Part shown: positions 1 to 64,000 of the stretch, in pieces
Numbering within the stretch: position 1 is the first letter of the stretch
Layout: each line of letters begins with the position of its first letter
Assembly (NCBI GenBank): GCA_026014665.1
Contig: JAOZHX010000016.1
Coordinates: 1 to 64,000, forward strand
Source: Candidatus Bathyarchaeota archaeon
GTDB lineage: Archaea > Thermoproteota > Bathyarchaeia > Bathyarchaeales > Bathycorpusculaceae
DNA: 64,000 nt
Direction of reading: 5' to 3'
Made by a program: the position numbers and the translations under genes
Notes under the pieces: generated by a model
Database searches by the model: none
What the model was told of the DNA's origin: nothing
The model's input: the letters and a program-made list of their open reading frames with translations, nothing else

Positions 1-350
<350 letters not shown>

Positions 351-615
351 GAGGTGTCGTGTCAATGTAGTGTCTGAGCGATATTTGTGTGAGCGTTTGT
401 TTGGGTGTTTTGGCGTGTTGTGTTTGGCTTGTGCATGGTAATATGTGATGGATTGGCCTTTTTGAGTCTACTATTTAATCGTCTGAGAGAGAAGTCGTTC
501 AGTGAATTTTGAATTAGCGATGTCTTTTTGGACTAAAATATGAAGGGTTCGATGCTACCAGTTTTTATTCTTGCTTGGCATAAATGTATAGGCTATAGCA
601 GAGAGGTACTTTGGT
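351..615 (+). other. Gene-free spacer after 23S rRNA
   Basis: This stretch of about 265 bases has no convincing ORF. The first 90 bases (about 360-450) are strongly G/T-rich on the plus strand and could belong to the rRNA precursor, for example as one arm of the 23S processing stem, whose partner would lie upstream of the window. A TATA-like CTATTTAATC at about 470-479 may belong to the downstream thiolase promoter. Confidence 0.4.
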
Positions 616-1791
616 TTGAAAGGGGAACCACTCGTCAGCATAATCAGCGCTGGCATGTCTAAATTTGGCAAACGTGATGGCTTACTGGCAAGAGAACTCT
701 TCATCGAAGCTGTGTCTGAAGCGTTTAATCGTTGCCCAAAACTTGAGCCGAAAAAAGACGTAAAAGCCCTATTTGTAGGGCACATGGGTGAAGCTTACGA
801 GCATCAAGGCCACACAGGCAGCGCCATAGCCGACTGGGCAGGACTCGTTGGAATTCCTGCAACCCGCACAGAGGCAGCTTGTGGTTCCTCAGGTGTAGCC
901 TTGCGCTCAGGCATTTATGCGGTTTTGTCAGGTCTAGCCGATATGGTGGTTGTGGGTGGTGTAGAGAAGATGACGCATCGCACCACCGCCGAGGTTACTG
1001 AGTACTTGGCTATGGCGTCGGATTACCCGTTTGAGCAATGGCACGGCATCACCTTCCCTGGGTTGTTCGCGTTGATGGCGACGGCTCATATGCATGCTTA
1101 TGGTACTACTCAGGAACAGATGGGTTTGGTCGCAGTTAAAAATCACTATAACGGCAGCTTAAACCCTAAAGCTCACATGCAAAAGGAAGTTGCGCTCCAA
1201 ACAGTTATGACTTCAAAGTATGTAGCGTGGCCTCTCAAACTCTACGATTGCTCCCTTATAACTGACGGAGCTAGTTGTGTAATCTTAACTAAACCTGAAC
1301 TTGCCAAAAAATATACCGACCAACCCATACATATCGTTGGCAGCGGACAAGCCAGCGACACAATCGGACTCTACGAACGCAAAAACCTCACCTCACTAAA
1401 CTCCACAAAACTTGCGGCAAAAGCAGCCTACGAGATGGCACAAGTGTCTCCTGAACAGGTAAACCTTGCTGAAGTTCATGACTGCTTTACCATCGCCGAG
1501 CTCATAGCCTACGAAGACCTTGGCTTCTGTAAAGTCGGCGATGGCGGCAAGCTCGTGGAAAGCGACGAGACACGTCTTGGCGGGCGCATCCCCGTCAACA
1601 CCAGCGGCGGGTTAAAAGCCAAAGGTCACCCTGTCGGCGCAACAGGCACCGCTCAAGCCTATGAAATTTACCTTCAACTTACAGGTCAAGCGGATAAACG
1701 TCAAGTAATTGATGCCAAAGTTGGCTTGTCGCATAACGTGGGCGGTTCAGGCGCCACAGCCGCAGTTCACATTTACAGGAGCGAACAATAA
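616..1791 (+). CDS. Archaeal thiolase (acetyl-CoA C-acetyltransferase family)
   Basis: A 391-aa protein of the archaeal/SCP-x-type thiolase family, which condenses two acyl-CoA molecules or cleaves a 3-ketoacyl-CoA. The nucleophilic cysteine is in EAACGSSG (about residue 95). The histidine motifs HDCFT (about residue 293) and GHPVGATGT (about residue 342) complete the active site, with a GSGAT element near the C-terminus. The start is a TTG at 616. The stop overlaps the start of the next gene (TAATG), a DUF35 protein. In archaea this pair forms a complex with HMG-CoA synthase that channels acetoacetyl-CoA into the mevalonate pathway. HMG-CoA synthase itself is not in the window, so a role in isoprenoid synthesis is an inference. 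Confidence 0.9.
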   Translation: MKGEPLVSIISAGMSKFGKRDGLLARELFIEAVSEAFNRCPKLEPKKDVKALFVGHMGEAYEHQGHTGSAIADWAGLVGIPATRTEAACGSSGVALRSGIYAVLSGLADMVVVGGVEKMTHRTTAEVTEYLAMASDYPFEQWHGITFPGLFALMATAHMHAYGTTQEQMGLVAVKNHYNGSLNPKAHMQKEVALQTVMTSKYVAWPLKLYDCSLITDGASCVILTKPELAKKYTDQPIHIVGSGQASDTIGLYERKNLTSLNSTKLAAKAAYEMAQVSPEQVNLAEVHDCFTIAELIAYEDLGFCKVGDGGKLVESDETRLGGRIPVNTSGGLKAKGHPVGATGTAQAYEIYLQLTGQADKRQVIDAKVGLSHNVGGSGATAAVHIYRSEQ

Positions 1792-2192
1792 TGAGTGCGA
1801 ACGAGCCTTTTACGATTGAACAGTTCTACAAGTTTCTTCAGCAAGGTAAATTGATGGCTGGCAAATGCCTAAGATGCGGAAAACTCCATCTGCCGCCACG
1901 ACCATTATGCGACGACTGCTACTCCCAACAGTTTGAATGGGTTAACGTTTCAAGAAAGGGAAAATTGCTAACCTACACTGTCATCAACATTGCCCCTCAG
2001 CAATTCCAAGCGCTAACGCCTTATGCCGTGGGCATCGTGCAGTTAGATGATGGCTTGAAAATCCCAGGCATGATTCAGGGCTTGCAGCAAGAGCAGCTTA
2101 AGGTTGGCATAGAGTTAACGTTGGATTTCGGTTCATGCAGCACGCCGCAGCAATGGCCACAGTGGCCCAGATACTGCTTCAAATCAACCTGA
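1791..2192 (+). CDS. DUF35 OB-fold zinc protein, thiolase partner
   Basis: A 133-aa protein with an N-terminal rubredoxin-like zinc ribbon (CLRCG at about residues 24-28 and CDDC at about 40-43) followed by an OB-fold, the usual DUF35 layout. DUF35 proteins bind CoA and bridge thiolase and HMG-CoA synthase in the archaeal acetoacetyl-CoA complex. The start overlaps the thiolase stop by one base, so the two are translationally coupled. Length and domain order are normal. The function is from family knowledge; the coupling is seen directly. Confidence 0.9.
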   Translation: MSANEPFTIEQFYKFLQQGKLMAGKCLRCGKLHLPPRPLCDDCYSQQFEWVNVSRKGKLLTYTVINIAPQQFQALTPYAVGIVQLDDGLKIPGMIQGLQQEQLKVGIELTLDFGSCSTPQQWPQWPRYCFKST

Positions 2193-2315
2193 CTTCAATT
2201 TTATTGTGTATACCCACTGTTTAGTGGTCTTTAAAGCATTAGCTTTTACTAAATCGACAAGTAAACTCCTTTGCGCACCCTTGGCTACTCTTTGCATTTC
2301 CATAATATTTTGAAG

Positions 2316-2582
2316 GATATATAATCAAGGCCTTCATACTTAACACTTCACTGCACTTGGAGGTGACCCTTACTCTATCGAGTCAAGCTATTAAGCGCAA
2401 GCCTGTAGAAGGAGAAATAAGCAAGCATATGCTTTGCATTGAAGTGATGAGGAACCGCAACGTTGGATAAGAATCCCCAATTTTCAGGAAGAGAGGAAAA
2501 ACTCCAGCCGCGCGGCGCCTCACCAATCCTATTAATGCTTGCTCGCTTGATTTAAGCTTTTAAGAATTTGTTATTTTTTTTG
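2316..2582 (+). ncRNA. Possible structured RNA unit between a TATA box and a T-run
   Basis: A TATA-like GGATATATAATC lies at about 2315-2326 and an eight-T run at 2574-2581. Between them CACTTCACTGCA (about 2345-2356) can pair with TGCATTGAAGTG (about 2435-2446) at 11 of 12 positions, enclosing local hairpins such as ACTC-TATC-GAGT. TGAGG near 2450 can also pair with CCTCA near 2518. I recognise no RNase P, SRP or box C/D signature. An alternative is a 38-codon frame opened by TTG near 2358 and ending at the TAA near 2470, or a gene remnant. Transcription is unproven. Confidence 0.3.
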
Positions 2583-2635
2583 TAAAAGCTATTTGTGATT
2601 GTGATTCTCTTTATGTCCTAAAGTTATGCGGATGC

Positions 2636-3110
2636 TGTCCCAAAAACCTGACGTGCCTTGTATCTTGTGGTGTGCTAAAAAAAGAACTTCAACAACTCAA
2701 AGCTCAAAATAGGTTTGATGCTGAACTTGTTTTTGTAAACAAGAAGCGCAGTTAACTGCATAGACTGCCAGCAAGGTTGAAAAGGCAGGTTTCTGGAAGC
2801 AGACCCAGAACATAATTTGACGTTTATGAGTTGGAGTATGGATGACTTTTTGGATATGAAGGAGCAAATGCGGAAGAAAGGGCTGGATGATGAAACGTTT
2901 GCAGGCATGTTTAGCAGCGTAAAAGGCCTCGTGCTCTTAGACACTTGCGGAAACATCCAAAAATGCAGAGAAACGCTATAGAAAGTAGGTATGCGCCTTG
3001 ATATCATCAAAACAAGAAAAGTTGAGCTGGATTATGTTTTGCAGGTGGTTAGGGCTGCAATAGATTTGTTTGACGCATCAACTGATGCATTTTTTGTGTT
3101 TGAAATTTGA
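2636..3110 (+). pseudogene. Decayed DUF1638-like gene
   Basis: Translation of two frames recovers DUF1638-like blocks. In frame 2 from about 2636, CLVSCGVLKKEL leads into AELVFVNKK and stops at TAA 2753. In frame 3 from 2754, NCIDCQQG is followed by an in-frame TGA (2778-2780), then KGRFLEADPEHNL, GMFSSVKGLVLLDTCGN, an in-frame TAG (2979-2981), and a tail to the stop at 3108. Compared with my recollection of the family, the middle segment of about 40 residues between the two blocks is missing. Lesions are therefore an internal deletion with a frame change and two stops. DUF1638 proteins are often found with corrinoid methyltransferase systems, but none is adjacent here. Confidence 0.6.
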
Positions 3111-3190
3111 TTAACTGATTGTTTGGGGCTCTACGGAACAACCGTAAGTATTAAAGATGATCTATGCATTAATGCTTAACTGTATTTCGA

Positions 3191-6100
3191 GTGGATGTGC
3201 TATTCATGACTGAAGTTCTTCCTTCCTCGCCTATGAAGCGCGTCGAAGACTGGAAAGCCCGATTAATTGACCCCTCAAGAAGAAACAACCTCCTTTACTT
3301 CCGAAAATCAAAACGAGGCAACTTAACCATAACCCAACCGGACCCCCAAAAAATCTTTGAAGCCCTCGTGCTTAAAAAAAATCGTCTGGAATTCTATCAA
3401 CCACCTGAAGAACCAAAAAATGCTGAAGTGCCACCAAAATCACCGAAAGGCAAAAAGAATACGAAAAAAGCTAAAACAGAAGCTAATCCAGCAAAATCTG
3501 CAGTTAAAGCAGCCATGATTGAAGAAACCAAACGTCCTGCAGCCAACCAAATAGTCTGCGGCAACTTAACCCGACAAGAACTGGAACGAAACCTCAAAGC
3601 TCTAGAGCGGCGCTCACTTCAGGACTATCGGGAAAGAGGCGTACGCATCCTTCATGCCGCCTTTGGCACGCTTAATTGGGTAGACGCTGAAACCAAAGAG
3701 AACGTTCAATCGCCATTAATTCTTGTGCCCTTGGAGCTGACAAAAGAAACCATCCGCGCACCCTACACAATCGCGGTGCCGCCTGTCGAAGACGAAGCCG
3801 TTCTTAACCCTGCTTTGCAGGCAAAACTCAAAAATGATTATAAAATTGAGCTTCCTCAGTTGCCCGAAGAGTGGGAAGAACAAAAGTTAGTTGACTACTA
3901 TGCGGCTGTAGATCGAGTTGTCGCGGATATGGGTTGGAAAACTCAAGAGTCTGCAGACTTAGGCTTGTTCTCCTTCCAAAAACTAGTTATTTACAAAGAC
4001 CTCGAAACCAACGCTGCCCTAGTTACTCAGCACCCCATAATCAAAGCAATCGCAGGCATAAAAGAAGACAACCTTATCCTAAGTGGGTTGCCGGATGAAA
4101 AAGACGTAGATAAGATTGAGTTGCCAGCCAAAACATTCCAAGTTCTCGACGCAGACAGTAGCCAACGTGTCGCCATAAAATACGCTCTCGCCGGACAAAG
4201 CTTCGTCATGAAGGGTCCGCCTGGCACTGGCAAAAGCCAAACAATAGCCAACATGATTGCTGAATGCATCGCCAACGGCAAATCCGTGCTCTTTGTCAGC
4301 GATAAAATGGCGGCGCTTGAAGTCGTTTACAAACGTCTTAGCGAGGTCGGTTTGGCGCATTTCTGTTTGGAATTGCACAGTAGTAAAGCCAACAAGCAGC
4401 AGGTCGTTGCAGAACTCAAACGTAGCCTCGACGAAAACTTGGTTCCTCGCAAACTTCCGTCGCCGCATGATTTTGAACGGCTAAGTCAGTACCGTGAAGC
4501 CTTAAACGGCTATGTCTCTGCGTTGCATGAAAAGCGGCCATACCTTCAGAGAAGCGCCTACGAAGTCCTCAGCTTAATCTCAAGTTTGGAGCGGGTGCCC
4601 TTTGTCCCCGTGGGCTTAACTGAATTGGGAACCTTAACGCCGCAGAAAATGCATGAACTTGAAGAATTGGTTTCTCAGCTAAGCAAGGTTTGGCAGGTGG
4701 TAGAGGAAGAGGATTTTCCTTGGCTTGGCTACCGCGCTGATAAATACAATCTTGAAATCCGAAGTGAACTGCTCACTACGCTTGAAGGCATAAATGAAAC
4801 CTTACATGAGCTGCAGGTAGAAAACGAAGATTTCTCCGCTAAGCTCGGTGTTTTTCCACCAGAAACCTTCGCTCGCATCGCTTGGCTTATAGAAACTAGC
4901 AATTTCCTTAGCCAAAGCCCCAAGCCCGAATCTTACTGGTTAACTAACATAAACTTAAGCAAACTCGTAGATGAGGCTAAAGCATATCTGCAAACAAGCC
5001 TCTGGATAACAAATACGCGCACCAACCTCTTGGAACGCTATAGTCCTTCCCTGTTCGAACTTTCCCTCAACCGCTCGACGGAAATACAACAGGCACTAGC
5101 AACACTGCATTCCACCTTACCAACTGTCAACCTTGAAGAAAGCACCTTTTTAACAAACCGAGAGAAATTCCAAACATTCCTCAAAAACACTCAGTCGGCA
5201 ACCCGCAAATGGCAGGAAACCTCCAAAGCCCTCGCTCCTATGCTGGGTCTGGATGGTAGCGACTTAACCCCTGCCCAGATCAGGCAGCTTTCACGAATAG
5301 CGTTTCTGTGTTTTGCAGAGGACAAACCTGAGCCTCAATGGTTTGACTCTAAATACCTAGAGCAGGTCCAAGAAACAACTGAAAAAGCCAAGGAGCTCTA
5401 TCAAGAGCACAACCTACTCAAAAGCCGCATAGAAGAAACCTACAGTGACGACATATACAACCTAGACCTAGACGAACTCATCGTCAACTACAGTGGTCCA
5501 TACAAGAGCAGCACAAAAATCTTCAACTCAAACTACCGCCGCGACCAGAAAAAAATCGCCAAACTAACCCATGACGGAAAAATCCCTAAAAACCTCCTAC
5601 AAGATTTAATTGATGCCCGCAAAGTCAAAAAACTTCATGCCAAAATCGAAGCTCAAGCAGAAACCGTTCGAAGTCTACTAGGGCACTTCTACCATAAGAC
5701 TCGAACAGACTTTCAAGGTGCAGAAAAAGCCATCAAACTAACCGATGAAATCAAAAAATTAGTATGGACAACTCAAATCCCAGAAACACTGCTCAAACTC
5801 CTTACCACACCATCCAGCCCCTCACCCATGATTAAAAACCTCGGCGAAGAATTACGCTTATCCCTGGAAAAGTGGGAACAGCAAGCCAGCGAAGTAGAAG
5901 CCTTCGTTCCCCCGAATATACCCAAATCAGGCGCTCCAATCCAACAGACGCCTCTACCACTGCTCGATGAATGGGCAACCGAAGCTGAAAAACAACTGTC
6001 ACCGCTTAACACCCTCACAAGAGACACGTTGACTGTAAGTAAACAAGAGCCAACAAACTACAAGCAACTCATAGAAGACCTCAAGAATGCCGAAGATATC

Positions 6101-8875
6101 CGCAAAAAAGAAGCCCAAATTATCGGTGAAAAAGCACAGCTACAAGAAAAATTCGGCGCTCGCTTTCAAGAGCTCCAAACCAACTGGCAAGACATAGTAA
6201 ACGTCCTTGAATGGTGCAAAAAAGTCCAAATTGCCTTCGAGGGCATTCCCGTGCCCCAAGCCTTCGCAGAAATTGCAGCCAAAGGACCAGAAGCAGCACC
6301 ATCCAACACGGAACTCCTTGAGCACAAGAACGCTGCATTAAAAGCCCTAGCAGATTTTGAAGCGCGCTTCGAATCTGAATTACGATATCAAAACCAGCCA
6401 CTCAAAGGCTTAGAAATAGCAACTATCCGTCAACGAATCCAATCTCTGCGGGACCGCGTGGACGACTTGCAAGTCTGGATAGATTACAAAGACGTCAAAA
6501 ACCGTTTTGCTCTCAGAGGCTTAGACCCCTTCTTTAACCGTTTGGTGGAGCAAAAGATTCCAGCAGAAGATTTGATGCTGGTTTTCCGCCGAGGCGTATT
6601 CCAAGAATGGATAAACAACCTCTACAACGAAGACCAAAAACTCGGCCGATTCCGTAGAGAAAACCATGAGCAACTCATCGCTGATTTCCGAAAACTCGAC
6701 CAGGAACTCATTAAACTCACATCCAGCATGGTTATCGAAGAAGCTAACAGCAGAAAACCCCAAGACATCCTCGTCCAAGCCGCTGACACTGAAGCCGCCA
6801 TACTATCAAAAGAAGCTGCTAAAAAACGCCGACTTATGCCCATCCGTGTCCTTCTACAAAAGATACCACACCTTCTTGTTAAGCTCAAACCTTGTCTTTT
6901 GATGAGTCCCATTTCGGTGAGCCAGTTCCTGCCGCCGGATAGCAAATTTGACTTGGTTCTCTTTGATGAAGCATCGCAGTTAGTTCCTGAAGATGCCATA
7001 GGTGCGATTTACCGCGGCAAAACAGTCGTTGTTGCAGGCGATAACAAGCAGCTACCTCCCACTAGTTTCTTCCAGAAAAACCTTCTAGATGACTTGGACT
7101 GGGATGAATTAAGCGACGAAGACGTGGAAGTTTTCGACAGCATCCTAGACGAATGCTTAGGCATCGGCTTACCCGTCAAAACCTTGCGTTGGCATTACCG
7201 CAGTAAGCACGAAGAGCTGATTGCGTTCTCAAACCATCGCTTCTACGATGACGCACTCATAACTTTTCCAGCCGCTAAGAATGAAACTGATAGTTTAGGC
7301 GTCAAAATAGTTTATGTACCTGATGGGCGCTATGACCGCGGTGGCAAACGAGACAACCCGGTGGAAGCTGAAAAAGTTGCAGAATTAGTCTTTGAACACT
7401 TCAAGAATTATCCCAAGAAGACTCTGGGCGTAGTAACCTTTAGCATAGCTCAGATGGACGCCGTCGAAGAAGCCATAGACAGACGTCTCAAAGAGCACCC
7501 TGAATTTGACCAATTCTTCAAAGAAGACCGTCTTGAAGGCTTCTTCGTTAAAAACCTTGAGAACGTACAAGGAGATGAACGTGACGTCATATTCTTTAGC
7601 GTTGGGTACGGTTACGATGCGCAGGGAACGATGACCATGAACTTTGGTCCCCTCAATAAACCCGGCGGTGAAAGACGCCTAAACGTTGCTGTTACTAGAG
7701 CAAGAGAAAAAGTAGTCCTCATCACTTCGATAAAAGCCTCAGACATTGACTCTGGCACCCCAGCCTTGGGTGTTCAAACGCTCCGAACCTATCTTGATTA
7801 CGCAGAGCATGGTCCAGATACTGAGTCAAGTCAAACTAAAGCGGGTCAGTTTGAATCGTCTCTTGACGAAGATGTTGCCGCTGAAATCAAAAAACTAGGC
7901 TATGAAATAGTTCCACAGGTAGGCTGCAGCGGATACAAAATTGACATAGGCGTCGTTGACCCAGTGAACCCAGGATGCTTCTTACTTGGTGTAGAATGCG
8001 ATGGCGCCACCTACAAATCAAGCAGCAGCGCAAGAGACCGCGACCGTCTCCGAGAACAAGTGCTAAGGCAACTGGGCTGGCGCATACACCATATTTGGTC
8101 ACCCGCTTGGGTTGCAAGACGCGACAGCGAAATTCGACGTTTAAAGGAAGCCCTCGAACAAGCCCAGAAACTTCAACTTGATAAGGACGCTCAAAAACCA
8201 ATAACTGACGCCAGTGGGACCTTGGTTCCGGCCACTGATGTACAGAAAAATCTATACAGCGGCATCGAAAAAATCGGTGTTCCCTACAAGGTTTACCCCC
8301 TTAAAGCAACCTACAATCCCTACATTAAAGTTGCAGCAGGCAAATCAAACTATAATTCCCGCCAGAGAAACGAATTCCATTTTCCCGAAAACCGAGAAAA
8401 CCAAACGAAGCTTCTCGGTGAGCTGATTCAAAATGAAGGTCCACTGCATTTTGACTATGCAACCGAACGGTTAGCCGCAACCTGGGGAATAAAGCAAGTT
8501 ACCCCCAAAATCAGCCATGCCGTTAAAGAAGCCCTCAACAACCTCATAAGAGAACAAAAGGTCATCATCAAAGGCAGTTTCCTATGGCCCCCTGAACTCA
8601 AAGAAACCCTGATCAGAGTGCCCATACCTGGTGTTCCTGAATCTAAGCGCAAAGCCGAATACATTGCACCGGAAGAAATAGAAGCCGCCATGAAGATGGT
8701 AGCCCAATACGCCTTAGGCATAAGCGACGATTCGTTGGTTGCTGAAACCGCCAAAGTTTTTGGAATCAACCATTCAAACGAAGAAACAAAAAAAGTTTTC
8801 TCTGAAGTGCTTAAACGGTTGGTTAGAGAAAGAAAACTCGTCTGCAAAGACAACGGCGTAGTGAACGCCGCTTAA
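3191..8875 (+). CDS. Giant DUF4011-type superfamily 1 helicase with C-terminal nuclease domain
   Basis: A 1894-aa protein. An N-terminal DUF4011-type motif (WKARLIDPSRRNNLLYF, about residues 17-37) precedes a superfamily 1 helicase core split by a long, partly coiled-coil insert. Walker A is GPPGTGKSQ near residue 345; the DEAS Walker B is near 1257, followed by GDNKQLPP, WHYRSKHEEL, a QGDERDVIFFSVGYG motif and VAVTRAREKV. A Vsr/MTES_1575-like nuclease domain follows (KIDIGVV and GVECDG near residues 1580-1600), then a DUF3320-like C-terminus. Related proteins occur in prokaryotic defence settings, but no partner methylase or other defence gene is adjacent. The start may be GTG 3191 or ATG 3206. 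It meets the HAD gene tail to tail with a 4-base overlap. Confidence 0.88.
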   Translation: MDVLFMTEVLPSSPMKRVEDWKARLIDPSRRNNLLYFRKSKRGNLTITQPDPQKIFEALVLKKNRLEFYQPPEEPKNAEVPPKSPKGKKNTKKAKTEANPAKSAVKAAMIEETKRPAANQIVCGNLTRQELERNLKALERRSLQDYRERGVRILHAAFGTLNWVDAETKENVQSPLILVPLELTKETIRAPYTIAVPPVEDEAVLNPALQAKLKNDYKIELPQLPEEWEEQKLVDYYAAVDRVVADMGWKTQESADLGLFSFQKLVIYKDLETNAALVTQHPIIKAIAGIKEDNLILSGLPDEKDVDKIELPAKTFQVLDADSSQRVAIKYALAGQSFVMKGPPGTGKSQTIANMIAECIANGKSVLFVSDKMAALEVVYKRLSEVGLAHFCLELHSSKANKQQVVAELKRSLDENLVPRKLPSPHDFERLSQYREALNGYVSALHEKRPYLQRSAYEVLSLISSLERVPFVPVGLTELGTLTPQKMHELEELVSQLSKVWQVVEEEDFPWLGYRADKYNLEIRSELLTTLEGINETLHELQVENEDFSAKLGVFPPETFARIAWLIETSNFLSQSPKPESYWLTNINLSKLVDEAKAYLQTSLWITNTRTNLLERYSPSLFELSLNRSTEIQQALATLHSTLPTVNLEESTFLTNREKFQTFLKNTQSATRKWQETSKALAPMLGLDGSDLTPAQIRQLSRIAFLCFAEDKPEPQWFDSKYLEQVQETTEKAKELYQEHNLLKSRIEETYSDDIYNLDLDELIVNYSGPYKSSTKIFNSNYRRDQKKIAKLTHDGKIPKNLLQDLIDARKVKKLHAKIEAQAETVRSLLGHFYHKTRTDFQGAEKAIKLTDEIKKLVWTTQIPETLLKLLTTPSSPSPMIKNLGEELRLSLEKWEQQASEVEAFVPPNIPKSGAPIQQTPLPLLDEWATEAEKQLSPLNTLTRDTLTVSKQEPTNYKQLIEDLKNAEDIRKKEAQIIGEKAQLQEKFGARFQELQTNWQDIVNVLEWCKKVQIAFEGIPVPQAFAEIAAKGPEAAPSNTELLEHKNAALKALADFEARFESELRYQNQPLKGLEIATIRQRIQSLRDRVDDLQVWIDYKDVKNRFALRGLDPFFNRLVEQKIPAEDLMLVFRRGVFQEWINNLYNEDQKLGRFRRENHEQLIADFRKLDQELIKLTSSMVIEEANSRKPQDILVQAADTEAAILSKEAAKKRRLMPIRVLLQKIPHLLVKLKPCLLMSPISVSQFLPPDSKFDLVLFDEASQLVPEDAIGAIYRGKTVVVAGDNKQLPPTSFFQKNLLDDLDWDELSDEDVEVFDSILDECLGIGLPVKTLRWHYRSKHEELIAFSNHRFYDDALITFPAAKNETDSLGVKIVYVPDGRYDRGGKRDNPVEAEKVAELVFEHFKNYPKKTLGVVTFSIAQMDAVEEAIDRRLKEHPEFDQFFKEDRLEGFFVKNLENVQGDERDVIFFSVGYGYDAQGTMTMNFGPLNKPGGERRLNVAVTRAREKVVLITSIKASDIDSGTPALGVQTLRTYLDYAEHGPDTESSQTKAGQFESSLDEDVAAEIKKLGYEIVPQVGCSGYKIDIGVVDPVNPGCFLLGVECDGATYKSSSSARDRDRLREQVLRQLGWRIHHIWSPAWVARRDSEIRRLKEALEQAQKLQLDKDAQKPITDASGTLVPATDVQKNLYSGIEKIGVPYKVYPLKATYNPYIKVAAGKSNYNSRQRNEFHFPENRENQTKLLGELIQNEGPLHFDYATERLAATWGIKQVTPKISHAVKEALNNLIREQKVIIKGSFLWPPELKETLIRVPIPGVPESKRKAEYIAPEEIEAAMKMVAQYALGISDDSLVAETAKVFGINHSNEETKKVFSEVLKRLVRERKLVCKDNGVVNAA

Positions 8876-9552
8876 GCCTCATTTATCTTCTTAACTAGAA
8901 TCGGCAAGTCACTTAGCGATGTAATGAGGTAGTTTGCTCCATGAATCATCAACTCTTGAGTTGAAGAAAAACCTGTCGGCAAACCAACAGCGACGGCTTT
9001 CAGTTCTTTTGCGCTTTCCATATCGACCACGCTATCCCCGATGATTAAGGCGTCTTTAGGATGAACTCCCAAGGCTTTGAGTGCCATTTCAAACTGTTCA
9101 GTGTTAGGCTTAACATGCTTAACCTTATTTCTAGGAATAACAATTTGGAAGAACTCGTTGATCCTGAAACGGTTGAGTATGTAATTAGCAGCTTTCTCGC
9201 TGCTGGTAGTGCACAACCCCATTTTCAAGCGCATCTTCTTCAATTCCTTGAGTGCATCAACTGCGCCGGGCAACAGGTTCGTAGATGCAGCAGCTTCCAT
9301 CTCATACCGCTCGGCAATAGCTAGCACTTCAGCTCGGACTGCTTCAAAGTACTCTGCTGTTTTTCCGTTGTTCTTGGCAAAGATTTCTGCTTTTTTTAGC
9401 ATTTCAAAAATGCTCTCATTTATTTTTAGGACGGAGGTGGGAACGCCGATTCTAATAAGGTAGGTTCTCGCTTCGCTGCGCAGGGCTTTATAGTCTAAGT
9501 TGAAATGTGCGAGTGTTCCATCTAAATCGAATATAACTGCTTCTATAACCAT
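8872..9552 (-). CDS. HAD-superfamily phosphatase
   Basis: A 226-aa HAD hydrolase of the phosphoglycolate phosphatase-like type. Motif I is FDLDGTL near residues 8-14, with the nucleophilic and acid aspartates. Motif II is CTTSS near residue 114, and motif III/IV is IIGDSVVDMESAK near 170. The cap domain lies between motifs I and II, as expected for subclass I. The substrate cannot be assigned. It converges on the helicase gene, and its start (ATG at 9552) faces a short gap before the dehydrogenase gene on the same strand. Confidence 0.88.
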   Translation of the reverse strand: MVIEAVIFDLDGTLAHFNLDYKALRSEARTYLIRIGVPTSVLKINESIFEMLKKAEIFAKNNGKTAEYFEAVRAEVLAIAERYEMEAAASTNLLPGAVDALKELKKMRLKMGLCTTSSEKAANYILNRFRINEFFQIVIPRNKVKHVKPNTEQFEMALKALGVHPKDALIIGDSVVDMESAKELKAVAVGLPTGFSSTQELMIHGANYLITSLSDLPILVKKINEA

Positions 9553-9642
9553 GGTTGTTAACTCCGATTTCAGTGTTGGGGCTTGCGGGTTAACACTGCC
9601 CTAACAGAGATATACTTTGCGGTAAACCGCCAAATTCGGCGT

Positions 9643-10614
9643 TTATTGGGTGATTATTACTCTGAGGGGTTTTTCCGCTGGGTTATCAGCTGTCTGGAGC
9701 GCCTTTTGGAATTCATCAAACTTAAATTTATGCGTTATAAGACCTTTTACATCGACGAGTTTTCTTTCAATTAAGTCCACTGCCGCAGGATACTCGATAG
9801 GCGAAAGGTAAACCGTAAAAAATTGTGCTTCATCGGCATCCTCCAAATTAAGATAGCCCTGTGATTCGCCGACCAGTGCCACTTTGCCAACCTTACGCAC
9901 CAAAAACGGCGTCTGCTCCACTGTCTGGGTTGTTCCAGCGGCTTCAATGACGAAATTCGACCCAATTTTGGTGAGTTGGCGCACAACCTTGATAATATCC
10001 TCGCGGTTGGGGTTTACAGCGGCGTCTGCGCCGTACTTTTTAGCAAGCTCTAAGCGATAATCCAATAAATCGGCCGCTATTACCCGACAGCCCTTCATCA
10101 AAGCCACCTGAGTCATCAGCAAACCAATGGCGCCTTGCCCAAGTATCGTTATCCAATCGCCCACGTTTGGTTGGAAATGATTCAGCACTCGAAGAGCCAA
10201 AGCAACAGGTTCAACAACCGCCGCTTCTTCGTCGGAGATGTCTGAGGTGATAGGGATGAGGTTCCGAGGCTGCATAGCTTTTCTTTCCATGAAGAAGCCA
10301 TCTCTTGTCATTCCGTAGAATTTGCCTCTTGTACAGTAGGTCGGTAAGCCACGAAGGCAAAAGTAGCAGTGCCCGCAGTTTACCGTTGGGACCATTACCA
10401 CTCGTTCGCCCGTGTCCTCTCGTCTGCCGCACGCATCGTGTCCAAGGATTCTGCCTTTCTTTAACCATTTCCACTCGCCACGGTAGAAATGGAGGTCAGT
10501 TCCGCATATGCTGCCTGACCTAAACTCGACAAGCACCCTGTTGCCCTTGATCTGTGGTTCAAGGACTTGCTCGATTCTTATATCTCTTGGTCCGTGATAA
10601 ACAGCGGCTTTCAA
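9643..10614 (-). CDS. Zinc-dependent alcohol/polyol dehydrogenase (MDR family)
   Basis: A 323-aa medium-chain dehydrogenase. The catalytic zinc cysteine is in SICGTDLHFY, the structural zinc site is the four-cysteine loop CGHCYFC then C (about residues 79-94), and the NAD(P) Rossmann motif is LGQGAIG near residue 159. The usual GHE of the family reads GHD at about residue 58, a conservative change. It resembles threonine- or sorbitol-dehydrogenase-like enzymes, but the substrate is not evident. It is shorter than the usual 340-350 residues, mainly through short loops. Confidence 0.85.
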   Translation of the reverse strand: MKAAVYHGPRDIRIEQVLEPQIKGNRVLVEFRSGSICGTDLHFYRGEWKWLKKGRILGHDACGRREDTGERVVMVPTVNCGHCYFCLRGLPTYCTRGKFYGMTRDGFFMERKAMQPRNLIPITSDISDEEAAVVEPVALALRVLNHFQPNVGDWITILGQGAIGLLMTQVALMKGCRVIAADLLDYRLELAKKYGADAAVNPNREDIIKVVRQLTKIGSNFVIEAAGTTQTVEQTPFLVRKVGKVALVGESQGYLNLEDADEAQFFTVYLSPIEYPAAVDLIERKLVDVKGLITHKFKFDEFQKALQTADNPAEKPLRVIITQ

Positions 10615-10689
10615 AAAACAATCACCTATAGAGACTCTTATTGTCCAATCTATTAAATCCTGCTTAAGAGCCAGTCTATTTTAAGGTAG

Positions 10690-10701
10690 GACCATATAAA
10701 A
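10690..10701 (+). promoter_or_regulatory. TATA box for the ECF S component
   Basis: CCATATAAAATA, a good archaeal TATA element, sits about 40 bases before the ATG at 10737 and lies just upstream of a GAGGTG Shine-Dalgarno sequence at about 10724-10729. The spacing favours the ATG at 10737 over upstream candidates. Confidence 0.55.
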
Positions 10702-10736
10702 TATTGGTGTTAACAGATTTTTTGAGGTGTATGCTT

Positions 10737-11294
10737 ATGGGTAAATTTGGGCTGCGTTCAAAGCAACTAGCAATCCTCATAATCTTGAGCGCTCTCGGGG
10801 GAATTTCAAGCCTAATAATCGGTTACGCGGGCAGCCTGCTCTCGCTTATCCCTGTCGGGTCGCCAGCAGTGGGGCAATCACTGGCTGGGTTGCACGTTGT
10901 CTGGCTGGTTTTGGTGATAGCGATTGTTAGGATTCAAGGCGCAGCAACTATGGCGGGAGCGTTAAAGGGTCTAGTTGAATCGTTCTTGCCCAACCACTTG
11001 GGACCCTTGGTATTCTTTATTTCGTTGTTTCAGGGGCTGGTCATGGATGCTGTGTTGTTGCCTTTTGGAAGTCAGCGGCATTTGCCTGTTCTATTTGCCA
11101 GCGGTTTGGCGTCGGCGAGTAACGTTTTTGTGCTTCAACTGTTTCAGCTTCTACCTAAGACTCTTCCGCTCATGGTGTATGCTGGTATGTATGCTGTCTC
11201 TTTTGCTTCGGGGCTGGTGCTTGGAGGTTACTTGGGAATAAAAACGCTTGCAGGTTCTGCGCGATTTTTATCAAGTGTATGGTGGATTTGTTAG
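10737..11294 (+). CDS. YkoE-like ECF transporter substrate-binding (S) component
   Basis: An integral membrane protein of about 185 residues with roughly five to six hydrophobic segments. The blocks GLHVVWLVLVIAIVR, QGAATMAGALKGLVE and FQGLVMDAVLLPFG are reminiscent of the YkoE family, S components linked to thiamine or hydroxymethylpyrimidine uptake by energy-coupling-factor transporters. No dedicated ECF ATPases lie next to it, so it would have to share a module encoded elsewhere, possibly CbiQO in this window. The substrate is inferred from family resemblance only. An upstream ATG at 10731 is also possible. Confidence 0.65.
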   Translation: MGKFGLRSKQLAILIILSALGGISSLIIGYAGSLLSLIPVGSPAVGQSLAGLHVVWLVLVIAIVRIQGAATMAGALKGLVESFLPNHLGPLVFFISLFQGLVMDAVLLPFGSQRHLPVLFASGLASASNVFVLQLFQLLPKTLPLMVYAGMYAVSFASGLVLGGYLGIKTLAGSARFLSSVWWIC

Positions 11295-11342
11295 CGGTAG
11301 ACTGAAATAACCAACATCATCATTGTGTTAAAGGTGGTTTCG

Positions 11343-11564
11343 GTGAACTTGGAAGCATACACTAAAGAGAGGCTGTGGCAACTGCTCGTTGAAGTCGTGC
11401 ATGCCTCTGTCATGTACCCAACACATAAATCCTATACTCGAGACTTCATCCTGCCATCAAACGTGGATATAACAGCCGCTGAACTTGCGGAGAGATTAGG
11501 CATGCCGCTTGCAGAAGCCCTCGTCATTCTCGACGAACTGCAATCCCAGAGAAGCGGTTCTTAG
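11343..11564 (+). CDS. Small helix-turn-helix-like protein, unknown function
   Basis: A protein of about 73 residues (GTG 11343; GTG 11325 would add six). The C-terminal half, DITAAELAERLGMPLAEAL, reads like a winged-helix or HTH segment that might bind DNA. I do not recognise the family. It lies between the S component and the convergent tungstate ABC ATPase, and its stop overlaps that gene's end by 4 bases. A role in regulating its neighbours is possible but unsupported. Confidence 0.5.
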   Translation: MNLEAYTKERLWQLLVEVVHASVMYPTHKSYTRDFILPSNVDITAAELAERLGMPLAEALVILDELQSQRSGS

Positions 11565-12622
11565 AGAACATTAACGCTTGAAGCTTTAAACGCAATGTAA
11601 ACTTCGGAATCAAGGTTAAGCGTCATCTCCTTGAAGGAACGCTTAGTAACCTGAACCGTAAAAACCCTGCCCACGTCCACTTTTAGCTTCACAAGCGAGC
11701 CTAAATCGGCTATTTCCACGATTTTCCCTTTGAAAACGTTTCGTGCGCTCGATTGGAAAGGAGTCTTCGTTAAGATGATGTCTTGGGGGCTGACAAAAAC
11801 AGAAATCTCCCCAATTTTAGGCTCTGTAACTTCCACCCGAAAACCGTTACCTAAATCCACCATAGTTGTGCCCTCCAGCGTCGGCATCGCATTACCTTTA
11901 AAGGTGTTATCAACCGCAGCAAAACTTGCCAGGTTCTTTGAAAGTTTACCGAAAACCTCAGCAGGCGTTCCCATCTGAGTTATTTTTCCATTGCTTATCA
12001 GTGCAATTCGGCTTGGCAGGGTTTGGGCTTGGAACATGTTATGAGTCGCTAAAACAATCGTCGTTTCCAATTCATGGTTTACGGTAGCAATTACTTCTTC
12101 AATTATCTGAGCGTTCTTAGGGTCCAAATTCGTGGTGGGTTCATCTAAGAGTAAGAGTTTAGTTTTTAGCACTAACGCTCGGGCAATGGCAACACGTTGC
12201 TGTTCCCCGCCTGAAAGCCGCTTAGCTTGGCGTTTCTCAAACCCCTCCAACCTCACAATCCTGAGCGCCTGAGCTATCAATTCGGCATGTTGATTTTTGG
12301 GTACTTTTCTAATTTTCAATCCATAAGCCACGTTATCGTATACTGAGCCTTCAAAGAGGGTTGTTTTTTGAAAGACAAGCGTGGTCTGCTGCCTCAAGCG
12401 CTCAACATTGTTAGCTGCAACTAACTCGCCGTTAAACTTTAATTGCCCACTTGAAGGCATCGTTAGAAGAGCCAAGGTTTTGAGCAGGGTGGATTTACCT
12501 GAGCCGTTTGGACCCAAAAGAGCAAGGATTTCGCCTTGGTAAACTTGCAAGTTGACGTTGTATAACACCATTTTAGCATCAAACGCTTTAGACACGTTTT
12601 CCAATTCAGCAATGGCGCTCAC
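11561..12622 (-). CDS. tupC: Tungstate/molybdate ABC transporter ATP-binding protein
   Basis: A 353-aa ABC ATPase: Walker A LGPNGSGKST near residue 36, signature LSGGEQQRVA near 140, Walker B LLLLDEPT near 158, and H-loop ATHN near 193. The last 120 residues form a TOBE/mop-like region, typical of oxyanion importers. It overlaps the permease gene by 4 bases and completes a tupA-tupB-tupC operon. Tungstate is favoured over molybdate because the binding protein is of the TupA type. Tungsten would serve aldehyde:ferredoxin oxidoreductases or formate dehydrogenases encoded elsewhere. Confidence 0.9.
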   Translation of the reverse strand: MSAIAELENVSKAFDAKMVLYNVNLQVYQGEILALLGPNGSGKSTLLKTLALLTMPSSGQLKFNGELVAANNVERLRQQTTLVFQKTTLFEGSVYDNVAYGLKIRKVPKNQHAELIAQALRIVRLEGFEKRQAKRLSGGEQQRVAIARALVLKTKLLLLDEPTTNLDPKNAQIIEEVIATVNHELETTIVLATHNMFQAQTLPSRIALISNGKITQMGTPAEVFGKLSKNLASFAAVDNTFKGNAMPTLEGTTMVDLGNGFRVEVTEPKIGEISVFVSPQDIILTKTPFQSSARNVFKGKIVEIADLGSLVKLKVDVGRVFTVQVTKRSFKEMTLNLDSEVYIAFKASSVNVL

Positions 12623-13356
12623 TGCGGTGACCTCCCAACCGTATAGTAAACCTTGAGCTTATGAGCCAGAACGACAAACGTGTTAATGGCAAAAACTATA
12701 ACCATCAACAATATGCCTAACGCAATCGCCAAAGCTATATCGTTAGTTTGAGTGTACCTTGAAATCGCCGTTGTAAGCACGTCAGTCAACCCAGCAATGT
12801 TTCCGCCAACCATTAATGCCACGCCCAACTCAGCAATCGCCCTGTTAAAGCTGGCAACGTTTGAAAACAAAACACCGTTTAACGCTTCCTTCAAAACGGC
12901 AATGGAAGCCTGCGACTCTGAAGCACCAAGGGTTCTTGCAAGGTTGATCATTTCTGGGTCCACTGCTTCAATGGCGGTTATCATGATGCTGATTAGGATA
13001 GGTGTAATCAGCACAGCTTCGCCGATAATTATGGCAGCTGGTGTGTAGAGTAAACCCAAAAAACCCAACGGACCGCCTTTTGAGAAAACCAAGAAAAGCA
13101 CTAATCCCAAAACCACGGTCGGAATAGCGATTAAGGAATTAAAAAAACCTTTCACCAAGGATTTGCCTCGAAAATTTCTCAGGCTGATTAGCATGGCGAT
13201 TGGTGTTCCCCAGAGCGCAGCTAAAATAACTGCAACGCCTGAAAATAATAGCGAGCGGAAAACTATCCCATAGAGTGTGGGGTCGCCTGTTATGATCAAG
13301 TGTCCTGCCTTAGCTAAACCGCCTAGTAAGTCAACCAATCTTATCTTCTCCAGCAT
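12619..13356 (-). CDS. tupB: Tungstate ABC transporter permease
   Basis: A permease of about 245 residues with five to six membrane spans and the inner-membrane coupling (EAA) loop containing RTLGASESQA. It matches the short TupB type. The ATG at 13356 (MLEKIRLVDLL) gives a 26-base overlap with tupA; an upstream ATG at 13407 would add 17 residues inside the tupA coding region and is less likely. It is co-transcribed with tupA and tupC. Confidence 0.88.
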   Translation of the reverse strand: MLEKIRLVDLLGGLAKAGHLIITGDPTLYGIVFRSLLFSGVAVILAALWGTPIAMLISLRNFRGKSLVKGFFNSLIAIPTVVLGLVLFLVFSKGGPLGFLGLLYTPAAIIIGEAVLITPILISIMITAIEAVDPEMINLARTLGASESQASIAVLKEALNGVLFSNVASFNRAIAELGVALMVGGNIAGLTDVLTTAISRYTQTNDIALAIALGILLMVIVFAINTFVVLAHKLKVYYTVGRSPQ

Positions 13357-14362
13357 AGAGTTCTGGGTATCCGATTCTGTATTGAATTGGACATTCTGAG
13401 CCATCAAAGAAGGCAGTGGATTTCAACCAGCCAACGAGGGGTTGCGGTGCGTTATCTTTTAAGGGTTGCACGGCGCCGAAAAAGAGGCTTTGCCCGTAAA
13501 TGTCTTTTCCATAATTCTCAATGAGCTGTTGGGTTTCGGGCGAAACAAGGTAGGAAATGAAGTTCATTGCATCAGCATAGTTAATCCTGTCGTGCGTTGC
13601 ATGGTTGGCTGTTGCAGTTTGGTTTACCGCCATCACGCTGTAAACATTGAGAAGCGATTGAGCTTGGGTTAAAAGTGCAACAAGCGAAACTGAACCACCT
13701 TTCTCGAACTTTAGGTAAGTTCCGATATCTGACAGCGTGTAAGCGTCTTTTTGATCAGCCAATGTTAAGGTCGCTCCCATGTCCTGTCCCACACTGCCAT
13801 ACCATGGTTGCGCTGAAACCCAAGAATAGTCATAGCCAGCCGCTCTCCAAAGGCTCTGCTCTTTGCTGTGAGTGCCCGAATTGTCGCCTCGGCTTATCCA
13901 GATTTTAGTTTGCCCTGACTGGTCGGTTAAGTTGCCGCCATAGTTGACTATTGCTTGGAGAGCCTCGTTGGTTGTTTTGCCTTTTATGCTCGCAGGATCA
14001 GTTTGAGGTCCAACTATGGTAAAGTAGTTGTACGCTATTATTTTTCGGTTTAATCCCCAACCTTGCTGCAGAAAGGTCAGTTCTTGGGCTGGGGCATGCA
14101 CAAGGATCAGGTCCGCATCGCCGTTTTGCGCCTGTTGTATGGCAATTCCTGTTCCCGCGGATATTATGTTGAGGTCAATGTCTGGGTGTTTGTTTTCATA
14201 GTCTCTCTCGAGCTGTTCCAGCAGCCCTGTGTCGTATAGGCTTGTAGTTGTGGATACTATGAGGCGTCTTTTGGGCGATAGTTGGAAGTACGCTGCTGTT
14301 CCTGCGATTGTGATAATGGTTGCTAGTGTAGCCGCTATGATTAGTTTTTGCCATGTTTGCAT
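13331..14362 (-). CDS. tupA: Tungstate-binding protein (periplasmic-type, TupA)
   Basis: A 343-aa extracellular solute-binding protein. A signal or anchor segment covers about residues 7-27. The TupA hallmark TTTSLYDTGLL (about 38-48) provides oxyanion contacts, and AGTGIAIQQAQNGDADLILVH follows in two parts around residue 70-90. This type binds tungstate much more tightly than molybdate in characterised bacteria (family knowledge). It is the first gene of the operon and is divergent from a ModE-type regulator. Confidence 0.92.
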   Translation of the reverse strand: MQTWQKLIIAATLATIITIAGTAAYFQLSPKRRLIVSTTTSLYDTGLLEQLERDYENKHPDIDLNIISAGTGIAIQQAQNGDADLILVHAPAQELTFLQQGWGLNRKIIAYNYFTIVGPQTDPASIKGKTTNEALQAIVNYGGNLTDQSGQTKIWISRGDNSGTHSKEQSLWRAAGYDYSWVSAQPWYGSVGQDMGATLTLADQKDAYTLSDIGTYLKFEKGGSVSLVALLTQAQSLLNVYSVMAVNQTATANHATHDRINYADAMNFISYLVSPETQQLIENYGKDIYGQSLFFGAVQPLKDNAPQPLVGWLKSTAFFDGSECPIQYRIGYPELYAGEDKIG

Positions 14363-14434
14363 GTTAAAGACCGTTATGCGTGGTCATACATATCACTAAC
14401 CTTATAAACATTCCCATCAATAATAAACACCGCA
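14363..14434. promoter_or_regulatory. modE: Divergent tupA / modE promoter region
   Basis: Only 72 bases separate the divergent starts. A TATA-like CTTATAAACA lies at 14401-14410 for the plus-strand regulator gene. Adjacent TATG(N6)CATA within TTATGCGTGGTCATACAT (about 14374-14391) is a small inverted repeat and a candidate oxyanion-regulator site. The arrangement suggests that the regulator controls both its own gene and tupABC; binding is inferred. Confidence 0.45.
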
Positions 14435-14989
14435 TTGTTAACCAACAAAAAACACAAACTCTCCTGCAAAGCTTGGATCGAATACAAAGGAAAACCCCTA
14501 ATCGGCAAAGGCGGCGCAGAAATCCTAGAAACCATCGACAAAGAACACTCAATTTCCAAAGCGGCTGCAACGCTGGGGATGTCTTACCGTTATGTTTGGA
14601 ATTACATCCAAGAAATCCAAAATGTCATGGGTGAATCCATCGTTGAAACTTACAAGGGAGGCAAATCAGGCGGAGGTGGGGCAAAGCTAACGGGTTTGGG
14701 CAAAAGCTTGTTGAGCGAATATAAGCAAGTGGAGGGTTACCTGAATCAAGTTTTATCAGAGCAGGTGTTGGAGGTGAAAGGTTTGAAGTTGAGTGCACGT
14801 AATCAAATGAAAGGGAAAGTCGTAGCAGTGGAAAAAGGCGTAATAACTGGTAAAGTTAAAGTAGAAGTCAACATGCCCTTAACCGTTACAGCGGTTATAA
14901 CAAAAGAAGCCATCGAAGATTTAGACATAAAAGTCGGCGATGAAGTTACCGCCATAATAAAATCAACAGAAATCATGATTGCAAAATAA
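14435..14989 (+). CDS. modE: ModE-type oxyanion-responsive regulator
   Basis: A 184-aa regulator. The N-terminal LysR-like winged helix includes GGAEILETIDKEHSISKAA and MSYRYVWNYI (about residues 25-60). A glycine-rich linker (GGKSGGGGAKLT, about residues 76-87) precedes the C-terminal mop/TOBE domain, starting at LSARNQMKGKV (about 122) and binding molybdate or tungstate. A single mop domain suggests a dimeric sensor. It diverges from tupABC and most likely controls tungstate uptake. The start is a TTG at 14435 and may be leaderless. Confidence 0.9.
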   Translation: MLTNKKHKLSCKAWIEYKGKPLIGKGGAEILETIDKEHSISKAAATLGMSYRYVWNYIQEIQNVMGESIVETYKGGKSGGGGAKLTGLGKSLLSEYKQVEGYLNQVLSEQVLEVKGLKLSARNQMKGKVVAVEKGVITGKVKVEVNMPLTVTAVITKEAIEDLDIKVGDEVTAIIKSTEIMIAK

Positions 14990-14997
14990 CTATTTTC

Positions 14998-15552
14998 TTA
15001 CTCAACCACGTACCTGTAGGTGACATGTTCGCCTGCGGTGGTGCTTCTTCGGGTGATTTTGAGCACATCACCGGGTTGAGCACCGATTGCTTTGACCGCT
15101 GGATCACCTGATTTTATCTGCGGCATCTGGTAGGGCTGGACTTTGTATTGTGCGAGCAGTTGGTTCTTTTCTTTTTCGCTTAGAATTTCGTGAAAGGGAA
15201 CAAGTGCATGTTCGAATATGTCGAACACCGGGAAGGATTTGGGCAGCAATTCTACGTTTTTCTTTTTGGCACCCAATTTTACGGCGTGGGTGTAGCGCCC
15301 TTCTGTGACGACGATTGCTCGGTCTATTTCTTTTTCCTTCATAATCTTGTAGAGGGTGTTCATGGCCGCTATGCCGACTGTGGCTTCGCCCAGTATGCAC
15401 CAGACTATGGCTCTCTCTTTGTCTTGGGGGATGTCAATGATGTAAGCGTATGCACCTTCGTATTTTTGCTTTTCAATTAACTTGTATTTTCTTAGTTTGA
15501 TAAGGACTTCCGCTTTGCGTTCCTCTATTGTTTCCGTTTTGTTGGTGCTCAA
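14998..15552 (-). CDS. rpoH: RNA polymerase subunit H (Rpb5) with an extra N-terminal jaw-like domain
   Basis: A 184-aa protein. The last 80 residues are a standard archaeal RpoH/Rpb5 C-terminal domain: [36 protein letters not shown] and [13 protein letters not shown]. Ordinary archaeal RpoH consists only of this part. Here about 100 residues precede it, and [15 protein letters not shown] followed by [16 protein letters not shown] reads like the eukaryotic Rpb5 jaw domain (its VGI..., RAI-VV and G-T-A pattern). The gene stands alone, converging on modE rather than heading an rpoB-rpoA operon, so a second, canonical rpoH may exist elsewhere. Confidence 0.88.
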
Positions 15553-15924
15553 GCCTTAAACCTCAAAGTTAGAATACTCGCAACAAAAAAGAGTTGTTTA
15601 CCCTTAAACTTTTCTATTCTTAAAAAAAGAGAATCAAAGGAAAAAAGGCTTTTGCTGTTTTCTGAGCATTTTTAGACTAAAATGTTTGTTTGGTTGGAAT
15701 ATCTGTGGAGTCTATGTGTCATCGTTGGTGTCTGTATGCTTCTTAGTTCATTTTACGCTTGAATTTTTGTTGTCTATTATTACTCCTGAGGCATCTTCGA
15801 TTTTTCCTTTGATTTGTTTGATAGCTCCTTTTTCTCGATCTTGGCTCATAAATTGTTTATGTGTTGCGAATACAGAAGGTTGATGGCGACGGAATGCCGT
15901 GAGTCATAATATTTTTTTGCCGAT
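15553..15924. other. Gene-free spacer
   Basis: No ORF here has recognisable features. The 15580-15650 part is A/T-rich and probably carries the minus-strand rpoH promoter. A 65-codon plus-strand frame at 15686-15883 is hydrophobic but has no family resemblance and no clear initiation signals, so I do not call it a gene. Confidence 0.35.
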
Positions 15925-16506
15925 TTAGGCTTTTGCTAGCTTGTAGCCTATGTTGGTTCCCATGTCGTATTTGAAGGCAAGGTTGATAAGTAGAATACCC
16001 ATCGCTTCTAGGTAGCGTGCTGCTTTTAAGGGTCCGCAATCGACCGGGTCGAAACCTATGTCGCTAGTTAATTTTTCAACAATATGTTTGGCGTTCAAGT
16101 TGTCTCCTGCGATAAAGGCGGTAAGTTTTTCGTTACCTACTTTGGCCGTACTTTGGTTGGGTGCAAAAACAGTATTGAAGGCTTTGACTACATGGGCGTC
16201 GGGGAGTTTTTTCTGGGTTTCTTCCGCTGTTGAAGTAGTGCAGCTTATACCTAAATCCATGTTTGCATCTAACGCGTTCATCACGTCGATTACAGTTTTG
16301 CCGTTAGCATAAGGTTTTATGTTGGCGATAGCATCGTCAGCGTTAGTGTGTGGAACAGCTAAGATGATGACTTCGCCCCATTTTGCAGCATCAGCGACTG
16401 GTTCAGCTGGGTCTCGATGTCCAAACTTGATTTCATGGCCTGCTCTGCTGAGCCCATTGCAAAGGGCACTGCCGACATTTCCTTTGCCGATTATTGCTAT
16501 CTTCAA
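15925..16506 (-). CDS. F420-dependent NADP oxidoreductase-like protein
   Basis: A 193-aa protein starting with the Rossmann motif IIGKGNVGSAL (residues 4-14), followed by FGHRDP, VIILAVPHT, VIDVMNAL and VKAFNTVFAP. This order matches the family of F420H2:NADP oxidoreductases and related NADP-binding reductases. It is somewhat shorter than fully characterised Fno enzymes (about 220), so it may use another electron partner. No F420 synthesis gene is nearby. Its C-terminal helices (EAMGILLINLAFKYDMGTNI) are typical of the family. Confidence 0.8.
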   Translation of the reverse strand: MKIAIIGKGNVGSALCNGLSRAGHEIKFGHRDPAEPVADAAKWGEVIILAVPHTNADDAIANIKPYANGKTVIDVMNALDANMDLGISCTTSTAEETQKKLPDAHVVKAFNTVFAPNQSTAKVGNEKLTAFIAGDNLNAKHIVEKLTSDIGFDPVDCGPLKAARYLEAMGILLINLAFKYDMGTNIGYKLAKA

Positions 16507-16865
16507 AATCGTTTCCTCAATTACTGGAAGATGTTTACTTGGTTTTTAGAAGTTGTGATTGTGCTATGCCTATAACAAGGGCTTCTACAGGAAGCACAGG
16601 GGTCACCAGTTGCAAGTTTTTCCAATATTTTTATGTGTTGCGATTGTGAAGAATTAAGCATCAGCAGGCGTATGCATGTTCCTTAGGAAACGACGGTTTT
16701 AAGAGAAATTATCCATTGAAATGCAGTGTATTGTTAGACGAGATTTACAGGTTTGTGGTACATAGCAACTTAGCGGGATCAATCAAGGGTTCATTCTTTT
16801 TGCATTTTAGCTGTTAATTAAATTCTTATCGGCAGAGATCCCATGATGGAAGAGTTGATGCTTGA
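16507..16865. other. Gene-free spacer
   Basis: About 360 bases with stops in every frame. I see no repeat, tRNA or clear promoter beyond A/T-rich stretches just before the small zinc-ribbon ORF at 16866. Confidence 0.35.
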
Positions 16866-16997
16866 ATGGCTGCATGTCCAAATTGCGGCAAAGAGATAGT
16901 TCAACCTTCAAAAGTGCTGAGGAACCGAGTTTTCTGCATTGAAGGATACAGTTGCGATAGATGTCACAATAGCTTCAAAATTGCAAGCGCTACATAA
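16866..16997 (+). CDS. Small zinc-ribbon protein (43 aa)
   Basis: A 43-codon ORF beginning ATG GCT GCA with two cysteine knuckles, CPNC at residues 4-7 and CDRC at about residues 30-33, 22 residues apart, plus a third cysteine at about 24. This is a complete minimal zinc-ribbon spacing. No family name can be given. Such mini-proteins are common in archaea and often bind nucleic acid or act as accessory factors, but nothing here shows its role. Confidence 0.45.
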   Translation: MAACPNCGKEIVQPSKVLRNRVFCIEGYSCDRCHNSFKIASAT

Positions 16998-17431
16998 TAG
17001 CCTATCCGACCGCCTTTCTTGGCGAAAGGATGGTCTATACCTTAAAATTCTAATCGATAGCGTGCAGCGTCTTTTCTTTCAGGTGAATAACGCAGTCATG
17101 CCAAGTGCAAAATGCAATCTGCTTTGAGGGCAATTGATAGGTAAATGGTGCTTGAGGAAATCAATTGCTACCCATAAGAAGGCTGCTAGTATTGCAGCAA
17201 TAGCTACGGCAACCAGAGCAGTGCTGTTCTACACTGGTTCATTGATGGCATGATATAGCGTCTCTGTAAGGGTGCTTAAAAGGTTAAGCCACAAGCCCAG
17301 TCAACATAGGCTCCAAAATTTAGAGTGCTTGATTTATTTTATTAGTATAACCACATCCTACGTTGCCCTTTGCCTATCATTTTCCAAAATGTTAAAAATG
17401 CAGTTTTAGCTACTATTGTTTGGAATATGAA
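16998..17431. other. Gene-free spacer
   Basis: About 430 bases without a supported gene. A 62-codon frame (16939-17127) overlaps the zinc-ribbon ORF and has no protein-like features. TTTATTTTATTAG near 17334-17346 may be a promoter element for the downstream 92-aa ORF. Confidence 0.3.
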
Positions 17432-17707
17432 ATGAACAGGAAAGAAGCAAGCGCTTTCCTAAAGGAACTCTTAGCTGAATGTAAATTGGATTCAGACTCC
17501 TTCGTTCTGTTAGAGCCAAACCCTAAAGAAGCCGAAGCCCTCTCAACTGGATACAAAATCCGGATAAAAACAATCCTTGAGAGTGAATGCAGGCAGCGAA
17601 TTAAAGAAATCACCAAGAAGTATGACTTAGCCGTTATAGAAGAGTTAAATCAAATAATAGTCTACAAACCCAAATCAGACCGCTCTGACCACCTGATTCT
17701 AAAATGA
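17432..17707 (+). CDS. Hypothetical protein, about 91 aa
   Basis: A small, charged, mixed alpha/beta protein (MNRKEASAFLKELLAEC at the start, KIRIKTILESECRQRI in the middle). ATG 17432 is preferred; a TTG at 17420 would add four residues. Codon use and amino-acid composition look genuine, but I do not recognise a domain. The gene stands alone between spacers. Confidence 0.5.
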   Translation: MNRKEASAFLKELLAECKLDSDSFVLLEPNPKEAEALSTGYKIRIKTILESECRQRIKEITKKYDLAVIEELNQIIVYKPKSDRSDHLILK

Positions 17708-17911
17708 TCATGCCCTCGTTGGCAGGGCATCAACACAAGGCTGCAGCACATAATAAATAAAGGGGAACTATGATTAAACCAAACCATCGATTTAAGTCCT
17801 CATAATGATTGATTTTTTCAATCAAGGGTCTCTTTATTTAGAGCAAGGAGTAGTCTCTGGGGTCTATGATTGATAGTGGCTTCATAATGGTGGCTCTGAA
17901 TCCTTTATTTG

Positions 17912-18082
17912 TATGTGGGTGTGGCATTTTTGTGGTTGCCACATGATGGTTTGTGGTGGGAGCTGTTTTTTGTGGTTGCGTTGTTTTTTGGGGTCTGTTG
18001 TAGTGTGGTGTTGGTGTATTTAGTCACATGTGGTGCATGGTTCTATGTTGGTTGGATCAGGGTGTGAGTGTGGAAGCATGTT
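17912..18082 (+). ncRNA. Putative new structured RNA, copy A
   Basis: A 171-nt G/T-rich element whose ends, TATGTGGGTGTGGC (17912-17925) and TGTGGAAGCATGTT (18069-18082), recur exactly in copy B on the other strand at 59505-59674 (170 nt). Hairpin 1 is TGTGGC with GCCACA around a 12-nt loop that differs between the copies. A second, outer stem TCACA/TGTGA (CCACA/TGTGG in copy B) encloses GCATG-GTTC-TATGT (ACATG-GGTT-CATGT in B). The changes keep pairing. No ORF spans the element. Transcription is inferred. Confidence 0.55.
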
Positions 18083-18147
18083 GAATGAACCTAAAATTGA
18101 TACGTCGAAAAAGGGAAGAAAACGCTGAAGAAAAAACAGCCATGAGC

Positions 18148-18309
18148 TAAGGCTGGGAAAATTGAGATGCAAATCTATTAGCCTTCTTATGCAAAAGCCT
18201 GCTACTAGAAAGCTCGCAAGCTTTCCAACAAAGGAAACTACATCATCAGCAAAGTCTTGCTTATGCTACGTTTCAGTTGTCTTTGTTGGATTAAGTAAGG
18301 CTGGGAAAA
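18148..18309 (+). repeat. 14-base direct repeat flanking a short spacer
   Basis: TAAGGCTGGGAAAA occurs at 18148-18161 and again at 18296-18309, 148 bases apart. Between them is a perfect seven-base hairpin, GAAAGCT-CGCA-AGCTTTC (18208-18225). The block lies between copy A of the putative RNA and tRNA-Ser. It may mark a past duplication or an excised element next to the tRNA, but no integrase was found. Confidence 0.5.
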
Positions 18310-18415
18310 CTTTAATTAAACTAAGCGGTTATGAATCTGCAGGTGCTGGTCAATCGATTCAACCAGAAGTGGATCACAAGACTAGACTCAGGCTTAGAAA
18401 AGCAATTAGCCTTAT

Positions 18416-18499
18416 GCGGGATTCCCCAAGCCTGGTATGGGGCAGGCCTGCTAAGTCTGTGGTCGAAAGGCCGCGTGGGTTCAAATCCCACATCCCGCG
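18416..18499 (+). tRNA. tRNA-Ser (anticodon GCT)
   Basis: A complete tRNA of 84 bases. The acceptor stem pairs GCGGGAT with ATCCCGC, with a G discriminator. The anticodon stem CAGGC/GTCTG encloses CTGCTAA, giving anticodon GCT for AGC/AGT serine codons. A long variable arm follows, as in serine tRNAs, and the T arm is GTGGG-TTCAAAT-CCCAC. CCA is not encoded. I see no intron in the anticodon loop. Confidence 0.96.
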
Positions 18500-18562
18500 C
18501 TTTTTCTTGCACACATAACTTTTTTCATGAATGCTCAAATAAAATGCCTGTTTTCAGTCTAT

Positions 18563-18844
18563 TTAGCGGATAAAAGTGCCTAAAATGTGAACAAAAAGAA
18601 CAAGATAGAAAGCTGTCGTCATACTAACGTGCAGAAATCTTGAGTATTTGCCTGCTCGGTTAAACAGATTAAACCTTTCAAGAAATCCAGTAATGACCAA
18701 AAAAAGTAAAGCTATAAACAATGTTAATGTTCCGAGAAAAAACGAGTTTCTAAAGCGATATGTAAAATGAACGCATATTAACGAGAATCCGAGCAAGTTA
18801 CCGATCACATGTATGTTTAGCCATAGTCTGGTTCTTAAGGGCAT
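18563..18844 (-). CDS. Small membrane protein, possibly haem-binding
   Basis: A 93-aa protein with three hydrophobic segments and histidines placed within or near them (NIHVIGN, ICVHFTY, RFLHVSM, FVHILG). This resembles half of a cytochrome-b-type or ferric-reductase-like four-helix domain. The hydrophobic segment SPISFVLLSLL in another frame just upstream could be a lost first helix, which would make this a frameshifted gene, but I cannot show that. Function unknown. Confidence 0.4.
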   Translation of the reverse strand: MPLRTRLWLNIHVIGNLLGFSLICVHFTYRFRNSFFLGTLTLFIALLFLVITGFLERFNLFNRAGKYSRFLHVSMTTAFYLVLFVHILGTFIR

Positions 18845-19233
18845 TCAGTAGGGACAGAAGGACGAAGGAGATTGGGGAGCAACACGCTATACAATGTACC
18901 TCATAAATAGGAAGGCCAGCTAGAGGTCGGAACTGAAAACGATGGGGTTCGTTCATTTCAAGAACAACCCTGAACGATAGGTGCAAGGGTCATCGAAGGC
19001 TGGGCATTTCGGATAACCCTCTCCCAACTCAATAAACGGTGCAATTGAGCCTGCTTTAAAAGCAAATTCAAGCATGATTTACGCTTCTTTGCCTAACTGG
19101 GTAAAGGACAGATAGCAGGGTTAATGTTCTTCTGAGAGAAACATCAAAACCATCTCATCTTAAAGCATGCTAACTGTAATGCTTGGGGTTGAAAGGATCC
19201 CTTACTGGCTAAGTCCCGCCCGTTTGCTTGATT
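18845..19233. other. Gene-free spacer
   Basis: About 390 bases with no supported gene on either strand. A short minus-strand frame (18798-18986) includes a hydrophobic stretch that may be a remnant of the preceding membrane gene. Confidence 0.3.
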
Positions 19234-20043
19234 TTATCCAGATTTAGGATTTTTTTCCCTATAGAGTAAGATAATCGCCCAAAATATTGAAAGCGTAGCA
19301 ATAAAGAATATTGGATAAAGAGCGGTGTCCGAAAGGTTGAGCGGTATCAGCCTTGCTAGATCATAGAAAACATAGATGGCAAAGGTTAGAAAAATCCCAT
19401 ATCCAAAAAACCTCTTTTTTCGGATAGCTAAGAGCAAGCCCATTAATGCAACCGCACTTTCCAATGCTATAGCTACATATTGAAGCGGTTTCACAACGCT
19501 CTGTGCTACTTCAATGTAGTATCCTGATCCCACAAGAAAAGTTTCTTTTTCAACGATGACACTTTTGATGAAGGTACGTTTGATTGATGGTTCTGTTTCA
19601 TGAGGTTTTGGCCAGCTGTAATCAACCCAGCCTTCGCCTTCGGCACTTAACGCAGTATCGATGAATAGTTTTCCAATGGGCTTTCCATTCGCATCTACTA
19701 GTGAACTCATATTTTGACCTTCACCGCTTGGATCGGGGGGATAAACAACTCGAAGACCATCCGTCCTCCACACAAACACATAAGAGTCGCCGTGGAACCA
19801 TTCTGAGCCTTCTTTTCTAAACTCTGGGAAGGCAGTTTTTCCTTCTTGTTCAATGAAGCTAACGGCGTTTGTAACTAGCCTCTTTGTTGTTTCTTGCATA
19901 TGTTCTTGGTCAAGGTGGCTTGCATAACTGACTATTACAACCGAAGTTAAAATCAACAGTAAAACTGCAAATACCAAGCGATCTCTATTCACATAAATCC
20001 CCAACGCTCCATTTAAGCAGACCTGCCTTATATGATTAATCAT
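19234..20043 (-). CDS. Membrane-anchored Cache-domain protein
   Basis: A protein of about 269 residues. One transmembrane helix (RLVFAVLLLILTSVVIVSY) leads to an extracellular single Cache domain with the landmarks TNAVSFIEQEG, SYVFVWRTDG, VDANGKPIGKLFID, GWVDYSWPKP and VGSGYYIE. Further membrane helices follow, with no kinase or methyl-accepting domain. It could be a stand-alone ligand sensor or a receptor that works through a partner. ATG 20043 is used; ATG 20124 and GTG 19992 are alternatives. It shares strand and direction with the upstream MFS gene, 100 bases away, suggesting linked roles. Confidence 0.8.
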   Translation of the reverse strand: MINHIRQVCLNGALGIYVNRDRLVFAVLLLILTSVVIVSYASHLDQEHMQETTKRLVTNAVSFIEQEGKTAFPEFRKEGSEWFHGDSYVFVWRTDGLRVVYPPDPSGEGQNMSSLVDANGKPIGKLFIDTALSAEGEGWVDYSWPKPHETEPSIKRTFIKSVIVEKETFLVGSGYYIEVAQSVVKPLQYVAIALESAVALMGLLLAIRKKRFFGYGIFLTFAIYVFYDLARLIPLNLSDTALYPIFFIATLSIFWAIILLYREKNPKSG

Positions 20044-20148
20044 GGCAAGATAAGCTGGGAGCATAAACCGGAAAGGTAGCAGGCACCTCGATGGAAGAAG
20101 GCAAGTATCTCGTAATGTAAGCAAGTGGAATGTAAATGATAAATTCCT

Positions 20149-21414
20149 TTACGTTTTTTCGGCTGCGATTTTTTTGAACATAGCAATCATTGGTGTAGTT
20201 GCTAATGAGATTAAGGCTGAAAGCACAAAAACCAAGCCTACAAATCCAACGGACACACCAAACGAAAAAGCGCTTGCAGCTAAAACTGGTGCCAAAGCCT
20301 GCGCAAGTCCTGCAATTGCCCACGCAACCCCCAATGCGCCACCCTGTGCGCTCTCAGGAGTATTAATTGAGATTAACGTATTGAGGGCAACATATTGTAT
20401 GCCGTATCCAAAAGCAGCTATTGCAGCGACAATCAGCAGGACGGCGAGGCTGGATGCAACCGATAAGGCGAAAAGTCCAATGATAAAAAAGCCAATGCCT
20501 AAACTGATAATCGCAAATCTGCCTAACCTTTTACTTAACATGGGTAACAGTGCAGCTTGAGTTGTCACACTGACAACTCCGAGATAAAAGAAGATCAAAC
20601 CGGTCTCTAGCGAGCCGAAGCCGAAAACAGTTTGCAGCCAAGGTGAGATTGAAGCCTGTAAAAAGACAAATGAAATAAAAAACATAAAGTACTGAGCTAG
20701 TAGGAGAACAACTTTGCGTTGCTTAAGAATTCCAACTAGAGCAGAAAAAGAAACCACGGTTTTCTTTATGTTAAAACTCGCCGGTTCAGGCAATAAAAAA
20801 TATGCTAAAACCAGGTTAGTGAATGCTAAAGCCGACGCCAAAAATGAGGGCACTGCGTACCCAAAAAGACCACTGAGTGTTCCTCCGATGGCTGGTCCGA
20901 AAATAAATGCTAAGCCTGCTGCTGCACCCAAGAGTCCCAAATACCTTAGTCGAATGTTTTTGGTGGTGACATCGGCAACGTAGGCTTGTGCAACAGGAAC
21001 GGTAGCAGCGGTGGTTCCAGAAAGCATCCTGCCTAAGAACAATAACCAAACAGCCTGTGCCGCGCCAAATATGAAATAACTTAGGCTAGCCACTGCTAAA
21101 GCGGCAAGGAGGATTTTTCTTCTGCCAAAGCGGTCGCTTAGCCGTGCAATCGTCGGCGTGAAAATAAACGACATAAGGCTATAAGAAGCCAAAAGCACCC
21201 CATACAAGAATGTTGAGCCGCCTAGAGATAGCACATAAAAGTAGAGGTAGGGTACAACTATGGCAAAACCTAGGTTATCAAGAAACACCACGGAAAGCAG
21301 AACGCTAAAAGTAGCCCTGCTTGAAGAAACACCGCTGAACGGGAGATTACCATTTGACAAAACTGTCACTAAATGTCTATAGGAGACCGAAAAAATAAGC
21401 ATTCTCAACTTCAA
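20149..21414 (-). CDS. MFS transporter
   Basis: A 421-aa permease with about twelve membrane helices. The family loop RLSDRFGRRKIL lies between helices 2 and 3 (about residue 95), and a glycine/proline-rich segment (FIFGPAIGGTLSGLFG) follows in helix 5. It resembles the drug/tetracycline efflux group, but the substrate cannot be read from sequence. The N-terminal 28 residues before the first helix are longer than usual, so the true start may be downstream. It is divergent from nurA. Confidence 0.88.
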   Translation of the reverse strand: MKLRMLIFSVSYRHLVTVLSNGNLPFSGVSSSRATFSVLLSVVFLDNLGFAIVVPYLYFYVLSLGGSTFLYGVLLASYSLMSFIFTPTIARLSDRFGRRKILLAALAVASLSYFIFGAAQAVWLLFLGRMLSGTTAATVPVAQAYVADVTTKNIRLRYLGLLGAAAGLAFIFGPAIGGTLSGLFGYAVPSFLASALAFTNLVLAYFLLPEPASFNIKKTVVSFSALVGILKQRKVVLLLAQYFMFFISFVFLQASISPWLQTVFGFGSLETGLIFFYLGVVSVTTQAALLPMLSKRLGRFAIISLGIGFFIIGLFALSVASSLAVLLIVAAIAAFGYGIQYVALNTLISINTPESAQGGALGVAWAIAGLAQALAPVLAASAFSFGVSVGFVGLVFVLSALISLATTPMIAMFKKIAAEKT

Positions 21415-21482
21415 GCTCAGAACTCAAAAGATAGAGGCTGGGAAGTAATGGCAAGACGCTGCCCTAAGCGTCGCGGTTTTTC

Positions 21483-21492
21483 GTTTTATATG
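21483..21492 (+). promoter_or_regulatory. TATA box for the nurA-herA-fpg operon
   Basis: GTTTTATATG in the divergent interval between the MFS and nurA genes. The nurA start (GTG 21548 or ATG 21575) follows 55-85 bases later. The genes after it overlap each other, so one transcript from here is likely. Confidence 0.4.
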
Positions 21493-21547
21493 TTAACAAG
21501 GCTTAAAACCACCCACGCAATCACTCTCCAATTAGGGAGAGAGAACT

Positions 21548-23455
21548 GTGGTTGCACCAACGCTTGGCAACGCGATGAAACGCACATGCGATAACCTAAG
21601 AGTGGGCGCCACCAAACAAGTCACCGACTATGAAACCCGCTTCTCAACTCTCAAAGGCGCCTACGACGATATACTAATTAATCTTATTAGAACAGGTTTC
21701 AACCAAGAGGAAGCATACGAGACAGCAAAAAATTTTTTCGGCACAGAAACTGTTCGTTTTGCAGGTATAGACGGAACGATGTATTCACGCTCGCTTTTTG
21801 ACATGGTTGTTTTTTTCGGTGGTGCTTATGCGGCAACTGGCACCGTCCGATTCTTTGACTCTGCAAAACCCCAGGTCACATATGATTCAAAGACGATAGA
21901 GCAAAACGTGGGGATAACTAGCGTCATTCCAATCTATGTTAACGAAATATTAGACGTTGACCATTCTTTTTCTGCTCCAGAACAACCCAATGAAGCTAAC
22001 CCTAAACCTGCAACGGATGAGGAAATTGCCAACAATTCTATGATTGCTAACGTTGTTATGACTTTTGCGGAGTTCTATTTAGCCTACAAGCTAGCCGCTG
22101 ATATCTCCCAAAACTTTCAAGTGCTCTTACTGGATAGGTGCCTATCAACAGAACGTGCCAGTCTTCTCTATGAAAGCCGAAAGATAAGCTATTGGATGCA
22201 AAAAAGCGCGCTTGTAGGCTACAAAATCAACGACAAAAAAGTCGATGAGAACGATTTGGCTTTAGCGCGACATCATGTGTACAACAAGGCGCTTGGTTTA
22301 CCTGCTCCAAGAGCTGATTTTCTCTTGCATGCCATAGCTTTTTTGGCTCAAGAACATCCGACTTTAACGGAATCGCAAATCTGCGATGCCTTAGGGATAG
22401 CGGATGAGAAACGAAGAAAGCGAGTTGAAAAAACGCTGTCAAATTTGGTAAGCAAGCATATTCTAACATGCGAGGAAGGGGTTTATGCTTTAAACACGCG
22501 TTATGCCGATAGTTGGAGCCGCATTAAACAGTTAACTGTCGAAATTGGCGACCATTTATTTTCAATAAAGGATGGTCTACGCAACGTCGGTAGCATGAAA
22601 ATATTTAAGGACGGATGCGAGCACTGGCTAACGACGATTGATATTACTTTTCTAACTTTGTTTGCTTTGCATATGCTTGTTGAGGAATGCTGGAGAAAAA
22701 ACATCCTGCTTATCGGCATCACCAAGGACACGACGGCTCGAGATTTCAAACGCCAACTAGTGCCCATAATGCAAAGTGAATGCTTACTTAAGACGGCAGT
22801 TGGGAATGAAGCTTTTTTAGCGCTTCCAAATACTGACCGCATGATTCTGCAGTCAGCAAGCGTTTTTAACCCTGACAAGATGGTGCCGCCTTGGAGCATG
22901 ATAGAGTACGATTCAGCTTTTAGAACCATGAAACCTGACCTGGAAAGGGGGAGGGGCTATGTGGCGGGGGTAATAAAGAATAAGATCGGGTTAGAGAAAG
23001 CTTTTTTGAAAACCTACGTTCAGCTAAGCCAAGCCAGATCCGACCCGTTACTGCGCAGTAACGTGTTGTTGATTGATCGTTTAGCCTACCCCCAATTTGA
23101 TCAAAAACCAGAATGTAGCTTAACTTTGTTGAACGAGAAAAGCGATAGAGCAAAAGAACCAATTGAGGTCTTACTCTACAAAGATAAGTTCATGCCAAAC
23201 AAGATGCAGAACTTGGTTATGTGTCTGTTGGTTGCTATGGCACCAATGGATATTCCTGAGGCTTTTGGGCATAATAAGCCGTTGTTTGCTGCAGACAAGA
23301 TTGCTAAGTGGAACTACAATCAATTCAAAGCCATCGCAGATTCCACTGCATGTTGGATACTGAATAATCATAAATTGAGAAAATTCATATTTTACATGAG
23401 TACATTTCGAGAGAGGCGAACAAACATTGAGCAAACAAGAAGACAAACTCCTTAA
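21548..23455 (+). CDS. nurA: NurA-type nuclease with internal winged-helix insertion
   Basis: A 635-aa protein. FAGIDGTMYSRSLFDMVVFF (about residues 72-91) carries the first NurA metal-binding aspartate. LLIGITKDTTARDF near 396 and NVLLIDRLAYPQF near 503 are later core strands. C-terminal landmarks include MAPMDIPEAFGHNKPL. About residues 250-320 (ESQICDALGIADEKRRKRVE) read as a winged-helix insert, which explains the length compared with 330-450 for typical NurA. NurA degrades DNA ends together with HerA. It overlaps herA by 29 bases. No mre11 or rad50 gene is adjacent, unlike the classical archaeal cluster. GTG 21548 is used; ATG 21575 is an alternative. Confidence 0.85.
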   Translation: MVAPTLGNAMKRTCDNLRVGATKQVTDYETRFSTLKGAYDDILINLIRTGFNQEEAYETAKNFFGTETVRFAGIDGTMYSRSLFDMVVFFGGAYAATGTVRFFDSAKPQVTYDSKTIEQNVGITSVIPIYVNEILDVDHSFSAPEQPNEANPKPATDEEIANNSMIANVVMTFAEFYLAYKLAADISQNFQVLLLDRCLSTERASLLYESRKISYWMQKSALVGYKINDKKVDENDLALARHHVYNKALGLPAPRADFLLHAIAFLAQEHPTLTESQICDALGIADEKRRKRVEKTLSNLVSKHILTCEEGVYALNTRYADSWSRIKQLTVEIGDHLFSIKDGLRNVGSMKIFKDGCEHWLTTIDITFLTLFALHMLVEECWRKNILLIGITKDTTARDFKRQLVPIMQSECLLKTAVGNEAFLALPNTDRMILQSASVFNPDKMVPPWSMIEYDSAFRTMKPDLERGRGYVAGVIKNKIGLEKAFLKTYVQLSQARSDPLLRSNVLLIDRLAYPQFDQKPECSLTLLNEKSDRAKEPIEVLLYKDKFMPNKMQNLVMCLLVAMAPMDIPEAFGHNKPLFAADKIAKWNYNQFKAIADSTACWILNNHKLRKFIFYMSTFRERRTNIEQTRRQTP

Positions 23456-25322
23456 CACCGATTGCTTCACAGATTTTGACGGCAAATTCCATGCAAGGCT
23501 GGCGGCAGTTATGCCCCGTTATGCAGGAGGTGACAGCGGAGACTCGAAAGTTACTGGCACGAGTGCCCGCTACCAATGCCGTGTTAAGATAGAATACCAA
23601 AAAGACCTCATGGGGCTACTGGAAGAAGGCATGTTGTTGGCTGTAAAGAATTTTAAGCCCTCAAACGGTGGTGCAGAACGCTATACGCTTATGGAGATTA
23701 GCCGTGTTTGGCCTGAACATTTTGGGTTAAGCGGATTGAGTAATCACGGCTATTATCCGATGCAATTCGAGATCATCGAGCAGTCTGCTCAGGATTGGGA
23801 GACTGACGATAAGTCCACGATGATGATTCAAATCGATGCCATACCAATCAACTATGATTTAATCGTTAAAGATGGCGGTTGCACCTTTGAATTCGTAAAG
23901 GGCTTTTCCTATCCAATCGTCGGAAGCCCCATTCTAGTGCTAAACAGTGCCATGATTAACCGCATGTACAACCAAAAGATTGCCCGCCAACTCGGTGTCG
24001 ACACACAGAAATCCGTCGAGGATGCACGTGTTGACCCCAGACTGGGTATCATAAAGATGTTTGAAACAAGCAAAATCAAAATTCCGATTTACGTTGACTT
24101 CGAAAAGCTAATCCGCTACCATTTCGGAGTTTTTGCTTTTACAGGTGGCGGCAAGAGCAACCTCATGTCCAACGTTTTGCGAAGAATAATGCTGCATACA
24201 CAGAAGAACAGCACGAAAGTGGTGATTTTTGACATAAGTTGTGAATATGCTTTTTTGCTGCTTGATGTGCTGGCGGATCCAGCGGTTAAATCTAAGCTGG
24301 TTTTGGAGCATCGAATCGACTCTTTGGAGCAGTTTTTTAATTCGGTTGTGAAGCCACGAGAATACGAGACGGATGAGCGCACCAAAGCTGGGTTGCAGGC
24401 GGTTATGGATCAAGGCAAGCTTTCGTATTACACTAAACCTAAGAATAAGATTCCGTCATACAGCCAACTTATGGCAGAACTCGACGACCTTCGGAAAGAT
24501 TCCGTTGGAAGACCTCATTATATTAACGCAATAGATACCATCCATGATGAGATAAGAACATGGGTTGAAAAACAAGGGTTAAGCGAGAATCAAGAAGTCA
24601 GCGAATCCTTCGTCAACAACCTTGATTTAATTGCAAGAAACGCCATGGAAACCTTCCGCGTCAACGATAAAGCAGGATTGTATGCTTGGGCAACAACCCG
24701 AAACAAGATTCTTGATTTATTCGTAAAAAGAGAGCAAACCAAAGAACAGGTCGCCGCTGGCTTAACTGTTGAGGGCATCCGCCAACTGCTCGAAGACAAA
24801 GACACCAACCTTGTCGTTATTTCAATCAGCGATCCCTTCGCCATCAAAGAACTCGCTATTGACCTGACCCAAGACTTGTTGGTGCGACGCAAGCGCCGTT
24901 TCACCGTAAAGCCATACATCCTGGTAGTTTTTGATGAGGCGCAGGAATTTATCAGTAGCAAGGAAGGCGGCATAGATGCCAAATGCAGCCAGCATGTGGA
25001 AACGTTGCTTCGTCAAGGACGCAAGTATGGATTGGGTGTTTGCATAGCAACTCAACGTATTGCCTACCTAAACACTAATGCGCTCCAGCAACTGCACACG
25101 TATTTTGTGGGGACCTTGCCACGACCATACGATAGGGCACTGGTAAGCGAGACCTTTATGATTGATAAAGGCATACTTGAGAAGACGCTTGAGTTTGCGC
25201 CAGGCGAGTGGCTTCTTAGCAGTTACATCGCGACGGGTATGGAGAACGTGCCGATATTCATAAAAGCGGATAATGCGGAAAAGGAGATAGAGAAGTACTT
25301 GGCGCATAATAGTGTGGGTTGA
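23427..25322 (+). CDS. herA: HerA-type hexameric DNA translocase
   Basis: A 631-aa HerA/FtsK-superfamily ATPase. A HAS-barrel-like N-terminal domain (to about residue 170) precedes Walker A AFTGGGKSNLMSN near residue 237, where GGGKS replaces the common GSGKS. Walker B is LVVFDEAQEF near 501; CIATQRIAYLN near 540 and FVGTLPRPYDR near 560 are the sensor and arginine regions. HerA pumps DNA into NurA. The start is a TTG at 23427 inside nurA, and the stop overlaps the fpg TTG start (TTGA), so the three genes form a tightly coupled operon. Confidence 0.88.
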   Translation: MSKQEDKLLNTDCFTDFDGKFHARLAAVMPRYAGGDSGDSKVTGTSARYQCRVKIEYQKDLMGLLEEGMLLAVKNFKPSNGGAERYTLMEISRVWPEHFGLSGLSNHGYYPMQFEIIEQSAQDWETDDKSTMMIQIDAIPINYDLIVKDGGCTFEFVKGFSYPIVGSPILVLNSAMINRMYNQKIARQLGVDTQKSVEDARVDPRLGIIKMFETSKIKIPIYVDFEKLIRYHFGVFAFTGGGKSNLMSNVLRRIMLHTQKNSTKVVIFDISCEYAFLLLDVLADPAVKSKLVLEHRIDSLEQFFNSVVKPREYETDERTKAGLQAVMDQGKLSYYTKPKNKIPSYSQLMAELDDLRKDSVGRPHYINAIDTIHDEIRTWVEKQGLSENQEVSESFVNNLDLIARNAMETFRVNDKAGLYAWATTRNKILDLFVKREQTKEQVAAGLTVEGIRQLLEDKDTNLVVISISDPFAIKELAIDLTQDLLVRRKRRFTVKPYILVVFDEAQEFISSKEGGIDAKCSQHVETLLRQGRKYGLGVCIATQRIAYLNTNALQQLHTYFVGTLPRPYDRALVSETFMIDKGILEKTLEFAPGEWLLSSYIATGMENVPIFIKADNAEKEIEKYLAHNSVG

Positions 25323-26162
25323 GTTTGAGTGTTGAGCTTCCAGAAGTTTACATCCTTGCTAACCAAATGGACAGGATGCTTACTGGAAAACAAATTTCTA
25401 ACATCATACTTCAGAACTACCAGAAACTCCAGAGTTTAGGCTTCATAAACAGTTGTATATCCGATTTTTTGCGGCTAAAGGGTTGTATCGTGGAATCGGT
25501 CGTTTCAAGAGGCAGCGTCTTATGGGTCAAGTTTGATAATCGCATGAATTTGATTTTGGCGCCTGAATATGGCGGAAAAATACTCTATCATTCCGCAGGG
25601 AGCAATTATGTAGAAGTTTCACCTAAAAGTCAATTTTATGGATGGGTCAGAGTTAACGGTGACGTTGACTGGCATGGGCATAATTCAAGCCCTCAAAGAC
25701 GATGAATTACAAAACAGCTATGTATACCGTAGAGACTTCTCAGAAACCTTATCTCCAATCGATAAAGCGTTTAGCTTTGACCGTTTCGAAGGGGCGTTGT
25801 CGAATAAAAATATAAACCTCAAGGCGATGCTCGTTGGAAAAGAAGCTGTGGTGGTGGGTTTGGGAAACAGTTCTTTTCAAGACATAATTTTTAGAGCAGG
25901 CATCCACCCAAAACGTAGAGCCTCAGACTTAACGGGTGACGAGCGATATGCTCTCTATAATTCAATTAAGCAATTAATAGCCGACAGAATCCGTTTAGGC
26001 GGCAAAGACCAGTTCATCGATTTCTATGGCAAATGGGGCAGCTATAAGCCTTCGATGGGACCCAACATGAAAGGAAAAAACTGTGTTGCTTGCGGAGGAG
26101 CGGTAGAGCATGTTAGTATAGGAGGCGGGCAAGTCTTCTACTGTCCGAATTGTCAGCATTAA
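25319..26162 (+). pseudogene. Fpg/Nei-family DNA glycosylase, interrupted by a +1 frameshift
   Basis: The N-terminal half (25319 to about 25635) has VELPEVYILANQM, KGCIVESVVSRG and YGGKILYHSAG. The C-terminal half resumes at about 25638 with MDGSELTVTLTGMGIIQALK, the H2TH region KAMLVGKEAVVVGLGNS, and a CVACGG...CPNCQH zinc finger. Removing one T from the TTTT run at 25634-25637 joins them as KSQF-MDGSEL. The residue matching the usual catalytic Pro-2 reads Val, as in some Nei-like variants. The TTG start overlaps the herA stop. The lesion is either real decay or a homopolymer error. Confidence 0.85.
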
Positions 26163-26198
26163 CGCTTTGCATAAACTCAGAGCTAAAAAGAAACAGAA

Positions 26199-26209
26199 AT
26201 ACTTTAAAG
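26199..26209 (+). promoter_or_regulatory. TATA box for the PPOX-fold gene
   Basis: TACTTTAAAGG lies about 40-50 bases before the TTG start at 26248, downstream of the fpg stop, giving this gene its own promoter. Confidence 0.4.
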
Positions 26210-26247
26210 GCAAAATGAACTAAGGCATTTTTAGTTGGCGGTTTGAA

Positions 26248-26676
26248 TTGGTAGAGAAACTCTCTAAATCCGATGTTAAATTCATTCAACAGTTACCCGT
26301 AGGGCGATTGGCAACAGCAACCGAAGACTGCGAACCAGTCGTTCGGCCAGTGTGGCCGGTCTTCGATGGCGTTTTCGTTTACATAGCTTCTGACCCTGAT
26401 TCACCAAAAATCGAACAGATTGAAGCAAACCCACAAGTCTCCATAGTCTTCGATGATTACGACCGCAATAACTGGTCAAACATCAAAGGCATCCGCATTC
26501 AAGGCGAAGCCGAACTACTCTGGAACGGAGAAGAATACCGCTATGCCCACGACCTGCTTAAAGAAAAGTATCCTGAGTATCGGACCGAAGAGGGCGGCTG
26601 GAAAGAAGGCGACTTGCCCATCATCAAAATAACGCCCACCAGCTTCAGCAAATGGACCGCAGGCGTCAAACCCTAA
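26248..26676 (+). CDS. Pyridoxamine 5'-phosphate oxidase-fold protein (FMN/F420 type)
   Basis: A 142-aa split-barrel protein: LPVGRLATATEDCEPVVRPV (about residues 16-35), VYIASDPDSPKIEQI, NPQVSIVFDDYD and IKGIRIQGEAEL. This is the order in the PPOX-like family that binds FMN, F420 or haem. The final WTAG-like segment (KWTAGVK) is also typical. The TTG start at 26248 is preceded by its own promoter. The substrate is unknown. Confidence 0.82.
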   Translation: MVEKLSKSDVKFIQQLPVGRLATATEDCEPVVRPVWPVFDGVFVYIASDPDSPKIEQIEANPQVSIVFDDYDRNNWSNIKGIRIQGEAELLWNGEEYRYAHDLLKEKYPEYRTEEGGWKEGDLPIIKITPTSFSKWTAGVKP

Positions 26677-26738
26677 ATGGCTTTTTTCAACCTACAAATC
26701 CAATAAAATTAAAATATTCTTCCTTTACAAATTACCAC

Positions 26739-26754
26739 GACCATACGTATGGTC
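26739..26754. promoter_or_regulatory. 16-base perfect palindrome, candidate operator
   Basis: GACCATACGTATGGTC is a perfect palindrome in the short gap before the DUF996 gene and after the PPOX-fold gene. No homopolymer or terminator-like T-run follows, so a protein-binding site is more likely than a terminator. The regulator is unknown. Confidence 0.45.
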
Positions 26755-26882
26755 ATAGCGATACCTGCCTTGGGATGGTTGTGGCAAAACCAATTTGGCG
26801 ATTCTAAAGGCACCTGTCCTTAAGCTAAATACGAAAAGCTTATCCACAAAATGCTATAAATTAGAAGCGAGGGCTGAGAAGG

Positions 26883-27658
26883 ATGTCGTTCGAATCGGCC
26901 AGAAAATGCGGGCTTGCAGCCAGCTTGATAAACGTGATTTTGCCGGTGATGTCAGTAATCGTAGGTTTTTCATTATTTTTTTCCTTGATATTGGCCGCAT
27001 TTGGAACAAGACCTGCCTCTCCTCTATCAGGTTCTGTATATTTGGGGTTGATTGGATTATTAATCATCGTTGGGGTCATAGGGTTTGTTGGTCTCATCCT
27101 TTTTTGGTGTCGATGCATCGTTTTTCCCATTACTATAATGAACCCTTAATCTTTAACAATGTACTTTACGCTTTCTTGCTAAACATAATCGGAAGCGTCA
27201 TTGCTATGGTCGTAATTTTCGCATACTTCATCGGAACAATCGGCACTCTATCCTTTTCAAATGGGTTCTCATTTGCGCAATATTTTACGCAAATGATCAT
27301 ACTTTACATCGTCATTTTCGGGATTATGTATATCTTTTCAATAGTTGGCGGTGTCCTCTACATGCGCGCTTTCAATAAACTGGCAGAAAAATCAGGCGTC
27401 GACAGCTTCCACACCGCAGGCTTGCTCTATCTCATCGGTACCATACTATCCTTCTTTGGTATTATAGTGTGGATAGCTTGGATATTTTCTGTCGTGGGTT
27501 TCAGGAGACTCAAACCGCTTCCCCAACAAGCAAGTGCGTACTATGCACCCTATCCCCCACAGTCCTATGTGGCACAAGGAAAACGTTGCGCTTACTGCGG
27601 GACCGAAAATAGCCCCGACGCTAGCTATTGCCGGATATGCGGCAGACCGTTGCAGTAA
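26883..27658 (+). pseudogene. DUF996-like membrane protein with C-terminal zinc ribbon, frameshifted
   Basis: The N-terminal half (26883 to about 27100) encodes two membrane helices starting MSFESARKCGLAASLINVI. The frame then shifts, and the continuation MHRFSHYYNEPLIFNNVLYA, further helices, a P/Y-rich linker and a CAYCG...CRICG zinc ribbon occupy another frame to the stop at 27658. Restoring one T in the T6 run at 27100-27105 joins the halves as LILFLVSMHRFSHYY. DUF996 proteins are archaeal, membrane-bound and of unknown function. An uninterrupted frame from 26795 exists but its first 100 residues are not protein-like. Confidence 0.75.
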
Positions 27659-27675
27659 ACGACTGAGGGTAATTT

Positions 27676-27686
27676 CACAAAAAATT
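27676..27686 (+). promoter_or_regulatory. TATA box for the tandem ferritin gene
   Basis: AATTTTATATC lies about 45-55 bases before the ATG at 27731, in a short gap after the DUF996 stop. Confidence 0.5.
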
Positions 27687-27730
27687 TTATATCTTAGGGA
27701 TTGTTCCTTTTGAATGTAGCGTGAAGTTTT

Positions 27731-28711
27731 ATGGCAGTAAAAGTAACCCCTGAATACATCGACCTGCTCAACCAAGCGGTTGAACGCGAATTTCAAGTCT
27801 CCATACAATATTTTCTGCAACATGCCAAGATGGAAAAATTAATCCGCAAGACCATACCGGAAAACATCCTCTTGGATAAAACCACATACGACGCGGTAGG
27901 AAAAATCCTCAAGGAAATCGCCATAGTAGAAATGAAGCATGCCGCCTCAATCATGGAGCGCATTTACTACCTCGGCGGAAACGCAACAACCAAATCGGGC
28001 AAAATCACCATCGGCGACAGCTTAAGCGAATTCGCAAAACTAGGAGTAAAAGCTGAAGAAGAAGCCCTTATACTGTACCGTAAAATTATCCAAGCAGCTG
28101 CAGAAAATGGCGATTGGGAGACGAGAGAAATTTTTGAGAAGATTTACGGTGAAGAAGAAGGTCACCTATTCAAATTCCAAGAATACACCAATTTCCAGGA
28201 TGAAAAAGAGGAACCGAGCAAAGTTCCATTGCCAGAGTGGCGAAAAATCTACACAGACGACTACTTTGCCCTCTTAAACAAAGCGGTTGCAGCAGAAATC
28301 ACAGGCATTCTCCAGTACACAAACCAACACGAAAAAGCCGCTCTACTCGAGTTGCGAATGAAAAAGACGCCGCTGGAAACCATCACTGGCAACAACAAAC
28401 CTGCGGTAGTGAGCAAGTTGCTCAAGGAAATTTTCATGGTGGAAATGGAGCACCTCGAAAAAATCAGCGAACGCATATACCTGCTTGATGGAGAAGCCGT
28501 TTTCACACCTGACCCGCTTCCAGTCGTGGGAGAAACAGCCGATGACTTCCTCAAACTTGACCACGCTTTAGAAAGCAGCGCCATATCTCTATACCGACAA
28601 ATTATCGAGGAAGCTCTCAAACGCCATGACACAACAACGAGGCGAATATTCGAAGACATCGTTATGCAGGAAGAAGACCACTTCTGGACCTTCGACGACT
28701 TCCTAAGATAA
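27731..28711 (+). CDS. Tandem ferritin-like protein, two di-iron domains
   Basis: A 326-aa protein made of two bacterioferritin/Dps-like four-helix domains of about 155 residues. In domain 1 the ligands are in EREFQVSIQYF, IVEMKHAASIMERI and YGEEEGHLFKF. In domain 2 the matching segments are AAEITGILQYT, MVEMEHLEKISERI and VMQEEDHFWTF. Both domains therefore keep complete E/ExxH/ExxH di-iron sites. Bacterioferritin normally has one domain per chain, so fusion would halve the number of chains per shell or give a different assembly. It likely stores iron or removes peroxide, but a specific role is not shown. Confidence 0.85.
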   Translation: MAVKVTPEYIDLLNQAVEREFQVSIQYFLQHAKMEKLIRKTIPENILLDKTTYDAVGKILKEIAIVEMKHAASIMERIYYLGGNATTKSGKITIGDSLSEFAKLGVKAEEEALILYRKIIQAAAENGDWETREIFEKIYGEEEGHLFKFQEYTNFQDEKEEPSKVPLPEWRKIYTDDYFALLNKAVAAEITGILQYTNQHEKAALLELRMKKTPLETITGNNKPAVVSKLLKEIFMVEMEHLEKISERIYLLDGEAVFTPDPLPVVGETADDFLKLDHALESSAISLYRQIIEEALKRHDTTTRRIFEDIVMQEEDHFWTFDDFLR

Positions 28712-28969
28712 ATTCTTCTTTTTCTTTTTGTATTATTTTAAGTATCTATGGGGTGATTGAAGTAACTTTTTGAAAGCGCCATGAAACCTGACCTTTTAAA
28801 TCAATACACGCAGGCAGGAGTGCACGCAGAACAACACAATTCAACCTCTCAAATGTTGTTGCCTTTTAAAATCCTAAAGTCAAATAACAAAAGAAATGAC
28901 GTGACTAGTGCGCTTACGAAACCTTAAATCCTTCAACTCAATCAAGTATATGTGGCAGAGGCGAAGAGG

Positions 28970-29110
28970 ATGAGTCAAAGCAAAGATGAACCTCGATGCA
29001 TTAACTGCGGGAACTTTATTGACGACTGTATTTGTGTGTGCCCCTACTGCGGCGAAACCGCAAAATGCACCTGCTGTATAGGTATCGATAAAGCAACTGG
29101 CGGCGGATAG
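28970..29110 (+). CDS. Cys-rich 46-aa protein upstream of korAB
   Basis: A 46-codon ORF, ATG 28970 to TAG 29110. Nine cysteines lie at CINC, CICVC, CPYC and CTCC positions, a density that fits a double zinc-ribbon or a small metal cluster carrier. It precedes the oxidoreductase alpha gene by about 35 bases in the same direction, so co-expression is likely. An electron-carrier or assembly role with korAB is an inference; it does not have the CX2CX2CX3CP motif of ferredoxin. Confidence 0.6.
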   Translation: MSQSKDEPRCINCGNFIDDCICVCPYCGETAKCTCCIGIDKATGGG

Positions 29111-29143
29111 CCACCAAAACCGATTTTGAAACGTGAAAGCAAT

Positions 29144-32027
<2,884 letters not shown>

Positions 32028-32124
32028 ACTTAGAAAGAATGGTGAGGAAGCTTCTCCTTTCTCCTCAAACACTAATTAGCGTTTCAGCTTATTAATTCCT
32101 ATTTCCGCTCTCGACATATATCTT

Positions 32125-32490
32125 CTATGGTTTTATGGTCTCATCGCGGTAGCATTCTGGGGTGAACCGCGGGGTGCAGATACAGTAAAAGACTAAGTCG
32201 GTTGAGCCTGTGTTCTCTATCTTCTGTGAGGTTTGGGGCGGAATAACCACTACATCGCCCACTGTTACATCGGTGGGTTCTATTTCGCCGATGCTAACTT
32301 TTCCCTGACCGCTGGTTATAAGGTAGATTTCTTGCGTCCCTTCGAGGTGATGAGGTATAGTGGTGACGCCGGGTTTGACGGTGGCGCGCGCAATCGATAT
32401 GTTGTTGTCTCCATAATTTTCAACTATATAGCAGCGTTCGGGCGTTAAATAGTCGTGCAAGGTGTTGTTTTTTATGATTTTTGGCTTCAC
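32125..32490 (-). CDS. Small cupin-domain protein
   Basis: A 121-aa single cupin. Motif 1, PHHLEGTQEIYLITSGQGKVSIG (residues about 46-68, in two parts H-H and E), and motif 2, VVIPPQTSQKIENTG (about 84-98), form the metal site, although motif 2 has Q where histidine is usual. Such proteins are sugar isomerases, dioxygenases or storage/regulatory proteins; the role here is unknown. It converges on korB and is divergent from the nrdR region. Confidence 0.8.
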   Translation of the reverse strand: MKPKIIKNNTLHDYLTPERCYIVENYGDNNISIARATVKPGVTTIPHHLEGTQEIYLITSGQGKVSIGEIEPTDVTVGDVVVIPPQTSQKIENTGSTDLVFYCICTPRFTPECYRDETIKP

Positions 32491-32712
32491 TCTCTCACCA
32501 AATCAATGCTTTTTAGTTAGGTAGAAGGGGCGTTGGATGTATATTAATCGTGTTTCTTGCGTAAGCCTTAATCCAAGTTGTATTTACGCGAAACGGGGTT
32601 TTTTTGTGGATTGAGTGCTAATTCGGGATTTTATGTTTGAAGGTTTTTGCTTATTTTTGATGGTCTTGCTTTTGGAGTTATGGGCTGTATTGTCTTTATG
32701 CTGTTAAAATGG

Positions 32713-32722
32713 CTTATATATG
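32713..32722 (+). promoter_or_regulatory. nrdR: TATA box of the nrdR-nrdD-nrdG operon
   Basis: CTTATATATG lies about 80 bases before the nrdR start. Transcription would begin near 32740, inside the inverted repeat described next, so a repressor bound there could block initiation. Confidence 0.55.
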
Positions 32723-32730
32723 CGCTGTAT

Positions 32731-32761
32731 GTAGTGTGTAAACGAAGCTTGTCGACACTAC
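32731..32761 (+). promoter_or_regulatory. nrdR: Candidate NrdR operator, inverted repeat GTAGTGT / ACACTAC
   Basis: GTAGTGT (32731-32737) and ACACTAC (32755-32761) are perfect inverted seven-base repeats separated by 17 bases, over the expected transcription start. Each arm resembles the ACACTA half of bacterial NrdR boxes, and TATATA-rich sequence flanks both arms. This suggests nrdR autoregulation. The arms are arranged tail-to-tail, unlike the standard paired boxes. Confidence 0.5.
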
Positions 32762-32792
32762 GTATATATCCACGGCATGAGCATGTTAACAT

Positions 32793-33239
32793 ATGAGATG
32801 TCCCTACTGCAACTCTGAAAACTCAAAAACGCTCGAAACGCGTGATTCCCCAGAGAATACTACGCGACGCCGTAGAGAATGCATCAGCTGCGGCAAACGC
32901 TTCACCACCTACGAATACGTAGAAACAGTTGAGCTCATGGTACGCAAGAAAGATGGGCAGCTGCAACGCTTTGACGTCAACAAGATAATTCGGGGCTTAC
33001 AGAAAGCCTGCGAAAAACGCCCTGTCACCATGAGCCAAATCAACCAGCTAGCAGAACAAGTGCGCCAAGACCTTATGCTCAAGGGCACCGAAGAAGTTGC
33101 ATCCAGAGACATCGGCGACTTGATCATGAAATACCTCAAAAACATCGACCGCATCGCTTACATTCGGTTTGCTTCGGTTTACAAACAGTTTGAAGAGCCT
33201 GAAGATTTCAGGCGAGTACTGTTGGAAGTGAAAAAATGA
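32793..33239 (+). CDS. nrdR: Ribonucleotide reductase regulator NrdR
   Basis: A 148-aa repressor. The N-terminal zinc ribbon MRCPYCNSENSKTLETRDSP includes CPYC, with CISCGKRFTTYEYVE about 25 residues later; an ATP-cone (VRKKDGQLQRFDVNKIIRGL, residues about 49-68) follows. The ATP-cone senses ATP/dATP ratio. NrdR in bacteria represses ribonucleotide reductase operons; its first position in the nrdD-nrdG operon here fits this role. It overlaps nrdD by 4 bases (ATGA). Confidence 0.94.
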   Translation: MRCPYCNSENSKTLETRDSPENTTRRRRECISCGKRFTTYEYVETVELMVRKKDGQLQRFDVNKIIRGLQKACEKRPVTMSQINQLAEQVRQDLMLKGTEEVASRDIGDLIMKYLKNIDRIAYIRFASVYKQFEEPEDFRRVLLEVKK

Positions 33240-35365
33240 AGTTTGTCCTAAAACGTGATAGTAAATTAGAACCGTTCGATCAAGAACGAATCACCACAGC
33301 GATTTGGAAAGCCGCTAAAGCAGTGGGCGGAAGAGACAAAGAACAAGCCAAAAAAATCAGCGACGAAGTCGTAGCTGAACTCCAAAAAATTTACGGCGAC
33401 GATGGTGTGCCCACTGTTGAGGAAATCCAAGACATAGTTGAAAAACGCTTAATTGAGAATGGTCATGCTCAAACCGCTAAAGCCTACATCCTCTACCGTA
33501 AACAGCACACTGACATGCGTGAACTCGCCGCGTTGCTGAGTTCCTCAGACATGGTTGACCAGTACCTTGAACTTGAAGATTGGCGTGTCAAAGAAAACAG
33601 CAACATGAGTTACTCCCTGCAGGGCTTAAACAACTATCTCTCCTCAACGGTCATCGCCAAGTACTGGATAGCCCGCATCTACCCGGAAAAGATTGCTAAC
33701 GCACATTTCTCAGGCGACCTGCACATCCACGACCTAGGCGTTTTAGGTCCGTACTGTGTCGGTTGGGACGTCAGCGACCTGTTGCTCTCAGGCTTCGGTG
33801 GAGTTCCGGGCAAAATCGAGAGCAAACCGGCTAAACATTTCCGCACTGCACTGGGGCAAGTGGTCAACTTCTTCTACACTCTGCAAGGTGAAGCGGCAGG
33901 TGCACAAGCGTTTAGTAACTTTGACACTTATCTGGCGCCATTCATAAAGTATGACGGCTTAACTCAAAAAGATGTTGAGCAGTCTTTGCAGGAATTTTTC
34001 TTCAACATGAACGTGCCTACCCGCGTCGGTTTTCAAACGCCTTTCACTAACTTGACGTTAGATTTGACTGTGCCTGATTTCATGAAGGACGAAGCTGTAC
34101 TATACAACGGTAAAGTCACCAGCGATACCTACGGCAGCATGACAAAGGAGATGGACATGTTCAACCTTGCCTTCGCTGAAGTCATGCGTCAAGGCGATTC
34201 CAAAGGTCGCGTGTTCACGTTTCCTATCCCTACCTACAACATAACTAAAGACTTCAACTGGGACTCGCCCGTTTCTCAGGCTATCTTTGAAGTCACCGCA
34301 AAATACGGTGTCCCATACTTCAGCAACTTCGTTAACAGCGACATGAAACCCGAAGACGTACGCAGTATGTGTTGCCGACTGCGGATTGATAACCGCGAGC
34401 TTCGAAAGCGCGGAGGCGGCTTCTTCGGCGCCAACCCCCTCACGGGCAGCATCGGGGTCGTAACGCTCAACATTCCCAGAATCGGTTACTTAGCCAAAGA
34501 CGAGGATGAGTTCTTTGAGCGGCTGGACGCTTTGATGGAGACTGCCAAGCAGAGCTTAGAGATAAAACGTAAAGTGCTTGAGGCATTCACAGACAACGGC
34601 TTGTACCCGTATTCTCGCCGTTATCTCCGCCATGTCAAAGAAGGCTATGGCAAGTATTGGAAGAACCACTTTTCCACCATAGGCATAGTCGGCGTCAACG
34701 AAGCTGCCCTTAACCTGCTGGGGCAAAACATAGCCACCAAAGATGGGCAAGCCTTCGCAGTCAAGATGCTTACGTTCATGCGTAAACGCTTAGCAGACTA
34801 CCAAGAGGAAACTGGCAGCATCTACAACCTTGAAGCCACACCGGCTGAAGGCACTAGCTACCGCTTAGCCCGCATCGACAAAAAACGCTACCGAGACATC
34901 ATATTCGCCAACCAAAAATACATAAACTCAGAGCATGCCGAGCCTTTCTATACCAACTCTTCCCAGTTGCCCGTGGATTTCTCAGGCGACCTCTTCGATG
35001 CGCTTGAGCATCAAGAAACCCTGCAGACGCTCTACACGGGCGGAACAGTCTTCCACATATTCTTAGGTGAACGACTGCATTCATGGAGATCAGCCGCTGA
35101 ACTCATCAAAAAAGTCAGCTGGAACAGCCGCCTTCCCTACTTCACGTTGACACCCACCTTCAGCGTCTGCCCAACCCATGGCTACACCAACGGCGAACAC
35201 AAAACCTGCCCTGTCTGCGGCGCAAACTGCGAAGTCTACAGCCGCGTGGTCGGTTACCTGCGTCCTGTTGACCAGTGGAACGATGGCAAACAAGCAGAGT
35301 TTAAGATTCGTCGAACCTTTGACCGCTCCACAGTTTTAGCGTCTGCCCCTTTGGCAGTTACATAA
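33236..35365 (+). CDS. nrdD: Anaerobic ribonucleoside-triphosphate reductase
   Basis: A 709-aa class III reductase. An N-terminal ATP-cone (KFVLKRDSKLEPFDQERITT) precedes the barrel with SMCCRLRIDNRELRKRGGG-type segments (about residue 375). A zinc site CPTHGYTNGEHKTCPVCG (about 647-664) and the glycyl-radical loop RVVGYLRPVDQWNDGK (about 673-688) follow. It makes deoxynucleotides without oxygen and is activated by NrdG, encoded 14 bases downstream. Confidence 0.95.
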   Translation: MKFVLKRDSKLEPFDQERITTAIWKAAKAVGGRDKEQAKKISDEVVAELQKIYGDDGVPTVEEIQDIVEKRLIENGHAQTAKAYILYRKQHTDMRELAALLSSSDMVDQYLELEDWRVKENSNMSYSLQGLNNYLSSTVIAKYWIARIYPEKIANAHFSGDLHIHDLGVLGPYCVGWDVSDLLLSGFGGVPGKIESKPAKHFRTALGQVVNFFYTLQGEAAGAQAFSNFDTYLAPFIKYDGLTQKDVEQSLQEFFFNMNVPTRVGFQTPFTNLTLDLTVPDFMKDEAVLYNGKVTSDTYGSMTKEMDMFNLAFAEVMRQGDSKGRVFTFPIPTYNITKDFNWDSPVSQAIFEVTAKYGVPYFSNFVNSDMKPEDVRSMCCRLRIDNRELRKRGGGFFGANPLTGSIGVVTLNIPRIGYLAKDEDEFFERLDALMETAKQSLEIKRKVLEAFTDNGLYPYSRRYLRHVKEGYGKYWKNHFSTIGIVGVNEAALNLLGQNIATKDGQAFAVKMLTFMRKRLADYQEETGSIYNLEATPAEGTSYRLARIDKKRYRDIIFANQKYINSEHAEPFYTNSSQLPVDFSGDLFDALEHQETLQTLYTGGTVFHIFLGERLHSWRSAAELIKKVSWNSRLPYFTLTPTFSVCPTHGYTNGEHKTCPVCGANCEVYSRVVGYLRPVDQWNDGKQAEFKIRRTFDRSTVLASAPLAVT

Positions 35366-35379
35366 GGTGAAAACGTAAA

Positions 35380-36057
35380 GTGAAGTTTAGCGGATTACAA
35401 AAGATAAGTCTCGTCGATTACCCCGACCGCGTAGCATCCGTGCTGTTTACACCTGGCTGTAACTTGCGTTGCCCCTTTTGCCACAATTGGCGCATAGTCA
35501 CCGACCCACAGCCACCGTTTCTCCAAGAAGGCGCAGCGTTGGAGATTTTGGAAAGCCGCAAGAAATACGTTGACGCTGTAGTGATAACGGGTGGAGAACC
35601 TTGCATGCATAAGGAGTTGCCCAAATTCCTCGCTAAACTCAAAGAACGGGGCTTCTCAGTTAAGCTGGACACGAACGGGTTTTTCCCCGACATACTAGAG
35701 CAATGCCTCGGCTATGTAGATTACGTGGCGATGGATGTGAAGACTTGTCGTGAAAAATACAGGTTGCTGGGCGCAGCGGATACCTCAGCCATGATGCACT
35801 CGATGGAGATGCTGAAAACGGGCAAGGTACCCTATGAATTCCGAACAACAGTTGTTCCCGAACTGGTTACACCGCAAGATGCTAACTCCATAGGCGAAAT
35901 GGTCAAAGGCGCCAAAATCCACGCCCTGCAACAGTTCGTTCCCGAAGACACTCTAGACAAGCGTTATCAGACACTCAAGCCTTATCCGCTGGAAAAAATC
36001 AATGAACTAGCGGAAATAATCCGCAGGTACACAGAAAATATAGTGCTGCGAATCTAA
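35380..36057 (+). CDS. nrdG: NrdD-activating radical SAM enzyme
   Basis: A 225-aa radical SAM protein. The cluster motif is CNLRCPFCHNW (about residues 27-37), CX3CX2C, with the glycine-rich ITGGEPCMHKEL (about 70) contacting SAM. It generates the glycyl radical on NrdD. Start GTG 35380; a short gap follows nrdD. Annotated in many genomes as a pyruvate-formate-lyase activase homologue; the operon position makes NrdG the best call. Confidence 0.9.
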   Translation: MKFSGLQKISLVDYPDRVASVLFTPGCNLRCPFCHNWRIVTDPQPPFLQEGAALEILESRKKYVDAVVITGGEPCMHKELPKFLAKLKERGFSVKLDTNGFFPDILEQCLGYVDYVAMDVKTCREKYRLLGAADTSAMMHSMEMLKTGKVPYEFRTTVVPELVTPQDANSIGEMVKGAKIHALQQFVPEDTLDKRYQTLKPYPLEKINELAEIIRRYTENIVLRI

Positions 36058-36201
36058 ACCTCGCTTTTTTGACTGCAAGTCAAAGTTTAACCGCTTTGCG
36101 AAGAATTTTATTTATAAGTTTTTCGCAAGCGTTCGAGCGCTGACTGGAAAAGCTTATATTCGATTACAGGCAAAATGGACACCAGAAAATTCGGTGATTC
36201 G

Positions 36202-36735
36202 ATGAACAAAAAGACAATATATATTATTGTTGCGGTTATAGTTATCATCATTATTGTCGCCGCAGCAGCCGCGTTCGTTTTCTTAGGAACAGGAGGAGGA
36301 CCTTCACCCACTCCTACACCAACCACTACTCCAGTGTCAGTTGTTGGCGCAACTTCCTTGCAGTTCACTGTTGACGAAACTACACAAACTTCCGGTGGAC
36401 CCGTGCAAGTAATCTATAACTATGCAACGAGGAACTTTAACCAATCAAACGAAGAACTACGAGTCGACATACCAGCCAGCAACTACAGTATAATAGTAAA
36501 GCTCGCGGACTCGACATCCTACCGAAGCACTGACAATGGCGCCACATGGACGGCAGGCGTCTTCAACGAAGACGTTGCTTTTGCAAGCCTGCTAAACGAT
36601 TACGTGACTCAACTCTACAACTGGAACGGTCATGACGCAACATACACTTACACCGTAGGCGATATAACAAACGTCATCTCAGCGATCCACGTGAATCCAA
36701 CCCTTCCAGATTCGATGTTCACAGCAACGAGTTAA
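36202..36735 (+). CDS. Membrane-anchored surface protein, unknown function
   Basis: About 177 residues from ATG 36202: a short basic start (MNKKT), a strongly hydrophobic anchor of about 23 residues, then a Pro/Thr stalk (PSPTPTPTTTPV), and a beta-rich outer domain (TSLQFTVDETTQ, STDNGATWTAGVF). Outside-facing topology is likely. I recognise no enzyme. A 22-base gap and its own terminator downstream make it monocistronic. Confidence 0.75.
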   Translation: MNKKTIYIIVAVIVIIIIVAAAAAFVFLGTGGGPSPTPTPTTTPVSVVGATSLQFTVDETTQTSGGPVQVIYNYATRNFNQSNEELRVDIPASNYSIIVKLADSTSYRSTDNGATWTAGVFNEDVAFASLLNDYVTQLYNWNGHDATYTYTVGDITNVISAIHVNPTLPDSMFTATS

Positions 36736-36746
36736 ATAACCGCAAA

Positions 36747-36777
36747 GTTGGTTGTATACCAACCTACTCCCTTTTTT
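36747..36777 (+). terminator. Hairpin-T-run terminator after the surface protein gene
   Basis: GTTGGT-TGTAT-ACCAAC forms a six-base-pair stem with a five-base loop, followed by a six-T run at 36772-36777. It lies 11 bases after the stop at 36735. Confidence 0.6.
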
Positions 36778-36832
36778 ATTTTCTAAACCCAGCAAAACAA
36801 GGTAGCATTAGTTTAGAGTTCATTAGAGAGAA

Positions 36833-37684
36833 TCAAATTGTCTGGGCATCCTTAACCTCATATATTATGTTTCCAGCTGTCTTAATGTTTATTTGGTCTA
36901 TTTCCTGGATCATGCGGTTAACCATCCTGCCTACAACAAGGACAAAAACATTCAACCCTCTCGACGCAGCAATGGCTGCTGAACGGCTGATTCCAAACTC
37001 GATGTTTGCTTTGAGCCCCAACTTGGTAAGAACCGCTCTACCAACTGCACCCATAACGCCGATGCGGTCAGGTTTGAATTCGTCATAGAGAGCTTTCACT
37101 TTAGCTATGTCGACTGCTCTAGAACCACCTCTGCGTATGCTGGGCAGCTTAACGATGAGAATCTTTCCCTGTTTTACCTTCAACGTGCCACGTAGTTCTT
37201 TCAAACCCAAATCTTCGCCTGGCAAAGCATCGGTGAGTGCGACGCCTCGGGCTCCCGTTTCAGGGTTATCAAGAGGTGCTGTGTACATGACTCCCTCTTT
37301 CATGATTAAACCGATTTCTTCTCCTGCCTTGACGGGGCGAGTGGCTATGGCTGGCCAAGCATGCTCAATTTTTATGTCGTCTTTGACTGAGGCAACGTAG
37401 TTTTCCAGTTTTCGCGCGTCCTCTTTTAGCTTAATTAGTCCTTTTGCGGTAAGATGGTAATCTGCCCGCTCAGCTCCTCCTTCTAAGAGGCCTTCTTCTC
37501 TGAGTGCTTTGAAATATTTAGATACAGCTTGAATAGTTATGCCTAATGCTTCGCTGATGTCTTTCTGCCTCGTGTGAGGCTGATTCCGCATGATGGCTAA
37601 GCAAATTTGGAATTTTGTAAGCTCACCTTTGTCGCGTAGGAGACTTGTGGGTGAAGCTTGTTTGTATGTATTCAATTCAACCAC
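36833..37684 (-). CDS. Winged-helix regulator divergent from the cobalt transporter (DUF7839-like)
   Basis: A 283-aa protein. The N-terminal winged helix covers about residues 22-75 (MRNQPHTRQKDISEALGITI, VSKYFKALREEGLLEG). A larger C-terminal domain, with ATRPVKAGEEIGLIMKEGVM, VKALYDEFKPDRIGVMGAVG and AIAASRGLNVFVLVVGRMV, resembles an archaeal ligand-binding domain of unknown fold that I associate with similar regulators. The gene begins with GTG and diverges from cbiM with 60-70 bases between starts, so it is likely the regulator of cobalt uptake; the ligand, cobalt or a corrinoid, is not shown. Confidence 0.75.
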   Translation of the reverse strand: MVELNTYKQASPTSLLRDKGELTKFQICLAIMRNQPHTRQKDISEALGITIQAVSKYFKALREEGLLEGGAERADYHLTAKGLIKLKEDARKLENYVASVKDDIKIEHAWPAIATRPVKAGEEIGLIMKEGVMYTAPLDNPETGARGVALTDALPGEDLGLKELRGTLKVKQGKILIVKLPSIRRGGSRAVDIAKVKALYDEFKPDRIGVMGAVGRAVLTKLGLKANIEFGISRSAAIAASRGLNVFVLVVGRMVNRMIQEIDQINIKTAGNIIYEVKDAQTI

Positions 37685-37687
37685 AGA

Positions 37688-37712
37688 TTAACTTAGGTTA
37701 AACAAAAGTTAA
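37688..37712. promoter_or_regulatory. Candidate operator between the regulator and cbiM
   Basis: TTAAC (37688-37692) and GTTAA (37697-37701) are inverted with a four-base spacer, and another GTTAA occurs at 37708-37712. The cluster lies between the divergent starts at 37684 and about 37746, next to the regulator's own start, and may be where the winged-helix protein binds. Confidence 0.45.
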
Positions 37713-37754
37713 TAAGGCTTTGGTTGGATAATCCAGCACTAAGAGATGAAAAAT

Positions 37755-38447
37755 ATGCACATAATGGAAGGCTTCCTGCCATCTCCATGGTGGCAACTAT
37801 GGTGGATAATATCAATGCCAATTGTAGCTTACGGCGTCTATAAACTTACTAAAATAACCAAAAAGATGCCTGAAACCAAGCCCCTTTTGGCATTAGTTGG
37901 TGCATTCGTCTTTGTAATCTCTGCACTCAAGCTTCCATCGGTTACCGGAAGCAGCTCACACCCGACAGGTACCGGATTTTCCGCTATCCTCTTCGGACCG
38001 GCAATCACAAGCGCAATTTCAGTGATAGTTCTAGTGTTCCAAGCATTATTGCTGGCTCACGGAGGCATAACTACTCTTGGAGCTAACGTTTTCTCTATGG
38101 GTATTGCCGGACCCCTAATAGGCTTCGTCATATGGACTATATTTAAGAGAACACGACTTAACCCATCGATAGGTGTTTTTACCGCTTGCGCGGTAGCCGA
38201 CTTAGCAACCTATGTTACTACTGCTTTCCAACTTGCTCTGGCTTTCCCAACCAATGGAAGCATTCTTACTTCATTTGAAACATTCTTTGCCATATATGCT
38301 ATCACACAGATTCCATTAGCCATCGCAGAAGGTCTTCTAGCTGTGCTGATATTCAACTTCCTGTCAAAATACAAGGGCAGTATCTTGCAAAGATTAGGAG
38401 TACTAAAAATCCCTATTTCGAACACTGAAAAAGAGGTGAAACCATAA
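37755..38447 (+). CDS. cbiM: Cobalt ECF transporter S component CbiM
   Basis: About 230 residues, starting MHIMEGFLPSPWWQLWW, the metal-binding N-terminus of CbiM (His-2 after Met removal is a ligand). LKLPSVTGSSSHPTGTGFSAILFG (about residues 56-79, described in two parts) holds the family HPTGTG motif. About seven hydrophobic segments follow. ATG 37746 would add three residues; the family start favours 37755. First gene of cbiM-cbiN-cbiQ-cbiO-nicO. Confidence 0.94.
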   Translation: MHIMEGFLPSPWWQLWWIISMPIVAYGVYKLTKITKKMPETKPLLALVGAFVFVISALKLPSVTGSSSHPTGTGFSAILFGPAITSAISVIVLVFQALLLAHGGITTLGANVFSMGIAGPLIGFVIWTIFKRTRLNPSIGVFTACAVADLATYVTTAFQLALAFPTNGSILTSFETFFAIYAITQIPLAIAEGLLAVLIFNFLSKYKGSILQRLGVLKIPISNTEKEVKP

Positions 38448-38448
38448 A

Positions 38449-38958
38449 ATGGAGTATAAGTATTACATAGCGTTAGCCATTGCGTCACCTTTAGCACTAA
38501 TCGCATACATAATAGCTTTAGGGTATACCCCGTTGTCTGGAGCAATTATTTCGCTTCCGCATGAAACTGAGGTATTGCTGTTCTCAGTCCAAGCGGGAAT
38601 AATGGCTGCAACTATAGGACACTTCATTGGAACTAGAAAGGGGTTAAAATCAGCCCGAGCTGCAGGCAAAGCAATAATAAAACAGCAAGTCAAGATGAAA
38701 TACCTGTATATAATAATCATTGGACTCGTGCTAGCGATTTTCATACTTCCGTTCGTGATTAACGCTGGCAAAGATTTCAGCGGAACAGATGGCCAAGGCC
38801 CGGATCAAATTTCCTCAAGCGGCTACACTCCATGGATTGAACCACTAGGATATGTACCAGATGCCACCGGTGAGATAGTCATATTCTCATTGCAGGTAGC
38901 CATCGGAGCCTTAATAATTGGTTACTTCGTCGGGTACCTGAGGGCAAAACCTGCCTAA
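38449..38958 (+). CDS. cbiN: Cobalt transporter accessory protein CbiN, duplicated form
   Basis: A 169-aa protein, against about 90-100 for usual CbiN. The C-terminal half (from about residue 84) is ordinary: two helices around GKDFSGTDGQGPDQI, which carries the metal loop, and YTPWIEPLGYVP. The N-terminal half reads as a second, simplified copy: ALGYTPLSGAIISLPHETEVLLFS then VQAGIMAATIGHFIG, matching the later VIFSLQVAIGALIIGYFVG. The first copy lacks the metal loop. Spacing to cbiM is 1 base. Confidence 0.9.
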   Translation: MEYKYYIALAIASPLALIAYIIALGYTPLSGAIISLPHETEVLLFSVQAGIMAATIGHFIGTRKGLKSARAAGKAIIKQQVKMKYLYIIIIGLVLAIFILPFVINAGKDFSGTDGQGPDQISSSGYTPWIEPLGYVPDATGEIVIFSLQVAIGALIIGYFVGYLRAKPA

Positions 38959-38983
38959 GAGAAAACATTCCACAATAACACCT

Positions 38984-39019
38984 GCGAGTGTACCCACCCC
39001 TTTTTTGGGTGACCACTCG
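38984..39019 (+). terminator. Hairpin between cbiN and cbiQ
   Basis: CGAGTG-TACCCA and TGGGTGACCACTCG can pair around a CCCTTTTT-type loop, forming a stem of about 11 pairs with a bulge. It lies after the cbiN stop and just before a new TATA box, so attenuation or termination ahead of cbiQ is plausible. Confidence 0.5.
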
Positions 39020-39023
39020 AGTG

Positions 39024-39033
39024 TATAAATATA
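39024..39033 (+). promoter_or_regulatory. TATA box for the cbiQ-cbiO-nicO unit
   Basis: TATAAATATA lies about 110 bases before cbiQ. A short frame, ATG 39065 to TGA 39133, begins at about the right distance for a transcript from this promoter; its 22 codons are not clearly coding. Separate transcription of cbiQO from cbiMN would let the ATPase module serve other S components, such as the YkoE-like protein. Confidence 0.55.
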
Positions 39034-39142
39034 AAATAGATACAGCTCACAAAAGGAAAGAAATATGTTTGACCGCTTAGTCAGAAATGGAACTAAAGGC
39101 GGCTATAGGCTTGAAAAAATTGAAAGCGAGTGAAAGCACCTA

Positions 39143-39940
39143 TTGAGCCATTCCGATCTCTATGCTGAAGTAGACAGGTCTGCATACACCAATGCATTAG
39201 CAAAAAACAGCCCTATAACCAAAACTTTTTTTGCGCTTTCAGCGCTTGCCATAGGTGTTTCTGCGCAGTCATTCGTTGTGCCTATCATAGTGTTTATCCT
39301 CTGCACCTGCCTTTCCTTAGGTTTTGCTAAGGTCAAACCTCGTCTCTACCTTGGCCTATTCGTTTATCCGACGTTGATGCTTATACTTAGCTGCATAATT
39401 TTGGCCTTGTTCTTTGGTTCAGGACAATCACTAATAGATATTCCACTGCCTTGGACTACTTGGGCAATTTATAAGAGCGGAATCTCGATCAGCGTAAACA
39501 CTTTCTTTAGAGTTGAAGGCGCCCTTTCTTGCCTTTTCTTCCTAGTACTCACGACTTCAATAAATGACCTTTGTGTTCTTCTCCGCCGCATTCATATGCC
39601 TCAGGTTATGGTTGAAATGTCAATGATGATATACCGGTATATCTTTTTATTTTTAGAAATCACAGAGAAAATGATTCTTGCCCAAAAACTACGACTCAGA
39701 CGTTCAGGTTGGCTAAGTAGCATTCGTTCTTTAGCTATGCTTATTGGAAGCCTTTTCATACGAACCTTGGATCAGGGCGAGCGAACTCTTGTAGCTATGA
39801 CTGCACGGGGATACGGCGGTGAAATCCGTATTCTCGATGACTTTCCTGCTCCAAGAAAAATCGCACTCTTGGGCATTGCATTCTTTGATGTTTTACTGAT
39901 TGTCTTAATCTTTTTAACACTAAACATTGGAGTAGTATGA
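39143..39940 (+). CDS. cbiQ: ECF transporter transmembrane (T) component CbiQ
   Basis: A 265-aa membrane protein. The two coupling motifs expected of T components appear as KLRLRRSGWL (about residues 180-189) and MTARGYGGEIR (about 221-231; usual form A-R-G). About five membrane helices precede and follow. Start TTG 39143. It is followed 3 bases later by cbiO. Confidence 0.9.
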   Translation: MSHSDLYAEVDRSAYTNALAKNSPITKTFFALSALAIGVSAQSFVVPIIVFILCTCLSLGFAKVKPRLYLGLFVYPTLMLILSCIILALFFGSGQSLIDIPLPWTTWAIYKSGISISVNTFFRVEGALSCLFFLVLTTSINDLCVLLRRIHMPQVMVEMSMMIYRYIFLFLEITEKMILAQKLRLRRSGWLSSIRSLAMLIGSLFIRTLDQGERTLVAMTARGYGGEIRILDDFPAPRKIALLGIAFFDVLLIVLIFLTLNIGVV

Positions 39941-39943
39941 TCA

Positions 39944-40804
39944 ATGATATTTAAATTAGAAAATTTATCTTACCGCTATTCAGATGGAACACTGGCTCTA
40001 AGTGAAGTATCTTTGAGCTTTGCACGTGGCGAAAGAATTGCGCTCTTAGGAACAAATGGTTCAGGAAAAACCACTCTACTTAACCATTTAATCGGTATTC
40101 TAAAACCCAGTTCGGGCAATATATACTTCGACGATAAACCATTAGCCTACGATGCTAAGTCTCTCCAAAATTTGCGAAAGCGAGTTGGCTTTGTATTTCA
40201 AGACCCTAACGACCAACTTTTCGCGCCTACCGTAAAGCAGGATGTAGCTTTTGGTCCCCTAAACCTCGGGCAAACTCCAGAACAAGTCAAAAAAATGGTC
40301 GATGAAGCGCTAGAAACTGTGGGGATGTCTGAATTTAAAGAAAAGCCGCCGCACTTTCTCAGTCTGGGGCAGAAAAAGAGGGTTGCGCTCGCAGGTGTGC
40401 TTGCTATGCAGCCAGAAGTTATAATCATGGATGAGCCCACATCTAACCTAGACCCCCGAGGAACGAGTGAAATTCTGCGTTTGCTTTTGCAGCTCAACAA
40501 GGGAAAAGGTATCACCCTGATTTTGGCAACTCATGACGTGGACATGGTGCCATTGTTTGCCAACAAACTCTACATTTTAAACAAGGGTAAGTTGGTTGCT
40601 CACGGTGAGCCTAAACAAATATTCTCAGATACGGAATTAATACGGCAAGTTAACTTGCGTTCGCCTAGGTTGACGCATCTTTTTGAGGTTTTAAATAAAA
40701 AAAACAAGTTGCCTATAGATGAGCCGTTGCCTCTTACAATCGGTGAAGCTAGAAAGGAAATCCTGCGGCTTATCGAGTTATCAAAAAACCAAAAGAAGAT
40801 TTAG
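39944..40804 (+). CDS. cbiO: ECF transporter ATPase CbiO
   Basis: A 286-aa ABC ATPase with Walker A LGTNGSGKTTLL near residue 36, LSLGQKKRVALAGVLAM near 139, Walker B IIMDEPTSNLD near 162 and switch LATHDVDM near 197. The signature LSLGQ, in place of LSGGQ, is common in ECF ATPases. As only one ATPase is found, the module likely has a homodimer of CbiO. It drives CbiMNQ-mediated cobalt import. Confidence 0.93.
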   Translation: MIFKLENLSYRYSDGTLALSEVSLSFARGERIALLGTNGSGKTTLLNHLIGILKPSSGNIYFDDKPLAYDAKSLQNLRKRVGFVFQDPNDQLFAPTVKQDVAFGPLNLGQTPEQVKKMVDEALETVGMSEFKEKPPHFLSLGQKKRVALAGVLAMQPEVIIMDEPTSNLDPRGTSEILRLLLQLNKGKGITLILATHDVDMVPLFANKLYILNKGKLVAHGEPKQIFSDTELIRQVNLRSPRLTHLFEVLNKKNKLPIDEPLPLTIGEARKEILRLIELSKNQKKI

Positions 40805-40806
40805 AA

Positions 40807-41514
40807 ATGAGCGCTATTGAAGCTTCCATTGTCGGCGTTGTTTTGATTGGTTTACTTCATGGGCTTGAACCCGGTCACGGCTGGCCCCTTGCACTCCTCT
40901 ACTCAGCGAAGACGACCCGACCAACATTCTATGCCCTAGTTAGTTCAGGAATCATTTCGATAGCGCACTTTGTCTCCTCTATAGCGGTCGTGTTAATCTA
41001 CGTTGTCGTTAGCGTCTTCTATGATTTTTCAAGCCCAATCCTCACCTACGTCGCTGCGGGAGTGCTGATAGTTTTGGCGATTAAGCTTTTCACTGAGAAA
41101 GTGCATTCTGACTTAGAAGATCAGCATGGCCATTTCCACGACAACACTTGTGATGTAACTCACATCCATGAGCACGAGCACGGCGAAAGCGTGTTGCACA
41201 CTCATGAGCACCTGCACCCCAAGCGCTTAAACCTTAGCATTTGGAAACTGGCAAGCTGCGCTTTTGTTTTGGGTTTTGCGCATGAGGAGGAGTTTGCCCT
41301 GCTGGCTTTGGCGGTGGGTGGGGTCAACCCAGTGTTGTTGATGGTTGCGTATGGCTTGGCGGTTGCTGTTGGGCTTATCGGAGTGACGATTTTGGGTGTG
41401 AAGATGTATGAGCGGGTTAAGACTCGGATTGCACGCTATGAGAGGTTTATTCCTAAGGTTAGTGGTGTGATTCTTTTGGTTATGGCGGCTGCGCTTCTTC
41501 TCGGAGTCCTGTAA
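40807..41514 (+). CDS. NicO-family cobalt/nickel transporter with His-rich loop
   Basis: A 235-aa protein of about six helices. LLHGLEPGHGWPLALLYSA (residues about 17-35) is the metal-recognition motif of RcnA/UreH/NicO-type transporters, and GFAHEEEFALLALAVGG (about 157-173) is its partner. The central cytoplasmic loop is rich in histidine (HGHFHDNTCDVTHIHEHEH and more). It follows cbiO by 2 bases, so it serves metal balance with the ECF importer: import or efflux of Co2+ or Ni2+. Confidence 0.85.
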   Translation: MSAIEASIVGVVLIGLLHGLEPGHGWPLALLYSAKTTRPTFYALVSSGIISIAHFVSSIAVVLIYVVVSVFYDFSSPILTYVAAGVLIVLAIKLFTEKVHSDLEDQHGHFHDNTCDVTHIHEHEHGESVLHTHEHLHPKRLNLSIWKLASCAFVLGFAHEEEFALLALAVGGVNPVLLMVAYGLAVAVGLIGVTILGVKMYERVKTRIARYERFIPKVSGVILLVMAAALLLGVL

Positions 41515-41529
41515 ATGTTAACGTTTCTG

Positions 41530-41541
41530 TTAATATTTAAG
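41530..41541 (+). promoter_or_regulatory. TATA-like element before the PIN remnant
   Basis: TTAATATTTAAG lies about 20-28 bases before ATG 41559, the spacing expected for leaderless archaeal transcripts. It could drive the truncated PIN ORF. Confidence 0.4.
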
Positions 41542-41558
41542 AATGGGCAGCCAAGAAA

Positions 41559-41912
41559 ATGGTAGAACACGAATACGCCCATATTCTTGAATTAAGCTAT
41601 TATGAAGTTACAAACGCCATAAGATACGAAAAATCAGCCAGTTTTGATGAAAAGGAAGCTAAAGCGGCGTTTGAAAAAGCAGCGAAATTTATGAATCTAT
41701 TCGAAGCTCATAACTTTGAAGAAATTATTGGCGATGCGTTTAGATTAGCCCTTAAACTCAATATTGCCGCTTACGATGCTGCGTTCATAGCCCTTGCCGA
41801 TAAGTTGGACAAGCGGTTGTTAACCACCGATATCAAACTTGCTAAGAAGCCGGAAAACACAAAATACCGAGGACTCGTTGAATACCCAAATAAGCAATCT
41901 AAAAATTATTAA
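41559..41912 (+). pseudogene. PIN-domain protein lacking its N-terminus (VapC-like)
   Basis: A 117-aa ORF with PIN C-terminal features: EVTNAIRYEK (early helix), IAAYDAAFIALADKLDKRLLTTD (two acidic sites, residues about 72-95). The first beta strand with the first catalytic aspartate, typically in residues 4-8, is absent, and an in-frame TAA (41538-41540) bars a longer start. Without that residue, ribonuclease activity is doubtful. No antitoxin gene lies next to it. A TATA-like element upstream suggests that it could still be expressed. Confidence 0.6.
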
Positions 41913-42644
41913 TCAGTTTGAGAGATCATAGCCTCGGGCTGTAACCATTTTTCCATTAACGACTTTTGTCGCCGAGTTGCCCACAACAATCGTTGTAACC
42001 ATGTCAATCTCACAGTTAAGCATGTTCCTAAGCGTCGTAATGGTTGCTGTTTCCCCTTCCCTGCCCGCCTGCCGAACAATACCTACAGGCGTGTCGGGTT
42101 TGATGTGTTTCAGCATTATCTCGTAAGCCTTAGCCAACGGCTCAATGCGTCCCTGACTTTGCGGGTTATATAGCACGATGGAGAAGTCGGCTTGAGCGGC
42201 TGCTTCGAGGCGGCGCTCAATTTTTTCCCACGGTGTCAAAAGGTCGCTTAGGCTGATTACTGCGAAGTCGCTGACCAAAGGTGCCCCGAGGATAGCGGAT
42301 GCAGCGGTGGCTGCGGTAACTCCGGGCACAATTTCCACGGGTACATTCACTTTTTCTTGAGCTACAACTTCAAGAACCACTCCTGCCATCCCGTAGACGC
42401 CTGGGTCGCCGCTGCTTACTATGACGACCTGCAAGTTTTCGATGGCTTTTGAAACTGCGATTTTGGCGCGTTCCACTTCTTTGCCCATTGTTCCAGAAAA
42501 TACTTCAGCCTCGGGACGCACAAGAGATTGAATTAGCTTAATGTAAGTCCCGTAGCCTACGACAACATCTGCTGTTTCGATTGCGTTTCTGGCTTTTGGC
42601 GTCAGGTGCTCTAGGTTGCCTGGTCCAATGCCGACGACGCTTAT
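41913..42644 (-). CDS. cbiH: Precorrin-3B C17-methyltransferase, non-canonical start (AUA)
   Basis: The first canonical start, GTG 42521, would drop the N-terminal SAM-binding loop. Read upstream, the frame gives ISVVGIGPGNLEHLTPKA, the expected N-terminus, but contains no ATG, GTG or TTG before the upstream stop. An ATA at 42642-42644 lies exactly where the usual ATGA overlap with cbiG would be: the sequence reads ATAA, with GAGG 4 bases earlier. From there the protein is 243 residues, the family length, with SSGDPGVYGMAG and ARGY near the C-terminus. The alternative is a base error. The enzyme methylates C17 and contracts the ring. Confidence 0.85.
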   Translation of the reverse strand: MSVVGIGPGNLEHLTPKARNAIETADVVVGYGTYIKLIQSLVRPEAEVFSGTMGKEVERAKIAVSKAIENLQVVIVSSGDPGVYGMAGVVLEVVAQEKVNVPVEIVPGVTAATAASAILGAPLVSDFAVISLSDLLTPWEKIERRLEAAAQADFSIVLYNPQSQGRIEPLAKAYEIMLKHIKPDTPVGIVRQAGREGETATITTLRNMLNCEIDMVTTIVVGNSATKVVNGKMVTARGYDLSN

Positions 42645-43726
42645 TCTGCCTCGGCTATCGCTACAGTAACCCCGTCGAGCTTGGTCTTTTTTAATATTAG
42701 CTTCGAATTGTTCCCAGCTGCTATCAGTGCTGCTCGTTCACATACTCCTCCTACACCGATTTTTTGTTGAACCATCGCCGAGTCAGGCGAAAGATCACTG
42801 TGAATTAATGAATTCAGGGCATCGACACTTAAAAATTCAAGTGTTCCCCCCAACTGCTCAACCGCATCGAGCATAGGCTTAGAATCCCGTTTAATGTCTA
42901 CCGTAGCGAAACCGTCAACTTGAGCAAGAGACAATCCTGCTTTTGCCAGCCCTGCCTGGACTGCCTTCACGATGCTGTCTGGGCTGATTTCTTTTCTTGC
43001 GCCCAACCCGACAACGATTTTTTTGGTTTTCAAAACTGTGACTGGCTTGGGTGTTTTGCGTAAGCTGAGGGGTTTGTTTGTGACTATGACTCCTGCATCA
43101 TAATGACCAATTACTTCCAAAGCCTCCTCCATGCTTTGCGCTTTCTTGATTTCATAGCAAGTGGCAAGTTCCAACGGAAACTTGACATCCCCCACAACCA
43201 CCAAAACCACGTTTTCCTCATTAACGATAGCCGCGTTAACCGCAACCAAACTCTTTGGGTTCTGAACAGACAGGTGCAGGATTTTTGCCAATTCATCAAC
43301 GCTTATTTTCCCAGTTACTTCGGAGGCTGTTGTGATTACTGGTGTTGCGCCGATTCCCTTGGCGATTATGCGCGTTAACTGGTTTGCTCCACCATAGTGT
43401 CCCGATAAGAGGCTGATTACAAATTTTCCTGTAGCATCGACGCCAAGGACTGCGGGATCGGTTAACTTGCTTTCCAGAAGGGGTGCGGCTGCTCGGATGA
43501 TGATACCTGTTGCCATAACAGCGACTAAAGCGTCGACTGTGCTGTATGTGTCTTTGATGAAGTCAGTAAGATTTTTTTCCATCACCACAACGCCGTATTG
43601 GCTGAATTTTTTTGGGGCATAAACTTTAGATGATAAGCCTGCTTTATCAAGGGCGCTTTGGATTTTTAGAGCGGTTTCTACGCCGCGCCTTGTGATTGCG
43701 ATAACAGCGATGCCCCGCTCAAACAT
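42641..43726 (-). CDS. cbiG: Cobalt-precorrin-5A hydrolase
   Basis: A 361-aa CbiG. ALVAVMATGIIIRAAAPLL (about residues 67-85) and VISLLSGHYGGANQLTR (about 103-119) belong to the N-terminal domain; VVGLGARKEISPDSIVKAV (about 235-253) opens the C-terminal one. It opens the delta-lactone of cobalt-precorrin-5A. Overlaps cbiH by 4 bases and directly abuts cbiF. Confidence 0.92.
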   Translation of the reverse strand: MFERGIAVIAITRRGVETALKIQSALDKAGLSSKVYAPKKFSQYGVVVMEKNLTDFIKDTYSTVDALVAVMATGIIIRAAAPLLESKLTDPAVLGVDATGKFVISLLSGHYGGANQLTRIIAKGIGATPVITTASEVTGKISVDELAKILHLSVQNPKSLVAVNAAIVNEENVVLVVVGDVKFPLELATCYEIKKAQSMEEALEVIGHYDAGVIVTNKPLSLRKTPKPVTVLKTKKIVVGLGARKEISPDSIVKAVQAGLAKAGLSLAQVDGFATVDIKRDSKPMLDAVEQLGGTLEFLSVDALNSLIHSDLSPDSAMVQQKIGVGGVCERAALIAAGNNSKLILKKTKLDGVTVAIAEAE

Positions 43727-44491
43727 TTATTCTTCGCCTTTACGGAACCCTGTGGTGAACTTAGGGTCATAAAGTTTGGAATAATCGTACTCTTTGGGGT
43801 CAAGGACTCTGCCCACGAAAATCAGCGCCGTCTCAGTTATGCCAGCCGCCTTAACCTTGGGAACAATGTCCTCTAAGGTGCCTTTGACGATTTTCTGCTC
43901 TGGCCAGGTAGCCTTGTAGACGACTTGGCAGGGCGTATCTTCTGGGTACCCGCCTTTCTTGAGGTCCTCAACCACTCGGGCAATGTGCGGTGTACCAAGG
44001 AAAATGACCATGGTTGCTTGATGTGCGGCGAGTTTTTGTATGCTTTCCTCTTCAGGCACGGGTGTTCTGCCTTCAGGTCGAGTGATTATAACTGTTTGGG
44101 AGATATTTGGAAGCGTTAATTCACGGTTAAGCGCCGCTGCACCTCCAAGGAGACAGCTTATGCCTGGGATGCGGAAGTATTCGATGCCTTCCTTGTCAAG
44201 GGCAGTCATAACCTCCTGGATTGCACCGTAAAAGCTTGGGTCGCCGTCGTGGAGGCGGACTACGAGTTTACTTGCCTTGGCGCCTTCAACCATGACTTTG
44301 AGCATTTCGGGGAGACCCATTTTTGCGCTGTCGTAGAGTTCAGCGTTTTTTTTGCAGTACTTGAGGTATTCTGGGTTGAGTAAGCTGCCAGTGTAGATGA
44401 CGATGTCGGCTTGTTCAAGCCATTTTTTACCTTTCAGGGTGATGAGTTCCGGGTCACCTGGACCTGCACCTATGAAAACAACCTTATTCAT
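43727..44491 (-). CDS. cbiF: Cobalt-precorrin-4 C11-methyltransferase
   Basis: About 254 residues from ATG 44491; an ATG at 44509 would add six. VVFIGAGPGDPELITLKG (residues 3-20) is the SAM-binding motif, and HDGDPSFYGAIQE near residue 86 marks the second conserved loop. The group of tetrapyrrole methylases matches CbiF by SLLNPEYLKYC near residue 36. Overlaps the cbiL end by 8 bases. Confidence 0.92.
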   Translation of the reverse strand: MNKVVFIGAGPGDPELITLKGKKWLEQADIVIYTGSLLNPEYLKYCKKNAELYDSAKMGLPEMLKVMVEGAKASKLVVRLHDGDPSFYGAIQEVMTALDKEGIEYFRIPGISCLLGGAAALNRELTLPNISQTVIITRPEGRTPVPEEESIQKLAAHQATMVIFLGTPHIARVVEDLKKGGYPEDTPCQVVYKATWPEQKIVKGTLEDIVPKVKAAGITETALIFVGRVLDPKEYDYSKLYDPKFTTGFRKGEE

Positions 44492-45257
44492 TTTTGCATC
44501 CTTTTCCATTTTGTTTCCAGTGGATTGGAACCTGACTTTTCTTCACTATAGCCACGGAGAAATAATCTTCAGTTATGTCCCAGCCATCGACGTCGGATAT
44601 TTTACCGACTAGAACTTTTTCTTCACATAGAGTGCACCGTTTAACTAGGGCTATGGTGGAGTCCTGGTTGAAGCCTGATTTGAGAAGAATCGGGATGAAC
44701 TCTTTTATGTGATGAGCGCATTTCATGAAAACCAAGTTGTCAGCATGCTTCGCAGCATCTTCGATTAAGGCTGGGTCAAGGTCAGAAGGCATGATTGTCA
44801 CGACTTCCTCTTTTTCCGCCAACGGCAGTTTGGCGCTTGCAGCGGCAGCCGTAACGGAAGTGACGCCTGGGATGATTTCAAGTTCAAGTTGGGGGTAGGT
44901 TTCTTTGACACATTCATAGAGGTAGAGGAAGGTGCTGTAGAGCATGGGGTCGCCGAGCGTGATGAATGCGACGTTTCCTTTTTTTGCTTTGGCGGCGACT
45001 ATGGCTGCGTTTTCCACCCAGAGCTTGCGGTTGTTGAGTTCATCTTTGGTCATGGGGAAAACAAGCTCTAAAATTTCTGCTGGATGTTCCCGTTCCGCTA
45101 AGATGTGCTTAACCATGCCTAGTGCCATGCTGGGTTTTTTAGCGTGTGATTTTGGCACGCAGATAACCTCCGCTGCCTTTAGCGCTTTTACTGCTTTTAG
45201 AGTGATGAGTTCAGGGTCACCAGGTCCGACACCGACGCCTATGAATGTTCCAGCCAA
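44484..45257 (-). CDS. cbiL: Cobalt-factor II C20-methyltransferase
   Basis: A 257-aa tetrapyrrole methylase. GVGVGPGDPELITLKAV (about residues 7-23), ICVPKSHAKKPS (about 33-44) and TLGDPMLYSTFLYLYE (about 98-113) match CbiL/CobI. Adds the C20 methyl group after cobalt insertion by CbiX. It lies 11 bases after cbiT. Confidence 0.92.
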   Translation of the reverse strand: MAGTFIGVGVGPGDPELITLKAVKALKAAEVICVPKSHAKKPSMALGMVKHILAEREHPAEILELVFPMTKDELNNRKLWVENAAIVAAKAKKGNVAFITLGDPMLYSTFLYLYECVKETYPQLELEIIPGVTSVTAAAASAKLPLAEKEEVVTIMPSDLDPALIEDAAKHADNLVFMKCAHHIKEFIPILLKSGFNQDSTIALVKRCTLCEEKVLVGKISDVDGWDITEDYFSVAIVKKSQVPIHWKQNGKGCKNE

Positions 45258-45268
45258 CTAGTATTCAC

Positions 45269-45886
45269 CTAAAGTTTTGTCGCTGAGACAATTGTTATTG
45301 GATTTCTTGCCAACATCATGGTTCCGCTGTTTATTTGTTTTCCCTTCGCAACCGAAATATTGGTAATGTCGATGTCTTTGAAGCCTAAACTTTTGAGTTC
45401 AGCTATGGCTGTGGTGGCTGTTTCCAAAAGAATTGCGTTAACGACAATTCTGCCGTTTGATTTTAGTTTGTTAGCGGCAATTTGAAGTATGGTTCTTAGC
45501 TGAGTACCGCCGCCGCCAATCAGGATGGCATCAGCATTGGGGAGATTGAGCAGTGCTTGGGGAGCTTTACCGCTGAGGATGATGACGTTGCTTTGTGCGC
45601 CGAATTTTTCCACATTGGCAGACGTTAACCTGGCTGCAGCTTCGTCTTCATCTATGGCGTACACTTTACCTCTGGAGCCAACCTGCAATGCCGCTTCCAC
45701 CGTTAAGCCGCCGGTACCGCAGCCAACATCAAGGACGGTGTCGCCTTCCCGTAGACGAGCTTTAGATATGGTGATAACTCGGATTTCTTCTTTTGTTGGT
45801 CCGGGAACCGCTTCGCTTTGGTCGAATGCTTCATCTGGGATTCCTGGCGTTTTGTAAATCCAATTTTTTGCCATTTGCCTCAACAC
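45269..45886 (-). CDS. cbiT: Cobalt-precorrin-6B C15-methyltransferase (decarboxylating)
   Basis: A 205-aa Rossmann-type methyltransferase. TPGIPDEAFDQSEAVPGPTK (residues about 13-32) is the CbiT N-terminus; TVLDVGCGTGGLTVEAAL (about 49-66) binds SAM; ILIGGGGTQLR (about 117) is a later family block. In many bacteria CbiE and CbiT are one protein; here they are adjacent genes. Confidence 0.93.
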   Translation of the reverse strand: MLRQMAKNWIYKTPGIPDEAFDQSEAVPGPTKEEIRVITISKARLREGDTVLDVGCGTGGLTVEAALQVGSRGKVYAIDEDEAAARLTSANVEKFGAQSNVIILSGKAPQALLNLPNADAILIGGGGTQLRTILQIAANKLKSNGRIVVNAILLETATTAIAELKSLGFKDIDITNISVAKGKQINSGTMMLARNPITIVSATKL

Positions 45887-45889
45887 TGT

Positions 45890-46567
45890 TTATTCTTTGG
45901 GGTTTGCTTTGATAACCATTACGCATAGTGGATTAAACGTAAGTTTAGCCGTTTCCTCGAGTGTGCTTGAAGTTACTTTTTCGTTATCAAGTGTTATGTT
46001 CTCGCAGATGGAAACTCTAGTCTGGGGGCTTGCCCCTTTGGTGATTAGGAAACTTGCGATGTCTTTTGGAGCAAAGTGTTTTGGATTCGGCAGAAGCAGG
46101 ACACTACGACCATCCTTAACCGCCAAAGCCAACCGCTGCCGTTCACCCTCACTAACGCTGTCATGGAATGTAAACAGGCTTGCCGTATCCCAGCTGATGC
46201 TTAAGCGTGCGGCACAGGCTTGGATTGAACTGATCCCTGCGACCACGTTAATTTCATCGGAGCTAAACAAGCCGCTCTCAAGGATAGTGTGTAATAAGCC
46301 TGAGAAGCCGGGGTCGCCTGTGGATAAGAGAGCCACGTTTTTGCCGCTCTTCACGGATTTTGATGCTTGCTCGAGTGCATTCCTCAGGTTTTTTGCGGTC
46401 AGAATCAGGATTTCACTATTTATTTCGTTCGTGAAGAGGTTTAGGCTTCTTTGAGCTCCAACAACAAGGTCAGCTTGATGCACTGTTTTTTTAGCGGCTG
46501 GCGTAACGTAGTCTGGTGAACCTGGTCCGACGCCGACTATGTTAAGTTTAGCCAAGGCTTGTTGCAC
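45890..46567 (-). CDS. cbiE: Cobalt-precorrin-7 C5-methyltransferase
   Basis: A 225-aa tetrapyrrole methylase with LNIVGVGPGSPDYVTPAA (about residues 8-25), LLSTGDPGFSGLLHTI (about 80-95) and VVAGISSIQACAARLSISW (about 109-127). Partner of CbiT, encoded 3 bases downstream. The first 10 codons overlap cbiD; a TTG at 46555 is an alternative start. Confidence 0.92.
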   Translation of the reverse strand: MQQALAKLNIVGVGPGSPDYVTPAAKKTVHQADLVVGAQRSLNLFTNEINSEILILTAKNLRNALEQASKSVKSGKNVALLSTGDPGFSGLLHTILESGLFSSDEINVVAGISSIQACAARLSISWDTASLFTFHDSVSEGERQRLALAVKDGRSVLLLPNPKHFAPKDIASFLITKGASPQTRVSICENITLDNEKVTSSTLEETAKLTFNPLCVMVIKANPKE

Positions 46568-47637
46568 CTAGCGTTTTCGTCCATGCCTAGGACTTTGCCA
46601 TCCATAGAAACGATAACTACGCTTATCTTTATCTTGTTTTCCACTCGGTCGCTAACCCGCTGATGCACCCGCTCGGCTATGCGGTCGTAGGTTGCCTCCA
46701 GCAAGTTTGCTTTTCTGAGAATTTCAGAGCCCTCATCTGATGTGTTCGCAGACAAAAGAGCGTTGATGGTGGTGGTGTCTGCTCCGACAGCGCCGGCGTA
46801 GGAAGCGATGACTTCGTTGCGTGCATCTCCAACTTTGTGGTGGGTGTTAAAGATGTTTGCTGCAAGTTTAACTAGTTTGCCTGAGTGGCCTAAAACGATG
46901 ATTTCTTTGACGCCTTTCTCTACGGCTTTGTCAAGCATGTAACCGACAAAGTCGCCTGTCTGTACGATGGCATCCTCAGGTGCACCGAACTTTTGTTTGG
47001 CTATGCGTTCGCCGATGTTGCCTGGAACAAAGTAGATGCGTTTGTAACCTCTTGCTAGGGCGACGTCGATTTGGGGAACCAGCGACCGGCGGCATGCCTC
47101 TAGCGAGAGGGGTTTAACGACGCCTGTGGTGCCAAGGATGGAGATGCCGCCTTTTATGCCGAGTTTGGCATTCATGGTTTTCTTGGCGATGTTTGCCCCT
47201 TCAGGCGCATTTATGGTGACTTCGGCGCCTTTGCCTAGCGGTAGTGCTTCTTTGACTGCCTCAGTTATCATGCTCTTTGGCACTGGGTTGATGGCTCCTT
47301 CGCCGATGGGCACCTGCAAGCCAGGCTTTGTGACTGTTCCGATTCCGACGCCGCTTTTTATGTTGATTTTGCCGTCGTCATTCAGCCTAACTGTGGCGAT
47401 AATTTCCATTTTATCTGTGGCATCGATGTCTTGTCCTGCATCTTTAACTGCGACTGCTTCTGCAGTGTCAGCGGAAATTTTCCGGCTCGATTTGATGGGC
47501 ACTTCAAAACGCAATCCAATCGGGGTTGGGATAACCACGCGGTCAACTGGCTCTTTTACAAGTGCCGTTACAGCTGCTTTGGCTGCTGCCGCCGCTGTTG
47601 CGCCCGTGGTTATGCCGTATTTCAAAAACTTCGCCAT
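46537..47637 (-). CDS. cbiD: Cobalt-precorrin-5B C1-methyltransferase
   Basis: About 366 residues from ATG 47637. Family features are KYGITTGATAAAAAKAAV at the start, KTMNAKLGIKGGISILGTTG (about 150-169), VKPLS, and VLGHSGKLVKLAANIFNTHH (about 247-266). It adds the C1 methyl group and is unrelated to the other methylases. Upstream ATG 47646 is also possible. Confidence 0.93.
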   Translation of the reverse strand: MAKFLKYGITTGATAAAAAKAAVTALVKEPVDRVVIPTPIGLRFEVPIKSSRKISADTAEAVAVKDAGQDIDATDKMEIIATVRLNDDGKINIKSGVGIGTVTKPGLQVPIGEGAINPVPKSMITEAVKEALPLGKGAEVTINAPEGANIAKKTMNAKLGIKGGISILGTTGVVKPLSLEACRRSLVPQIDVALARGYKRIYFVPGNIGERIAKQKFGAPEDAIVQTGDFVGYMLDKAVEKGVKEIIVLGHSGKLVKLAANIFNTHHKVGDARNEVIASYAGAVGADTTTINALLSANTSDEGSEILRKANLLEATYDRIAERVHQRVSDRVENKIKISVVIVSMDGKVLGMDENARCNKPWLNLT

Positions 47638-47647
47638 CGATGTCACC

Positions 47648-48721
47648 TTAGCCGTAACGTTTTCCTTCCGCCATGGAAAGCAGGGCGTTGAACACTGCGA
47701 CCGCTATGGTGCTGCCGCCTTTGCGTCCCCTCGTAATTACATAGGGTACTGGCAGTTTTGCTACTACTTCTTTTGATTCTGCAGCGCCAACAAACCCGAC
47801 GGGCACAGCCACGATGAGTGCTGGTTTAACTTTGCCCTTCTTTACTTGGTCTGCCAGCTCAAACGCTGCGGTGGGTGCATTTCCGATGAGCACTATGCCG
47901 CCGTCTAAGCCGTCTTTTATGGCTAAGCGCATGGCTGCTGCTGAACGTGTTAATCCTTCCGCTTTCGCTAAGACCATAGTGCGTTCATCATTAACGTAGG
48001 TGAGGACTTTGCCACCGAATTTCTTCAGCCGTGCGTCGTTTATGCCTGCCTTCACCATCTTAACGTCAGTCACGATTTTAGCACCTGCTTTAATCGCGGC
48101 TACGCCTGCGTCAACGGCGTCATCGCTGATGACCAAAAGCTTGGCAAATTCTGGGTCAGCGGTCGTGTGAACAACACGTTCCACGATTGGCACTTTACTC
48201 TTTGGCAGTTTCTCCAATTCAGGGCCAATGGCTTGGCGTATGAGTTCCATGCTGGTATCGACTATGCGTCCGGCCTCAGCAACAGAGTAAGCGTCCAGTA
48301 CTTCACTGTCTTTTTTTACTTCTTGTCCTAAGGCTTTGAGGGCTTTTTCTTCGAGGATATCGGCTATGCGTTCGTCGCTGCCTATTGGTTCGCCGTATAC
48401 TAATTCGATGCCCAATGCCTTGAGGTGGGGCTGTTTCTCCTTTATTTCGATTAATTCGGGAATTTCTTGTGTTGTGTGAATGCCCGGTGCGAGGAATGCC
48501 GGAATCAATACAATTTTTGTAACTCCCTGCTTTGCCATTGAATCTATTGCTTGGGGAATTGTGGGGGTGTCGCGTATCATGAAGGCAATCTCTACGGATT
48601 TGAATTTTGAGCGGTTGCGCAAAACTTCTGCTAGGTTCTCAAGGTTCTGTCGGTTGTGGGGTAGCTTGCTTCCATGCCCAATCAGGATTAAACCAACATT
48701 CTGCAACGATGCATTCGGCAA
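47648..48721 (-). CDS. CbiX-CbiC fusion: sirohydrochlorin cobaltochelatase + precorrin-8X methylmutase
   Basis: About 357 residues, from a TTG start at 48721 right after hemA. The N-terminal 125 residues are short-form CbiX: VGLILIGHGSKLPHNRQNL with the metal-binding histidine, and IPAFLAPGIHTTQEIPE with the second. The rest is CbiC: IVERVVHTTADPEFAKLL holds the catalytic His, and GIVLIGNAPTAAFEL and VPVGFVGAAESKE follow. The fusion links the first cobalt-specific step to ring rearrangement giving cobyrinate. Confidence 0.9.
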   Translation of the reverse strand: MPNASLQNVGLILIGHGSKLPHNRQNLENLAEVLRNRSKFKSVEIAFMIRDTPTIPQAIDSMAKQGVTKIVLIPAFLAPGIHTTQEIPELIEIKEKQPHLKALGIELVYGEPIGSDERIADILEEKALKALGQEVKKDSEVLDAYSVAEAGRIVDTSMELIRQAIGPELEKLPKSKVPIVERVVHTTADPEFAKLLVISDDAVDAGVAAIKAGAKIVTDVKMVKAGINDARLKKFGGKVLTYVNDERTMVLAKAEGLTRSAAAMRLAIKDGLDGGIVLIGNAPTAAFELADQVKKGKVKPALIVAVPVGFVGAAESKEVVAKLPVPYVITRGRKGGSTIAVAVFNALLSMAEGKRYG

Positions 48722-48722
48722 C

Positions 48723-50009
48723 TTAATTTTTCTCCGTTCTCTCAAACAATTTAACCGCAGTTTCGATGATTTGCTTGTCACCGTTTTTAGCAGCTAACCT
48801 TAAGTTCTCAACAATGGGAATAAAAGTTTGCTTAAGCAAAATAGACGTCAAATCATTCAAAATCTCTTTTTCCCGCTCATCCACATCGCCCAGCATGCGC
48901 AATGCCGTTGCAAGCTCTCTTTGGCGTACCTCTTCAGCTCGGGAGAGTAGCTCGGAAATAATCAGTCGCATGGAGAGGCTTTTCATGTCATCGCTTAGGA
49001 TAGTTAGCTCCTGCTGGAGGATTTCGACGGCTTTGCCTATGCTCTTTTCCCGTTCTTGCTTGTTTTTCTCGGCAATCAGCTGCAAGTCATCGATGTTGTA
49101 GAGCTTTATCCCTGTGACTTCCTCTACGGTTTTCTCCACGTTGCGGGGGTTTGAAATGTCGATTATCACCAAGTCGTTCTTGTTTACTCGTCGATTCATC
49201 AACCGAGCCACTATATCTTTGGTGAGCAAGTAATGGGGCGCCGCAGTTGAACAGATAACCACATCAGCGTCTACCAACACTTCTTCAAACTGGTTAAATT
49301 TCACTGCTTGCCCGTTAAGGTCCTCAGCCAAAGTGACTGCTCGGTCATAAGTGCGGTTTGCTATGAAGATGGGGCTGAGGCAACGCCGGGCCAATGCTTT
49401 GGCAACCAAGGTGCCGATTTCGCCTGCCCCCATGACAAGGATTTTTTTGTCCTCCAAGTTTCCTAGAAGTGTAACTGCTAGTTCGACGGCTGCGGAGCCG
49501 ACGGAGACGGCGCCTTTGTTTATGCCTGTTTCATTGCGGACGCGTCTTCCAACGGTTATGGCCCGGTTGAGCAGGTGCTTGAGGATGGGGCCGACAGTTT
49601 TGGCTTTTTCTGCTTCAAGGTAAGCGTCCCAGACTTGGTTGAGAATTTGATCTTCGCCAATCACCATGGATTCTAAGCCTGATGTGACACGTAACAGATG
49701 GTTAAGAGCATCGCTATCCAATCCAATCTCTATGGCTTTGATTGCTTCCTCCATGTTGGCGCCTGCGCGTTTTGCCAAGAAATCTTTGGCAGCCTTCGCC
49801 GTTTCTTCTGCCTCTTCAGTTACCAAAAAAAGCTCAATCCGGTTGCAGGTCTGTAAAATCATGCATTCCTCCACATTTTCAAGCGCCCGCAGCTCATTGA
49901 GCGCTTGTGCTTTGTCCTTAAACGCTACCGCCTCCATCAACGGCACGCGGGCTGTCTTATGCGTTATCCGGATGTTGACAACATGATCAATCTTCGCCGA
50001 GGAATGCAT
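48723..50009 (-). CDS. hemA: Glutamyl-tRNA reductase
   Basis: A 428-aa HemA. MILQTCNRIELFLV (about residues 49-62) contains the catalytic cysteine; ESMVIGEDQILNQVWDAY (about 113-130) and GSAAVELAVTLLG follow; VMGAGEIGTLVAKALARR (about 193-210) binds NADPH; the C-terminal dimerisation domain has RAEEVRQRELATAL. It converts Glu-tRNA to glutamate-1-semialdehyde, which HemL in this window then uses. First gene of the minus-strand operon. Confidence 0.94.
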   Translation of the reverse strand: MHSSAKIDHVVNIRITHKTARVPLMEAVAFKDKAQALNELRALENVEECMILQTCNRIELFLVTEEAEETAKAAKDFLAKRAGANMEEAIKAIEIGLDSDALNHLLRVTSGLESMVIGEDQILNQVWDAYLEAEKAKTVGPILKHLLNRAITVGRRVRNETGINKGAVSVGSAAVELAVTLLGNLEDKKILVMGAGEIGTLVAKALARRCLSPIFIANRTYDRAVTLAEDLNGQAVKFNQFEEVLVDADVVICSTAAPHYLLTKDIVARLMNRRVNKNDLVIIDISNPRNVEKTVEEVTGIKLYNIDDLQLIAEKNKQEREKSIGKAVEILQQELTILSDDMKSLSMRLIISELLSRAEEVRQRELATALRMLGDVDEREKEILNDLTSILLKQTFIPIVENLRLAAKNGDKQIIETAVKLFERTEKN

Positions 50010-50027
50010 GGTTGGATAAACCGACCG

Positions 50028-50065
50028 GCTTAAATATAACGTTTACGGTAAATACCCCGACGGGG
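50028..50065. promoter_or_regulatory. Divergent promoter of the hemA-cbi and cobyrinate-hemBLCD operons
   Basis: GGCTTAAATATAACG (about 50028-50042) reads as a TATA box on both strands, about 25 bases from the hemA start on the minus strand and about 35 from the plus-strand start. Next to it are two adjacent inverted repeats, TTTAC-G-GTAAA (50042-50052) and CCCCG-A-CGGGG (50055-50065). They could bind a regulator or, for the second, form a hairpin in the plus-strand leader. Joint control of both arms is inferred. Confidence 0.5.
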
Positions 50066-50073
50066 CAACTTTG

Positions 50074-51642
50074 ATGCATTTGCGTCATAGAATCGGCTTA
50101 ATTTATCTTCCAGGAGCTCTTCCATGCTTTGAAGACTTCGGAAACTTGCCCACAGATCTAGTTTGCGCAAATGCACAAGTTGACGGCAAGCCTGCTAGCG
50201 AAGTCTTAGACATGCTTGTCATCCCAGGCGGCAGTTTAGTGGAATCTCAGAGCATCAACAAAAAAGTCACAGAAGAAATCTTAAAGATGGCGGAAGCCGG
50301 AAAGTTCGTGCTGGGGATTTGCTCGGGTTTTCAAGTGCTTGCCAAAGAAACGGATGTGGGACGCCTCTCCACCATACCCATAACTCGCGAGGGTTTGGGG
50401 TTGCTGGACGCAGAGTTTAAGCCGCTTGTGTGCACAGATCGGGTGCAAGCAGAGGTTGTTGGTAAGAGCTTTCTCACTCAAGAAATTGGCAAAACAGTCA
50501 GTGGTTTCCACTGCCATACTTACGGTAAAATCCTGTTGCATGAGGGGTCCAAACCAATCATCATCACTCATGCCAACCGGGTGAACTACAAAAAGGACCC
50601 TCAAGACCTTATTTCTGGCGTTGCCAACAAGGCAGGAAACGTCGTAGGCATATTCATCCATGCCCTTCTTGACCAAAACCCAACTATAATCAATAGCATA
50701 ACCAAATCACTCGACATAAACACGGTTGAACTTGACGCTATACGGCAAGCCAACGCCAAACTCCTTGAGCAAATCAAGGGAGAAGTCGGAGTAGCTACCA
50801 ATGTCCGCCAACAACCCTTGATCACGCAGAAAGCCCCACGTCTACTTATGGTAACAGCAACCGGTAGCGGCTCAGGCAAAACTTTCATCGTAGCAGGCAT
50901 CGCAGGAGCTCTAAAGAAAAAAGGCTTCAAAGTCGGCGTCATCAAAGTCGGCGGCGACATCCGAGATGCTGTGCCCTCTCTTTACCTAATAAAAGAACCT
51001 ATCAAAGACTACTCGTCAATAAAGATCGGTGAAAGCGGCTGGACGCCTCTGCAGCAAGCGGTGGAAGAAGCCAGCAAAAAATACAACTTCCTCCTAGTCG
51101 AAGGCGCAATGAGCGCTTTCACGGGATTACTCAATGAGAACTACAAGCGACCCATGTCCACAGCAGAGGTTGCAGCCGCGTTAGGCGCCTCCACCATAGT
51201 CGTAGTCGGCTGTGACAAGGAAGGCATCGAAGGCGCCCTCATAAACACCCTAAACTACGTTAACATTCTCAAAAGCCTCGGAGTAAAAACTACAGGCGTC
51301 ATCCTGAACAAGCTGCGGGTAAGCTACATAACCGATGAAATCAAACAAATGATGAGCACAGCTTTCCACAACGTCGGCATACAATTGCTGGGTATGGTGC
51401 CACGTCTGGATTTGGAGGGCAGAGGCATGATTCCAGAAATAGAAATTCGCTATGAAGACTTCGGCGCTCAAGCCATAGATGCGGCAGAAAAATACATTGA
51501 CCTTGATTTGCTCTCAAAAATCGCCACCCCACCCGTCCTTACTTACATAGATTATGAAGCGTTTATGGAAAAGTTCAAAAAACTACTCACTAACTATACC
51601 CTACCCACTCTTGAAGGTGGCGCAAACCGAAGTTGCTCATAG
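50074..51642 (+). CDS. Cobyrinate a,c-diamide synthase-like protein, domain order permuted
   Basis: About 522 residues. The N-terminal domain (to about residue 215) is a class I glutamine amidotransferase: LVIPGGSLVESQ, catalytic Cys in LGICSGFQVLA (about 91-101), and FIHALLDQNP for the His partner. The C-terminal domain is a dethiobiotin-synthetase-like P-loop: TATGSGSGKTFIVAGIAGAL (about residues 266-285), LVEGAMSAFTG near 346, VVVGCDKEG near 377. CbiA/CobB and CbiP/CobQ have the P-loop first. The locus suggests amidation of cobyrinate or a similar corrinoid; which is untested. TTG 50071 precedes by one codon. Confidence 0.75.
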   Translation: MHLRHRIGLIYLPGALPCFEDFGNLPTDLVCANAQVDGKPASEVLDMLVIPGGSLVESQSINKKVTEEILKMAEAGKFVLGICSGFQVLAKETDVGRLSTIPITREGLGLLDAEFKPLVCTDRVQAEVVGKSFLTQEIGKTVSGFHCHTYGKILLHEGSKPIIITHANRVNYKKDPQDLISGVANKAGNVVGIFIHALLDQNPTIINSITKSLDINTVELDAIRQANAKLLEQIKGEVGVATNVRQQPLITQKAPRLLMVTATGSGSGKTFIVAGIAGALKKKGFKVGVIKVGGDIRDAVPSLYLIKEPIKDYSSIKIGESGWTPLQQAVEEASKKYNFLLVEGAMSAFTGLLNENYKRPMSTAEVAAALGASTIVVVGCDKEGIEGALINTLNYVNILKSLGVKTTGVILNKLRVSYITDEIKQMMSTAFHNVGIQLLGMVPRLDLEGRGMIPEIEIRYEDFGAQAIDAAEKYIDLDLLSKIATPPVLTYIDYEAFMEKFKKLLTNYTLPTLEGGANRSCS

Positions 51643-52289
51643 ATTTCAAACTTGACGGCAAAACCGTTTTGGTAGTTGGTGGAGGCACCGAAGCTCACCG
51701 CAAAATTCAAAGTTTTCTTGACTCAGGCGCCATGATTTGGGTTATTAGCAAATCTTTCTCAAGTGGAATAGAAAAGCTTGGTGAAGAAAAAAAACTCTCG
51801 TTGTTAACAACAGAAATCAAGAACGCCACTTCGTTCGTAGACAGTCTCAACCCTAAGCCCGATATCCTCTTGGCAGCAACCAACGACAGCAAATTAAACC
51901 TGGAACTGGTTAAAGCTGCGAAAGGTTGGGGCTGCATGGTTTACGCGGTGGACAACCCTGTGATGAGCGACTTCATTTTGCCCGCAGTTGCCCGAATCGG
52001 CGACGTCAAGGTGGCAATTTCCACAGGCGGCAGAAGCCCAGCGATGGCCCATGTTTTGCGGGAAAGAATTGAAAAGTTGGTTACGCCACAGGACTTATTG
52101 GAAATAGAACTCCAAGCCAACATACGCGGCATCCTCAAAGAACACATATCCAATGCTAAGGAACGAGGCAAAACGTTATACGAGATACTTAACAACGATA
52201 ACATAAAGAAAGCTCTCAGTAAAGGCAACCTAAATGAGGCTGAAAAATTAGCTATGAACCTCATAGAAAAAAAGGAGAAACAACCATGA
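51633..52289 (+). CDS. Precorrin-2 dehydrogenase (siroheme synthase N-terminal type)
   Basis: A 218-aa Met8/CysG N-terminal-type protein. The NAD-binding VLVVGGGTEAHRKIQSFLDSG (in two parts, residues about 12-32) and PDILLAATNDSKLN followed by YAVDNPVMSDFILPA (about 100-114) and STGGRSPAMAHVLRERIE (about 130-147) match the family. It oxidises precorrin-2 to sirohydrochlorin, the substrate of CbiX. Start TTG 51633 overlaps the preceding gene by 10 bases and its stop overlaps hemB by 4. Confidence 0.9.
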   Translation: MLIDFKLDGKTVLVVGGGTEAHRKIQSFLDSGAMIWVISKSFSSGIEKLGEEKKLSLLTTEIKNATSFVDSLNPKPDILLAATNDSKLNLELVKAAKGWGCMVYAVDNPVMSDFILPAVARIGDVKVAISTGGRSPAMAHVLRERIEKLVTPQDLLEIELQANIRGILKEHISNAKERGKTLYEILNNDNIKKALSKGNLNEAEKLAMNLIEKKEKQP

Positions 52290-53266
52290 GTTTTCCAACT
52301 GTACGCATGAGGCGGCTACGCAGAACCGCTGCCCTTCGAGAAATGCTCAACCAAATCACCATTCAACCAAGCAACCTAATCTACCCTATCTTCGTTGAAG
52401 AAGGCATCAAAAAACCCATACCCATCGCATCCATGCCAGGCTACAACCGACTGCCCGTCTCAACAGTGGTCGAGGAAGGCAAAGCAGCACTCGCCCAAGG
52501 CGTCAAAAGCATACTGCTCTTCGGCATACCAGCCAAAAAAGACGAAGCTGCCACCAGCGCCTATGCTAAAAACGGTGTTGTACAGCACGCGATTCGTGAA
52601 CTCAAAGGAGCTTTAGGGGAGGATTTGGTGGTTATCGGCGATGTGTGCTTATGCGAATACATGAGTCACGGTCACTGCGGGATAGTTGAAAACGGCGAAG
52701 TCCAAAACGACCAGACTCTGGAGTTATTGGGTAAAGTCGCCGTCAGCTACGCAGAGGCAGGCGTGGATATTGTGGCGCCTTCTGCAATGATGGATGGGCA
52801 AGTGGCTGCTATTCGCGAAGCTCTCGACGACGCTGGGTTTGAGCAAGTGCCGATTATGGCATATTCCGCAAAGTATGCTTCCGGGTTCTATGGACCCTTT
52901 CGTGAAGCAGCTGAATCTGCCCCTCAGTTTGGCAATCGCCGTAGCTACCAGATGAGTCAGGGTAGCCAGCAAGAAGCTCTGCGAGAAATTGAACTTGACA
53001 TCGCTGAGGGCGCAGACATGATCATGGTTAAGCCAGCCTTAGCGTACCTCGATGTAATTGCTTTAGCCAAAGCAAACTTTAACGTGCCCGTAGTCGCCTA
53101 CAACGTCAGCGGAGAGTACAGCATGGTTAAAGCTGCAGCCCAAAACGGATGGATAGACGAGAAAACCATAATCCGCGAAATCCTAACAGGCATAAAGCGT
53201 GCGGGCGCCGACCTCATAATAACCTATCATGCTAAAGATGCAAAAATATGGTTGAACCAAACGTGA
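52286..53266 (+). CDS. hemB: Porphobilinogen synthase (delta-aminolevulinate dehydratase)
   Basis: A 326-aa HemB. RMRRLRRTAALREM (about residues 7-20) opens the family. Zinc ligands are in GDVCLCEYMSHGHCG (about 117-131), so this is a zinc-dependent form. Catalytic lysines are in MAYSAKYASGFYGPFREA (about 190-207) and MIMVKPALAYLD (about 246). It condenses two 5-aminolevulinates into porphobilinogen. Confidence 0.96.
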   Translation: MSFPTVRMRRLRRTAALREMLNQITIQPSNLIYPIFVEEGIKKPIPIASMPGYNRLPVSTVVEEGKAALAQGVKSILLFGIPAKKDEAATSAYAKNGVVQHAIRELKGALGEDLVVIGDVCLCEYMSHGHCGIVENGEVQNDQTLELLGKVAVSYAEAGVDIVAPSAMMDGQVAAIREALDDAGFEQVPIMAYSAKYASGFYGPFREAAESAPQFGNRRSYQMSQGSQQEALREIELDIAEGADMIMVKPALAYLDVIALAKANFNVPVVAYNVSGEYSMVKAAAQNGWIDEKTIIREILTGIKRAGADLIITYHAKDAKIWLNQT

Positions 53267-54564
53267 GCGAAAGCAAGAACAAAACTCTCTTTGAAAGAGC
53301 CAAGAAGGTTTTGCCAGGCGGTGTCAACAGCCCAGTTCGCGCCTTCGAACCATACCCTTTCTTTGTAGAATGCGCAGTTGGCTCGAAAATGTATGATGCA
53401 GACAGCAAAGCCTACGTCGACTACTGCATGGCATACGGCGCCCTGCTGTTGGGGCACGCTTACCCAGAAATCCAAGAAGCCGTAAAAAACCAGTTGGCAA
53501 AGGGCAGCCTCTACGGCGCACCGACTGAGCGGGAAGTAGAATTCGCTGAATTAATCCAAAGTGCTTCGCCCTGCATGGAAATGGTTCGGCTAGTTAACAG
53601 CGGCACAGAAGCCACGATGCACGCCATTCGGGCAGCCCGAGGTTACACAAACCGAAAAAAAATCGTCAAGTTCGAGGGCTGCTTCCACGGCTCCCACGAC
53701 AACGTCTTGGTCAAGGCGGGTTCCGGCGCGGCAACGTTTGGTACTCCGAACTCGCTGGGCGTTCCTGAAGAAACCACTAAGAACACCATAGTGCTTCCCT
53801 ACAATGATGTTGCTGCTTTAGAAACCACTTTCAAAGCATGTGGCAACGAAATCGCCGCCGTCATAGTTGAACCAGTCATGGCTAACGTGGGCTTGATTCT
53901 ACCAGTAGGCGACTACTTGAGCATCCTGCGCAAGGTCACAGAAAGCTACGGCACGGTTTTGATTTTTGACGAGATAATCACTGGTTTCCGTTTGGCGTTG
54001 GGCGGCGCACAGGAATACTTTGATGTCACCCCCGACATGGCTACGTTGGGCAAGGTTTTGGGCGGCGGTTTTCCACTGGCGGCTTTCGGAGGCAAAAAAG
54101 AAATCATGCAGCAGATAAGCCCCTTGGGAAAAGTGTATCAGGCAGGAACTTTCAGCGGCAACCCCGTTTCGGCAACTGCGGGCTACACCATCCTAAAGTT
54201 GCTGAGCCAAAAGAAAAGCCACATCTACCCGCAACTTGAAAAGAACACCTCTGAACTCGCAAAAACCCTCATCGACCAAACCCAAGCCCTCGACTTGCCT
54301 GCCCAAGTCTACAACATTGCCTCAATGTACCAAATATTCTTCACTAAAGAGCAGGTTACTGATTACGCGTGTGCTAAGCACTCCGATGCCGTGATGTTTG
54401 ACGCTTACTTTAGGGAGCTTTTGCGGCAGGGCGTGTTTATTCCGCCTTCTCAGTTCGAAACCTGCTTTGTCAGCGCCGCCCATGCCCCTGAAGACCTAAA
54501 ATTCACCGCCGACGCCCTCATCAAGGCGCTTTGGGCAGCATCCGAAAAGAGGAAAAACCCATGA
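53248..54564 (+). CDS. hemL: Glutamate-1-semialdehyde aminomutase
   Basis: A 438-aa fold-type I PLP enzyme. LPGGVNSPVRAFEPYPFF (about residues 20-37), RLVNSGTEATMHAIRAARG (about 111-129) and the PLP lysine in ATLGKVLGGGFPLAAFGG (about 265-282) match GSAM. It converts glutamate-1-semialdehyde from HemA to 5-aminolevulinate. Overlaps hemB by 19 bases and hemC by ATGA. Confidence 0.95.
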   Translation: MVEPNVSESKNKTLFERAKKVLPGGVNSPVRAFEPYPFFVECAVGSKMYDADSKAYVDYCMAYGALLLGHAYPEIQEAVKNQLAKGSLYGAPTEREVEFAELIQSASPCMEMVRLVNSGTEATMHAIRAARGYTNRKKIVKFEGCFHGSHDNVLVKAGSGAATFGTPNSLGVPEETTKNTIVLPYNDVAALETTFKACGNEIAAVIVEPVMANVGLILPVGDYLSILRKVTESYGTVLIFDEIITGFRLALGGAQEYFDVTPDMATLGKVLGGGFPLAAFGGKKEIMQQISPLGKVYQAGTFSGNPVSATAGYTILKLLSQKKSHIYPQLEKNTSELAKTLIDQTQALDLPAQVYNIASMYQIFFTKEQVTDYACAKHSDAVMFDAYFRELLRQGVFIPPSQFETCFVSAAHAPEDLKFTADALIKALWAASEKRKNP

Positions 54565-55496
54565 TTCTAACCGTGGGAACAAGGGGCAGCAAACTTGCGC
54601 TTGCCCAAACCAACCGAACCCTAAACCAAATCAAACAACAACGCCCCGACGTAGAGTTCAAGCTTAAAATCATCAAAACCGTAGGCGACAAAGAACACGG
54701 CAAACCCCTCTTCACCATCGACTGCAAAGGCATCTTCGAAAAAGAAATCGACCAGCAAGTCGTCAGCGGCGAAATCGACTTTGCCGTCCACAGCCTAAAA
54801 GACGTACCTATCGTCGAGCAACAGTCAGGCACAGTTCTAGCTGCGATTCCAAAACGGGATTCCCCAGGCGACGTGTTCATCTCAAAAGGCAAGGTGCCGC
54901 TTCTTTCGTTGCCTAAAGGCGCCGTGGTCGGCACAGGCAGCTTGCGCAGGCTGGCAGAAATCAAGTATCTCCGCCCAGACCTCGAGGTGGAGCCCATACG
55001 CGGAAACGTTGACACGAGAATCGGAAAAGTCCGCAAGGGCGATTTGGCAGGTATCGTTATTGCCGAAGCGGGATTGGAGCGCATGGGCTTAACGGGCGAA
55101 ATCACCGAGCGGTTGCCGCTTGACCAGTTTCCCTCAGCAGCGGGGCAGGGCGCGATTGCAGTCGTCGCTAAAGAAGGCAACGCAGAAGTCATCGAGGTTT
55201 TGCGGTCAGTTGAGGACCAAGCTGCCCGCGCGGAAATCACGGCTGAACGCAGTTTGGTGCTTAAGCTGGAGGGCGGCTGCCGCGTGCCAATCGGCGCTGT
55301 CGGACAGGCAAAAGGCAACGACCTGTCGCTTTACGGCAGCATCTTTTCGCTGACTGGGCAGAGGAAAATCAGCGCTTTCGCCAAGGGCTCTTTGGTTGAT
55401 GCAGAAGCTTTAGGTGCCAAGGTGGGTGAAGACCTCATTAGGCAAGGTGCTAAAGAGTTGGAGAAGGAGTGGCGGGAAAAGTATGGCGTATGGTAA
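54561..55496 (+). CDS. hemC: Hydroxymethylbilane synthase
   Basis: About 311 residues from ATG 54561. VGTRGSKLALAQTNR (about 4-18), IDFAVHSLKDVP (about 73-84), VVGTGSLRRLAEIKYLRPD (about 123-141) and the cofactor cysteine in KLEGGCRVPIGAVG (about 233-246) match HemC. It polymerises four porphobilinogens. Confidence 0.95.
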   Translation: MILTVGTRGSKLALAQTNRTLNQIKQQRPDVEFKLKIIKTVGDKEHGKPLFTIDCKGIFEKEIDQQVVSGEIDFAVHSLKDVPIVEQQSGTVLAAIPKRDSPGDVFISKGKVPLLSLPKGAVVGTGSLRRLAEIKYLRPDLEVEPIRGNVDTRIGKVRKGDLAGIVIAEAGLERMGLTGEITERLPLDQFPSAAGQGAIAVVAKEGNAEVIEVLRSVEDQAARAEITAERSLVLKLEGGCRVPIGAVGQAKGNDLSLYGSIFSLTGQRKISAFAKGSLVDAEALGAKVGEDLIRQGAKELEKEWREKYGVW

Positions 55497-56241
55497 AGTG
55501 TTCCTTGTCGGCGCAGGACCAGGCGACCCCCAACTGCTCACGATAAAAGCGGTTAAAGTGCTTAAGGAAGCTGACGTGGTCATCTACGACCGCTTAGGCG
55601 TAGGCGAGGACGTGTTGTGTTTGGCGCCTGAGCGTGCCGAGCGGATTTTCGTGGGCAAACGCACCGGGCTTCACGAGGTGCCGCAGGACAAAATCACAGA
55701 GTTAATCGTAGAGAAAGCCAAGCAGGGCGGCAAAGTCGTGCGGCTCAAAGGCGGCGACCCGTTCATCTTTGGCAGAGGCGGCGAAGAAGCTGAGGCGCTC
55801 GCTGAGCAGGGGATCGAGTTTGAGGTTGTGCCCGGCGTCAGCTCCGCTGTCGTGGCTCCCGCATACGCGGGCATTCCCCTCACCCATCGGGACTTTGCGG
55901 CTTCAGTGGCAATCATAACTGGGCACCGCGCGGGCGACGCGGAGAAACCCGTGGACTGGGTGAAAATCGCAAACGCCGTCGACACGATGGTTATTCTGAT
56001 GGGCGTGGAGTCGCTGGAGGGCATCGTTGGCAAGCTGCTGGCAGGCGGAATCAGCCCCGACAAGCCCGTTGCGATGGTGGAGTCTGGCACTTACCCGCAG
56101 CAGAGAACCCTAATCGCAACGCTTGGCACCATCGTCAAGCAAGCGCAGGAAAACCAAATCAAGCCGCCATCCGTCATAGTCATCGGCGAAGTAGCAACGT
56201 TGGGGAGGAAACTGGCATGGTTCAAGCAGCCCCTACCCTGA
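55483..56241 (+). CDS. cobA: Uroporphyrinogen-III C-methyltransferase
   Basis: About 252 residues from ATG 55483, overlapping hemC by 14 bases. KVFLVGAGPGDPQLLTIKAV (residues 5-24), VVIYDRLGVG, VVRLKGGDPFIFGRGGEEAE (about 83-102) and YAGIPLTHRDFAASVAIITGH (in two parts near 128) are diagnostic of SUMT. It produces precorrin-2. Stand-alone form, separate from Met8 and HemD. Confidence 0.95.
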   Translation: MAYGKVFLVGAGPGDPQLLTIKAVKVLKEADVVIYDRLGVGEDVLCLAPERAERIFVGKRTGLHEVPQDKITELIVEKAKQGGKVVRLKGGDPFIFGRGGEEAEALAEQGIEFEVVPGVSSAVVAPAYAGIPLTHRDFAASVAIITGHRAGDAEKPVDWVKIANAVDTMVILMGVESLEGIVGKLLAGGISPDKPVAMVESGTYPQQRTLIATLGTIVKQAQENQIKPPSVIVIGEVATLGRKLAWFKQPLP

Positions 56242-57047
56242 AAGGCAGAACCGTCGCCATCACCCGCCCCGCAGGACAGGCTGAAGAGGCAGGCGCACTC
56301 ATCCGCACCATGGGCGGCGTTCCCTACTACATACCAGCCATAGAAATCAAGCCCCTAAGCAATCCCGAACCCGTAAAAAAATTCATCGTTGAACTCTGCG
56401 AGGGACGGGTTGACTACGTCGTTTTAATGAGCACCAACGGCGTCAAGTACCTGTTCAACATTGCCGAGAGCCTAAACCTTGACGAGGAGCTAAAGAAGGG
56501 TTTGGAGAAGGCGTTTGTGATTGGGGTTGGACCAAGAACCGCTCAAGCACTGCAAGAAGTTGGTGTCCGCGTCGATTTAGTGCCTGCCAAGTACAGTTCG
56601 GACGGGCTGCTTGAGGTTTTCACCGAGCGAGGCGTCAGAGGCAAAACAATTCGTATTCCCCGCACAAGCAATGCCGCCCCAATCTTAACTGAGAAGTTGA
56701 GGGAGATGGGTGCTGACGTGGAGGAGATTTACGTTTACGAGTCAGGCTTGCCAGTGGACGAGCGACTCAAAGAAAAGTTCTACTTGGACTTAATCAGCGG
56801 CAAGATTGACGCCATAGTGTTCGGCAGCGGTCTGAGCGCCAAAAACATCTTCAGGATGCTCTCCGAAAAAGCCCCGATGGAGCAGCTAAGAGCCATAATA
56901 AAAGATAAGGTGGCAACCGTCGCTATCGGACCAACCACCGCCCAAGCCCTAAAAGAGTTGGACGTGAAAGTGGACGTTGTACCAGAAGACTACCTATTCG
57001 AGAACGCCCTCTCCGCACTGGCAGAATACTGGAACAAACAACAATAA
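56217..57047 (+). CDS. hemD: Uroporphyrinogen-III synthase
   Basis: A 276-aa two-domain HemD. TVAITRPAGQAEEAGALI (about residues 9-26), VLMSTNGVKYLF, VGPRTAQALQEVG (about 103-115), YSSDGLLEVFTERGVRGKTI (about 121-140) and VATVAIGPTTAQALKELD (about 238-255) follow family order. The family is weakly conserved in general; operon position makes the call firm. Last gene of the plus-strand operon; overlaps cobA. Confidence 0.9.
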   Translation: MVQAAPTLKGRTVAITRPAGQAEEAGALIRTMGGVPYYIPAIEIKPLSNPEPVKKFIVELCEGRVDYVVLMSTNGVKYLFNIAESLNLDEELKKGLEKAFVIGVGPRTAQALQEVGVRVDLVPAKYSSDGLLEVFTERGVRGKTIRIPRTSNAAPILTEKLREMGADVEEIYVYESGLPVDERLKEKFYLDLISGKIDAIVFGSGLSAKNIFRMLSEKAPMEQLRAIIKDKVATVAIGPTTAQALKELDVKVDVVPEDYLFENALSALAEYWNKQQ

Positions 57048-57059
57048 CCCGCTTCCAAA

Positions 57060-57764
57060 TTAGTGACCTGGTAACTCCAACCACTTCATGAGTGACTCTC
57101 GCAAAAAATTAGCTTCATTAATGAATTTCTTCAGGAGTGGATGTTTGCTACTTTCTTCTATAGTCGCAGACTCTCTAAAGGGATTTTTTCTTCGCCATTT
57201 TATTGGAAATTCTTTCAGCGGCATTTTCCAAGCAACTCTAGGATAATTATTCCAATCCATTTGAACAATTGTGAAGTTACATTGAGAATCGACAGTTAAC
57301 ATTGTATAATCAATTGGCAGGTTAAGCCGATTATGAACATAAAGCCATGTCCGCCCTCCATAATCCCACAGTTCTTGGTCTGAAAATGATTGGTCAAAAA
57401 GTTGCCAAAGCGCAACATTATCAAACCCCCATTGCAGCATGGCTAAAGTTTGCTCTATCCCTTTGTAGAATGATTGATTGACTTTTCCATTACCCTTCCA
57501 AAACCACTTAATTTCAATTGCTCTCAACTTTTCTTTTTCTCCATTTACAGGGGGTTCCCAGATAATAAGATCCATTTCAGGTTGTAAAGGAGGACACAAT
57601 TCTCCAAAAGTCTCTTTCCAACAATTTCTGAAAATAGGGCTTCTGGATATACAACGGTTGCAGAAAATTCTTGCATTTGGATATTCCTGTCTAAGCTCTT
57701 CACCAAGCGCTTTCGTGAGAGAGAGTTCCCCTTGTGTTTCATGATTGCTGGTAATTGCTCGCAT
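57060..57764 (-). CDS. Possible PD-(D/E)XK nuclease-like protein
   Basis: A 234-aa protein. EMDLIIWEPP (about residues 63-72) and RAIEIKWFWKG (about 81-91) place Asp, then Glu-X-Lys, in the usual order, followed by QTLAMLQWGFDNVALWQLF (about 104-122) like the helix and strand of that fold. A cysteine-containing segment (FCNRCISRSPIFRNC) lies before it. No partner methylase is adjacent. I do not recognise the family; the nuclease assignment rests on motif order only. Confidence 0.45.
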   Translation of the reverse strand: MRAITSNHETQGELSLTKALGEELRQEYPNARIFCNRCISRSPIFRNCWKETFGELCPPLQPEMDLIIWEPPVNGEKEKLRAIEIKWFWKGNGKVNQSFYKGIEQTLAMLQWGFDNVALWQLFDQSFSDQELWDYGGRTWLYVHNRLNLPIDYTMLTVDSQCNFTIVQMDWNNYPRVAWKMPLKEFPIKWRRKNPFRESATIEESSKHPLLKKFINEANFLRESLMKWLELPGH

Positions 57765-57853
57765 GTTTGCTCACTCACTCTCATATTAGTTTTCAAAATT
57801 TGTTAAGTTTTTTCCATAATTGATGGCAAAGATATCGTGCGCACGGAATAGTT

Positions 57854-58155
57854 TCAAGTGAAACTGTCAAAGAACTCTCGTGAGGTTAGTATTTTGGTTT
57901 TCTTAAACTTGCCTAGGTCAAGTAGGTGCTTGTCTCCAGTCACGATGACGTCAGCGCAGGCAGCCAAAGCGCACTCCAAAATCCTGTTATCCTCAGCATC
58001 TTCATTGACGGCCTGCAGCTTTAACCGTCACGGAATTGGCTTTGAAAATTCGCAAAAGCTCCCTCTCATGTATGCCTGACTCTTTTATAACCCTTAACAC
58101 TTTTGGGTACTGCAAGACTTTGGATATTTCAAGCCCAATGTCCTCGCTCACATAA
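57854..58155 (-). pseudogene. Degraded VapC-type PIN toxin
   Basis: Two frames rebuild the C-terminal three-quarters of a PIN toxin: SEDIGLEISKVLQYPKVLRV through VTVKAAGRQ-stop in one frame, and LQAVNEDAEDNRILECALAA, DVIVTGDKHLLDL and KILTSREFFDSF in the next. The frame changes near 58017-58021, where one inserted base would explain it. The first 35-40 residues, with the first catalytic aspartate, are missing: the codon after the upstream antitoxin's stop runs directly into SYVSEDIG. The toxin is therefore truncated and frameshifted. Confidence 0.8.
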
Positions 58156-58425
58156 CTACTTTGTTTTTCTTGCCCACTCGACTGCCTCAGCCACAAGCTT
58201 ATCAACGGCAATGCCTTCTGCCCTGATTAGCCTGTCAATTCGCTCGCCTGCTTCTTCAATGGATGGCTCTTTGGCTTTTCTTAGAAGTATGTCGCCATTG
58301 CGGGTTAGCACTAATAGTTTTTCGCCGCCTTTCACTCCCAGTTTTTTGCGGGTTTCTCTGGGAATTACGATCTGACCTTTAGATGAGACTTTGATAACGT
58401 CTTCTATCTGCTCTTGCTCTGTCAT
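58156..58425 (-). CDS. AbrB-type antitoxin (VapB-like), intact
   Basis: An 89-aa protein with a swapped-hairpin AbrB domain, VIKVSSKGQIVIPRETRKKLG (in two parts, residues about 10-30) and GEKLLVLTRNGDILLRK. The C-terminal tail (EAGERIDRLIRAEGIAVDKL) would have bound the toxin. The toxin gene directly downstream is broken. The antitoxin could still regulate its own promoter. Confidence 0.85.
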   Translation of the reverse strand: MTEQEQIEDVIKVSSKGQIVIPRETRKKLGVKGGEKLLVLTRNGDILLRKAKEPSIEEAGERIDRLIRAEGIAVDKLVAEAVEWARKTK

Positions 58426-58474
58426 GGTTTATCCATTATTTCTTACAAGAAATAAATTTTTACATTTCGCCCTT

Positions 58475-59347
58475 TCAAGCAACCGACTGTTTGCTTTTTA
58501 ATTTCTTAATATACAGCGAAAGCGAGGCGATAACAACCACAAAGACGGCGAATATTACAGCTATAATGGTTAGTTGCATGTTGTCAGATAGGAACAAGTT
58601 GGGGTAGCTGTTATAGGGCGTTGGTGTTGAATCAGGCGATAAAGTAGGGGTTAAGGTTGAGGTTGGCGTCTCAGTTTGATTTGGTGAGGTGGCTATTTCA
58701 CTTATAGTTATTGTCTGGGTGTCGCTCCAATCACTTGATTCTCCTGTGAAGTTATAATGTATGCCCCAAACTCTTGCCGCAAAAGCATCGCCAGTATCTT
58801 GAATGTAACCTATTTGGGCCTGTACTTGAAAGTCTACTTGACCATAATGAGGGATACCTAAATTATCTAACCCTGTTGATATAATTGTATATTCAGTATC
58901 GGAAGCATTGTAAGGAATGAGATAGGTCATGTCCCATCCACCATATGTTTTTGTGGATATTCCATCAGGGTTAAAGGGATAATAATTCCATGAAGTTCCA
59001 TAATGTCCCTTGTACCTTAAATTGTAGTATAGTTCGATATATCTGCCATCTGAATTGATGTAAGGGGTGAAAGGTTGGTTTTTAATCTTAAGTTCAAGCC
59101 AACCGCTTGTATAATTGTAGCTTGATCGACCTGGTGTTAGAATCTTTTCTTTTCCAGAATAGGGGTCAATAGTATATGTTGGTGTAGTTTCTGGGACAAT
59201 CGTCGTTTGAGTTATGTATTTTACTGTGAATTCTGGTTTTGATGGTTTAGGTATTGATTGGGCAGTTGCAGGTTCAACTATTATTAGGCTTGGGACTGCT
59301 AAAAGAAGGATAAAAATCATAGGGAATAGTTGACTGAGGCTTCTCAT
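58475..59347 (-). CDS. Secreted, C-terminally anchored surface protein
   Basis: A 290-aa protein. A signal peptide (LFPMIFILLLAVPSLIIVEPA, about 7-27 ending near ATAQS), a beta-rich outer domain with several N-X-S/T sites (NYTSG, NASDT, NFTGES), a Pro/Thr/Ser stalk (TPTSTLTPTLSPDSTPTP) and a C-terminal membrane helix followed by KKLKSK. This is a typical archaeal cell-surface layout. I recognise no enzymatic domain. Own promoter likely upstream near 59400. Confidence 0.8.
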   Translation of the reverse strand: MRSLSQLFPMIFILLLAVPSLIIVEPATAQSIPKPSKPEFTVKYITQTTIVPETTPTYTIDPYSGKEKILTPGRSSYNYTSGWLELKIKNQPFTPYINSDGRYIELYYNLRYKGHYGTSWNYYPFNPDGISTKTYGGWDMTYLIPYNASDTEYTIISTGLDNLGIPHYGQVDFQVQAQIGYIQDTGDAFAARVWGIHYNFTGESSDWSDTQTITISEIATSPNQTETPTSTLTPTLSPDSTPTPYNSYPNLFLSDNMQLTIIAVIFAVFVVVIASLSLYIKKLKSKQSVA

Positions 59348-59504
59348 GCTTACTAATGGGTGCTCTCTGGTTAAAATGATTTTCTAAATACTTAGCTTTT
59401 AAGCCTGTATAGCCATTTAAGCTGGACCACGCATTGAACAAATCTACAACTGTCAAGTTACCGTTGGCTGATATACTGGTGGCTGTGGGGAATTAATCAG
59501 TCTT

Positions 59505-59674
59505 AACATGCTTCCACAACCACAAGCGTGCCCCGTAAACATGAACCCATGTATGGCGTGTGGAAGAAAACACACATCCCACAACATAACAGGCGCCAAA
59601 ACACGTTACAAACACAAAAAGCAACACCCCCTCAAACAATCTTGTGGCACCCTAAAAACCGCCACACCCACATA
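59505..59674 (-). ncRNA. Putative new structured RNA, copy B
   Basis: A 170-nt element on the minus strand, homologous to copy A. The 5' end TATGTGGGTGTGGC (59674-59661) and 3' end TGTGGAAGCATGTT (59518-59505) are identical to copy A, and many inner blocks match (GCCACA-GAT-GTTTG, CTGTT, ACATG-TTC-ATGTT). Stems differ but keep pairing: hairpin 1 TGTGGC/GCCACA, outer stem CCACA/TGTGG (TCACA/TGTGA in A), and ACATG-GGTT-CATGT. No ORF. The two copies lie 41 kb apart, so they are not a recent tandem duplication. Confidence 0.55.
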
Positions 59675-59785
59675 AAGAGAAGAAAAAATCGCAATGGAAG
59701 TTTTTGGAAGAAAAGCGCCCCATATGTTGTTTTTTGTTTCCGCTTGCGGCTTCCTAACCAGACTGCGTTTTTCCGCTTTGTCTAA

Positions 59786-60562
59786 CTATAGATAGTCAGA
59801 TGTGAAAGGGGGTTCATCTGCCACGGAAGCCACAACTTGCTCGGCGAACGCTTCCTGCTCAGGCTCGCCTGTGACGCTTATCCAGCACCCGCCTTCCGCT
59901 CCGCAGACGCCGCCAGCCGCAATCAATTCAACCTCGGCAGCCGTCAGTGCCCGCAATGCGTCAAGTTCAGTGAATACTTCTCCGGGGACAGGCAGCAAAC
60001 GGTAACCGCCAGCGCCAGGCACGTTTACTTTGTTTGCCAACTCGTTTAGGTCGCTGCACACACGTTTTTCCAAGCCCACGGGCAAAATCAGCCTGACACG
60101 TCGCCCCACAATCGCGGGCAGGGCTAAACCAATGGTTCCAGCCTTAGGATGCCCAATCAAAATCGCTGCTTGCCTACGGTTCAGGTCCAGGGCGTTTGCG
60201 CCTTTTATGATTACGTCGCCTTCTTTTAGCTGGTCAACTACGTCGGCGATTGTTTTGCCCCGCTGCCACTCGCCCCTCACGATGACCACGTCGCCTGGAA
60301 ACTTGCTTTCATCCGCTAACCTGCCTTCCGTCGTCACGGTTTTGGTTGGTGGCATGGTTAAGCCTCGGAAAAAGTGTTTGCGTGAAAAGTCGTCGGCGAT
60401 TTTGTGGGTTTTTAGAATTTCTTCTGCCACGTACCCGTTGGTGGTTCCAGCCACGATGACGATTGTGCCGTTTTTGAGAGCTTTGCGGATGGCTGGGTGA
60501 GTAGCGATGGTTTTGGCGATGAGGCGTTTTCCCGCGGCGGGGGTTATGAGGAACTGCTTCAT
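59786..60562 (-). CDS. Conserved protein of unknown function, glycine-rich
   Basis: A 258-aa protein without a named domain that I recognise. Its strongly patterned segments look like active-site loops: [20 protein letters not shown] (residues about 6-25), [16 protein letters not shown] (about 35-50), [19 protein letters not shown] (about 114-132), [16 protein letters not shown] (about 151-166) and [21 protein letters not shown] (in two parts near 183). A late [18 protein letters not shown] has two cysteines. I can only say that it is likely a cytoplasmic enzyme or ligand-binding protein. Confidence 0.7.
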
Positions 60563-60698
60563 AATCTTAAGCTTCCTTGCATTCCTTATTGCATTATAAA
60601 TTATTTATGGATAACCCCTGTTTACCGACAGCTTTTATTTGCCTATAAAAAATTCTATTCTGTCCGCCTCGCCTTTCAAAGCCATACACGATTCAACC

Positions 60699-60709
60699 TA
60701 TATAAAAGG
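60699..60709 (+). promoter_or_regulatory. TATA box for the 150-aa hypothetical gene
   Basis: TATATAAAAGG lies about 30-40 bases before ATG 60739, the strongest plus-strand TATA element in this part of the window. Confidence 0.55.
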
Positions 60710-60738
60710 GGGCTATAGTTTGCCTTTAACAATCGAGC

Positions 60739-61191
60739 ATGGCTCTTAGGGAACCTTTGGGCAAATGGTGGCCGCTTGGAAAAAAGCAACATAAAATAGA
60801 CAGCCATACTGTATTTATTCTGGTGATTCACTTGCCAGCGGATTTAAGCAGGGAAGCAGACTGGAATTATCGGATAACCGATCAGCGATTGATAGTTATA
60901 AAAACAAAAAACCTCAACGTTCGCAAAGCAGCAGCACTCGACATCCTCACAAACCTGCCATTCACCCTGAACATTCCTGAAAACGTGCCTTTGGATGATG
61001 TTGAGCAAGGCAAAGAGTATTTGGCGCATCTTAAGGTTTACACCTCAAAGAACCTTGATGGTGTTGACAAGGATTACGTTAGCTTTTTTGAAGCAGTTGA
61101 CGTTGACCAAGCAGTTGAAGATTTCATCAAGGCTTACTGGATTTACCCCAACAAAATCCGCTTCGACCTAGTGGAGCTTGAAGAACCCTAA
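60739..61191 (+). CDS. Hypothetical protein, 150 aa
   Basis: A soluble protein with alternating strands and helices (HTVFILVIHLPADLSREA, YRITDQRLIVIKTKNLNVR, FIKAYWIYPNKIRFDLVEL). No recognisable motif. ATG 60739 follows a TATATAAAAGG-like promoter at about 60700-60710. It is divergent from the gene at 59786 and convergent with ftsY. Confidence 0.55.
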   Translation: MALREPLGKWWPLGKKQHKIDSHTVFILVIHLPADLSREADWNYRITDQRLIVIKTKNLNVRKAAALDILTNLPFTLNIPENVPLDDVEQGKEYLAHLKVYTSKNLDGVDKDYVSFFEAVDVDQAVEDFIKAYWIYPNKIRFDLVELEEP

Positions 61192-61324
61192 GCGAAAGTA
61201 ACCACTCTATGAACACCCTGAACTCTTTGGCGGTTTCGAATGCACCCTCAACCAAGTGGTAGATAGGTGGAAATCAAATGGTTTCTCCTGCCTGATTATC
61301 AAACCTTCAAGCCCCAAAAAAGAT

Positions 61325-62230
61325 TCATCTAAGAACCATGTTGACAAACTTTTCAGGATTAAACAACTCCAAATCCTTGTAAGTTTGCCCCACACCAATG
61401 AATAAAATCGGTTTCTGAGTCACATAAGTCACACTCAACGCTGAACCACCCTTAACATCCGCATCCACCTTGGTCAGAATGGTTGCATCGATCCCAACAG
61501 CTTTGTTGAACTCTTCCGCCTGCATAACCGCATCATTGCCAATCAAAGAATCCACCGTAAAAATCACCAAATCAGGCTGCACCACCCGCTTAACCTTTAT
61601 AAGCTCATTCATAAGATTCTGATTAGTCTGCATCCGCCCAGCAGTATCAATCAAAACAACGTTTATACCATGTGACCTAGCATGGCTAACCGCATCAAAC
61701 CCCACAGCCGCTGGGTCACCGCCATAAATGCTCTTAATCACACGCATACCCAACCGCTTGCCATGCTCCTCCAACTGCTCTATGGAGCCAGCACGGTATG
61801 TGTCAGCCGCTGCAAGCAGCACAGAATAGTTATTGTCACGGAAAAACTGCGCTACCTTGGCTATGGTCGTGGTTTTGCCTGTGCCGTTGATGCCCACAAA
61901 CATCAGCACGAACGGCTCAGTTTTTCTGCGCTTATCCTCTGCCATTTTTAAGAGATCAATCCGCCTATTAGTAAGCATAACTTCTAAGAGAACCTGCCGC
62001 AAGTTCTCATCCACGATTTTTTTCCGGTCTTCAAGCCGTTTAACTGAAACACCGATTAAACGTTTTTCAAGTTCATCGCAGATCTTATCGGCAACGGGAA
62101 AAGCAACATCATTTTCCACCAAGCTTAACTTGAAATCAGATAAAATCGGCGAGAGGTTTTCGCTTTTAAGTTCAGTAGTTGTAACCTTGTTAACTAAGCC
62201 TTTGAACCCTGATTTGAGCTTCTCAAACAT
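61325..62230 (-). CDS. ftsY: Signal recognition particle receptor FtsY
   Basis: About 301 residues from ATG 62230. The N-terminal helical region (MFEKLKSGFKGLVNKV) precedes the NG domain: GINGTGKTTTIAKVAQFF (about residues 110-127), AAADTYRAGSIEQLEEHG (about 138-155), IDTAGRMQTNQNLMNEL (about 196-212), TKVDADVKGGSALSV (about 256-270) and GVGQTYKDLELF (about 281-292). It docks the ribosome-SRP complex to the membrane. Placed next to pfdA and rpl18a, a conserved archaeal order. Confidence 0.96.
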   Translation of the reverse strand: MFEKLKSGFKGLVNKVTTTELKSENLSPILSDFKLSLVENDVAFPVADKICDELEKRLIGVSVKRLEDRKKIVDENLRQVLLEVMLTNRRIDLLKMAEDKRRKTEPFVLMFVGINGTGKTTTIAKVAQFFRDNNYSVLLAAADTYRAGSIEQLEEHGKRLGMRVIKSIYGGDPAAVGFDAVSHARSHGINVVLIDTAGRMQTNQNLMNELIKVKRVVQPDLVIFTVDSLIGNDAVMQAEEFNKAVGIDATILTKVDADVKGGSALSVTYVTQKPILFIGVGQTYKDLELFNPEKFVNMVLR

Positions 62231-62234
62231 CTCG

Positions 62235-62675
62235 CTATGGTTTCCCTTCTCTTGCACTCGCCAGCAACGTTTCTAACCTGCCTCTGCTAGCGTTTATCCG
62301 CTCAGCCACCTGCGAGAACTGCTGCTGGGCGGAATTCATTGTTTTCTCCAGTTCATCAAGCCGTTCTTTCAAAGTTATCTTCGCTGTGCTAAGATCTTGT
62401 TCGACGCTGATGCCTGAACCCATACCAACGATGACTTTGTCGGTGGCTGCAAGTTTAACTTTAAGGTAGGTGCTTCCACCGATGGGAACCAACATCTCAG
62501 CATTTTCTTTTTCTTTTTCAACACCATCAAGCGTCATGTTTGCGTAGGTTAAGTCGGTTATAGCGGCGTTAACCATGCTTATACGTTGCTGCAAGGTTTC
62601 TGCAGTTTGCTCGAGGTAACGCATTTCGACGCTGAGTCTGCGAAGTTCTTCTTCGGATGGAGCTCTTTGTGCCAA
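62235..62675 (-). CDS. pfdA: Prefoldin alpha subunit
   Basis: A 146-aa protein with two terminal coiled coils (ELRRLSVEMRYLEQTAETLQ; LDELEKTMNSAQQQFSQVAE) and a central beta-hairpin region (VPIGGSTYLKVKLA; VIVGMGSGISVEQDL), the prefoldin alpha layout. It joins beta subunits in the hexameric chaperone. The next gene, ftsY, starts 4 bases later. Confidence 0.95.
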   Translation of the reverse strand: MAQRAPSEEELRRLSVEMRYLEQTAETLQQRISMVNAAITDLTYANMTLDGVEKEKENAEMLVPIGGSTYLKVKLAATDKVIVGMGSGISVEQDLSTAKITLKERLDELEKTMNSAQQQFSQVAERINASRGRLETLLASAREGKP

Positions 62676-62679
62676 AGCC

Positions 62680-62907
62680 TTATTCTCCCGTTACAATCTT
62701 TTTTAAGATTGGATTCTCGATTTGATCTGCTGAAATCTCTTCAACACTAGAGATTGTAATCTGGAAGCGTTTGACTCGGTGCTTACTTCCGATTTCGGAA
62801 TAAACTTTCTCGATTGCATGTTCGCTTTTGTCAGCAAGAACCTCTTTAACGAACGGAGTGCGCAATCGAGGTTTGTTGATTTCGCCAGTTACCTTGAAAG
62901 CCTTCAT
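62680..62907 (-). CDS. Ribosomal protein L18Ae (LX)
   Basis: 75 residues from ATG 62907. KAFKVTGEINKPRLRTPFVK (about 2-21), KVYSEIGSKHRVKRFQITI and IENPILKKIV match archaeal LX/L20A. An upstream in-frame extension to 63033 is unlikely, because the family begins MKxFxVxG. In many archaea, the genes for L31e and aIF-6 precede it; here they do not, and broken Cache-gene DNA lies upstream. Confidence 0.9.
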   Translation of the reverse strand: MKAFKVTGEINKPRLRTPFVKEVLADKSEHAIEKVYSEIGSKHRVKRFQITISSVEEISADQIENPILKKIVTGE

Positions 62908-63133
62908 TTTTTTCTCTTCCTGCACAACAACCACTACATTCCCAATTATAAACTTATTCAGCAAAAAAATCCAACTGCCATCAAGATGCAAATAGACAAT
63001 TAACTCGTAAATCCAAACAGGCTCATAGTCCAAAGGTTAAGTGTTTAGCGCATGGAATATTGCTAGGCGCCACTCTGTACCATAAACGCTCAAGGTAATC
63101 CAATAACAATCCTTCGTTATCGGCTCATCAGGA

Positions 63134-63475
63134 TTAGTGGGCCATAAGGACACCCTTTAAGTCGATTGTTCCTGCGTTAACGACAAATGCACTGTCTGCA
63201 GTCAAAGCAGCTAAAACAGCACGTGCTTGTTCACCTTCCAGGCCGATGGTGGATAATTGCTGTGAAGCATAGATTACGCTATTGCCGATTTTTTGCAATT
63301 CAGAAGTCACTTCAACCCGAACCTGTGCCAAGAGAGAATGCATCTTAAGCTCAGTGGCTTGCTCCTTTTTCTAGTTGGTAAGCCCGAGGTTTTGGATCCC
63401 TAAAAAGGCGTTTCCGAATATGGAGAGAATTAACGCTACTGCGAGAATGGCTGTTAGAACTTTTGTTCTATTCAT
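63134..63475 (-). pseudogene. Broken Cache-domain gene
   Basis: An ORF starts at ATG 63475 with a 34-residue signal segment (MNRTKVLTAILAVALI), then an in-frame TAG (63371-63373). The same frame continues as KKEQATELKMHSLLAQVRVE, IYASQQLSTIGLEGEQARAV and ADSAFVVNAGTIDLKGVLM and stops at TAA 63134-63136. Extracellular Cache proteins normally continue for 150 or more residues past this point, so the gene has an internal stop and is truncated at its C-terminus. Two more stops follow shortly afterward in the same frame. Confidence 0.75.
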
Positions 63476-63483
63476 CTTTACCT

Positions 63484-64000
63484 CTACACTTCAGCCGTTA
63501 TGTATCCACTTACAAAAAGCCGTGATTTCATGATGTATGGTGTAAAGACAATCGTCAATATGGTACCTATGGTTGCGAGCACCAAGATATCGCCGAAGAC
63601 CCACCCAAAGAAAACCGTTGGAAAGGCTGATAAGGGAATGTTGCCGAAAGCCGCAAGGGCGCCAACACCAAAGATGCCTGACACGATGCTAGCCAAAAAG
63701 ACTCCCACCAGCAACCATATTGTCCAAGTTCGGCGGTCTTCGACCGCTGCTTGCGCAATTAAAAGGACAATGGCAACTACGAAAGTGGTAATGAAAAGCG
63801 TAGTCATGGATGAAATAAGAGCTACACCTGAAATAACTACTGTCAAAGCCAAAAGAACATTCAACCCATAAGTTACGGTTGGGCGCTTCAAGTTCAGCAT
63901 AGGCTTCATTTTAAGGGACCTGTAAATCATCAATGGCACAAAACCCTCAAAGAAATCTGCCAGCGACCAGATAAGCACAAAATCAAGCGAATAACCAGGG
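63484..64000 (-). CDS. Membrane protein, C-terminal part (runs off the window; possible ECF S component)
   Basis: The open frame extends past the window edge at 64000, and the 5' end is not seen (GTG 63978 is only the first start-like codon). At least 172 residues with four to five hydrophobic segments are visible. SLADFFEGFVPLMIYRSLKM and LKRPTVTYGLNVLLA at the visible start, and a late GWVFGDILVLATIGTIL, are reminiscent of ECF S components or QueT-like proteins. The substrate is unknown. Confidence 0.55.
   Translation of the reverse strand, partial: PGYSLDFVLIWSLADFFEGFVPLMIYRSLKMKPMLNLKRPTVTYGLNVLLALTVVISGVALISSMTTLFITTFVVAIVLLIAQAAVEDRRTWTIWLLVGVFLASIVSGIFGVGALAAFGNIPLSAFPTVFFGWVFGDILVLATIGTILTIVFTPYIMKSRLFVSGYITAEV

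Follow-up and report, generated by a model that had tools for sequence, protein, structure and literature searches.

Eukaryotic Rpb5 carries an N-terminal jaw that has been described as eukaryote-specific, its archaeal counterpart RpoH (Rpo5) lacking it (PMC2675907, PMC3906176, PMC6690254). Does an archaeal lineage nonetheless use a two-domain subunit of this kind? The question is raised by a gene in a stretch of 64,000 nucleotides from Candidatus Bathyarchaeota archaeon (contig JAOZHX010000016.1, positions 1 to 64,000; hereafter the window), for which a preliminary description had proposed an RpoH with a eukaryote-like N-terminal domain. We conclude, with a probability of about three in four, that this gene encodes the sole Rpo5 of the cell and that the protein follows the eukaryotic Rpb5 plan, an assembly domain joined to a dead restriction-endonuclease-like domain at the position of the jaw.

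The reading frame is intact (Table 1). Its TTG start is supported both by the upstream GAGG and by the relatives of the protein, because the position of the start codon is "nearly invariant" among the 57 that were aligned. Residues 110-182 matched PF01191 with 102.5 bits (cut-off 23.5), the NCBIfam equivalog for RpoH (subunit H) was matched with an E-value of 1.8e-30, and the invariant positions of the C-terminal domain were retained in the alignment of relatives. Compared with Rpo5 of P. furiosus this domain showed 59% identity over 76 residues (VIA Z 13.6). The RpoH C-terminus recognized in the preliminary description was thus confirmed, and the roughly 105 residues preceding it proved to be real coding sequence, as judged by their conservation across the class and by low pN/pS. 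Among close relatives this ratio was 0.083 for the N-domain and 0.106 for the C-domain, indicating strong purifying selection on the N-domain. Sequence identity ranged from 17 to 81% among 33 diverse N-domains and from 44 to 91% among the 57 full-length relatives.

Table 1. Features at and around the long rpo5 gene (window coordinates).
Feature	Coordinates	Strand	Description	Basis
rpo5 (rpoH), long form	14998..15552	-	184 aa, TTG start	ORF listing and translation; sole PF01191 match of the genome
GAGG, ribosome-binding-site-like	15561..15564	-	8 nt 5' of the rpo5 TTG start	sequence
N-terminal jaw-like domain	15235..15528	-	residues 9-106, inactive PD-(D/E)XK fold	AF2, Foldseek/VIA, Pfam
W51-C52-I53	15394..15402	-	at the (E/Q)-x-K site of active Mrr nucleases; catalytic residues lost	joint alignment counts
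T88-H-A-V-K92 loop	15277..15291	-	aligned with yeast Rpb5 TPSA loop (T117-S119); G60 to T88 spacing 28 as in Rpb5	alignments
C-terminal Rpo5/Rpb5 assembly domain	15001..15228	-	residues 109-184	PF01191, E 1.1e-29
HTH + TOBE (ModE-like) regulator	14435..14989	+	convergent neighbour, outside the rpo5 system	Pfam
TupABC/ModABC-type ABC transporter	11561..14362	-	neighbour; ATPase with TOBE, permease, substrate-binding protein	Pfam

The fold of the N-domain was assessed using AF2 models built without templates, from alignments of window and genome-contig proteins only. The isolated domain was modelled with a pLDDT of 89.9 as a helix, three strands, a helix, a strand, a helix and a strand, and the full-length protein with a pLDDT of 84.9 and a pTM of 0.67. 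In a Foldseek search with the full-length model the best 34 rows were two-domain Rpb5 chains from eukaryotes and the ASFV viral homolog (E 9e-16 to 3e-9), and all one-domain archaeal RpoH structures ranked below them. Superposition on eukaryotic Rpb5 matched both domains (VIA Z 16.5, 178 residues, rmsd 3.7 Å), a result to be read knowing that the AF2 domain arrangement could echo Rpb5 structures used in training and that the hinge has a pLDDT of about 60. Together the models and searches put a domain of PD-(D/E)XK fold immediately ahead of the assembly domain in the chain. For the N-domain alone, Foldseek ranked Rpb5 first (3.4e-4; MspJI 7.9e-4), while VIA returned a tie between EndoMS (10.2), AF1548 (10.0) and Rpb5 (10.0), so that structure alone fails to discriminate between them. 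The N-domain of yeast Rpb5 is itself an inactive PD-(D/E)XK fold (PMC1185551 and PMC551604, which cite Todone et al. 2000), and "Rpb5 jaw" and "nuclease fold" are therefore two names within one superfamily. The nuclease fold that the preliminary description set against the jaw does compete with it, but the two are not exclusive.

Sequence profiles gave a similarly double picture. Residues 21-99 matched NA-iREase1 (PF22722; E 1e-6, 29.1 bits, cut-off 27) and Mrr_cat (PF04471; E 4e-6, 27.3 bits, cut-off 21), and Mrr_cat matched all 33 N-domains at E <= 1 (best 1.6e-11). The Rpb5_N model PF03871, which at just 89 positions is weakly informative about Rpb5 membership, matched one of the 33 at E 0.1, none above its cut-off in 100 genomes, and nothing on the ORF itself. 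Searches of the PDB pointed to Rpb5: the phmmer alignment with eukaryotic Rpb5 was colinear, extending from residue 54 as far as the C-terminus, and the leading matches of a profile built from the 33 N-domains were all Rpb5 (E 2.3e-6 to 3e-4), again colinear, with Rpb5 the only match below E 0.4 (fly 2.3e-6, mammal 1.3e-4, Arabidopsis 1.4e-4, yeast 0.25). By hhalign, long forms scored 61/62 with Mrr and 37/33 with Rpb5-N, and Mrr scored 30/35 with Rpb5-N, which puts Rpb5-N about equally far from long forms and Mrr and the long forms nearer to Mrr.

Spacing and local motifs were then compared with yeast, Arabidopsis and fly Rpb5, using sequences checked against the PDB. The junction between the domains (E to H) spans 14 residues in 59 of 62 long forms and in all three eukaryotic proteins; the G to T spacing of 28, likewise found in all three, is present in 49/59 long forms scored. 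The loop at the end of this interval reads T-x-(S/A)-(A/V)-(K/R) in long forms (T in 54/57, K/R in 55/57), so that T, S/A and A of the yeast TPSA loop are conserved and the Pro is absent; at the same loop the third residue of Mrr proteins is mostly acidic and the fifth hydrophobic. The Rpb5 pattern claimed for the N-domain is accordingly seen in its fold, its position and its spacing.

The distribution of the long form was surveyed within the Thermoproteota. In its own order the long form (180-239 aa) was present in 51 of 52 genomes with a match; the exception, a seemingly short rpoH in genome G146, was rejected, as the contig end cuts the frame. Within the class, long forms characterize families f13, f14, f16, f18, f19 and f25, and short forms (open frames of 84-136 aa) families f9-f12, f15, f17, f21-f24 and f26. 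Related genomes, where an absence of similar long forms had been named as evidence against the proposal, are thus filled with them. When an N-domain profile was run over 397 Thermoproteota genomes, full-strength matches were confined to Bathyarchaeia, also when the search was repeated around another centre; no long form turned up in about 310 genomes from the rest of the phylum, where the profile met only weak Mrr-like nucleases (best E 8e-9). Named relatives were all Bathyarchaeota or Bathycorpusculum MAGs, a few being labelled Crenarchaeota, Nitrososphaerota or uncultured archaeon, and no copy was found among the viral contigs searched. One genome of family f8 (G139, 98% complete) had no significant PF01191 match, its sisters G504 and G507 having the long form; an assembly gap, a lost gene or a diverged gene could each account for this.

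Where the N-domain came from is a separate matter. Its recruitment probably took place within Bathyarchaeia, from a family of Mrr-like nucleases and in parallel to eukaryotes, and we place this ahead of the alternative of a single fusion between an inactive nuclease domain and RpoH as the common ancestor of long Rpo5 and eukaryotic Rpb5, kept or transferred in these lineages and elsewhere lost or never present. Such common ancestry, although doubtful, would explain the same fold and domain order, the shared junction spacing, the T-x-(S/A)-A loop, an aromatic residue that in both groups frequently occupies the catalytic E/Q position, and the rank of Rpb5 as top PDB match of the N-domain profile. 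Against it stand the hhalign scores, the confinement of the long form to one class of the phylum surveyed, the occurrence of Mrr-like paralogues of the N-domain in the same genomes, and gene order: other Bathyarchaeia families and outgroups share a short, operonic rpoH, which makes the long, ectopic gene look derived. The trees are neutral, the N- and C-domain alignments being too short to place Rpb5-N or to count origins. In the N-domain tree the long forms grouped weakly (84% SH-aLRT, one T2 row falling outside), and none of three constraints was rejected (AU p 0.60, 0.68 and 0.64), a joint clade with Rpb5 being retained at 0.60-0.68. The long form occupies four places within the class in the rpoB tree, and a single long clade bordered on rejection in the C-domain tree (AU p 0.051, only 79 columns). 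The suggestion of an ancestral full-length form finds some backing in the junction spacing, but distribution and gene order favour a derived gain. It is correspondingly doubtful that the fusion which gave rise to Rpb5 survives in Bathyarchaeia or was exchanged between them and the eukaryotic stem.

What the N-domain would do can be proposed from homology and from the known biology of Rpb5. The C-domain would dock on Rpo1, and the N-domain would occupy the lower end of the cleft for DNA, where it may hold the downstream duplex and possibly bind factors too; long Rpo5 would then be a putative obligate subunit that uses a dead-nuclease jaw to grip downstream DNA. In yeast, the TPSA loop (T117-P118-S119-A) touches the DNA in front of the fork (PMC6690254). 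A jaw by fold could instead dock protein partners, such as transcription or repair factors, rather than DNA. This variant is consistent with the loss of the TPSA proline and with reports that the Rpb5 jaw binds transcription factors besides DNA (PMC3906176, PMC13257274, PMC6690254); we consider it unlikely, since the loop T and K/R rank with the most conserved residues of the N-domain, as DNA contact would predict.

For a role in the polymerase it matters whether the long form is the only Rpo5 available. The search for a second, short rpoH suggested at the outset was run on the genome (2.37 Mb, 94% complete), and the single PF01191 match was the long gene, which argues that it encodes a polymerase subunit and not an alternate copy. 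The rpoB gene and an undivided rpoA (1278 aa) lie on contig C20, with L7Ae and NusA-like KH genes behind them and no rpoH upstream, so that the gene is indeed outside the rpoB-rpoA operon. Among the loci fetched, short rpoH of the class has rpoB directly 3' wherever the contig extends far enough, and long rpo5 never does except at L148:5893-8295; that linkage was set aside as a likely misassembly, because the rpoB there is 5'-truncated, its homology beginning at residue 630 after 73 unrelated residues. The gene instead adjoins the ModE-like gene and the TupABC-type transporter across its own family, the transporter adjacency being conserved, and in families f13 and f16 it lies beside nucleotide-metabolism and oxidoreductase genes (products assigned by visual inspection of the sequence). 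The alternate subunit envisaged in the preliminary description, or likewise a regulatory RpoH, working beside a normal short one, would fit the location outside the operon and the two or three long copies in a few family f16 genomes, but is very improbable given the single copy here and the survey of the class, in which no genome combined both forms.

Several observations concern copy number and the polymerase genes themselves. Divergent long rpo5 genes, two or three per genome, were seen in G038 (L072-L074), G071 (L075, L076), G119 (L077, L078), G018 (L049, L050) and G429 (L060, L061); these possibly encode alternative polymerase subunits, MAG contamination being another possible source. A second rpo5-like stretch in G006 (C11:326388-326910), split between reading frames with an internal TAA and lying beside an intact copy, is apparently a decayed gene. 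At L165:4326-8162 (minus strand) rpoA is one uninterrupted frame of 1278 aa (Rpb1 domains 1-5) with no A'/A'' split.

Catalytic capacity was examined in a joint alignment, in which Mrr nucleases retain D in 15/16, E/Q in 15/16 and K in 16/16 sequences. None of the 57 long forms has the D or the K, and E/Q is found in just five, as Q. The better score of the Mrr profile, which the preliminary description had linked to a nuclease reading together with intact PD-(D/E)XK residues, is hence accompanied by their loss. A fusion of RpoH with a catalytically active Mrr-type nuclease, for example as a transcription-coupled DNA-cutting or defence protein, draws on the above-cut-off Pfam scores and the structural tie with EndoMS and AF1548, yet is the least probable reading, given the missing residues in a sole RpoH that is conserved order-wide like a housekeeping gene, unlike patchy defence genes.

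Related domains also occur in other settings. Paralogues of about 190 aa in the same order (L198-L213; e.g. L201:1972-2544 in G452) share the N-domain, but at the C-terminal side carry a Cys-containing stretch (C-x-x-x-C-G...SDC) in place of Rpb5_C; hhalign puts them nearest to the "T2" N-domains found in G149 and G429. Single-domain REase-like proteins of about 120 aa (L166:2124-2489 on contig C9 of the genome that carries the window, L214-L217, L236 and L237) conserve the motif R-T-(V/I)-G-(V/I)-N and retain part of the active-site residues; the member from the window's genome had no Pfam match up to E 0.01. A 232-aa open frame (L028/L155, G081) has a CxxC...CxxC zinc-ribbon-like insertion in its long Rpo5 N-domain.

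An archaeal clade with the two-domain form as its only Rpo5 breaks the rule of a eukaryote-specific jaw. The full-text literature searched, with preprints and most subscription journals outside it, contained no prior report of a long archaeal Rpo5; a 2026 survey of archaeal polymerase subunits models bathyarchaeial Rpo5, and the long form is unmentioned in the retrieved passages of that survey (PMC13257274). The relationship between the jaw and Mrr-type nucleases is far easier to see in long Rpo5 than in eukaryotic sequences. Either archaea and eukaryotes share a fusion, or the same dead-nuclease fold was joined twice to the same subunit with the same spacing; both are of interest. Were the shared fusion true, the "eukaryote-specific" jaw would be archaeal in origin, derived from an Mrr-like restriction nuclease. 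The origin of the jaw thereby becomes testable, and Bathyarchaeia offer a natural system for asking what it does.

Among known systems, long Rpo5 most resembles eukaryotic Rpb5 (POLR2E; yeast 1dzf) in domain order, inactive PD-(D/E)XK N-domain, T-x-S-A loop, junction spacing and, presumably, one copy per polymerase, but its N-domain is shorter by about 25-30 residues, lacking part of the Rpb5 stretch ~30-75, the TPSA proline is missing, PF03871 is not matched and the sequence is nearer to Mrr. Canonical archaeal Rpo5/RpoH (P. furiosus, Sulfolobus) has the assembly domain in common; in contrast to the bathyarchaeial protein it is about 80 aa long without an N-domain, and the short genes examined in neighbouring Bathyarchaeia lie directly 5' of rpoB, where long rpo5 does not. 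Mrr_cat nucleases share the fold, the profile match and an (F/Y)-T-x-x-A helix start, but keep the D-(E/Q)xK that the N-domain lost, the latter being fused to a polymerase subunit. NA-iREase1 (NACHT-associated inactive restriction endonuclease), the top Pfam match, is inactive too; its partner is NACHT, whereas the long Rpo5 ORF holds only REase-like and Rpb5_C domains. In Sulfolobus, finally, the absence of a jaw leaves a groove in which Rpo13 docks, beside Rpo5 at a locus partly filled by the eukaryotic jaw, and a role at the transcription bubble has been proposed for it (PMC2675907); Rpo13 of Sulfolobales is, however, a separate helix-turn-helix subunit, with a fold unrelated to the N-domain of long Rpo5.
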